This document shows positions 1 through 35,317 of a DNA stretch of 35,317 bases, one piece after another. The notes under the pieces were generated by a model. The model was given only the letters and a program-made list of their open reading frames with translations, was not told the DNA's origin and did not search any database. The DNA comes from DHVE2 group archaeon (GTDB taxonomy: Archaea > Thermoplasmatota > Thermoplasmata > Thermoplasmatales > Aciduliprofundaceae), in NCBI GenBank assembly GCA_027023265.1, contig JALVVV010000037.1, forward strand, positions 1-35,317, given 5' to 3'. The position numbers and the translations under genes were made by a program. Every line of letters starts with the position of its first letter. The stretch's first letter is position 1.

Positions 1-72
1 CTCGCTCCTGCGCTTGTAATAATCCATGTCCGGCTCTGCCTCAAAAAGTGCACGCAACTCCTCAGATGTCAT
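1..72 (-). CDS. 5' end of an unrecognised gene (partial)
   Basis: The first 24 codons of a minus-strand gene lie at the window edge; the rest is outside. The ATG at 72 has a strong ribosome site, GGAGGTGG at 79-86, with six bases between it and the start. The visible residues begin MTSEELRALFEAEPDMDYYK, an acidic, probably helical start that I do not recognise. The stop of a 36-codon ORF overlaps its first codons, so it probably belongs to a small operon with the two ORFs upstream (62-363). No function can be assigned from so short a piece. Confidence 0.6.
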   Translation of the reverse strand, partial: MTSEELRALFEAEPDMDYYKRRSE

Positions 73-172
73 TGCTTTCCACCTCCGTATTTAAATTTTC
101 CGCCGAAATATTAGGCAGTTCTCTGAGTAACCGCACATGCAGCAACGGGGGCCAGTACGCCAGCATGATCAT
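62..172 (-). CDS. Possible 36-aa ORF between two small genes
   Basis: This short ORF starts MIMLAYWPPLLHVRLL and ends in ...VESNDI. Its ATG at 172 overlaps the stop of the 64-codon ORF upstream in an ATGA arrangement, and its own TGA (64-62) lies 11 bases inside the next gene. That head-to-tail overlap is typical of translationally coupled archaeal genes. The product is hydrophobic at the N-terminus and polar at the C-terminus. It may be a real small protein or a chance ORF bridging its neighbours. No family is recognised. Confidence 0.3.
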   Translation of the reverse strand: MIMLAYWPPLLHVRLLRELPNISAENLNTEVESNDI

Positions 173-363
173 AGCTCTCCCTCCAGAGCTGCTAAAACAA
201 CGGTTGGGGATGGTTCTCCGCTGTAACCCTCTTCTCTCAAAAGGTGATATATTTCCTTGGCTCGTTCTTCTCTTACTTCTTCAGGTACACCCCACTGGGC
301 CAAGATTTGAACAACCCTCTTTAATTCCCTCCTGGCCCGCTTTCCTTTGGTTTTAAGATACAA
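169..363 (-). CDS. Hypothetical 64-aa basic/helical protein
   Basis: The N-terminal third is very basic (MYLKTKGKRARRELKR) and is followed by amphipathic helical segments and an acidic C-terminus (LAALEGEL). No family is recognised; the size and charge pattern would suit a small DNA-binding or antitoxin-like protein, but this is a guess. No ATG is available: the first possible start is TTG at 363, with an in-frame stop upstream. A TATA-like stretch at 386-399 lies about 28 bases upstream, which would suit a leaderless TTG start. The stop overlaps the next ORF (ATGA at 172-169). Confidence 0.45.
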   Translation of the reverse strand: MYLKTKGKRARRELKRVVQILAQWGVPEEVREERAKEIYHLLREEGYSGEPSPTVVLAALEGEL

Positions 364-385
364 AATGTAATTTTTTATAGATAAC

Positions 386-422
386 GCATATATTTCGGTT
401 TAGAATCCTGCACATTTATTTA
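386..422. promoter_or_regulatory. Divergent promoter region
   Basis: The gap between the small minus-strand operon and the MFS gene holds TATA-like sequences. GCATATATTTC at 388-398 could serve either direction, and CATTTATTTA at 413-422 could serve the MFS gene. The assignment rests on sequence resemblance and spacing only. Confidence 0.35.
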
Positions 423-459
423 CAACATGCTCTTTAACCAAAAAAGCAAGTGATTTAGC

Positions 460-1905
460 ATGGAGGATAACTACGACCTTAAATACGCGAAAAAGACAGC
501 TGCAATTTTCGTATTTCTTCCCCTTATTGTCATGTACACGGAAGCAGTGCTCATTCCGTCTCTACCAACAATTCAGAGGGATTTCAACATAAGTCCCAGT
601 GACGCAAGCTGGATATTATCAATATACCTTTTAGTAGGCACCGTAAGCGTGGCAATTATGGGTAAACTCGGGGACATGTTCGGTAAAAAGAAGATGTTTC
701 TAATTGCCCTTATATTCTACACCCTGGGAGTAACTTTAAATGGCTTTGCTCAAACATATCGGTGGCTCCTGTTTTTCAGGGCGTTGCAGGGGATAGGCAT
801 GGCAATATTTCCCCTCGGCTTTTCATTAGTCAGAGAAGAATTTCCGCCAAAAATGGTACCCCAAGTTCAGGGTCTTATAAGTGCAATGTTCGCAGTGGGC
901 ATGGTAATTGCTTTGCCACTTGGGGCGTATATATCGCAAAATTATGGATGGCGATGGACATACCATAGCGTTGCTCCCTTCACTTTCTTAATGCTCATAA
1001 TCTCATATCTGATTATAAGAGAGAGCAGGTACATAACCCCAACAAAATTTGACTGGAAAGGCGCGCTCGCACTCATTTTCTTCGTCGTTCCCGCATTAGT
1101 GGCAGTAACACGCGCCCCCTCTGTGGGCTGGTTCAAAGGGCAAACACTTCTTCTTTTTGGAGTATCTGCAATATCATTTATGGTACTGCTCTTAATTGAA
1201 AAGAAAGAGCCAAGCCCCCTTATACCTATAGATGTAATATCAAACAGAAACCCGATTATAGCTAATTTTGGGATAATGCTTGCAGCATTTGGAATGCAAA
1301 TGATGAGCCAGGCAAATACATATATCTTTCAGATGCCCGCCCCATATGGATTTGGGAAAACCGTGCTCGAGACAGGTTTGCTCATGACCCCCACGGCGAT
1401 TGTTATGCTCATAATAGCACCCATCGTAGGAAAACTCATGCCAAAAATTGGAGTGAAATTTTTTGCAGTATCAGGAGCAGGAATGGCATTTGTGGGACTC
1501 ATAGCCATGGCAGAATACGCCACCAGCTCATCACTCTGGGAGTTCGTGACAATGACCGTTTTTACAAGCGTGGGCATCGTTCTTATGAACGTATCCCTAA
1601 TTAACGTGCTCATATTCAGCGTTGAGCGCAGAAAAATGGGTGTTGCCACCGGTGCAAACAGCCTTTTCAGAAACTTCGGGGCCACGTGGGGTCCTGCCAT
1701 AGCTGGCACGGTTATGAACATGTACTATACAGTTATAAGACTGCCGCAACCTCCTTACTTTATGAAGATACCAAAAAACGAGGCATATACATACTTGTTT
1801 ACAGGCTCTGCAGTTGTTTTTTTGGGTCTTGCAATTCTCTCCATGCTAATATCAGAAGTTTTTAAAAACAAAAAAGTGAAAAATGGAAAAACAGTAAAAA
1901 GATAA
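460..1905 (+). CDS. MFS multidrug exporter, 14-TM DHA2 type
   Basis: A 481-residue integral membrane protein of the major facilitator superfamily. The first half carries the MFS signature loop between helices 2 and 3 (MGKLGDMFGKKKMF, about residues 67-80) and a motif-C-like glycine/proline helix (ALPLGAYISQNYGWRWTY). Length and the number of hydrophobic segments (about 14) fit the DHA2 drug:H+ antiporters (EmrB/QacA type) rather than 12-TM members. The tail is short and basic. The start ATG at 460 follows a weak AAGTGATTT ribosome site. The gene stands alone and converges on the phosphate operon. The substrate cannot be told; export of drugs, organic acids or lipids is possible. Confidence 0.85.
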   Translation: MEDNYDLKYAKKTAAIFVFLPLIVMYTEAVLIPSLPTIQRDFNISPSDASWILSIYLLVGTVSVAIMGKLGDMFGKKKMFLIALIFYTLGVTLNGFAQTYRWLLFFRALQGIGMAIFPLGFSLVREEFPPKMVPQVQGLISAMFAVGMVIALPLGAYISQNYGWRWTYHSVAPFTFLMLIISYLIIRESRYITPTKFDWKGALALIFFVVPALVAVTRAPSVGWFKGQTLLLFGVSAISFMVLLLIEKKEPSPLIPIDVISNRNPIIANFGIMLAAFGMQMMSQANTYIFQMPAPYGFGKTVLETGLLMTPTAIVMLIIAPIVGKLMPKIGVKFFAVSGAGMAFVGLIAMAEYATSSSLWEFVTMTVFTSVGIVLMNVSLINVLIFSVERRKMGVATGANSLFRNFGATWGPAIAGTVMNMYYTVIRLPQPPYFMKIPKNEAYTYLFTGSAVVFLGLAILSMLISEVFKNKKVKNGKTVKR

Positions 1906-1943
1906 CATTGCATCCATTTAGATAATTATAAACACTCACGCAT

Positions 1944-2594
1944 TTATTTTATTTCTATGCGCTCACCAGTAACCATGAAATGTATTTTTTCTGCCATTTT
2001 ACAGGCGTTATCTCCACATCGCTCCAGATACTTTGCAATCATTATGTAGTAGGAACACTGGGTTATATTGCGGGGATCTTCCATCATATACGTTATACAC
2101 TCTCTAAATATTGAGTATCTAATGCTATCCAGCTTATCGTCTCGCTCTTCAAAATCATTAAGGAGTGAAATGTTCTCAGTTTTGAATGCTGTTATGGCAT
2201 CTCTAACCATATCTGCCACACTGTTTGCCATGTATGGTATTTCCACCAGCTTTGCAATGTGCCCCTTTCCTTCAAGGGATTTAACCATACCCGCTATATC
2301 CTTTCCGTATCTCCCAATCCTGTACAGATAGGTAATCATCTTCAAAACCGCTGCAATTGTTCTAAGGTCCTTTGCCATCGGTTGGTAAATAGCAACCATT
2401 CTCAGAGCCTCCTCCTCTATGGATTCGTCCATATCTGCAAGACTGTCCTTCCGGGATATCACATTCTCCGCCATTTTCACATCTAAAGTTTTCAAAGATT
2501 CCACAGAATCCACCAGCATGGATAGCGCAAGCTCTGCCATCCTTTCCACTTCCGATTTCAGCTTATTCAAATCCTTCTCAAATCTCTCTTTCAT
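1944..2594 (-). CDS. phoU: PhoU phosphate-signalling protein
   Basis: About 216 residues, all helical, with the two PhoU repeats, each rich in heptad hydrophobics. Conserved-type segments include RKDSLADMDESIEEEALRM near residue 50 and DPRNITQCSYYIMIAKYLER followed by GDNACKMAEKI near the C-terminus, the PhoU metal-binding E/D...ER..D..N pattern. PhoU proteins bind the PstB transporter and restrain phosphate uptake. An in-frame GTG lies at 2603, but the ATG at 2594 is better placed behind AGGTGA. It is the last gene of pstS-pstC-pstA-pstB-phoU, directly after pstB. Confidence 0.9.
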   Translation of the reverse strand: MKERFEKDLNKLKSEVERMAELALSMLVDSVESLKTLDVKMAENVISRKDSLADMDESIEEEALRMVAIYQPMAKDLRTIAAVLKMITYLYRIGRYGKDIAGMVKSLEGKGHIAKLVEIPYMANSVADMVRDAITAFKTENISLLNDFEERDDKLDSIRYSIFRECITYMMEDPRNITQCSYYIMIAKYLERCGDNACKMAEKIHFMVTGERIEIK

Positions 2595-2603
2595 TTCAAT
2601 CAC

Positions 2604-3368
2604 CTAAACCAGTTTTCCGGTGAGGTATTTCTCAGTTAGCTTGGACCCGGGTGCTGTGAAAATTTTTCCAGTCTCTCCAGTCTCCACGAGCTCACCCAAA
2701 TAAATAAACGCAACATAATCGCTTACCCGCGCAGCCTGGGCGGGATTGTGTGTTACAAGTACAATCGTATAATCCTTCTTAAGCTCGAAAATCAAATCTT
2801 CAACTTTCTTGCTACCTACCGGGTCAATATTAGCTGTGGGTTCATCCATCATTATAACCTTTGGCTTCATTGCTATTACTCTTGCAATAACCAATCTCTG
2901 CCTCTGCCCTCCACTTAGCCCAGAGGGATAATCATTTAACCTGTGCTTTACTTCCTCCCAGAGCCCCGCCTTCTTTAACGCCCATTCTATTCTCCCTTCC
3001 AACTCCTCCGCACTCTTTACAAGCTTGTTCATTTTCAGGCCCAGAGCTATGTTGTCGTAAATACTAAGGTGCGGAAACGGGTTGGGATACTGAAACACCA
3101 TTCCTACTTCCCTGCGTACTTCTACCGAATCTATATCCCCCGCGTATATATCCCTTCCAAACAGACGCACCGAGCCGGTCACTCGCGCATTCTTGTTCAA
3201 ATCCAAAAGTCTGTTAAAGCTGCGCAACATGGTAGATTTGCCGCAACCTGACGGTCCCATAATCGCAAATACCGTTTTCTGAGGTATCTTTAGATTTATA
3301 CCCTTTATAACGTGGTTATTTCCATAGTATATATTCAAATTCTCAACTTCAATAGCATATTTGCTCAC
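2604..3368 (-). CDS. pstB: Phosphate ABC transporter ATPase PstB
   Basis: The 254-residue cytoplasmic ATPase that drives phosphate import. Walker [10 protein letters not shown] lies near residue 38, the ABC signature LSGGQRQRL in the middle, and Walker [14 protein letters not shown] follows. The Q-loop [15 protein letters not shown] with its NPF is typical of PstB rather than other ABC ATPases. Translation starts at GTG (3368), four bases overlapping the pstA stop, behind a strong GGAGGTGA at 3373-3380. Length is as expected. It pairs with PstC and PstA encoded immediately upstream. Confidence 0.95.
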
Positions 3369-4198
3369 AGTCTCACCTCCTTTATGCTCAACCTAAGAGG
3401 AATAAATGCTGCCAGAAATATCAACAAAAGAACTAAAGAGGCTCCCCATGCCATGGCGTGATCGGCGGGACTGGGACTCTGAACAAGGGTGTATATGAGG
3501 AGTGGAATCGCACCAACCGGCTGAGTCAAACTATCTGGATATGTCTGGTAAAGGCCCCCTGCGGTAAAAAGTAAGGGAGCTGTTTCCCCGGCCACCTTCG
3601 CAACGGATATGAGCAAACCAGTCAATATACCTCTCTTTGCAATCGGAGCTATTATCAAAAAAACAGTTTTCACTTTCGGAACACCTATGCTAAACGCTGC
3701 CTCCCTGAAAGTGAAAGGAATCTGGCTCATGGCCTCTTTTGTATACACGGCCACATAAGGCATTAGAATTATCGCCAGCGCAAAAGCACCGGCGATTGCA
3801 GAATAAGTACCCATGGGTAAAACAAGAATCTGGGTAACAAATAATCCAACCAGTATTGTGGGAAATTCCTGGGTTATTTCCAAAAGTGCCGTGGTGGCCT
3901 TGCCTATTACACTATGCGGGTACTCATACGCATAAACTCCAACTGCAAAGGCAATGGGAATACCTATCAGAGACGCAAAAAATGCAAGAATGATTGTGCC
4001 CAGTATGGCAGGGCCTATCCCCCCCTCATCAAGCGTGCCCGTGATAAATACAGGTCCGGTGCTAACAAGGGTACCTATTCCATCTGCAAATACGGTAAAT
4101 ATGATGTGAAACAGGGGAAATATCATAAGGAAAGACAAGATGCATATCACCCCTAAAAAAGAATACTCCTTAATCCTGCGCATATCAAATTGATACAT
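3365..4198 (-). CDS. pstA: Phosphate ABC transporter permease PstA
   Basis: A 277-residue membrane permease with six predicted helices. The cytoplasmic coupling loop [19 protein letters not shown] is the EAA motif that contacts PstB. The ATG at 4198 ([12 protein letters not shown]) is chosen because it follows a near-perfect GGAGGTGG at 4206-4213; an in-frame start at 4231 would give 11 extra residues with no such site. The gene overlaps the end of pstC by 14 bases and the start of pstB by 4, so the transporter genes are translationally coupled. Confidence 0.93.
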
Positions 4199-5123
4199 TC
4201 TTTTTCCACCTCCGGAGAACGTACATTCCAAGGAGAGTTATCACAAGACCCACCAAAAAAAGGAAAAGCCCTGCTGCGTACAGCACGGATGTCATATGTG
4301 TGTAAATAAAAGAGTTACCGTACTGTGTTGCAATCAATGAGGAAATAGTATATCCTGGTGAGAAAGGGTCTGCACTAACGTTAAACGCATTTCCAACAAC
4401 GAGACTAACCGCAACTGTCTCTCCAATGGCTCTGCCAAATCCAAGTATTGTTCCGGATATCATTGCTGGTTTTACATATCCAACTAATATTTTAGTGGCC
4501 TCGTATCGAGTTAAGCCAAGAGAATACGCTGCTTCCCTGTACGTGTGGGGTATGGTAGCATAGGCCTCCCGCACCACAGCGGAAACAAATGGGGTTATCA
4601 TTATTCCGAGCAAAACACCTGCTGAAAAAAAGCTGAAACCAGAAACAGGTTTCTGTGAAAAAATAGGTATAAAAGACAGGTAATCATAAACAGGCATCAT
4701 AACCCACTCTTTAAGGAAAGGCACAAGAAAAAAAGCACCCCATATTCCGTAAATAATGGTGGGAAGCCCCGCCATAATATCGGAGGTTATTTCCAGAATA
4801 CCCCTTAGCCTCTTGGGAGCGTAATCTACAACAAAAATAGAATAGGATATTGAAAGAGGAAGAGCCACCAGAAGAGCTATGATAGATGTGTAAAGACTTC
4901 CCCATATGGCTGCAAGTATGCCGTAATACTCCTTATCAGGACATTCAGATGCGTTCCACACATTGGTAAAATAAACGTTCCACCCCTCCCTCTGAAAGGC
5001 GGGAATGGAATTGGTCACGTAAACTACAAGCATCCAAGTAAATAAAAGAAAAACAAACAACACTGCAGGATAAGTAAGGAAATCAAATCTGTCGAATTTT
5101 GCAAATTTTTTCAGGGTTCTCAT
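4185..5123 (-). CDS. pstC: Phosphate ABC transporter permease PstC
   Basis: A 312-residue permease, first membrane subunit of the Pst importer. Six main hydrophobic segments are seen, with the EAA coupling loop ATIPHTYREAAYSLGLTR and the following GRAIGETVAVSLVVGN that is characteristic of PstC/PstA proteins. A large external loop follows the first helix (FQREGWNVYFTNVWN). The ATG at 5123 (MRTLKKFAKF) is preferred over an in-frame start at 5156 because it follows GAGGTGA. It lies directly downstream of pstS with about 20 bases between. Confidence 0.93.
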   Translation of the reverse strand: MRTLKKFAKFDRFDFLTYPAVLFVFLLFTWMLVVYVTNSIPAFQREGWNVYFTNVWNASECPDKEYYGILAAIWGSLYTSIIALLVALPLSISYSIFVVDYAPKRLRGILEITSDIMAGLPTIIYGIWGAFFLVPFLKEWVMMPVYDYLSFIPIFSQKPVSGFSFFSAGVLLGIMITPFVSAVVREAYATIPHTYREAAYSLGLTRYEATKILVGYVKPAMISGTILGFGRAIGETVAVSLVVGNAFNVSADPFSPGYTISSLIATQYGNSFIYTHMTSVLYAAGLFLFLVGLVITLLGMYVLRRWKKNVSI

Positions 5124-5142
5124 GGATTCACCTCTAAATAAA

Positions 5143-6246
5143 TCACGGCACCTCAATCTGGGATGCCGCTTTGAGACCTATTTCAGCAACGTTGCGAGGC
5201 AATCCCACATACCCAGGTGTCAGATTCTCCGGCTTCTGTCCATCAGTGAGAATCCACTTCAGAAATTCCTTTATTGCTATTGCCTCCTCTTTTGTGTAGT
5301 GCTTTCCATTTATGTTTTTCCACACGAGAAGGTGAGTAAACGCCACTATTGGATATGACTCATTCCCCGGTGCGTTTAGAAGCTGGCTGATATTCTCTCT
5401 GTATCCCTCATTTGGAGGAGGTATGTCAGAACTCACCTTGGACACTGCAGCGCGTATTGTTTTTTCCGTTGGTTCCACAAAATTTCCATCCCTGTTTTCC
5501 AGGGCTGCTGTTGATAATTTTTCGTTAATCGCATAGGATAACTCGGTATAGCATATACTGTATTTTGTCTGCTTTAAAATAGCAACCACACCCGGATTTC
5601 CGTTACCTGCCAAACCCCTACCTATCTTGTCAGTAGGCCAGTTCACCGTTTTACCGCTACCAACCTCTTTTGCCCATGTTCTGTTTATTAGGCTCAAGTA
5701 AGTCGTGAATATGTCCGTGGTGCCACTTGCATCACTTCTGTGAACAACTATTATCTTCTGATGTGGCAGGTGTATTCCTGGATTATCCCTCGCTATGCGA
5801 TAGTTGTCCCAGTACTCAATAGAACCTATAAATATTCCACCAAGGGTATCCTGACTCAAATTAAGATGTGATATCCCCGGAAGGTTGTAAGACACTACAA
5901 CCGCACCCACAATCTCAGGAAACTGGAAGGGTTGGTCACCAGTACTTATAAACCTATTCCAAACATCAAGGGTAACAGGAGGATCGCTTCTTCCTATCTG
6001 GGTCAAACCCTGAAGAAAAGTTTCCTGCCCGTGACCGGAACCACCACCTTCGTACTCTATTTTTACATCAGTATGATTTTTCTGATATTCTGTAATCCAT
6101 TTCTGTATTTGATACTGCGGAAAAGTTGCTCCCGTAGTTCTTATGGTAGTGGCTCCTGCACCATGCGGCCACATGAATATCGCTGCAATAAACACCACAA
6201 TTAGCAGAGCAAATGCAACTCTCGATACCTTCCATGATGTTCTCAT
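5143..6246 (-). CDS. pstS: Phosphate-binding protein PstS
   Basis: The 367-residue exported receptor that delivers phosphate to PstC/PstA. The N-terminus is a signal or anchor sequence (basic MRTSWKVSR, then a hydrophobic stretch to about residue 25). Phosphate-binding loops are TTGATFPQYQIQKW, GGGSGHGQETF and RSDASGTTDIFTTYL. The second departs from the usual GSGxG form only slightly. The ATG at 6246 follows GAGGTGA; a longer frame to 6345 has no ribosome site. It heads the pst operon and diverges from the AbrB-PhoU gene, so phosphate control probably acts in the 179-base gap between them. Confidence 0.93.
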   Translation of the reverse strand: MRTSWKVSRVAFALLIVVFIAAIFMWPHGAGATTIRTTGATFPQYQIQKWITEYQKNHTDVKIEYEGGGSGHGQETFLQGLTQIGRSDPPVTLDVWNRFISTGDQPFQFPEIVGAVVVSYNLPGISHLNLSQDTLGGIFIGSIEYWDNYRIARDNPGIHLPHQKIIVVHRSDASGTTDIFTTYLSLINRTWAKEVGSGKTVNWPTDKIGRGLAGNGNPGVVAILKQTKYSICYTELSYAINEKLSTAALENRDGNFVEPTEKTIRAAVSKVSSDIPPPNEGYRENISQLLNAPGNESYPIVAFTHLLVWKNINGKHYTKEEAIAIKEFLKWILTDGQKPENLTPGYVGLPRNVAEIGLKAASQIEVP

Positions 6247-6296
6247 GAGTTTCACCTCAACCTCGCAATTGACATCGTAAATATATATCTTTTCAA

Positions 6297-6318
6297 CATA
6301 AAATATATACGCACATAG
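6297..6318 (-). promoter_or_regulatory. Candidate pstS operon promoter (BRE/TATA)
   Basis: On the minus strand TGTGCGTATATATTTTATG reads as a B-recognition element plus TATA box about 55 bases before the pstS start. A second AT box (6279-6289) lies closer. The same TGTGCGTATAT core occurs before the large exported protein at 17930. Confidence 0.45.
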
Positions 6319-6328
6319 TAAAACAATA

Positions 6329-6342
6329 GAACTATATAGAAA
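6329..6342 (+). promoter_or_regulatory. Candidate promoter of the AbrB-PhoU gene
   Basis: GAACTATATAGAAA resembles an archaeal TATA box. It would give a leader of roughly 60 bases ending in the GAGGTG ribosome site before the ATG at 6426. An alternative AT box overlaps the pstS promoter at 6301-6310. Confidence 0.35.
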
Positions 6343-6425
6343 CATTTTTTGAGAGAGAAAACATTAAATTGTTATTGAGATTTGGCAAACAATGGAAAAA
6401 TTTGATTTGTTGTGAGGTGTTAATC

Positions 6426-7412
6426 ATGGAAATCAGAAAAGTACAGATGACAGGTGGCTCGTCATACGTGATTTCCCTTCCAAAAGAGTGGGTCAAAAAC
6501 ATGGGTATAAAAAAGAATGACTCACTTGGTGTGATAACACAGCCAGACGGGACTCTGTTAATAACCAACAATATTTCAGGTAAAAAAGAAGGAAAAATAA
6601 AGGAAATAAACATAGACAGCATAGACGATGCATATTTTCTCTTCAGGCTGCTGGTTGGCGCATACATATCTGGGTACTCCACAATACGGCTCACATCAAA
6701 TAAAGAAATTCCATTTTTTGTAAGGGCCGCCGTGAGAAAATTTACCAAGTTGGCAATAGGGCAGGAAGTTGTGGAGGAGAGGGACAATGTAATCGTAGTG
6801 AAAGACCTTATAGACCCTACGGAAATGCCATTCACAACCACAATCAAAAGAATGCACGTCATAGTTAAAGGAATGCACATGGATGCAATAAGGGCATTAG
6901 TGGACAAAGAATACAGTATAGTAAGGGATATTGTCAAAAGGGACGAGGATGTTGACAGACTGCACTGGCTCGTGATGAGACAGCAAAACATGGTGCTTAT
7001 GGACACTTTGCTTGCTAAGAAAATGGGGATTTCAATTAACATGGCTGTAACTTACGCCATGATTAGCAAGGTCATAGAGCGCATAGGGGACCACGCCGTT
7101 AGAATAGTAAAAAACATACCTAATGATGACCTGAAAAAAAATATTCAATCTCTGATAATAGAGGCAAGCAATATGTCTATGAGCATCTTTAACAAAAGCA
7201 TACAAGCACTGTTTGAAGAGGACATAAAAAGCGCAAACGATACCATTGAAATGGTGGCCAAGCTTGAAGAAAAATGCAAAGAAATTAGCAGAGAGGTGCT
7301 AACTGAAAACAGCGAGATATCCTTGCATGTAGGATACATCGCGGATAGCATACGGAGAACAGGAGATTACTGTGCTGACCTTTCAGAATACGTTATCAAT
7401 CACCTGATATGA
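6426..7412 (+). CDS. AbrB-PhoU fusion, phosphate uptake regulator
   Basis: A 328-residue protein joining an N-terminal AbrB/SpoVT/MazE-like DNA-binding swap-hairpin (MEIRKVQMTGGSSYVISLPK and onward, residues 1 to about 47) to a C-terminal helical PhoU region with two repeats (from about residue 115; IERIGDHAVRIVKNI and SIRRTGDYCADLSEYVI are the metal-binding ends). This architecture is a known archaeal family annotated as phosphate uptake regulator. The ATG at 6426 follows GAGGTG and is preferred over an in-frame start at 6369. It is transcribed divergently from pstS, so it probably binds the shared intergenic region; that is inference. Confidence 0.88.
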   Translation: MEIRKVQMTGGSSYVISLPKEWVKNMGIKKNDSLGVITQPDGTLLITNNISGKKEGKIKEINIDSIDDAYFLFRLLVGAYISGYSTIRLTSNKEIPFFVRAAVRKFTKLAIGQEVVEERDNVIVVKDLIDPTEMPFTTTIKRMHVIVKGMHMDAIRALVDKEYSIVRDIVKRDEDVDRLHWLVMRQQNMVLMDTLLAKKMGISINMAVTYAMISKVIERIGDHAVRIVKNIPNDDLKKNIQSLIIEASNMSMSIFNKSIQALFEEDIKSANDTIEMVAKLEEKCKEISREVLTENSEISLHVGYIADSIRRTGDYCADLSEYVINHLI

Positions 7413-7449
7413 CACTTTATACAATAAATGCAAAAATCAAAAAAAAGAT

Positions 7450-8091
7450 TTAGAGAGACTTGTGGCAGAGCCACCAGTCGTAGCACTCAATCTCGCCCTT
7501 CTTCTTTCTCTCTTCTCTGTCCTTTATTGCGTCCACGCTTCCAGCAGGGGGCACGATGACACGGTCCTTGATTAATTCGTTATCAGGCCACTTATGCGGC
7601 ATAGCAACTCCGTTTGCATCGCTTACCTGCAGACCCCTCACAGCGCGCAGAATTTCATCCCAATCTCTGCCAAGCTCAGCTGGATAATACACGATTGCCC
7701 TAATGGTGCCCTTGGGATCGACTATGAACACTGCCCTGGCAGTTTGCGTGGAACCAGTGGGAATCATGCCAAGCATCTCTGCAAGGTCTCCGCGGTCGTC
7801 CGCTATCACTGGGAACTGTATCTCCTCGTTGAGATTGTCCTTAATCCATTCCATCCATTTCAGATGCGAGAAGACCTGGTCCACGCTCAGTCCGATCACT
7901 TCAACACCCAGCTCTTTGAACTTTTCCAGTCTTTTCTGCATAGCATAGAACTCCGTCGTGCACACTGGCGTGAAATCCGCCGGATGCGAGAACAGCACGA
8001 ACCACTTGCCCGCAAATTGATCGGGCAACTTCATTTTTCCATGCGTCGTATTTACTTCCACTTCCGGAAACTTTTCTCCTATTACTACCAT
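7450..8091 (-). CDS. Peroxiredoxin (Prx6-type, archaeal)
   Basis: A 213-residue thiol peroxidase that reduces hydrogen peroxide and organic peroxides. The peroxidatic cysteine is Cys44 in [13 protein letters not shown]. Two further cysteines near the C-terminus, Cys203 and Cys209 ([15 protein letters not shown]), match the arrangement of the archaeal Aeropyrum/Pyrococcus enzymes, in which one is the resolving residue. The ATG follows GGAGGTGA. It is the last gene of the nine-gene oxygen-defence run, 36 bases after the HdeD-like gene. Length is normal for the family. Confidence 0.93.
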
Positions 8092-8127
8092 TTTTTCACC
8101 TCCTTTTTTCTAATTCTATTTTATTTT

Positions 8128-8637
8128 TTATTGCTTCCCGTAAGCGCTTAGCACGAGGAGCATTATTCCATCTAAGAACAGTTCTATTGCCACGAACAGG
8201 CCTATTATCCATGTGGAATTGCTTGGCCATCCTGCAAACACCAGGACACCCAGTATGAAAGACAATATGCCAGTAACCAGGGGAGACCACCAGCCACTGT
8301 ACTCTGACTTGACGGCAAATGCAAACACAGATTTGATGATTCCCATAAGTATAAACCACGAGCCCAGAATAAATGTCATTGTCGATAGAGACTCAGCTGG
8401 ATACACTATCATCAATATGCCCACTATCAAAAGCAATATCCCTAGTAAATAGTTTAACCAGCCACCTTTGAACCCTGCTATGAAGAACATTATCCCGCCC
8501 AATATTAGCAGCGCTGCCAGCATCACCAGTATCATGCCCGTGGCAAATTCCGGGATAATCATGCCTATAATGCCCAAAATAAGAAGAAGAATTCCTCCTA
8601 TTTGGTAGCTCTTTTTATCTATATACACTGCTTCCAT
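8128..8637 (-). CDS. HdeD/DUF308-family membrane protein
   Basis: A 169-residue protein made almost wholly of six short hydrophobic segments arranged as three repeats (GGILLLILGIIGMIIPEFA, LLGILLLIVGILMIVYPAE, LVTGILSFILGVLVFAGWP), the pattern of the HdeD (DUF308) family. HdeD is linked to acid resistance in Escherichia coli, but the molecular role of the family is not known. The ATG at 8637 follows GGAGTGA; a GTG at 8646 is the alternative. It sits five bases after the superoxide reductase gene, so it is expressed with the redox genes. Whether it protects against acid, gases or oxidants here is unknown. Confidence 0.8.
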   Translation of the reverse strand: MEAVYIDKKSYQIGGILLLILGIIGMIIPEFATGMILVMLAALLILGGIMFFIAGFKGGWLNYLLGILLLIVGILMIVYPAESLSTMTFILGSWFILMGIIKSVFAFAVKSEYSGWWSPLVTGILSFILGVLVFAGWPSNSTWIIGLFVAIELFLDGIMLLVLSAYGKQ

Positions 8638-8642
8638 TATTT

Positions 8643-8990
8643 TCACTCCACGTCAACTTCGTTCTGCCAGAGCCCGTGTATGTTGCAGTAACTGAGCGCC
8701 ATCAATTTTCCTTTCTTTCCTGCTTTGAAATAGAACTTTGCTCTGGGCTCCGTTAGCGGCTCGCTGTGATTGCTGAAATCTACCCTGCCAATTAAAATTG
8801 GGAATTGCCCGTCCTCTGGCTTGAAATACAGTTCTATCCAGCCTATATGGTGCTCTGGCGTGTTTGGATGTGGTACTTCTTTACCCACAGCAACTTCCAC
8901 TTCTATCATCTCTCCATTCCTTTTGTACTCTATAACGGGCACATGCTTCTCTCCTTTCCAGTCTCCACTCTTTATGGTTTCACTCAACAT
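8643..8990 (-). CDS. Superoxide reductase (neelaredoxin type)
   Basis: A 115-residue enzyme that reduces superoxide to hydrogen peroxide without releasing oxygen, using rubredoxin as donor. The mononuclear iron site is complete: Glu14 and His16 (GEKHVP), His41 (PHPN), His47 (PEHHIGW), Cys102 and His105 (CNIHGLW). The first four positions equal those of the Pyrococcus enzyme. The desulforedoxin N-terminal domain of longer desulfoferrodoxins is absent. The start follows GGAGGTGA. It lies 16 bases after ferritin and 5 before the HdeD-like gene, and its peroxide product would be handled by the rubrerythrin and peroxiredoxins of the same run. Confidence 0.95.
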   Translation of the reverse strand: MLSETIKSGDWKGEKHVPVIEYKRNGEMIEVEVAVGKEVPHPNTPEHHIGWIELYFKPEDGQFPILIGRVDFSNHSEPLTEPRAKFYFKAGKKGKLMALSYCNIHGLWQNEVDVE

Positions 8991-9006
8991 TTTTAATCAC
9001 CTCCTT

Positions 9007-9522
9007 TTAAGTTCCTTCATTTACAAGGGGAGTGTAAGTTCTCGTGGCAAGCTCACGGTCCAGCATGAGCAAGCCATGCCCCTGATTTCCAATCATCTTC
9101 AGCATCTGTATAATTTCCTCATCATTTGCCTCTTCTTCAACCTGCTCATCAACGTACCACTGGAGCAAATTGAAAGTTGCCCTGTCCTTCTTTTTTTCTG
9201 CCAAATCAACAAGCTCGTTTATGCACTGGGTTATGTGCTTTTCGTGCTTTAGGGTCTCTTCAAAAGCGTGAAGCGGTGAGTTCCACTCATGTGGCGGCTC
9301 GTTAATAGCATAGAGCTTTACACGACCTCCTCTCTCAATCAGATACCTGTAGAACTTCATAGCGTGGTCCATCTCCTCCTGATACTGCACATACATCCAG
9401 TTTGCAAATCCCTTGAGCCCTATAGACTCAAAGTACGAAGACATAGACAGGTACAGGTACGCTGAGTACATCTCTTCGTTTATCTGCCTGTTTATCGCTT
9501 CTTCTATTTCCTTATCTATCAT
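9007..9522 (-). CDS. Ferritin
   Basis: A 171-residue non-heme ferritin that oxidises ferrous iron and stores it in a 24-mer shell. The ferroxidase ligands are in view: Glu17 in NEEMYSAYLYLSMSSYFES, Glu50 and His53 in YQEEMDHAMKFY, with the later glutamates and glutamine in HEKHITQCINELVDL and WYVDEQVEEE. The ATG at 9522 (MIDKEIEEAINRQ) follows AAGGAGGTGA; the frame continues open into the upstream rubrerythrin gene, but that extension is only overlap. Removal of free iron limits Fenton chemistry, which suits the neighbours. Confidence 0.93.
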   Translation of the reverse strand: MIDKEIEEAINRQINEEMYSAYLYLSMSSYFESIGLKGFANWMYVQYQEEMDHAMKFYRYLIERGGRVKLYAINEPPHEWNSPLHAFEETLKHEKHITQCINELVDLAEKKKDRATFNLLQWYVDEQVEEEANDEEIIQMLKMIGNQGHGLLMLDRELATRTYTPLVNEGT

Positions 9523-9535
9523 TTTTTTCACCTCC

Positions 9536-10042
9536 TTAAAACTTCTCAAATTTTTCACCGGGAGCACCGCAAACCGGGCATTTCTCCGGCGGCTCATCAC
9601 CCATGTAAGTGTAACCGCACACGGGGCATATGTATATGGATTCATTACCCACATCTTCATCATTTAACACTTTGTCCTTGGCATCGCTATACATTTCAGC
9701 GTGTATCTTTTCAGCTTCAATTGCATAGTGAAACGACAGCTCCGCGCCCTTTTCATTGAAATATTTGGCAAGCTCGAGGTACGCTGGATACATGTCCTCC
9801 ACCTCGAAAGTTTCTCCGCCTATCGCAGTTTTGAGATTCTCCTCGGTGCTCTTTATGTACCCCAAATTCCTCGCATGGTTCTTAGCGTGAACGAACTCCG
9901 CATAGGCTATAGCCCTGAATAATCTCGCTACATTCTTCTTTCCCTCTTTCTCCGCAACTTCTGCGAATATCGTGTATTTCATGTGCGCCATGCTCTCGCC
10001 TGCAAACGCTTCTTCCAAACTTTTTTCAACCATCTTTCTCAT
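9536..10042 (-). CDS. Rubrerythrin
   Basis: A 168-residue NAD(P)H-linked (through rubredoxin) peroxidase. The N-terminal four-helix diiron domain has Glu16, Glu49 and His52 (YAEFVHAKNH) and the later E..E..H set in YAIEAEKIHAEMY. The C-terminal rubredoxin-like domain binds iron through Cys139, Cys142, Cys155 and Cys158 (CPVCGY...CPVCGA). The start ATG at 10042 follows GGTGTAAAAT. Size is at the short end of classical rubrerythrins. It is flanked by ferritin and another diiron protein in the same run. Confidence 0.94.
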   Translation of the reverse strand: MRKMVEKSLEEAFAGESMAHMKYTIFAEVAEKEGKKNVARLFRAIAYAEFVHAKNHARNLGYIKSTEENLKTAIGGETFEVEDMYPAYLELAKYFNEKGAELSFHYAIEAEKIHAEMYSDAKDKVLNDEDVGNESIYICPVCGYTYMGDEPPEKCPVCGAPGEKFEKF

Positions 10043-10063
10043 ATTTTACACCATTTTGCAATC

Positions 10064-10552
10064 TTATGGCCCTGCATGCATCATCGGCCAGTATTCATCG
10101 TAATTTTCAAAGTTTTTCAAATTTTCAAGCTCCCGGGCTAACAAATCGTAGTGTCCCTGTTCCATGTTGGCGAGAATTTGTAACATTTTACTATTCTCCT
10201 CATCATTAAGCAAGTCTTTGAGATTCATGTAAAAATCCCTGGCAGCAAGCTCGGCTTTCATAGCATCTTCGATTATCTCACTTAGCAATCTATCTTCGCT
10301 TCCATCCACTTCAGGCAAGGGCACCGGCGTGCTCTCCGGAACCATCAGCTCCTCATCTGGAAACTTCTGCCTGTAAAGCGCTTCAAGATACGCCCTGTGC
10401 TTCTCCTCCTCGTTTGCAAGAAACAGAAGGCGGTCTTTGAACATCATGTTCTTAACTCGCCCCGCCAAATCTTCGTACAATTTCTTGCTATCAATCTCGC
10501 TTCTTATGGCTGCAAGGAGCAGCGTTTTCAGATTGTATTTTTCAATATCCAT
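10064..10552 (-). CDS. Ferritin-like diiron protein, rubrerythrin-related
   Basis: A 162-residue helical protein with two ExxH motifs, E49-x-x-H52 (ANEEEKHRAYLEALY) and E131-x-x-H134 (MEQGHYDLLARELE), plus Glu19 and Glu101 at matching places, so a complete diiron site of the rubrerythrin-like family (COG1633-type) is likely. No rubredoxin domain is present. A proline-rich linker (VPESTPVPLPEVDG, about 71-84) separates the two helix pairs. The ATG at 10552 follows GGAGGTGATTGAA. Its end is close to rubrerythrin (21 bases), and its start overlaps the PrxQ gene by 11 bases. The substrate is unknown. Confidence 0.8.
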   Translation of the reverse strand: MDIEKYNLKTLLLAAIRSEIDSKKLYEDLAGRVKNMMFKDRLLFLANEEEKHRAYLEALYRQKFPDEELMVPESTPVPLPEVDGSEDRLLSEIIEDAMKAELAARDFYMNLKDLLNDEENSKMLQILANMEQGHYDLLARELENLKNFENYDEYWPMMHAGP

Positions 10553-11015
10553 TTTCAATCACCTCCTCCAATTTCTTCAAAACATTTTCCACATGCCCGC
10601 TAACCCTCACCTTGGGCCAAACGTGCACTATTTTTCCATCCGGGTCTATGAGGAATGTACTCCTTATAGTCCCAAAATACTCCCTACCGTAGCTTTTTTT
10701 CTTGCCCCAAGCCCCGTACTTCTCCAGTATTTCGTGGTTCTCATCACTCAGCAGGAGAATATCCAATCCATGCTTCTCTATGAACCTTGCGTGGCTCCTC
10801 GGGGAATCCTTGCTTATCCCTATTATCACCGCATTTAATTTTTCAAATTTATCCTTCATCTCCGTGAACTCCTTAGCCTCTCTCGTGCACCCTGAGGTGT
10901 TATCCTTGGGATAGAAATAAAGCACTACCCATTTGCCCCGAAAATCATGGAGACAGTGCTCCTTGCCCTCGTAATCAGGCAGGCAGAAATCCACCGCCTC
11001 ATCTCCGGGCTTCAT
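10542..11015 (-). CDS. PrxQ/BCP-type peroxiredoxin
   Basis: A 157-residue thioredoxin-fold peroxidase of the bacterioferritin-comigratory-protein group. The peroxidatic cysteine is Cys43 (KDNTSGCTREAKEF). The resolving cysteine usually found five residues on is replaced by Lys48, so this is a 1-Cys or atypical member; Cys11 and Cys21 are the only other cysteines. The start overlaps the flavodiiron stop as ATGA, indicating coupled translation. It removes peroxides alongside the Prx6-type enzyme at the end of the run. Confidence 0.92.
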   Translation of the reverse strand: MKPGDEAVDFCLPDYEGKEHCLHDFRGKWVVLYFYPKDNTSGCTREAKEFTEMKDKFEKLNAVIIGISKDSPRSHARFIEKHGLDILLLSDENHEILEKYGAWGKKKSYGREYFGTIRSTFLIDPDGKIVHVWPKVRVSGHVENVLKKLEEVIENGY

Positions 11016-12196
11016 TTCATCACCCCTAACTCGCGGTGCTTCTCCGCGATTTTCTTTGCATATTCTCTTATCTTCTCGTAATCCTCCTTCTTGGGTGTTC
11101 CCTTTATCAATAGAGGCTCAAGAAGCTCCACCTTCAGCGCGCCGAGGTTGCTCTTAAGTATGTCCACGGTTCTTCCACCCCAGCCGTAAGAGCCCATGAT
11201 TCCGACAACCTTTACCTTCGGTTTGAGAGCGTTTGCAAGATACGCAGCATACACCACGCTGGGATGCGGTCCAGCAAGCATTGTGGGTGTGGCGAGAATC
11301 AAGGTAGTTACATCAACAAGGTCAATTGCAATCTCGCCCATGTCCGCGTGAACAATATCTCTTACCTTTACCTCAACTCCTTCATCCCCCAAGTAATCCA
11401 CCAGAGCGTCCACCATCTTCTTGGTACTGCCATGCATGGATACGTAAAGAATCAGGACTTCATTTTTAGTTGTTTCAGACACCCATTCCTTGTAGGCATT
11501 TATTATAGAAGAGGGCTCGCTGTATGCAGGACCATGACTTGGTGCTATTATCTTTGGTTCCAACGCCTCAATCTTCTTTATGTTCCTCATAACAATCTGT
11601 CTGAAAGGCATCATTATCTCTGAGTAATACCTCTTTGCCTCATGATATATGCGATCGTACTGCTCAGCAAAGGCATGCGTGGTCGCCGCATGGGAGCCAA
11701 AGAAATCGCAGGTGAACGCAATTTTATCTTCCACCAGGAATGTGGTCATGGTTTCTGGCCAGTGTACCCATGGAGTCATTATGAACTTCAGCGTTTTTCC
11801 ACCTAACTCCAGCGTGTCTCCTTCTTTAATAACTATAAAATCATCATCTTTCAAGGGCAAAAGGTCCATCTCGAACCCCTTGCACTTTGCATTTGTAACA
11901 ACCTTTGCACCGGGATATTTCTCAAGTAGAACAGGTATCGCCCCCGAATGGTCCTGCTCAGCATGGTTGGAAACAATGTAATCAATCTTTTTCACATTCA
12001 ATTCTTCCAGGTTCGCCAAAAGCTGTTCTACCTTCTCAGGCTCAACAGCATCAATAAGAGCTATTTTTTCCGAGCCAATGACCAGATACGCGTTGTAGCT
12101 AGTGCCCTGTGGAGTGGACACGATTTCATCGAACAGAGTGCGCTCCCAATCAATAGCTCCCACGTTGTAAACCCCATCTGCTATTTTTCTTATCAT
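11012..12196 (-). CDS. Flavodiiron protein (oxygen or NO reductase, FprA type)
   Basis: A 394-residue A-type flavodiiron protein. The N-terminal beta-lactamase-like domain carries all diiron ligands: His78, Glu80, Asp82 (SNHAEQDHSG), His145 (PWVHWPETM), Asp164 (FTCDFFGSH) and His221 (APSHGPAY). The C-terminal flavodoxin domain begins about residue 247 with the FMN phosphate loop VSMHGSTKKM. Such enzymes reduce O2 to water or NO to N2O; in methanogens the donor is F420H2, in others rubredoxin. A rubredoxin gene ending two bases upstream points to rubredoxin here. The ATG at 12196 follows GGAGG. Confidence 0.94.
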   Translation of the reverse strand: MIRKIADGVYNVGAIDWERTLFDEIVSTPQGTSYNAYLVIGSEKIALIDAVEPEKVEQLLANLEELNVKKIDYIVSNHAEQDHSGAIPVLLEKYPGAKVVTNAKCKGFEMDLLPLKDDDFIVIKEGDTLELGGKTLKFIMTPWVHWPETMTTFLVEDKIAFTCDFFGSHAATTHAFAEQYDRIYHEAKRYYSEIMMPFRQIVMRNIKKIEALEPKIIAPSHGPAYSEPSSIINAYKEWVSETTKNEVLILYVSMHGSTKKMVDALVDYLGDEGVEVKVRDIVHADMGEIAIDLVDVTTLILATPTMLAGPHPSVVYAAYLANALKPKVKVVGIMGSYGWGGRTVDILKSNLGALKVELLEPLLIKGTPKKEDYEKIREYAKKIAEKHRELGVMK

Positions 12197-12198
12197 TT

Positions 12199-12360
12199 TC
12201 AGTCCTCCACAGGCTCAAAGAGATCCTTCGAAGCCCCGCACACCGGGCAAACCCACTCTTCCGGCAGGTCCTCGAATGGCGTGCCAGCAGGAATTTCACT
12301 GTCAGGATCTCCAACTTCTGGGTCGTATATATATCCACATATTGTACACCTATACTTCAT
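12199..12360 (-). CDS. Rubredoxin
   Basis: A 53-residue iron electron carrier beginning [18 protein letters not shown]. The iron is held by Cys5, Cys8 (CTICGY), Cys38 and Cys41 (CPVCGA), and the conserved EEW of rubredoxins precedes the second pair. The ATG at 12360 follows AAAGGAGGTG. It is the first gene of the nine-gene run and should pass electrons to the flavodiiron protein, superoxide reductase and rubrerythrin encoded after it. Its reductase is not certain; the flavin reductase at 12474 is a candidate. Confidence 0.95.
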
Positions 12361-12473
12361 TTAAACACCTCCTTTTGATAAATTTTCGCATGCTGTTAAA
12401 GGAAAATCCCTGTTGATTCTCCCATCACCATAAGATTGAAACGACAACTGAAAAATGTAATTTCCAGCAAACA

Positions 12474-12998
12474 TCACGCACCACCTCCGGAATAAGTGGC
12501 TGCATTTTTGGGTGTTTTCCCCTTAATAACTTTGTGATAATAATCATAAGTCATTGGCACCTCGTCCGAAAGCCTTGCCCCATCCATCACTTCCCCAATA
12601 TAGAGAGTGTGTGTAAATAAATCTTCTTTTTTGATTACCTTCGCCTCTAAATACGCCACAGTATGCTCTCTCAAATAAGGAGCCCCATTATTCCCGATAT
12701 CATAATCAACCTGAGAAAACTTATCAACCTCACGACCGGAGCGAAATCCAAAAAGACCTATTAGCTTGAAAGGAGCATCCTTCGACAAAACTGAAACTGT
12801 AAACACACCGCTTGATTCTATAAACTCATGAGTCAAGTTATCTTTATTTATGCTTGTAGCAACGGTTATAGGTTCGGGCGTTATCTGAAATACAGTATTT
12901 ACTACCTGCCCATTTATTTTATCACCTTTTTTTGAGGAAACAACATACATGCCGTAATTTATGCTGTGTAATCCATCCTTTACATTTCTCATCACCAT
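12474..12998 (-). CDS. Flavin reductase-like FMN-binding protein
   Basis: A 174-residue protein of the flavin reductase split-barrel family. Typical segments are the N-terminal YGMYVVSSKKGDKINGQVVN, the FMN-contacting FQITPEPITVATSINKDNLTHE, and FTVSVLSKDAPFKLIGLFGF. It resembles the flavin domain of high-molecular-weight rubredoxin, which feeds rubredoxin and flavodiiron proteins in Moorella. The start at 12998 lies about 21-25 bases from a TATA box at 13016-13023, so the mRNA is probably leaderless. It is separated by 113 bases from the rubredoxin gene on the same strand and diverges from an Lrp-type regulator. Confidence 0.85.
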   Translation of the reverse strand: MVMRNVKDGLHSINYGMYVVSSKKGDKINGQVVNTVFQITPEPITVATSINKDNLTHEFIESSGVFTVSVLSKDAPFKLIGLFGFRSGREVDKFSQVDYDIGNNGAPYLREHTVAYLEAKVIKKEDLFTHTLYIGEVMDGARLSDEVPMTYDYYHKVIKGKTPKNAATYSGGGA

Positions 12999-13013
12999 AG
13001 GTAATAAGTCCGA

Positions 13014-13026
13014 TGTATATAAATTT
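13014..13026 (-). promoter_or_regulatory. TATA box of the flavin reductase gene
   Basis: On the minus strand this reads AAATTTATATACA. It lies about 21-25 bases before the ATG at 12998, the spacing expected for a leaderless archaeal transcript. Confidence 0.5.
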
Positions 13027-13030
13027 TTAG

Positions 13031-13058
13031 TTCGAATACTGCAAATAATCTTTTCGAA
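13031..13058. promoter_or_regulatory. Paired TTCGAA palindromes, candidate regulator operator
   Basis: TTCGAA occurs at 13031-13036 and 13053-13058, 22 bases apart (two helical turns); the second is extended to TTTTCGAAAA. They lie between the divergent TATA boxes of the flavin reductase and the Lrp-type gene, a natural place for binding by the Lrp-type protein. Confidence 0.4.
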
Positions 13059-13060
13059 AA

Positions 13061-13071
13061 ACTTTATTAAA
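13061..13071 (+). promoter_or_regulatory. TATA box of the Lrp-type regulator
   Basis: ACTTTATTAAA centred about 28 bases before the ATG at 13094 would yield a leaderless mRNA. No ribosome site precedes the start. Confidence 0.45.
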
Positions 13072-13093
13072 CATGCCGTATTACCTCTAATTA

Positions 13094-13516
13094 ATGGACG
13101 ATAAAGACAGAAAAATAATTGAGATATTGCTTCAAAATTCGAGAATACCTTACACAGAAATAGCTAAAAAAATGAATTTAACGGAGGCAACAATAAGAAA
13201 AAGAATCAATGAATTAGAAAAAGAGGGAATTATCAAAAAATTTACAATTGAGGTTGATCCTGAAAAATTAGGATACAAAACGGTAACGATACTTGGTCTT
13301 GATGTTGAGCCCAAATACCTTTTGGAAGCGGCAAGAAAAATAGCTGAGTTTGAAGAAGTAAAGTGGGTTGCCACATCTTCGGGAGATCACATGATAATGT
13401 GCGAGGTGTGGAGCGAAAACGGGGAAGCGCTTTTTGAGTTTTTGTCTAAAAAAGTGGGCAAGGTTAGAGGGGTCAGGGATCTGTGCCCGGCAATAATAAT
13501 GGAAAGGGTGAAATGA
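13094..13516 (+). CDS. Lrp/AsnC-family transcriptional regulator
   Basis: A 140-residue regulator. The N-terminal winged helix-turn-helix covers about residues 1-55 (DRKIIEILLQNSRIPYTEIA then KKMNLTEATIRKRINELEKE). The C-terminal alpha-beta sandwich (RAM) effector domain follows (VTILGLDVEPKYLLEAARKI ... VATSSGDHMIMCEVW). Such proteins form dimers or octamers and bind palindromes. It is divergent from the flavin reductase, with two TTCGAA palindromes between them, so it probably controls that gene and itself; control of the rubredoxin run is possible. The effector is unknown. Confidence 0.9.
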   Translation: MDDKDRKIIEILLQNSRIPYTEIAKKMNLTEATIRKRINELEKEGIIKKFTIEVDPEKLGYKTVTILGLDVEPKYLLEAARKIAEFEEVKWVATSSGDHMIMCEVWSENGEALFEFLSKKVGKVRGVRDLCPAIIMERVK

Positions 13517-14194
13517 CTAAATGGTTATTTCCTTTTCAGCTACCTCGGAAGATGAGCCAGAATAATCAAAATATACAGTTAGCGTGTAAGTTCCCGCATT
13601 AAAGTGCCTTCCAACGTTTATGTGCAATGTTCTTGGCATTCCCGTATCAAAGTAATTAACGGATACTTCCTCTACACCCCTTGTAGTGCCAAGCTTCCAG
13701 TAAAAATGGTTATAGTAGTAAGGAGCAGGGCCATCTACAATTATGGTAAGATTGATGTATTCAAGAAAAACATCGGTGTCCTTGGTGGCTTTTTCAATAT
13801 AAATAGAAGTTACATTCAAAACAGGTATGTTGAAAATCAAAGAGGTATTTAGAACATCTTCATCTCCGTATTTCACAACAACATAATAGGTGCCAATCAA
13901 ATTAGGTGGATTTATGTTGGATATATCCACCTCTTCCGCAGGATATGGGTGCGGTTCCCACCTGCCCACAGTATTATAATCAGAATCTTTTAACAGCACT
14001 GTGGCAAATTTTTTTAGATTATGCGAGAACTTCAGCTTCAGGGTGGGTGCATCTGCACCGGGTATTACTTTGTAACTGGAAATAGATAGCGCGCTGGAGC
14101 TTGAAGATTGTGAAAAAGAAATGAAAAAGTAAGCGGCTATTCCGGCAGTCACAAGAACCGCCACGACGGCCGCTGTTAACATGCGAGATGGCAT
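13517..14194 (-). CDS. Exported or membrane-anchored beta protein, unknown
   Basis: A 225-residue protein with one N-terminal hydrophobic segment (about 5-27, MLTAAVVAVLVTAGIAAYFF) followed by a serine run (SQSSSSSAL) and a beta-rich outer part with no cysteines. No family is recognised. The end (RHFNAGTYTLTVYFDYSG) reads like an immunoglobulin-like or pilin-like beta domain; a type IV pilin-like signal is not clear. The ATG at 14194 is preferred because GGAGTGG precedes it and it begins 16 bases after the stop of the large exported protein, so the two are probably one operon. It ends against the convergent Lrp-type gene. Confidence 0.65.
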   Translation of the reverse strand: MPSRMLTAAVVAVLVTAGIAAYFFISFSQSSSSSALSISSYKVIPGADAPTLKLKFSHNLKKFATVLLKDSDYNTVGRWEPHPYPAEEVDISNINPPNLIGTYYVVVKYGDEDVLNTSLIFNIPVLNVTSIYIEKATKDTDVFLEYINLTIIVDGPAPYYYNHFYWKLGTTRGVEEVSVNYFDTGMPRTLHINVGRHFNAGTYTLTVYFDYSGSSSEVAEKEITI

Positions 14195-14210
14195 ACAGAA
14201 ACCACTCCAC

Positions 14211-17200
14211 TTAACTCGCAAGCCAGGAAATTATGTGGTTCATAACCATTATCCCGTTCTCCGAGTCGTACTTGTCAATAGCCTCAAATGAAAATGCTGT
14301 GAATACCACTCTGAAATTCTCAGAAGAGTACCTGTCCCCGACTGCATAGCCCTTGCTATCCTTGAATATCGCGTGAGCACCGCTTGCTATCTGTATCCTA
14401 TCGTCGTAGTTGTGGAAAGGATACTGCAAAGGTACAGGTGCAAGGTTTCCTGTTATCGGGTCACCACTAACCCCGTAAACCTTGTTATACCCCACATCGT
14501 TGGTCACACCGGTAACGCCCAAGTAATCATTTACAAATTGATTGTACACACTTCCGTCATAACCATCGGATACCTCCCAGAGGAAATCCTGTGACGTCAA
14601 ATACAACCTTCCGCCCGCGTCAAGGTACTTCATCAAGTTATCCTGGTCATCATCGGTCAAGGTGTCCTTATACGCATAACCTGTACTCCAAACCACTATG
14701 CCGTATTCTTCAAGCTCTTTATATGTAGGAGTCCTTCCAATCTGATACACGTCCCACTCATAAACCTCAAATCTACTCTTTATGTAAGAATTGTTGAGCG
14801 CATCTTCCACGTACTCGCTGTAAATACTACCATCGTCATCGTCCACAAACAGTATCTTGTTGGACAAAAGTCCCATGGTTGCGCTGGGTGTTGCATTTAC
14901 CTCGTTACTATTCTCGCTTTCACCGGCTGAATTCACCGCCGTAACGTAGTAATAATAAGTTACTCCATTAGTTACAGAGCGGTCTGTATACGATAAAGAT
15001 GAGCCGTTTACCTCCGCAAGGTAGGTCTCTCCCCCGCTACTTGTTCCGCGATATATGCGATACTCGGTTATTACAGAACCTCCGTTCTCGTCAGGAGGAT
15101 TCCACTCCAAGTGCACTTCTCCATTACCACCTGTTGCCCTCAAGTCAAGGGGAGCACCCGGAACTGAAACGTTATTACCAGAAGTACTTCCATTGAGAAG
15201 CCAGGTAATTATGCTCTTCATAAGCTCTGCGCCGGTATCACTGTCTTCAAGTTCCACTGCCTCGAAAGGAAATGCCGTGAAAACCGTTCTGAAAGTACCG
15301 GAATCGTAACGTGATGCAACATAATTACCGTTAGCATCGGTGAATATACCACGAGCGTGCCCGGGAGTTATTTCATCAGCGTAATTGGTGAACGGGAACT
15401 TAAGGGATATACTGGAGAAAGAAGAGGTTATTGGGTCATTGCTTACACCGTATATATTCTTGTAATCCTGGTCATTTCTCACTCCGGAAACACCTAAATA
15501 ATTGCTCACAAAATTGTTGTTTATATTCCCATCATTGCCATCGTTTAGGTCCCAGAGGAGATCCTGAGAACTAATATACAGTTTGCCTCCATCATTCAGG
15601 TACTTTTCCAGAGCACTTTGCTCCTCCGAATTAAGCACGTCTCTCCACATGGAGCCAGTTGTCCATACAACCACCCGGTAATTCTGGAAATCTGCGAAAG
15701 TAGGATAGCCCTTGGCATTAACATCCCATGTGTCGAATGAATATCCAGAATCGCTTATAGCTTCCTGAACATAATTGCTGTAACTCTTGCCACCATCATC
15801 ATCAACGAAGAGTATGAGTTTCTGGACCGTATTTTTATGAGGCGTGGCAGAAACTTCGTTACTTTTATCGCTTTCACCGGCTGAATTCACCGCCGTAACG
15901 TAGTAATAATAAGTTACTCCATTAGTTACAGAGCGGTCTGTATACGATAAAGATGAGCCGTTTACCTCCGCAAGGTAGGTCTCTCCCCCGCTACTTGTTC
16001 CGCGATATATGCGATACACACTTACATTGCCATTGGAACTGGCAGGCACTGGATAATAATAAATTCTCTTTCCACCGCCGTTCCATGTGTTTGGAGTACC
16101 CTGCCAGTAAAATATTTTCCCATCTGCATAACCCAATCTATTACCCACAAAATCTCCCACGGGGTATGGGAGATCATGCAAGTGTATCCATGTATTTGTT
16201 GGGATATTGTATTCAAAGAAATAATAACCGGGGGTTTCATTGCATCCATTACCCCCCAAAGCAAAGATAACGTTGGATAAAGAAGGATAGTAATGTCCAA
16301 GCCAGAGCAATGAGCCACCATCCCCCACACCTTCCGGATCGGGGATATCCTGCATCTTAACCCACTTGTTTGTTACGATATCGTAACGTGCAAAACCCCT
16401 AAGTGGCGAATTCTCGTAAAACTCACCTTCAAGCCCGTATATATACCTTCCCCCAGTCCAAGCAAGAGATGCACCATCATCTGTACCTTCATCAGGCCAC
16501 CATGACGGGAAGGACAGTTTTTCCCAAGTGTCTGTAGAGGGATTGTATCTTGCAAATATGCTGTAAGAGCCGGGATTATATGAACCAATATAATGTGCAC
16601 GACCGAGAAACGCGTAAATCATATGGTCATAACCTGAATAAACTATGGCATCCCCGGGGCCCTCAACATGAGGGGCATCTGCAAGCCGGCTCCACGTGTT
16701 TGAGGAAATTGAGTACATGTAGAAATACACACGGTCACCGTTGCTCCTATAAGAGCCGCCAGTGAGCACGTAAATATGCCCGTGGTAATCATAAGCCATG
16801 GCTACCCCGTTTTCAAATGGCACATTTGGCAATCCGGAACTCAAATCTGTCCATGTTCCGGTCTGCGGGTCGTACCTGTAAAACATGGGGGACGAATCAC
16901 TATCCTTCTGCCTCAATATGTAAATATAGTGCCCATCCCACGCCATGGCTTCGCCGTAACCCCCATCAAAAGATGTACTGGTTGCATAATGCCAAGTGGC
17001 ATTGCCTGTGGCAGGAGAGTTCCAGGTAAGCTTAACATAACCGTTTCCGCTAACTGCGGCTAAATTCTGCGGCGCACCGGGCACATTGGAATGTGAATTA
17101 TTCACACCCTGCGATGCCCACCTTACCATGTCAATACCTAGAGTAGCATCGTTGTACTTGGACCAGCCATCATACACATTATCATGGTGATTCGCACTAT

Positions 17201-17930
17201 CAGGAGTTCCATCATCAAAGGTTGAAGAATCTCCGAAAACAATTACCCTGCCAGAGCCGTAATATGCGTAGGCCATCACCGCGTAATTTACACCCCCAAT
17301 GTTCTGGTAAGCTACAGCCTTCGCATTGCCACTCACACTCATTGTGGCCCCTTCCCACATTCCAAAAGCGCTTACCCCATCTGTTAAAACAGGCACATTT
17401 TCAATATCAGTTATCTTGTGTCCGCTCTTTCCAGATTCTGTGGAAAGAAGAGTTATACCAAATACAGAATCAAAATTCAAATTATTATTCCATATTTTCC
17501 ACGAGGAATACCCGTTATGATTCCTGTCCGAGCCGGGATGGTCCGCAATATAAATCAAACTGCCTCCGTTGCTCACAAAATTCAAAATTACACTTCTTTC
17601 AGAACTGGTGAACTTGTCCTGAGGCTCAGGGATTATAAGGACCTTGCAACCCTGAAGTTCCTGAGAAGTTATGGTGCCGTGACCCGTGCCTATCTCCCCC
17701 ACGGAAAAACCCGCGTTTTTAAGCGCCTGCGCAAAAGAAGAATACGCACCATCTATGCGCCAGTCCGCATTACCCGCATCCTCATCTTTTGTAAAGTCAA
17801 ACAGCACCTTTGCCTGTGACCTCTGAGAGAACTGCACATCATGTGAAAAAAATCCCATGTAAACTCCAGAAGATACCATCACACCCATCAAGAGCACAAC
17901 TGCCCACTTAGTACCCACCCATGATAACAT
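14211..17930 (-). CDS. Giant exported mosaic protein: GATase-like, Fn3, Kelch
   Basis: A 1239-residue secreted protein; function unknown. After an N-terminal hydrophobic anchor (residues about 8-26) comes a glutamine-amidotransferase-like domain (about 38-285; KVLIIPEPQDKFTSSE, GSLIYIADHPGSD). Next is the first half of a fibronectin III domain (PGAPQNLAAVSGNGYVKLTW), then about six Kelch-type repeats (about 312-630), then the rest of the Fn3 domain. A second GATase-like domain starting ILFVDDDGG (about 705-905), a complete Fn3 domain and a third copy (ILFVDDDDGS, about 1020-1239) follow. The ATG at 17930 has GAAGGTG upstream; a GTG at 17939 is the alternative. Surface binding or carbohydrate processing is plausible but unproven. 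Confidence 0.8.
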   Translation of the reverse strand: MLSWVGTKWAVVLLMGVMVSSGVYMGFFSHDVQFSQRSQAKVLFDFTKDEDAGNADWRIDGAYSSFAQALKNAGFSVGEIGTGHGTITSQELQGCKVLIIPEPQDKFTSSERSVILNFVSNGGSLIYIADHPGSDRNHNGYSSWKIWNNNLNFDSVFGITLLSTESGKSGHKITDIENVPVLTDGVSAFGMWEGATMSVSGNAKAVAYQNIGGVNYAVMAYAYYGSGRVIVFGDSSTFDDGTPDSANHHDNVYDGWSKYNDATLGIDMVRWASQGVNNSHSNVPGAPQNLAAVSGNGYVKLTWNSPATGNATWHYATSTSFDGGYGEAMAWDGHYIYILRQKDSDSSPMFYRYDPQTGTWTDLSSGLPNVPFENGVAMAYDYHGHIYVLTGGSYRSNGDRVYFYMYSISSNTWSRLADAPHVEGPGDAIVYSGYDHMIYAFLGRAHYIGSYNPGSYSIFARYNPSTDTWEKLSFPSWWPDEGTDDGASLAWTGGRYIYGLEGEFYENSPLRGFARYDIVTNKWVKMQDIPDPEGVGDGGSLLWLGHYYPSLSNVIFALGGNGCNETPGYYFFEYNIPTNTWIHLHDLPYPVGDFVGNRLGYADGKIFYWQGTPNTWNGGGKRIYYYPVPASSNGNVSVYRIYRGTSSGGETYLAEVNGSSLSYTDRSVTNGVTYYYYVTAVNSAGESDKSNEVSATPHKNTVQKLILFVDDDGGKSYSNYVQEAISDSGYSFDTWDVNAKGYPTFADFQNYRVVVWTTGSMWRDVLNSEEQSALEKYLNDGGKLYISSQDLLWDLNDGNDGNINNNFVSNYLGVSGVRNDQDYKNIYGVSNDPITSSFSSISLKFPFTNYADEITPGHARGIFTDANGNYVASRYDSGTFRTVFTAFPFEAVELEDSDTGAELMKSIITWLLNGSTSGNNVSVPGAPLDLRATGGNGEVHLEWNPPDENGGSVITEYRIYRGTSSGGETYLAEVNGSSLSYTDRSVTNGVTYYYYVTAVNSAGESENSNEVNATPSATMGLLSNKILFVDDDDGSIYSEYVEDALNNSYIKSRFEVYEWDVYQIGRTPTYKELEEYGIVVWSTGYAYKDTLTDDDQDNLMKYLDAGGRLYLTSQDFLWEVSDGYDGSVYNQFVNDYLGVTGVTNDVGYNKVYGVSGDPITGNLAPVPLQYPFHNYDDRIQIASGAHAIFKDSKGYAVGDRYSSENFRVVFTAFSFEAIDKYDSENGIMVMNHIISWLAS
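14914..15063. repeat. 150-bp exact repeat, copy A
   Basis: Identical by reading to 15868-16017. It encodes the C-terminal half of the second Fn3 domain (YRIYRGTSSGGETYLAEVNG and onward, about residues 956-1006). The offset is 954 bp, a multiple of three, so both copies are in the same frame. Confidence 0.95.
15868..16017. repeat. 150-bp exact repeat, copy B
   Basis: Same 150 bases as 14914-15063, encoding the second half of the first, Kelch-interrupted Fn3 domain (about residues 638-688). Identity ends sharply on both sides while the neighbouring domains have diverged, which suggests recent gene conversion or a recent duplication. Confidence 0.95.
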
Positions 17931-17961
17931 TTGTAGCACCTTCTCTCAAGCCATTAATTTG

Positions 17962-17984
17962 AAGTATATAAAATATACGCACAA
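17962..17984 (-). promoter_or_regulatory. Promoter of the exported mosaic gene
   Basis: The minus strand reads TGTGCGTATATTTTATATAC, a BRE/TATA-like element 35-50 bases before the ATG at 17930. Its core TGTGCGTATAT is shared with the pstS promoter region. Confidence 0.5.
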
Positions 17985-17993
17985 ATTACCCAT

Positions 17994-18527
17994 TTACGAG
18001 AGCCATACCGAAACCAACGTACTTTTAGCGCCCTCGCTCATCCGGGATAAGTATTCTCTTTTCACACTCTCCCCGTAGTATTTTGCGGTTTCTAAAATAA
18101 ACTGGTCAAAAAAGAAATCGAGCTTTGTGGGGGATTCATATATCAACCTTACATACTTGGCATCAGCATCACGCTCGATAACCCTAATCCGCTTTTTATC
18201 CCGTATCAATGCTATTGACCCGTGAATCTCCTCTATGTTAGAAAGGAGAGAAAAAGCATCAGGATAATGCTCAATAATTCCTCTGAACATATCCACAATT
18301 ATCTTAAAAATATCTCTGGCAAGCTCTCTCTCAAAATTTTCCCGGGAGGTTATTCCAGAGACTTTCATCGCTGCATTTATCAACTTTAAAAAAGATTCGT
18401 CATCGTATTGCTTCTGATTCAAGAATTTTAACTCAAAACCATATTCCCTTCTCAGACTCTCCACACCAGAAGTGCCTTTCTTTTTCCTGACAGACTCTAC
18501 AACCATGTTGAACAAGAGACCTAACAT
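17994..18527 (-). CDS. H-NOX-like (heme NO/O2-binding) protein
   Basis: A 177-residue protein whose layout matches H-NOX domains when compared from memory with the Thermoanaerobacter (Caldanaerobacter) sensor: N-terminal MLGLLFNMVVESVRKKKG, a helical middle (DDESFLKLINAAMKVSGITS), LLSNIEEIHGSIALIRDK placing a histidine at residue 102, the known position of the proximal heme ligand, and LIYESPTKLDFFFDQFILE in place of the YxSxR segment. The tyrosine and serine are kept (130, 132), but the arginine is Thr134, so heme binding may be altered or lost. It stands alone with no fused signalling domain. A TATA-like GTTAAATACTC at 18546-18556 suggests a leaderless start. It might sense NO or O2 for the nearby redox genes (inference). 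Confidence 0.6.
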   Translation of the reverse strand: MLGLLFNMVVESVRKKKGTSGVESLRREYGFELKFLNQKQYDDESFLKLINAAMKVSGITSRENFERELARDIFKIIVDMFRGIIEHYPDAFSLLSNIEEIHGSIALIRDKKRIRVIERDADAKYVRLIYESPTKLDFFFDQFILETAKYYGESVKREYLSRMSEGAKSTLVSVWLS

Positions 18528-18626
18528 AAAAATAAAAGGAGCTTGGAGTATTTAACGGTTGGGATTTGCATTACCATGCAAATTGCAAGAACATCCAAAA
18601 AATAAATTTACGAAAATTGAAAAGAA

Positions 18627-20489
18627 TCAGTAGAAAGAGAATGGAGAGATGTAATCCCCGTGCTTTTTCCGGGCATCCTGAAGTCGCTTTTCCTCAGCGT
18701 CCAATTCTCTGAAAACTTCTTCAGGCACACCAACCATGTCCTCGTATATCTTTCTTATTCTACCTATCTTGCTCAAAAGCTCCGGAACTCGTATGGTAAA
18801 CTGTTTCTCGTAATCCTCCCTTCTATATTCTCTGTTAAATACCTCCCTGAACAAGCGTGCAAGGTCTTCGTACTTTGGAAGATACCCTATTGGGGTCTCT
18901 ATAGCATCTACATCTCCGTGAACTCTCAAATCCATCCACTTGAGCCATATCTTCTTGTCCAGCTTGGAATTTAGCCAGTTACCATCCTTGTCCCTGAGGA
19001 AATAATTCACCGCAAAAATCTTCGGGTGACTACTGAGCTTCTTTCCAAATTTGAGATAATTATCAAGGTAATCCCCAATATGCACCGAAAGAAAATCCAG
19101 TATTGACATCACGTTGTACTTTCTCACACCCTCCTTGCCGAGAGTGGCTGCCGTTGTTTCGGATTCTATGGACGCACCTTTCATCACAACGCCGTGCTCC
19201 CAGTTAAACGCCTCGCAAACAGGAGGCCAGGTATCAGAGTCGCGCCCACCATAAATTATGCCTGCAAGTTTCACACCATTCTTGGCGTCAAGGGCTTCGG
19301 CGTCCAGATTTGGAAAATACTTTAATCTCGCAGTGAACCTTGCATTCTTATGACTCGGAGGAATCTCATTTCCGTTCTCGTCCTTCTTTCCACACCACCA
19401 CTTCCCGCTGTGGTTCTCTCCCTCGCAAGGAATTTCCTCACCCATATCGTTCCAGTATGGTTTGCCCTCGTTGACCAGCACATTGGAGAAAATTATCTCG
19501 TAAGGGGAGTGTAAAACCTCCCATATGTAAGGGTCATCCTTCTTGTTAACACCCTGAATTATACCAAAAATACCGTACTCGACGTTAACAGCCCTTGCCT
19601 CACCATCAATATCCCTTATGAATGAAAGGTCGTCTCCAACCAACCTCTCACCAACAACCATACATGTTGAAGTTTTTCCGCACATGGAGGGAAAAGCACC
19701 CGTGAAATAAGAGACCCTGCCACCGGGACCGTTCACGCCCATCAAAAACATGTGCTCGCTCAACCAGCCTTCTTTGAGAGCCTTATTTATCGTCAACCTG
19801 AAAGCCGGTTTTTTAAGGCCGATGGTATTTCCAGCGTACTGCGTGTTAACCGCAAAGGCTATGTTGTCTTCCAAATCAATCATAACGCGCCTTTTATCTA
19901 AATTCTTACTCGTCCTCCTCCCGTCCAGTTCACCCTCAGCATGCACGAACTTAAGGAACTCCATGTCTGGATTTTTGACAAACTCGTCGTAAGCCTTGCG
20001 ATAAAGCATTAATTCGCTGTGGGCAACGTAAGGAGAATCGGTTATCTGAACAGCAGGAATCATGAATGGAGAATCTTTTGGCCCGAGAGAGAAGAACAGA
20101 ATGTACATCTCCTTTCCTTCCATAATATCAAGCAGGATATCGTGTATTTCTCGCAATCCCTTCTCCCTGTCCATGGTTTTTATGTACGGTAACTTTTTTC
20201 CGCCTTCTGTTAAAACATAAGTGTGCTCCTTGTCCCTGGCCTGGTCATAGTAATTATCAAAGTGCACCGTGTGGCCCGGCATGGTAAGAAGCTTTTCTTC
20301 CCGCTCAATTATTGCCTTGTTCCTCACGTAAAGCTCGTCTTCTTCAGAATCGGTAACAACGAAAACCGATGATGGAGAGCAAACTGCGATGTACTTCTCC
20401 AAAAAACACATCAGCTCCTCGTTTTTCAATTTTTCCAATTTCTTGAATTGCTCATCTGATAATTTTTCCCGTAAGAATCTCATTGGCAT
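18627..20489 (-). CDS. pckG: Phosphoenolpyruvate carboxykinase (GTP)
   Basis: A 620-residue cytosolic enzyme interconverting oxaloacetate plus GTP with PEP plus CO2 and GDP, central to gluconeogenesis. The GTP-type active-site loop is FTGAFPSMCGKTSTCMVVGE, with the reactive Cys270 and P-loop Lys272. Other conserved parts are the substrate-binding AHSELMLYR, GERLVGDDLSFIRD (metal and nucleotide site) and ENHSGKWWCGKKDENG. The ATG at 20489 follows GGTGAG; an in-frame GTG at 20498 is the alternative. It diverges from carS across about 150 AT-rich bases. Confidence 0.95.
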   Translation of the reverse strand: MPMRFLREKLSDEQFKKLEKLKNEELMCFLEKYIAVCSPSSVFVVTDSEEDELYVRNKAIIEREEKLLTMPGHTVHFDNYYDQARDKEHTYVLTEGGKKLPYIKTMDREKGLREIHDILLDIMEGKEMYILFFSLGPKDSPFMIPAVQITDSPYVAHSELMLYRKAYDEFVKNPDMEFLKFVHAEGELDGRRTSKNLDKRRVMIDLEDNIAFAVNTQYAGNTIGLKKPAFRLTINKALKEGWLSEHMFLMGVNGPGGRVSYFTGAFPSMCGKTSTCMVVGERLVGDDLSFIRDIDGEARAVNVEYGIFGIIQGVNKKDDPYIWEVLHSPYEIIFSNVLVNEGKPYWNDMGEEIPCEGENHSGKWWCGKKDENGNEIPPSHKNARFTARLKYFPNLDAEALDAKNGVKLAGIIYGGRDSDTWPPVCEAFNWEHGVVMKGASIESETTAATLGKEGVRKYNVMSILDFLSVHIGDYLDNYLKFGKKLSSHPKIFAVNYFLRDKDGNWLNSKLDKKIWLKWMDLRVHGDVDAIETPIGYLPKYEDLARLFREVFNREYRREDYEKQFTIRVPELLSKIGRIRKIYEDMVGVPEEVFRELDAEEKRLQDARKKHGDYISPFSFY

Positions 20490-20647
20490 ATTTCTCACCG
20501 ATTGGGGTAAATCACACTATTGAGTAAAAATCTTTTGATTTATGGAGTTATATTACATTTGTTTAAAGAAAATACAAAATAAAATAAATTCTTCCAGATT
20601 GTCACTAAAGTTAAAGCCACTAAAAATAAACAATTAATAAATAAAAA

Positions 20648-21256
20648 ATGGTAATGCAAAACATTATCTTGAAAAAAGGCAATACGGTTGAGATGAGTGG
20701 TGTTGTTGAGGAGATAGTGGCTACACTCTGGCTAATGCTTCCCATTTACCTGCCCAATCCCGGCGCTGTAATATTTGGAGGTGGCACACCCATAGATTTT
20801 GGAAAAAATTTCTTTGATGGCAAGAGAATACTGGGAAAAAGCAAGACGTGGAGAGGGTTCATAGGAGGCTCACTCTTCGGAGTTGTCATTGGACTCGTTC
20901 AAAATTACCTTGCTTACTTTCTCCCAAGCACATGGTTTCCGTTTTTCTCCAAAGATTGGATTTATGCTCTACTTCTCCTAATAACCATGTCATTTTCATC
21001 AATGCTTGGGGATTCCACAGGGTCGTTTATAAAAAGGAGACTCGGAATTAACAGCGGAGGACGTGCGTTCCTGTTAGATCAGCTCATGTTCGTGATTATC
21101 TCATGGCTATTCCTTTTCTTGTTCTTCCCAGCCTGGTTCCTGGAGCGTTTCTGGAAAATTGTCCCCGTACTAACCGTATTCGTCCTAACTCCATTAATAC
21201 ATAGGGGTGTAAACATAGCGGCTTACAAGCTGGGATACAAAGATGTTCCGTGGTGA
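20648..21256 (+). CDS. carS: CDP-archaeol synthase
   Basis: A membrane enzyme joining CTP to unsaturated archaetidic acid in archaeal lipid synthesis. Conserved segments include LPIYLPNPGAVIFGGGTPID, GKRILGKSKTWRGFIGG, and GDSTGSFIKRRLGINSGGRA followed by FLLDQLMFVI. The last usually reads DQLDF; here the aspartate position is methionine. About five hydrophobic segments are seen. The start is uncertain: ATG at 20648 (202 residues) or ATG at 20693 (187 residues), the latter closer to the usual family start. Neither has a clear ribosome site at normal spacing. Confidence 0.88.
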   Translation: MVMQNIILKKGNTVEMSGVVEEIVATLWLMLPIYLPNPGAVIFGGGTPIDFGKNFFDGKRILGKSKTWRGFIGGSLFGVVIGLVQNYLAYFLPSTWFPFFSKDWIYALLLLITMSFSSMLGDSTGSFIKRRLGINSGGRAFLLDQLMFVIISWLFLFLFFPAWFLERFWKIVPVLTVFVLTPLIHRGVNIAAYKLGYKDVPW

Positions 21257-21349
21257 AATTTTTGCAACTTTAACCGTATTAAATTCTTGTTTATTATTGT
21301 ACCAAAAATCTTAAATGCCCGTATTTAAATACCATCTACGGTGATTGAA

Positions 21350-23938
21350 ATGAGAACATGGATAATAATTGTCGCCATGATAGTTGTGCTTGGTAGTTTT
21401 GCATCCTCCGTGCACGGGGCAAACACAAAGGCAGGAGTCACACTTACCATAGATAAAAGCATTTACGTGGTGGGAGAAAGGATTAATGCAAAAATCTACG
21501 GAGATGCAAACACATACTACCGCATCTTAGTTGATGGGGTGGATATAGACAAGCCCATAATAACTAACGACACAGGATATGCGGAGATAAATATAACGGT
21601 AAATGGAAACAATAATTACGGAAACCGCCTGGGTCCGGGAACACACGTAATTGAGCTTGAAAAGGGGAACACCGTTGTTGCACAAAAAGAAGTTATAGTT
21701 AGAGCAGGACTTGAACTGGAAAAAAGTGAATACACGGGCACATACACATATTTAGGAGGGGAGACACTCTGGGTGCATCTCAGCGGTGAAAACAATAAAA
21801 CATATTACGTGAACATAACAAACAGCACTGGCAAGTTAATTTATCCTCCCGAAGGGCACATGAACGTAAAAACGGACAATAACGGAGTAGCCGTGTTTAA
21901 CATAACCCTGAACATAGGTGATGGGAGCTACTATCTGAACCTCTACAACGGCTCAAAGCACATTCAAAGCGTGCATTTCAGTGTACAGAGCATAGCGATA
22001 TCCGCAGACATAGATAAAGGGGAGTACGGGGTTTACCTGTTATCTGAAAATATTAAAGCATATGTATCAATATACTGGATGAAATCACACACATTGCTGA
22101 AAGATGCAAGTTACAAGTGGTGGATAGTGGATGCATATAACCAATCTGCGTCCTTTGGTCCGTATGCTGGAAAAGGCACAGAATTTACAACTGAAAAACT
22201 AAATTTTTACACCATGGGAAATAACCCGGATGTGCACATAGAGCCAAACAACGAGTACTACCTGAAAATAGTGTACGAAAACGACAACAGCACTGGCAAG
22301 CACTATGCAGAAAAGGACATATACTTTTACACGGGAGTTCTTTCTGCTCATATGGCCATAAACAAGATAGATGGCTCAATCTCACCTGGCAAAAGAGTTG
22401 TTTTGAGCATAAACACCTACGCCCACGATTCAAACGATGGAATATACTCCCCCCTCGGCCATGTGCATGTGGATTACGTTAACATAACCATAACAAAGCA
22501 CTGGCAGGTTATATGGTACAAGAATTACACCAGTTGCGGATATACCGACGATAGCGGAAAATCACAGTTGCTGTGGAACGTTCCAAATGTAGAAATAGGT
22601 TCGTACATATCAATAAAAAGCAAGGTTTCTACGAACCACGAGAATTATACTTTAGTACTGTCCACCGAAAATGGGAAACCCCTAATGGTAGAACCCGCAC
22701 TGAAGCTCCAGATAAGCACGGACAGGGACTTTTACCTTGCTGGAGACACTATTAATGTTATGCTTCACCCCGTATACCCCAGCGGCGTTAGCGTCCTGAG
22801 CTACGATGTCAAAATCACATCCCCGTCCGGAAAGGTCATGGATTACAAGCACATAAAAGGTAATGAAATAAGTTACGGGTTACCGAATAACTACTCTGGA
22901 AACATAGACATAAGCGTCAGCGCACATTTCTCCACTGGCAAGACCATAAGCACTTCAAAGATAGTAAAAGTATATTATGGTTACATATACCTGAGCTCTT
23001 CCCAGGATTACTTCTTCAAGCCGGGAGATGTCATTACCATATACTCTGAATTCAGAAGCAACGTCATGCATCCTAATTCCCTCACATACAAAGTAATAGG
23101 AGACCACGGATTGATTATGAGAATGAACGCCTCACTAAGCAGTTTCCAGTTCACCGTACCAAACGATGGTTCCACGTCGTACACCATAATTGCAGAGGCA
23201 ATTGACGGTAGCTACTACGCAGAAAACTCCATAACCATAAGCAAATTTGAAGGGTATTTCCTGAACACGCACATACTCACCAACTCAAAATACCAGAGCA
23301 AGGTTTACGAGCCCGGGCAATCTATAAAAATAGCATACAATATCACAAAGTACGGGAATTTTGTGCCTCACGTGATAGTACTCCACTGGGAGATAATGAA
23401 CACAAACTATCACTGGGAGAAGGTCATAAACGAAAATGAGTTCAGCGGAGTTATCTCTTTGAGCATACCAAAGGACTTAAAGGGCGGCTATCTCCTGCAC
23501 GTATGGGTCTCCGACGGGGACGACCACTGGAGCACGGACAACGTTCTCACAATTAACGTTGAGAAAGGCTCATGGGCCATGCAGGATGTTAGCGGAATGC
23601 CAATGCTTTCGCTCATTAACCTGATACTTGTGCTCGTTGCAATAGCCATAGGAATTGTCGCACTAATACTTTTAGTAAAGGGCAAAAAAGGAGGGAAAGG
23701 TGGAGAAACAGAGGAAAAAGAAGAGGATAAAAAAGAGAAGGGGGAAAAGAAGCACGGAGAAAAGCTTGCCGCACCCATGAAAAATCCATTCAAGAAAAAG
23801 AAGAAGGGTGCACCAAAGCCATATTCTCCTGACGGAAACATTGAAGAAAGAAAAACTGAAGATATAAAAACAACAGAAAAAAATAAGCCACATGTAGAAG
23901 AAACAAAATTTGACGACGAGGACAGCCTGGAGCTGTAA
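21350..23938 (+). CDS. Membrane-anchored surface protein with charged tail
   Basis: An 862-residue protein with a cleavable-looking signal (MRTWIIIVAMIVVLGSFASS then VHG), a long beta-rich outer part, one transmembrane helix near the C-terminus (LINLILVLVAIAIGIVALIL) and a cytoplasmic tail of about 90 residues first lysine/glutamate-rich and ending in the acidic FDDEDSLEL. The outer part seems to repeat a domain of about 100 residues, each opening with a D-K/R-x-x-Y/F phrase (LTIDKSIYVVGERINAKIYG, LEKSEYTGTYTYLGGETLWV, ISTDRDFYLAGDTINVMLHP), like macroglobulin MG2-type domains. Many N-x-S/T glycosylation sites occur. The ATG at 21350 follows GGTGATT. Function is unknown; a cell-surface or adhesion role is likely. 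Confidence 0.65.
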   Translation: MRTWIIIVAMIVVLGSFASSVHGANTKAGVTLTIDKSIYVVGERINAKIYGDANTYYRILVDGVDIDKPIITNDTGYAEINITVNGNNNYGNRLGPGTHVIELEKGNTVVAQKEVIVRAGLELEKSEYTGTYTYLGGETLWVHLSGENNKTYYVNITNSTGKLIYPPEGHMNVKTDNNGVAVFNITLNIGDGSYYLNLYNGSKHIQSVHFSVQSIAISADIDKGEYGVYLLSENIKAYVSIYWMKSHTLLKDASYKWWIVDAYNQSASFGPYAGKGTEFTTEKLNFYTMGNNPDVHIEPNNEYYLKIVYENDNSTGKHYAEKDIYFYTGVLSAHMAINKIDGSISPGKRVVLSINTYAHDSNDGIYSPLGHVHVDYVNITITKHWQVIWYKNYTSCGYTDDSGKSQLLWNVPNVEIGSYISIKSKVSTNHENYTLVLSTENGKPLMVEPALKLQISTDRDFYLAGDTINVMLHPVYPSGVSVLSYDVKITSPSGKVMDYKHIKGNEISYGLPNNYSGNIDISVSAHFSTGKTISTSKIVKVYYGYIYLSSSQDYFFKPGDVITIYSEFRSNVMHPNSLTYKVIGDHGLIMRMNASLSSFQFTVPNDGSTSYTIIAEAIDGSYYAENSITISKFEGYFLNTHILTNSKYQSKVYEPGQSIKIAYNITKYGNFVPHVIVLHWEIMNTNYHWEKVINENEFSGVISLSIPKDLKGGYLLHVWVSDGDDHWSTDNVLTINVEKGSWAMQDVSGMPMLSLINLILVLVAIAIGIVALILLVKGKKGGKGGETEEKEEDKKEKGEKKHGEKLAAPMKNPFKKKKKGAPKPYSPDGNIEERKTEDIKTTEKNKPHVEETKFDDEDSLEL

Positions 23939-23945
23939 GCACAAG

Positions 23946-23956
23946 AATTATATACC
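23946..23956 (+). promoter_or_regulatory. TATA box of the CBS-glyS operon
   Basis: AATTATATACC lies about 38 bases before the ATG at 23989, giving a short leader that contains the AGGTG ribosome site. A T-rich run (23957-23968) just after it may end the upstream transcript. Confidence 0.5.
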
Positions 23957-23988
23957 TTTTCTTTTTTTCGTTAACAGGTGTGATTTAT

Positions 23989-24843
23989 ATGGAAACAGTT
24001 AGCGACATAATGTCTCCCAATCCCATTACCATTGTTACACCGGCCACGCGGAGGGACGTGCTAATAAAACTCGTGAAGAACAACATAACGGGAATGCCAG
24101 TGGTGGATAAAGAAGGTAAGCTCATAGGCATGGTTTCCCGCAGAGACATTTTTGAAAATCCAGACGAGGAGCAGCTCGCCATGCTTACCCGGAGAGATGT
24201 TCCAGTGGTAAAAGAGAATGACACAATAGAATACGCTGCAAGGGTTATGATGAGATACAACAGAAGGCACATAGTTGTAGTAGACGAAAACAATTACGTT
24301 GTTGGAATACTCACCCCCCAGGATTTTCTCTCAGTGGTCATAAAGAAGAGAATTAGTACTCCAGTAGAAGAGTTTGTAACAAAGCCATGCTTTCCAATGC
24401 ACAAATGCACCCCGTTACCTGTGGTATTGAAGGCAATAACCTTAACGGCAATTCCTGCATATCCCGTGGTTAATGATGATGGAACCCTGATGGGTATCGT
24501 AACGGAAAGAGACCTATTCGACAAGGCATCCGTGGACAAAAAAGTAGCCATGTCTGAACTGGGTTTGGGAGATGACGAAGACGCTTGGAACTGGGAAGGG
24601 ATACGCAACGTCATGAAGCTGTTTTACATGGTGGAGAAAGTTGAACTCCCAAAGATTCCGGTGGAAGAGGTTATGATTAAAAATCCAACAACGGTGTTCT
24701 CAAAAACACCTGTTTGGGAGGCAGCCAAAATAATGAAAAGAAACAATTTCTCACAGTTACCCGTTAGGGACCTGCACGACAATCTAAAAGCCATGATATA
24801 CGACATGGATGTTGTTGCATCTCTGGCAGGTGTGGAGGAATGA
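23989..24843 (+). CDS. Four-CBS-domain protein
   Basis: A 284-residue soluble protein built from two CBS pairs. Domain starts are visible at VSDIMSPNPITIVTP (about 3), RRDVPVVKENDTIEYAARVM (about 66), VEEFVTKPCFPMHKCTPLPV (about 126) and VEEVMIKNPTTVFSKTPVWE (about 225), each with the G-x-V/I-T/S-x-x-D end (GMVSRRDIF, GILTPQDFL, GIVTERDLF). CBS pairs bind adenosine nucleotides and act as energy or ligand sensors. The start ATG follows AGGTG. The stop overlaps the glycyl-tRNA synthetase start (ATGA), so the two are co-translated; a link to translation is only inferred. Confidence 0.9.
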   Translation: METVSDIMSPNPITIVTPATRRDVLIKLVKNNITGMPVVDKEGKLIGMVSRRDIFENPDEEQLAMLTRRDVPVVKENDTIEYAARVMMRYNRRHIVVVDENNYVVGILTPQDFLSVVIKKRISTPVEEFVTKPCFPMHKCTPLPVVLKAITLTAIPAYPVVNDDGTLMGIVTERDLFDKASVDKKVAMSELGLGDDEDAWNWEGIRNVMKLFYMVEKVELPKIPVEEVMIKNPTTVFSKTPVWEAAKIMKRNNFSQLPVRDLHDNLKAMIYDMDVVASLAGVEE

Positions 24844-26525
24844 AAGAACTACGCGGAAAAATCGCGGATATAACCAAGAGAAGAGGTATATACTGGGGGG
24901 CATACGAAATATACGGCGGGGTTTCTGGATTTTATGACTACGGACCCGTGGGTGCTCTCTTGAAAAAGAACCTTTTGGACATCTGGTTGGAAGAATTCGT
25001 TTATTCTGACGGTTTGCTATTCATAGACGCTCCTGCTATTGGGCCGGATTCAGTTTACAGGGCCTCGGGGCATGTGGACAAATTCACAGATTATATGGTG
25101 AGATGCACTTCTTGCGGCCATGCATTCAGGGTTGATGAACTGATTAAGGATTTTGTAGATAATCCAGATTTATTAACACCCAGAGAAATAGAAAAAATAA
25201 TAGAAGAAAACGACATACGTTGTCCTGACTGCAACGGGAAATTCGGGAAGGTCGAAGAATTTCACCTGATGTTTTCCACAACCATCGGGCTGGATAAAAG
25301 AGGTTTTCTCAGGCCAGAAACCGCACAGGGAATTTTCATCAATTTTCCAACACTGTACCGTATAAACAGGGAGAAATTGCCCATGGGCGTGGCACAGATT
25401 GGAAAAGCGTACAGAAACGAAATATCACCTCGCCAGGGTGTGCTCAGGCAGAGAGAGTTCAACATGGCAGAGATAGAACTCTTTGTGGACCCTGAAGAGA
25501 AATTCAACGAAGAATTAATTGAAGACATTGAACTTCCACTCTTGACAAAGGATGGCGTTGAACTAAAAATTAACGCAAAGGAGGCTTACAAATCCGGCCT
25601 GGCAAACGGGTACATTATTTATTATATGCAAAAAATACTTTCATTCTTGAAAAATATAGGTATTAATGTATCCAAAATCAGGTTCAGACAGCACCACCGT
25701 GAGGAACTCGCCCATTACTCAAAAGACACATGGGACTGCGAGATTCTCATATCTAATGGCTGGACAGAGGTAATAGGAATCGCGTACAGAGGGGATTACG
25801 ATCTTAAAAGACATATGGAAAGCTCGGGGGCAGACATGCGCGCGTTTAGAAAGTTCGAAAAAGAAAGAAAGATAAGGATCAACAAAATAGTGCCAAGAAT
25901 GGAGATACTGGGTCCGAGGTACAAGGCTGCCGCAATGAAAATAGCCAGAGCCATGGAAGACATGGAGTTTGAAGAAAATACCGTTCATGGAACATTAAAA
26001 ATAGAGGTGGACGGCCACGTGTACGATGTGCCAGAAGAAGCATACGAAGTGATTAACGTGGAGAAAAAGGTATCCGGCGAGAGGTTCTTGCCGCACGTAA
26101 TAGAGCCCTCTTTTGGAATTGACCGGTTAATATATTCTATAATAGAGCATACTTACTACGAGAGGCAGGATACAGGATACAAAGTGCTAAGGTTCCCCCC
26201 GCGCCTGGCCCCGATTAAAGTCGGGATTTTACCACTAATGGCAAAGGATAGCTTGGACAGCATTGCAAGAGAAATCATGAAAGAGATGAGAGCTGCGGGG
26301 ATTAACGGATATTACGATGAATCGGGTTCAATAGGAAGAAGATACGCCCGTGCCGATGAAATAGGAGTTCCTTTCTGCATAACCGTAGATTACCAGACAA
26401 AAGAAGATAACACCGTAACTATCAGGGAAAGAGACAGCACAAAGCAAAAGAGGATAAATAAAGATGAACTAAAGGATACACTGAAAAAACTCGTAGCGGA
26501 AGAGATTTCATTTGAGGAGTTGTGA
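24840..26525 (+). CDS. glyS: Glycyl-tRNA synthetase (alpha2 type)
   Basis: A 561-residue class II aminoacyl-tRNA synthetase charging tRNA-Gly. The N-terminal IYWGAYEIYGGVSGFYDYGP is the archaeal/eukaryotic GlyRS hallmark. A zinc-ribbon-like insertion has Cys89, Cys92, Cys128 and Cys131. Class II motif 2 is AYRNEISPRQGVLRQREFN, and motif 3 lies at HVIEPSFGIDRLIYSIIEH. The C-terminal anticodon-binding domain starts about residue 458 (APIKVGILPLMAKDSLDSIA). It is flanked in the same operon by a CBS protein and an asparagine-synthase-like ATPase, each overlapping it by one to four bases. Confidence 0.96.
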   Translation: MKELRGKIADITKRRGIYWGAYEIYGGVSGFYDYGPVGALLKKNLLDIWLEEFVYSDGLLFIDAPAIGPDSVYRASGHVDKFTDYMVRCTSCGHAFRVDELIKDFVDNPDLLTPREIEKIIEENDIRCPDCNGKFGKVEEFHLMFSTTIGLDKRGFLRPETAQGIFINFPTLYRINREKLPMGVAQIGKAYRNEISPRQGVLRQREFNMAEIELFVDPEEKFNEELIEDIELPLLTKDGVELKINAKEAYKSGLANGYIIYYMQKILSFLKNIGINVSKIRFRQHHREELAHYSKDTWDCEILISNGWTEVIGIAYRGDYDLKRHMESSGADMRAFRKFEKERKIRINKIVPRMEILGPRYKAAAMKIARAMEDMEFEENTVHGTLKIEVDGHVYDVPEEAYEVINVEKKVSGERFLPHVIEPSFGIDRLIYSIIEHTYYERQDTGYKVLRFPPRLAPIKVGILPLMAKDSLDSIAREIMKEMRAAGINGYYDESGSIGRRYARADEIGVPFCITVDYQTKEDNTVTIRERDSTKQKRINKDELKDTLKKLVAEEISFEEL

Positions 26526-27271
26526 TGTCCTGCGAGAAATACGCAAGTGAACTGGCAGAAATACTGAAAAAAATTAAATGCCCTGAAAATTCTGCTCTAT
26601 CTTTTTCTGGAGGGCTGGATAGCTCAATTATTGCTTATCTGTGCAGAAACAGAATAATATCGTTCTACACGATAGGTATGGAAAGCAGCAAGGATTTGGA
26701 CAATGCAAAAAAAGTTTCAAATAGTTTGGGAATAGCTTTTACTAAGATAATAATCTCTGAAAAAATGATATTGGAAGGCATAAAAGAGCTTAAAGAAATA
26801 GATGAAAAAATTACTCCCGTGGAAATATCATTCGAATTGCCCCTTCTCGTAGTAGCTAAAAAAGCTGAGGAAAGCGTGATATGCACCGGGCAGGGAGCGG
26901 ACGAGCTATTTGGCGGGTATGCCAAGTACCTTCAGGCACCTGAGTTGATGCACGGAGATGTGGAAAAATTGCTCACTATCACCGTTCCGAGAGAGCAAAA
27001 AATAGCAAAAAAGTACGAAAAAACACTTATCACCCCATACCTGATGGAAGAGATGCAGAGCCTTGCTTCAAAAATACCTGAGGAATGCAAGATACATAAA
27101 GGAATTAGAAAATGGGTACTGCGGGAAGCAGCTCGCAGGTTAGGAGTTCCGGAGATAATCGTGGAGCGGGAGAAGAAGGCAGCCCAGTACGGAAGCGGAA
27201 TATGGAAGCACATGAAGAAATTGGCCAAAAGAGATGGAAAGAGCGTGGAGGAATTTGTTAGGGCATTATAA
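26525..27271 (+). CDS. Asparagine-synthase-like ATPase without glutaminase domain
   Basis: A 248-residue stand-alone copy of the asparagine synthetase C-terminal domain. The ATP PP-loop SFSGGLDSSI lies at about 27-35 and the second conserved loop CTGQGADELFGGYAKY at about 120-135; the C-terminal KWVLREAARRLGVP and EKKAAQYGSGI resemble the AsnB helix and Lys-rich ends. The N-terminal glutamine-hydrolysing domain (Cys2) is absent and the protein is half the usual length, so it may use ammonia, or adenylate another substrate such as a tRNA or peptide. The ATG at 26525 follows GAGGAG and overlaps the glyS stop by one base. Confidence 0.85.
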   Translation: MSCEKYASELAEILKKIKCPENSALSFSGGLDSSIIAYLCRNRIISFYTIGMESSKDLDNAKKVSNSLGIAFTKIIISEKMILEGIKELKEIDEKITPVEISFELPLLVVAKKAEESVICTGQGADELFGGYAKYLQAPELMHGDVEKLLTITVPREQKIAKKYEKTLITPYLMEEMQSLASKIPEECKIHKGIRKWVLREAARRLGVPEIIVEREKKAAQYGSGIWKHMKKLAKRDGKSVEEFVRAL

Positions 27272-27343
27272 GAAACAAAGATTATTTTACTTTCAAAGTA
27301 GATGGTTATTATAAAGGGGAAGCAGTGGAAAATTCGGTATTTC

Positions 27344-27415
27344 ATGAATCACGTTGCTCTTGATACCACAATAATTTTTCCTTCTCTTTCGGTATTAGTC
27401 AGGAGGAACAAATAA
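27344..27415 (+). pseudogene. Possible PIN-domain gene fragment
   Basis: The frame reads MNHVALDTTIIFPSLSVLVR and soon stops. VALDTTIIFPSL resembles the first strand and acidic residue of PIN-domain ribonucleases (V-x-x-D-T/S-N-x-x-x-x-x). Nothing downstream continues the fold in any frame I could follow. The match is short and may be chance. Confidence 0.2.
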
Positions 27416-27642
27416 ATGTGATTATTTACTTGCACATCAGAGCAAGTTGCATTCCTCCAAAAACATGGAAAAAGAAAGAGAAACAGTAAAAATAAAGAAA
27501 AAGACACAGCAACGAAATACTGCGTTACAGAGTAAAATCTACCATAGATGTATACACCAGCGTGAAGTACTAAAAACATGGCTTCGCTTTAAGATGTCTT
27601 GTTAAAAGAACTACCTATGGTTCTATAAAAGACTCGAAATCA

Positions 27643-27708
27643 CGCCACGCTCCTACGGAGCGCAATTAGAGAGCGTGGCGGGTTCCGGGGGAGATAATGT
27701 TATCTCCC
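27643..27708. other. GC-rich double hairpin, possible structured RNA
   Basis: CGCCACGCTC (27643-27652) pairs with GAGCGTGGCG (27671-27680), a perfect 10-bp stem with an 18-base loop; a shorter competing stem GCTCC-TAC-GGAGC lies at 27649-27661. A second hairpin GGGAGATAA / TTATCTCCC follows at about 27689-27708. A TATA-like TTCTATAAAA at 27621-27630 precedes it on the plus strand. On the minus strand the same hairpins follow the 47-codon ORF. It may be a small RNA, an attenuator or a transposon end. Confidence 0.5.
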
Positions 27709-27717
27709 ATAAGGCTG

Positions 27718-27861
27718 TTAAGTTAAGGGATGTAAGAACATAAAATAAAACATTGCCAGTGCCATGAATACAGTCGAAATTACCGCTCCGGCAATTATTA
27801 TATATAGTAGCAATTTTCCTAAACTTGTCGCATTGTTCCCAGTCTCAAGTTTAATCTCCAT
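27718..27861 (-). CDS. Small single-pass membrane protein, 47 aa
   Basis: The frame begins MEIKLETGNNATSLGKLLLY and ends FMFLHPLT. After a polar N-terminus comes one hydrophobic helix (about 17-43), so it is a tail-anchor-like or bitopic mini-protein. The composition and clean ATG-to-TAA frame support a real gene. No ribosome site is seen; ATAGTATAAG at 27877-27886 lies about 20 bases upstream and might allow a leaderless mRNA. It lies 41 bases after the nuclease gene on the same strand and just before the double hairpin. Function is unknown; small toxins and membrane regulators have this form. Confidence 0.5.
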   Translation of the reverse strand: MEIKLETGNNATSLGKLLLYIIIAGAVISTVFMALAMFYFMFLHPLT

Positions 27862-27902
27862 AATGATAAATATGCACTTATACTATTTCATGTTTTCGGT
27901 TT

Positions 27903-28502
27903 CTATAACCAATTTGAAGTATCAATATAATTAGAAAGCTTCAATTTCAAAACATTATAAATATCATAAGAATCTGAATCTTCAATCTCAACCACACGAG
28001 CATGGAGAGAAGTATAAAAATGCTTTTTAAACTTGCGATCTTCATCATACTTAGGATCCTCCCCTGGACTCTTACCATAGTACTCAATGTATAACTTATA
28101 CTCGGGCAGATAGAAATCGGGCCGAAAATGACCACCACGCGGAAGCTTAAAAACCGCCTCATAACGAACTTTAACACCATTGAGAATAAGATAATTGTAT
28201 ATCTCACGCTCAACCTTGGAACGCACAACCTGACCATCTAAGCAAACATACCGCCGAGAATTGTACCTATCATCAATCTCATTATGATTATGAATATTAT
28301 GTTTATTATGTCTTATATATTCTTCAATAGCCTTACGAAAACTACGCATATCTGTGAAACTATAACCAAAATCAGCCTTCAGATTGTTATACATATCATA
28401 AAGATCCCGATACCAGCCAAGAAGCTCATCATACTTCTTCTTCAATTCATCATAATCTTTTTTCAAACTCTTAAGCTTCTTTCGACAGGAGAAGAAGCCC
28501 AA
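27903..28502 (-). CDS. Coiled-coil PD-(D/E)XK nuclease-like protein
   Basis: A 199-residue protein. Residues about 7-45 form a heptad-rich coiled coil (KKLKSLKKDYDELKKKYDEL), followed by a His/Asn-rich linker (65-80). The C-terminal half resembles compact PD-(D/E)XK nucleases: Glu98 in SKVEREIYNYLILNGVKVRY, Asp129 in GHFRPDFYLPEYKLYIEYYG, then Glu140. The usual lysine of ExK is tyrosine (EYYG), a form known in some helicase-linked nucleases. The start is a TTG at 28502, decided by GAGGTGAGCGC just upstream. It lies after a tiny ORF at 28507 and beside an IS remnant, so an accessory or defence role is possible. Confidence 0.7.
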   Translation of the reverse strand: MGFFSCRKKLKSLKKDYDELKKKYDELLGWYRDLYDMYNNLKADFGYSFTDMRSFRKAIEEYIRHNKHNIHNHNEIDDRYNSRRYVCLDGQVVRSKVEREIYNYLILNGVKVRYEAVFKLPRGGHFRPDFYLPEYKLYIEYYGKSPGEDPKYDEDRKFKKHFYTSLHARVVEIEDSDSYDIYNVLKLKLSNYIDTSNWL

Positions 28503-28506
28503 GCGC

Positions 28507-28641
28507 TCACCTCACAGCCGCAGAGAAAAGAGATAAAAGATCAATTTGGTCCTCGTAATCGAGCATCATGAACGCATTTTCTATGAGATTTTTCATAAAG
28601 TCCGCGGAGCTTTCCACACGCGTTATTTTTACTTTACCTAT
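28507..28641 (-). CDS. Tiny ORF with apparent ATA start before the nuclease
   Basis: A strong ribosome site, GAGGTGGTG at 28644-28652, is followed at normal spacing by an ATA codon and an open frame of 44 codons (GKVKITRVESSADFMKNLIE and onward, ending in SLFSAAVR). An in-frame TGA lies just upstream, so no earlier start exists; later options are GTG at 28617 (36 residues) or ATG at 28596. Its stop overlaps the nuclease ribosome site, so the two are probably coupled. The product is helical and acidic. Either the start decayed from ATG to ATA, ATA is used, or the true start is the GTG. Confidence 0.45.
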   Translation of the reverse strand: MGKVKITRVESSADFMKNLIENAFMMLDYEDQIDLLSLFSAAVR

Positions 28642-28700
28642 AACACCACCTCAACATCTTTTACAATATGTATATCGTTTAACCCATTTATTTTTTTCTA

Positions 28701-28706
28701 TTTGCA
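28701..28706. repeat. Probable IS target duplication, left copy
   Basis: TTTGCA directly precedes the left inverted repeat of the IS remnant; the same six bases follow the right repeat at 29455-29460. Confidence 0.6.
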
Positions 28707-29454
28707 GAGTAAGTTGAATCCCTCAAGATATGAAAAAGAAATATAAATACATACGTGATTGATTATAGAAATTATAAGCGAGCACCTTAAAAATAAGGAG
28801 TTTAGAAGCGGAGTAGAAAGAACGAGAGAATATGTAATCGCCAACAACTCTTTTGAATGAGTGAAACACGGATTCAACTACATTTCTATGCGAATATTTC
28901 TTTTTTCATTCAGATGATTTGCTCTTTTCTAAGAGCATTCTTCGCAATCCCCTTTTCGCTTTATTACGGATTGTGATGTATGGCTTTCCACCCCTGCTCA
29001 GCACAAATCGGATATTTTTCACGGAATCGTAGCCCTTATAGGCATAGACCTCCTCTATTTTATCCGCATACCGCAAAGTTGCCCAGTATTCCCAGCTCTT
29101 TTACTTCTTCTTCAATAACCATGCGGAGCCATTGTTTAGGAATTCTTCTTATCTCCGTTGAAATTGTGCTTTCGTCTGGTATTTCCTTCAATTTCACTGC
29201 CTTCCATATTCTGTCCATATATCTTATCATTCGGAGCTTTTTGCTCCTGTTTCCGATATACTGTGCCAGCACTATCAGCATGATGTGCTGGTGTATTGTG
29301 TGAGCCTTCCTCGAATGTTTGCTCCAGTAAAATGGAATATTCGTTCTTTTCAGCGCTTTCATCCCTATCTTCACAATCCTGTACAGGTCAAATTTCCTGC
29401 TCATCCTTTATTAATCACCACCATTTTATTTTTATGTGGGGTTTCAACTTACCC
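28707..29454 (-). mobile_element. Decayed IS element, IS5-like, 748 bp
   Basis: The ends are imperfect inverted repeats: GAGTAAGTTGAATCCC at 28707-28722 and, on the minus strand, GGGTAAGTTGAAACCC from 29454 to 29439 (14 of 16 match). Both ends are flanked by TTTGCA. Inside is a broken DDE transposase. The element is shorter than a full IS5-type element because of an internal deletion. A related copy begins at 35193 near the right edge of the window. It lies between the nuclease promoter and the M42 peptidase gene and interrupts neither frame. Confidence 0.8.
28723..29404 (-). pseudogene. Broken IS5-like transposase
   Basis: The N-terminal 114 codons are intact (MSRKFDLYRIVKIGMKALKR to GILGNFAVCG). 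The frame then stops and resumes in another frame with EEVYAYKGYDSVKNIRFVLS and KPYITIRNKAKRGLRR, and after a second shift with HRNVVESVFHSFKRVVGDYI, which carries the third catalytic acid (Glu of DDE). The centre holding the first aspartate is missing and the second reads AYKGYDS where DKGYDS is usual. The element cannot move by itself. The ATG at 29404 is preceded by GATTAATAAAGG, as in the copy at 35243. Confidence 0.85.
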
Positions 29455-29460
29455 TTTGCA
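29455..29460. repeat. Probable IS target duplication, right copy
   Basis: Second copy of TTTGCA, directly after the right inverted repeat of the IS remnant. Confidence 0.6.
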
Positions 29461-29490
29461 TAGGTGAGTTCAACAATATCTCAACATAGA

Positions 29491-29500
29491 AGATATTAAA
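29491..29500 (+). promoter_or_regulatory. TATA box of the M42 peptidase gene
   Basis: AGATATTAAA is centred about 27 bases before the ATG at 29523, with no ribosome site between, so the mRNA is probably leaderless. It lies 31 bases inside the DNA beyond the IS target duplication. Confidence 0.5.
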
Positions 29501-29522
29501 TTCACCCCGGCCATGTCGTAAT

Positions 29523-30530
29523 ATGAACCTTAAAGATATTGTAAATGCCTTTGGTGTGGCGGGATTTGAAGACGAAATAAGAGCAATAGTCAGAGATGAG
29601 ATGGAGAAACACGCAGACGAGGTTTTAGTGGATAGACTGGGAAACGTAATAGGTGTTAAAAAAGGAGGAAAGAGGAAAGTAATGATAGCTGCGCACATGG
29701 ACCAGATTGGGTTCATGGTAAAGGGAATTACAGATGAAGGGTATCTACTTATATCCCCCATAGGAGGGGTGCATACCAATGTCCTTAGGTCCTCAGTGGT
29801 GAGAATAAAAACGGAGAACGGTTTTATTTATGGAGTTATAGGTGAGAAGCCCCCTCACCTGGGCAAGGAGAAAAAGAATGTAGAGTTCAAGGACTTAAGG
29901 GTGGACATAGGTGTGGATAGCAAGGAAGAAGCGGAGAAGCATGTTAGCATAGGTGATGTGGGCTCATTTGAACCCAGGTACATGGAAATGGAAAAAAGGA
30001 TAGTTGCAAACTCATTAGATGATAGAGTTGGTGTATACACAATTCTCAAGCTAATGGAAGAAATAGACTCGGATTCCACAATATACTTTGTTGCCACAGT
30101 TCAGGAAGAAGTGGGTCTCAAGGGCGCGAGAACTTCGAGTTACGGAATATATCCCGATGTGGGCATTGCCGTGGACGTTACCCACGCGACCATGCCCCAT
30201 GTGAGCAAGGAAGACGTGCCGATAGAACTTGGAAAAGGGCCCGTCATAGGCGTGGGTTCTGTATCTAACCCAAAACTGTACAGACACTTCTTAAAAGTGG
30301 CAAAAGATAAAGATATACCTTACCAGATAGAAGCAAACCCATCGTATTCAGGAACAGACGCAGATATAATCCAGCTGGCCCGGGACGGCATAGCAACAGG
30401 AGTGATTTCCATTCCAGAAAGGTACATGCACTCTGGAGTGGAGATGATTGACAAGAAAGACCTGGAAAATACAATTTCCCTCCTCAAGCATGCCTTTGAA
30501 AAAATAGGAGAGGTAAACCTTAGATGGTAA
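29523..30530 (+). CDS. M42-family tetrahedral aminopeptidase
   Basis: A 335-residue cytosolic metallopeptidase of the M42 family (TET aminopeptidases, often misnamed endoglucanase/CelM), which trims peptides released by the proteasome. The two-metal site is in view: AAHMDQIGFMV, NSLDDRVGVYTILK (bridging Asp), VATVQEEVGLKGARTSS (catalytic Glu and metal Glu), VDVTHATMPH and the late HSGVEMIDKKDLE. Length and order are normal. It converges with the DNA ligase gene, leaving one base between stops. Confidence 0.93.
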   Translation: MNLKDIVNAFGVAGFEDEIRAIVRDEMEKHADEVLVDRLGNVIGVKKGGKRKVMIAAHMDQIGFMVKGITDEGYLLISPIGGVHTNVLRSSVVRIKTENGFIYGVIGEKPPHLGKEKKNVEFKDLRVDIGVDSKEEAEKHVSIGDVGSFEPRYMEMEKRIVANSLDDRVGVYTILKLMEEIDSDSTIYFVATVQEEVGLKGARTSSYGIYPDVGIAVDVTHATMPHVSKEDVPIELGKGPVIGVGSVSNPKLYRHFLKVAKDKDIPYQIEANPSYSGTDADIIQLARDGIATGVISIPERYMHSGVEMIDKKDLENTISLLKHAFEKIGEVNLRW

Positions 30531-30531
30531 T

Positions 30532-32307
30532 CTATTTTTCCACTTTTTTTACCTGCGAACGGTACATTTCCACAAGCTCTTTTGTTGTTGTGGCCTCTTC
30601 CGGACTCTTATCATCGCGCCATTTTCCTGTAAATCTTGGAAAACGAATCGCCAGGCCGCTTCCATGCTCCACAATATCGCGAGCACACGTGTGAGTGGGA
30701 CTAAGTGTTATCTCAGCGCCAATCACTTCCATAACAATCCGGGGCACAAACCAGTAATCAGCTTCTATCTCGCTCCAAACCCGGGGATGTCTCTCTTTGA
30801 TAAGAAGTCCCTCGAACATCCTTGGCAAACCGGCAAGTTGCTCATCAGTGAACCCGGAACCAAGCTTGCAAACGGTCTCAAATCTATCTTTATCCGGATT
30901 GTACGCAGCCATAAGTAGAGCCCCGTAAGTGCCCTTTCTACGACCTTTGCCCGCAAATGCACCCACAACCACGAGGTCCAGAGTATCAATAAGCTCTATC
31001 CTGTAATCCCTCTTGTACTTTATCCATAAAAACTCCCTGGCACCTGCACGGTATATACTCTCATCACCTATATTTTTTGCAACAAGCCCCTCACAGCCAT
31101 CAGCTATAGCCTTATCAAAAAATAGCCGTATCTCATCAATATTATCAGAAACAATACGGTGAGCAAACTTTACACGCTCAGTTTCATTTATCCACTCTTC
31201 CAGGGCTTTCCTGCGCTCAGGGTATGGCCTGGTGGTCATATCCTCTCCGTTTAGATAAAGAACATCAAAAAGAAAAAGAACAACGGGAATCTCACCCATT
31301 ATTTTTTCAATACCGTACTTTCTACCACGACGATGAGATACCATCTGAAAGGGTAGCAATTCACCGGTATTGACATCAACGGGCACCGCCTCTCCGTCAA
31401 AAATTGCATTATCTCCCCTGAATGCCTCACCTATTGCAGAGACCACATCTGGAAACTGGGAAGTTAAATTCTCCAAGCGCCGTGAATACAAAACAGTTTT
31501 ATCTTTGGTAACATGAGCCTGTATCCTCATCCCATCGTACTTGTACTCAAAGGCAGCCCTGCCCCCCATTTTTTCAAGAATTTCTTCAAGAGACGGCAAC
31601 CGCTCTGCAAGCATGGCGCGAATCGGCACACCCACTTCAATCTGGATATTTCTCACCCCTTCTATCCCCTCCACGGCGAGCACCTTCGCTATGTAACCAA
31701 GGTCAGGGTGGATATTGTAAGCGCGCTCCACGTATTTTCTATGCTCCTTACCATCTCCAAAGGCAGCGGCAAGTGCATCTAAAATGGTCATATCTGCTAT
31801 ACCAAGTCTCAGTTTGCCAACAACGGTACGTGCTATATACCTGGCTTCCCTCGGTGTGGCCACATTGAAAAGCTCCACGAGGAACTTTATCTTTTTGTCC
31901 TGGCTCCCAGAACCTTCAGTTCTGGCTATTCTTACGAAATTTTCGTAAACCTTTTCCACGGACAATTTCTCATCAGTGTTAAATGAAAACAAACTCTTTT
32001 GTCTCTTTTTCTTTAGCAATTCCTCAGTCGCTATACCCAAATCACCGTACTTGTGAAGCAGCTCTAAAACATTTTTCTCCGAAACGCCAGAAGCAAGGGC
32101 TACCGCTTTAACTGCAAGTTTCTCAGCAAGCCCCAACTCCACTCCCACAAAATCAGGATACAACTTACCCTGCGTTAAATAAACAACCATGTCTATTATA
32201 TTGCGAGGAGTTTTCTTCAAAAGCTCTACCAGATAATCTATCATTTCCAAACGCTTGGTCGTTCCCTCTATCTTCTCGTAAGTCTCCGCAATCTCCCTGT
32301 AAAGCAT
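30532..32307 (-). CDS. lig: ATP-dependent DNA ligase
   Basis: A 591-residue archaeal replicative-type ligase. Order: N-terminal DNA-binding helical domain (to about 220), nucleotidyltransferase domain with catalytic Lys256 in motif I (EYKYDGMRIQAH), motif III-like VVLFLFDVLYLNGEDM, motif IV DGCEGLVAKN, motif V EFLWIKYKRDY, and the C-terminal OB-fold (DLVVVGAFAGKGRRKGTYGA). It seals nicks in replication and repair using ATP. A TATA-like GTTAAATACTT at 32326-32336 lies 24 bases before the ATG, implying a leaderless mRNA. Confidence 0.95.
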   Translation of the reverse strand: MLYREIAETYEKIEGTTKRLEMIDYLVELLKKTPRNIIDMVVYLTQGKLYPDFVGVELGLAEKLAVKAVALASGVSEKNVLELLHKYGDLGIATEELLKKKRQKSLFSFNTDEKLSVEKVYENFVRIARTEGSGSQDKKIKFLVELFNVATPREARYIARTVVGKLRLGIADMTILDALAAAFGDGKEHRKYVERAYNIHPDLGYIAKVLAVEGIEGVRNIQIEVGVPIRAMLAERLPSLEEILEKMGGRAAFEYKYDGMRIQAHVTKDKTVLYSRRLENLTSQFPDVVSAIGEAFRGDNAIFDGEAVPVDVNTGELLPFQMVSHRRGRKYGIEKIMGEIPVVLFLFDVLYLNGEDMTTRPYPERRKALEEWINETERVKFAHRIVSDNIDEIRLFFDKAIADGCEGLVAKNIGDESIYRAGAREFLWIKYKRDYRIELIDTLDLVVVGAFAGKGRRKGTYGALLMAAYNPDKDRFETVCKLGSGFTDEQLAGLPRMFEGLLIKERHPRVWSEIEADYWFVPRIVMEVIGAEITLSPTHTCARDIVEHGSGLAIRFPRFTGKWRDDKSPEEATTTKELVEMYRSQVKKVEK

Positions 32308-32404
32308 GTTACAAATATCGTGTGTAAGTATTTAACTGTTTATGGTTTGAGTTTATTCCAAAGGTAATTTGCAGAGAAAAAACACATTATCAAAAGAAGT
32401 CAAC

Positions 32405-32414
32405 ATTAATATAC
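32405..32414 (+). promoter_or_regulatory. TATA box of the exchanger gene
   Basis: ATTAATATAC is centred about 25 bases before the ATG at 32435, the distance expected for a leaderless transcript. Confidence 0.5.
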
Positions 32415-32434
32415 GCGCTTCATATAACTGATAG

Positions 32435-33430
32435 ATGAAATGGAAGGCCGTTATCTTCACTCTCATAGTTTCCATATCATTTCCCCTGTACTACCTCATG
32501 ATTCAAAACTCATCTAATATAGAGATTTTAACTCTAAACTTTATCATAGGCATTTACCTTTTGGTCACGGGAAGCGATTATTTCGTGGAGGGCGCATCAA
32601 GTATTGCCGCACATTTAAAGGTGAGCGAGCACACGATAGGACTGACAATTGTCGCATTAGCCACATCTCTGCCGGAGATGTCCGTATCGGATATCGCTTC
32701 TTTCTACGGACACCCTGAAACCTCCTGGGGAAACGCGGTGGGGAGCAACATTGCAAACATTGGAATGGTTCTTGGGATAGCAGCAATAATCATGCCCCTT
32801 GCACTTTCAAAGTACGTGAGGAGAGATGCAATAACCCTCACTCTGGTTACTGGACTTCTTCTTTTCTTCGTTTTCGTATTTAACCAGGTTACATGGTGGA
32901 TGGGTATAGTGTTTGTTGTTATTTACATAATATATCTCAAAGACATACACGGAAGGAAAGAGGAAGTGGAAGAAATCAATCCAGATAAAAGTATGACTCT
33001 TTCAGTGATTTACACAGTACTGGGCGCTCTCGGCATAGTGTGGGGTGCCAACATACTGGTGGATTCTGCAGTGGACATTTCAAGAATGTTCGGTATTCCT
33101 GAGATAGTTATAGCGGCGACGGCAATCGCCGTGGGCACATCGCTACCTGAACTGGCAACAACAGTTTCAGCGACAATAAAGAAAAAGCACGGTATTGCGG
33201 TTGGCAATATAATTGGAAGCAACATATTCAACACATTAATAGTGGTTGGAAGCGCAGCGCTCATAAAACCGATTACATTGCAGGCAAATTCTCTCCTACT
33301 GACCTCTTCTTTTTTAGCAATACTCACCCTCATGGTATTCGTATTTTCAATGAGAAAAAAGATGTCTAAAATTGAGGGTGTTGCGTTTTTGGTAACCTAT
33401 GGAATCTTCCTATTCTTCCTCGTAATTTAG
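32435..33430 (+). CDS. Na+/Ca2+ exchanger family (CaCA) transporter
   Basis: A 331-residue membrane protein with about ten helices and both alpha repeats of the CaCA superfamily: alpha-1 at about 66-110 (IVALATSLPEMSVS with Glu81, then GNAVGSNIANIG) and alpha-2 at about 227-266 (IAVGTSLPELATTV with Glu239, then GNIIGSNIFN). These bind the transported cations. A charged cytoplasmic loop (170-186) joins the halves. It resembles the Methanocaldococcus NCX homologue in organisation. Its end overlaps the convergent Hjc gene by 21 bases. Confidence 0.92.
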   Translation: MKWKAVIFTLIVSISFPLYYLMIQNSSNIEILTLNFIIGIYLLVTGSDYFVEGASSIAAHLKVSEHTIGLTIVALATSLPEMSVSDIASFYGHPETSWGNAVGSNIANIGMVLGIAAIIMPLALSKYVRRDAITLTLVTGLLLFFVFVFNQVTWWMGIVFVVIYIIYLKDIHGRKEEVEEINPDKSMTLSVIYTVLGALGIVWGANILVDSAVDISRMFGIPEIVIAATAIAVGTSLPELATTVSATIKKKHGIAVGNIIGSNIFNTLIVVGSAALIKPITLQANSLLLTSSFLAILTLMVFVFSMRKKMSKIEGVAFLVTYGIFLFFLVI

Positions 33431-33940
33431 GTACGATATGAACCTGCTCAACGGCATGCCTTCTTCCCAATGCATTATATAATTACCCTCCCGGGTCAAA
33501 GAAATTTTTGGAAGAATATCATAAACGTACCTCGCCCAGCCTTCAAATTCCGAATTCATTGGCAGGGTGAATATTCTCCACGGGTCTCCCCTGTAAGATT
33601 TAAGACGAAAAGCGTAAAGAGCAATTACCCCTGCCCGGGAGCATTCTTTAACTATGTCCTCTGCTTGCTTTTGCCCTCTGCCGCGGTTCTCCGTGAATCT
33701 CAAAGTCTTATCCTTGGATGATTTTACTTCTATGGGAAAAGAGTAATCATGCCTTATAGCTATCAAATCTATACCGAATGAGCCTGCAGCTCGTAAAACC
33801 AGGAACGGCTTTTCAATCATGCTTTCATAGCTTTTTCTCTCTTCCTCGCTCATTCCCTTTGACATATTTTTTATCGTTTTTTCTTCACCAGCAAGAATCC
33901 CTTTTAATTCCCGCTCGTAAATTGCGCCTTTCTTTGCCAT
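33410..33940 (-). CDS. hjc: Holliday junction resolvase Hjc
   Basis: A 176-residue endonuclease that cleaves four-way DNA junctions. The catalytic set of archaeal Hjc is present: Glu9 (GAIYEREL), Asp58 (RAAGSFGIDLIAI), Glu71 and Lys73 (FPIEVKSSKDKTLRF), with GQKQAEDIVKECSRAGVIAL following. It is longer than most Hjc (about 120-140 residues): an extra 25 or so polar residues (about 18-44) lie between the first helix and the core, and a C-terminal extension follows residue 140. The ATG at 33940 is chosen over GTG at 33949. Confidence 0.9.
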   Translation of the reverse strand: MAKKGAIYERELKGILAGEEKTIKNMSKGMSEEERKSYESMIEKPFLVLRAAGSFGIDLIAIRHDYSFPIEVKSSKDKTLRFTENRGRGQKQAEDIVKECSRAGVIALYAFRLKSYRGDPWRIFTLPMNSEFEGWARYVYDILPKISLTREGNYIMHWEEGMPLSRFISYLNYEEE

Positions 33941-33959
33941 AAAAATCACAAAAAAAGGA

Positions 33960-35138
33960 TTAGATTAATCCAAGCTCCTTGCCCGCCTTCTCGTAGGCGT
34001 TTAGCGCGTAGTCGAGATCCTCTTTTGTGTGGCCAGCGCTTATCTGGTTTCTTATTCTCTCCAAACCACGCGGAACCATAGGGAACACTATGGGCAGGGC
34101 AAAAACTCCAGCATCAAACAATTTGTGCGCCAGCTCCTTCGCTTTCTTCGAGTCTCTGACCATTACCGGCACGATTGGAGTCTGGCTCTTCCACGTATCG
34201 AATCCTAAATCTTCGAGGCCTTTCTTGAAGTAGTTGCGGTTGTCCCATAGACGCTGCACTCTATCCTTTTCCTGCATGACGATTTCCAGAGATTTGATGT
34301 TCGCTGCGGTAACCGCCGGAGGATACGCTGCGCTAAGCAGCCATGTGCGGGCGGTGTTGTATATGTATTCCATCGCGTACTCTTCTCCCGCGATCATGCC
34401 GCCCATTGAACCAAGGGCTTTGGAGAACGTTCCCATCTGGAAATCAATCTTCTTCTGCACGCCAAAATGATGTCCTATCCCGCGTCCTTCTCCCAAAACA
34501 CCTTCGCCGTGGGAATCGTCCACGTAGGTCATCGCACCGTACTCGTCCGCAAGCTTCACTATCTCGTCCATGGGTGCTATGTCGCCGTCCATGCTGAAAA
34601 CGCCATCCGTGACTATGAGAACATGCTCATACTTGTCGTGAACCTCTTTCAATTTTGCTTCCAAATCCCCCATATCAAGATGCTTGTAGATCACCTTATC
34701 CGCTTTAGATAAGCGAATCCCATCAATTATGCTTCCGTGGTTGAGCTCATCAGATACCACAACATCGCCCTTGCCCACTATCTTAGCAAGAGTGCCTGCA
34801 TTCGTTGCAAATCCTGTCTGAAAAGCCAATCCTGCGGCAGTCTCTTTAAATTCTGCAATCTTTTTATGCAACTTTTCCTGCAAATCTGTGTACCCTGCGA
34901 TGCTCCAGTCGCTGCCCGCACCCCAACCGTATTTTTCAATTGCTTCCTTAGCTGCCTCTTTAAGACGGGGGTCATTCGCTAAATCAAGATAATTGTTAGA
35001 TGCCAGCATAACCGCCTGCTTACCCTCTACCACAACTCTATTGGTAGATGGTCCAAAAAGTCTCAAAAGCTCCCAGGTCTCGCCACGTGCCTTCATCTCC
35101 TCCAACATTTTTTTCAAGTGCAGAGTTTTCTCTGTCAT
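33960..35138 (-). CDS. kbl: Glycine C-acetyltransferase / KBL-type enzyme
   Basis: A 392-residue PLP enzyme of the alpha-oxoamine synthase family; most likely 2-amino-3-ketobutyrate CoA ligase, which joins or cleaves glycine plus acetyl-CoA in threonine breakdown. PLP Lys240 lies in MGTFSKALGSMGG, Asp207 and His210 in YVDDSHGEG, and His134 in DELNHGSIIDG. SNNYLDLANDPRLKEA near the start is typical. 8-Amino-7-oxononanoate synthase (biotin) is the alternative; no biotin genes or threonine dehydrogenase are nearby. The ATG at 35138 follows AGAGGTGA. Its promoter AT box (about 35166-35178) lies only about 15 bases from an IS end. Confidence 0.88.
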   Translation of the reverse strand: MTEKTLHLKKMLEEMKARGETWELLRLFGPSTNRVVVEGKQAVMLASNNYLDLANDPRLKEAAKEAIEKYGWGAGSDWSIAGYTDLQEKLHKKIAEFKETAAGLAFQTGFATNAGTLAKIVGKGDVVVSDELNHGSIIDGIRLSKADKVIYKHLDMGDLEAKLKEVHDKYEHVLIVTDGVFSMDGDIAPMDEIVKLADEYGAMTYVDDSHGEGVLGEGRGIGHHFGVQKKIDFQMGTFSKALGSMGGMIAGEEYAMEYIYNTARTWLLSAAYPPAVTAANIKSLEIVMQEKDRVQRLWDNRNYFKKGLEDLGFDTWKSQTPIVPVMVRDSKKAKELAHKLFDAGVFALPIVFPMVPRGLERIRNQISAGHTKEDLDYALNAYEKAGKELGLI

Positions 35139-35192
35139 AATATCACCTCTCCGCAAGATTGCATTATGAAATAAAAAGATTTTCGCATAATA

Positions 35193-35317
35193 GGGCAGGT
35201 TGAAACCCTGCACAAAAATAAAATAGGAGAGATTAATAAAGGATGAGCAGGAAATTTGATTTGATAAAGATTGTGAAGATAGGGTTGAAAGTGCTAAAGA
35301 GAACGAGAATTCCGCTT
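35193..35317 (+). mobile_element. Left end of a second IS copy (partial)
   Basis: It begins with GGGCAGGTTGAAACCC, like the end of the remnant at 29454 (GGGTAAGTTGAAACCC), and shares the leader GATTAATAAAGGATGAGC. The other end lies outside the window. It is inserted just upstream of the kbl promoter. Confidence 0.8.
35243..35317 (+). CDS. Transposase N-terminus, IS5-like (partial)
   Basis: The first 25 codons of a transposase, starting MSRKFDLIKIVKIGLKVLKR, closely match the start of the broken transposase at 29404 (MSRKFDLYRIVKIGMKALKR). The rest is outside the window, so whether this copy is intact is unknown. It has the same short leader with AATAAAGG just before the ATG. Confidence 0.85.
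   Translation, partial: MSRKFDLIKIVKIGLKVLKRTRIPL

Follow-up and report, generated by a model that had tools for sequence, protein, structure and literature searches.

A vent archaeon of the DHVE2 group (Aciduliprofundum-like) carries a stand-alone protein of the H-NOX family which keeps the proximal histidine of the heme pocket and has lost the arginine of the YxSxR motif. The H-NOX family itself, the textbook NO-sensing heme fold common to bacteria and animals, is known; what is new is this His-plus, Arg-minus kind, which we have seen in one genus only. Because the histidine is kept, the clamping arginine is lost, and there is no sign of heme-making, this well-known sensor of gas has in all probability been retuned in this organism or put to another use. 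The reading we favor, with a probability of about 0.45, is a lineage-specific, strongly diverged H-NOX whose His-anchored pocket would hold scavenged heme or another ligand weakly. The structural and evolutionary statements made below are near certain, and the ligand and the partner protein are what we infer. A clade with the histidine, without the arginine, and without detectable heme synthesis represents a natural experiment on the purpose of that arginine; it bears on the question of an H-NOX that functions with labile heme, with another ligand, or with none, and it brings the archaea into the evolutionary picture of H-NOX.

Family and fold of the protein

The gene lies in the window, by which we mean the whole stretch of 35,317 nucleotides that was analyzed, and belongs to a genome of 1.64 Mb in 59 contigs. 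It is the sole ORF of its interval (18527..17994, minus strand), begins with ATG, and specifies a protein of 177 aa (P0001). In a Pfam search, the protein matched PF07700 (HNOB) with 60 bits and an E of 3.5e-16, relative to a gathering cut-off of 25.5, and the match ran from residue 3 to residue 156 of the protein and from position 2 to position 160 of the 163-position profile. HNOB was the sole Pfam family at E<=10, and NCBIfam returned TIGR02265 alone, below its threshold; the significant score was with HNOB, and a DUF2378-type model scored weakly. An AlphaFold2 model made with six homologues reached a pLDDT of 89.4 and a pTM of 0.82, and the best 48 PDB matches of this model in Foldseek were all H-NOX structures, headed by Shewanella oneidensis H-NOX (TM 0.84, 16% identity). 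Judged on the predicted structure, the likeness to H-NOX is far above chance level. Given the Pfam match and the Foldseek result, the family and fold proposed in the initial annotation stand, and neither of the outcomes named beforehand as speaking against them (no HNOB match combined with another fold, or an unconserved His102) was what we found. Matches to Factor V and P450 in a single-sequence PDB search (E 0.02-1) were set aside as chance, being weak or absent with a profile. A search of a phage collection gave no match, and a phage origin was dropped.

The heme pocket keeps its histidine and loses its arginine

The initial annotation had placed the proximal heme ligand at His102 and had called the YxSxR motif broken, and it had proposed to ask whether related archaea keep this histidine and lack the arginine. 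We addressed this question with an alignment of the query and nine other homologues of the genus, which are 29-46% identical to the query. His102 (codon 18222..18224, minus strand, in IEEIHGSIAL) falls in the profile alignment on the proximal His103 of the Shewanella protein, which is His102 in Thermoanaerobacter, and it is invariant in all ten homologues; the initial annotation is supported in equating it with the proximal ligand. The degenerate motif YESPT (residues 130-134; 18126..18140, minus strand) keeps Tyr and Ser, and its Thr134 falls on Arg136 of the Shewanella YxSxR. Throughout the genus, the motif reads YxSP[T/N], with Thr in seven sequences and Asn in three, so the arginine is missing clade-wide (10/10, each with H102) and its loss is no one-off. 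It is retained in all canonical Thermoplasmatota and bacterial comparators.

Other positions of the pocket have changed as well. In every one of the ten homologues, Ile, Val, or Leu replaces the heme-contacting proline (Pro115 in Thermoanaerobacter, Pro116 in Shewanella), the hinge residue Gly70 is Ala in nine of them, and Phe139 is conserved in most. The motif is followed by a clade-specific continuation, K135-L-D137 (18117..18125, minus strand), in which K135 is found in 9/10 and D137 is invariant; in all ten, this Asp occupies the position of the Shewanella zinc ligand Cys139, and the window protein contains zero cysteines. Across the ten homologues, 15 of the 177 query positions are invariant, with H102, Y130, and S132 among them, and the probability that all three of these named columns would be invariant by chance is ∼5e-4, a rough value which ignores shared structural constraint. 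On sequence grounds, the protein has lost the motif arginine, the heme-contacting proline, and one or both hinge glycines. Compared with Shewanella oneidensis SO2144 (PDB 4u9b, 2kii), the window protein is alike in fold (TM 0.84), length, Met1 start, proximal histidine, and motif Tyr and Ser. At 16% identity, it differs by having Thr for Arg136, Ile for Pro116, and Ala and Gln for the hinge residues Gly70 and Gly144, by the missing zinc cysteines, and by having no adjacent histidine kinase, cyclase, or chemoreceptor.

Distribution of canonical and arginine-less forms

The host genome has three H-NOX paralogs (the window gene and copies at C18:106268 and C1:60901). Homologues are present in 7/8 genomes of the genus, the eighth genome being 70% complete, and were found in 0/10 genomes of sister genera in the same taxonomic family. 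A tree of 33 sequences unites the ten sequences of the genus with support of 100/100, and the branch leading to them is long (2.96 substitutions per site); the attachment point of this ten-sequence clade is weak (83/68) and not to be trusted.

It had been suggested that an H-NOX in an archaeon would be exceptional in itself. That does not hold: of 390 Thermoplasmatota genomes sampled, fourteen from other taxonomic families carry a canonical HNOB protein (L004-L016, L019; 52-141 bits), and all fourteen proteins have the histidine and YxSxR, although the automatic alignment puts the histidine of L012 one column off. Counts from these large profile searches are lower bounds, as the searches open with a loose pass and failed to recover some members already known. 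The canonical proteins resemble the window protein in Pfam family, in having archaeal hosts, and in that HemB was detected in 0/14 of their genomes; they are unlike it in keeping both YxSxR and the proline. By signature scan and profile searches, the Arg-less kind was seen in this genus only; the genome-wide scan needed SP[TN]K[LF]DxFF, and differently shaped Arg-less members elsewhere may escape it. Weak HNOB matches in the phylum (18-24 bits) look like eIF2-alpha by sequence (S1-type N terminus) and were rejected as H-NOX.

Methanogen MetOD1 resembles HNOB (PMC5847659), and MetOD1, V4R, and DUF2378 represent the HNOB-like superfamily in archaea, as does the window protein. Two proteins of the same genus and class, L085 (G347) and L083 (G355), are HNOB-superfamily-like and weakly DUF2378/V4R-like and, unlike the window protein, do not score as HNOB. 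We found no report on H-NOX or HNOB in archaea or Thermoplasmata in the literature outside most subscription journals, the MetOD1 likeness aside.

Heme supply in the host family

HemB (PF00490, porphobilinogen synthase) and HemC (PF01379, hydroxymethylbilane synthase) were each found in 0/18 genomes of the family, complete ones included, and so were heme-copper oxidase and cytochrome bd (0/18 for each). A control search was positive in 11/14 well-known genomes, and HemB was present throughout the listed genomes of sister family f2. The survey of heme supply and use comprised HemB, HemC, and these two oxidase families. Candidates for AhbD were SPASM radical SAM proteins well under the 500-bit cut-off and were not accepted as evidence of heme synthesis. 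Going by gene content, de novo synthesis of tetrapyrroles is probably absent from the organism, as are the commonest heme oxidases.

With HemB, HemC, and both oxidase families missing, constitutive heme-loaded sensing becomes doubtful, classic heme-NO sensing included; the use of scavenged heme is compatible with the same data. Missing synthesis alone is no bar to heme use, because Thermoplasmatota in which HemB was not detected carry canonical H-NOX. Of the initial annotation, the family, the fold, the proximal histidine, and the loss of the motif arginine hold up; the label "heme gas sensor" is unproven, and it is weakened by the two tetrapyrrole enzymes and two oxidase families that were not found. 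Whether the protein takes heme, takes another ligand, or acts as an apo-sensor was, in our judgment, the right question to ask.

A side observation concerns the canonical proteins. None of the fourteen genomes carrying them is among the 138 HemB-positive genomes of the 390 (hypergeometric p ∼0.002, phylogeny uncorrected), and within genus g80 of family f34, five genomes have H-NOX without HemB and five others have HemB without H-NOX. In the Thermoplasmatota sampled, having an H-NOX and making heme may exclude each other.

What the pocket may bind

The residues kept (His, Tyr, Ser) and those lost (Arg, Pro, hinge Gly) agree with a pocket which uses His102 without a tight clamp. With the arginine gone, no guanidinium group is there to form a salt bridge with the propionates, and heme would be expected to sit looser than in canonical H-NOX. 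We propose that the window H-NOX would not be constitutively loaded with heme; that its His102-anchored pocket would take up scarce scavenged heme, another metal-tetrapyrrole, or another ligand, weakly and reversibly; and that occupancy of the pocket would switch a partner protein. As a guess, the partner could be one of three unlinked proteins of the host genome (frames of 314, 685, and 1039 aa) with strong matches to histidine-kinase-type ATPase domains. Were heme irrelevant, one would expect drift at His, Tyr, and Ser; this speaks against such a weak pocket, and for this reason ordinary binding of imported heme keeps a share of the probability.

Ordinary binding is the substance of the main alternative, in which the protein is a classic heme sensor of NO (or CO), with scavenged heme stably bound via His102. 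Tyr130, Ser132, and perhaps Lys135 would hold the propionates, and Phe at the position of the O2-stabilizing Tyr140 of Thermoanaerobacter would favor NO over O2. The invariant His, Tyr, and Ser are consistent with this, as are the lysine which adjoins the lost arginine in 9/10 homologues and the mostly conserved Phe139; owners of H-NOX that import their heme may exist, and HemB was not detected in the other Thermoplasmatota with canonical H-NOX. We nevertheless consider a classic sensor somewhat unlikely: the arginine is gone in every homologue and Lys135 is not strictly kept in its stead, the heme-contacting proline is lost, and none of the 18 family genomes yielded HemB, HemC, heme-copper oxidase, or bd oxidase.

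The H-NOX fold could also have been repurposed altogether, serving heme-free for a non-heme ligand or as a scaffold for protein interactions, with His102 in a structural role or as ligand to something else. There are precedents. YxSxR defines heme-binding H-NOX, and non-heme domains without it are still H-NOX by fold (PMC8196705). The H-NOX domain of the sGC alpha subunit, where heme-handling residues are lost from the same fold as in the window protein, is heme-free, the histidine being missing in human and YxSxR in moth (PMC8196705). Unlike the window protein, which has no N-terminal extension, this domain is part of a large enzyme, and its pocket is blocked by such an extension. Vibrio cholerae H-NOX works heme-free as a redox sensor (PMC7108781), by a mechanism which needs cysteines and zinc (three zinc-binding cysteines); since the window protein is without cysteine, we exclude this version. 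Several heme-linked positions altered together, in a family where neither HemB, HemC, nor the two oxidase families were found, would suit a heme-free fold, but His102, Tyr130, and Ser132 are the exact residues that handle heme and show no drift, and we think it plainly unlikely that the protein has given up heme in this manner.

The weak, reversible pocket that we favor has one further variant, which strikes us as unlikely. An exchangeable, His-coordinated heme or metal-tetrapyrrole would here be the signal itself, and the protein would sense the availability of the cofactor rather than a gas; loss of the arginine clamp would have turned a fixed heme into an exchangeable ligand, in archaea which make no heme.

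Selection on the gene copies

For intact close pairs of the family, dN/dS was 0.08 and 0.13, and for A-type genes related to the window copy, it was 0.08; we conclude that the H-NOX family of the genus is maintained by purifying selection. Between the window gene and its ortholog in the sister species G227 (L034/L045), dN/dS was 0.26, above the values of the neighbors and of the other paralogs. The G227 ortholog is frameshifted by three indels, and both of its flanking genes are 95% identical to those of the window; the window-type copy is therefore dispensable in G227. Assembly error in this MAG is an unlikely cause because the indels are three separate ones. That the window copy is itself a decaying paralog without current function, the work being left to the two B-type paralogs, would agree with the broken ortholog and with the raised dN/dS, but this is very improbable given that the ORF is intact, retains every residue invariant in the clade, and has a TATA-like element, and given the 0.08 of the related A-type genes.

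Gene neighborhood

On the minus strand, the gene is flanked upstream by a GTP-dependent PEP carboxykinase (18627..20498), a housekeeping gene, and downstream by a Kelch/fibronectin-III protein of 1242 aa (14211..17939), neither of which we think part of the system. The Kelch/fibronectin-III protein has ThuA/GATase-like parts and is probably a surface protein. A CDP-archaeol synthase gene (20648-21256), also in the window, confirms that the host is an archaeon. The TATA-box-like TTAAATA (18549..18555, minus strand) lies ∼25 nt before the ATG and is kept in G227. Because a TATA-like element precedes both the H-NOX gene and its downstream gene, the sequence suggests separate transcripts, and that of the H-NOX gene is possibly leaderless.

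The initial annotation had drawn attention to a nearby flavodiiron operon. The flavodiiron gene (12196..11012) is 5.8 kb from the H-NOX gene and in another transcription unit, an opposite-strand AsnC-type regulator and the 3.7-kb surface-protein gene intervene, and most homologues do not share the neighborhood; we therefore discarded the link. The flavodiiron protein belongs to a compact island of non-heme defense against oxygen, peroxide, and superoxide at 7450-12998, which also holds two peroxiredoxins, a desulfoferrodoxin, a ferritin-like protein, two rubrerythrins, and a flavin reductase.

Other copies in the genus adjoin a radical SAM gene and S-adenosylhomocysteinase (AdoHcyase), or HisRS, or lie near FtsZ. 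Radical SAM, H-NOX, and AdoHcyase adjoin in G392 and G393, with placement between or beside the other two at L048, L049, L003, and L002. We rejected this neighborhood as a functional clue, as the radical SAM and AdoHcyase genes also stand side by side, with no H-NOX, in G282 and in a genome of another genus, G399. For the same reason, insertion is the simpler reading, and it appears more likely that H-NOX landed between an older pair. No histidine kinase, diguanylate cyclase, or chemoreceptor lies beside the window gene or the other copies of the genus. Among the canonical proteins, in 7/8 genomes of family f34 (L005-L011), the H-NOX gene has downstream of it, directly or no more than ∼0.7 kb away, a gene whose coiled-coil product carries membrane segments; this product, which has no kinase domain, is a candidate partner of archaeal H-NOX.
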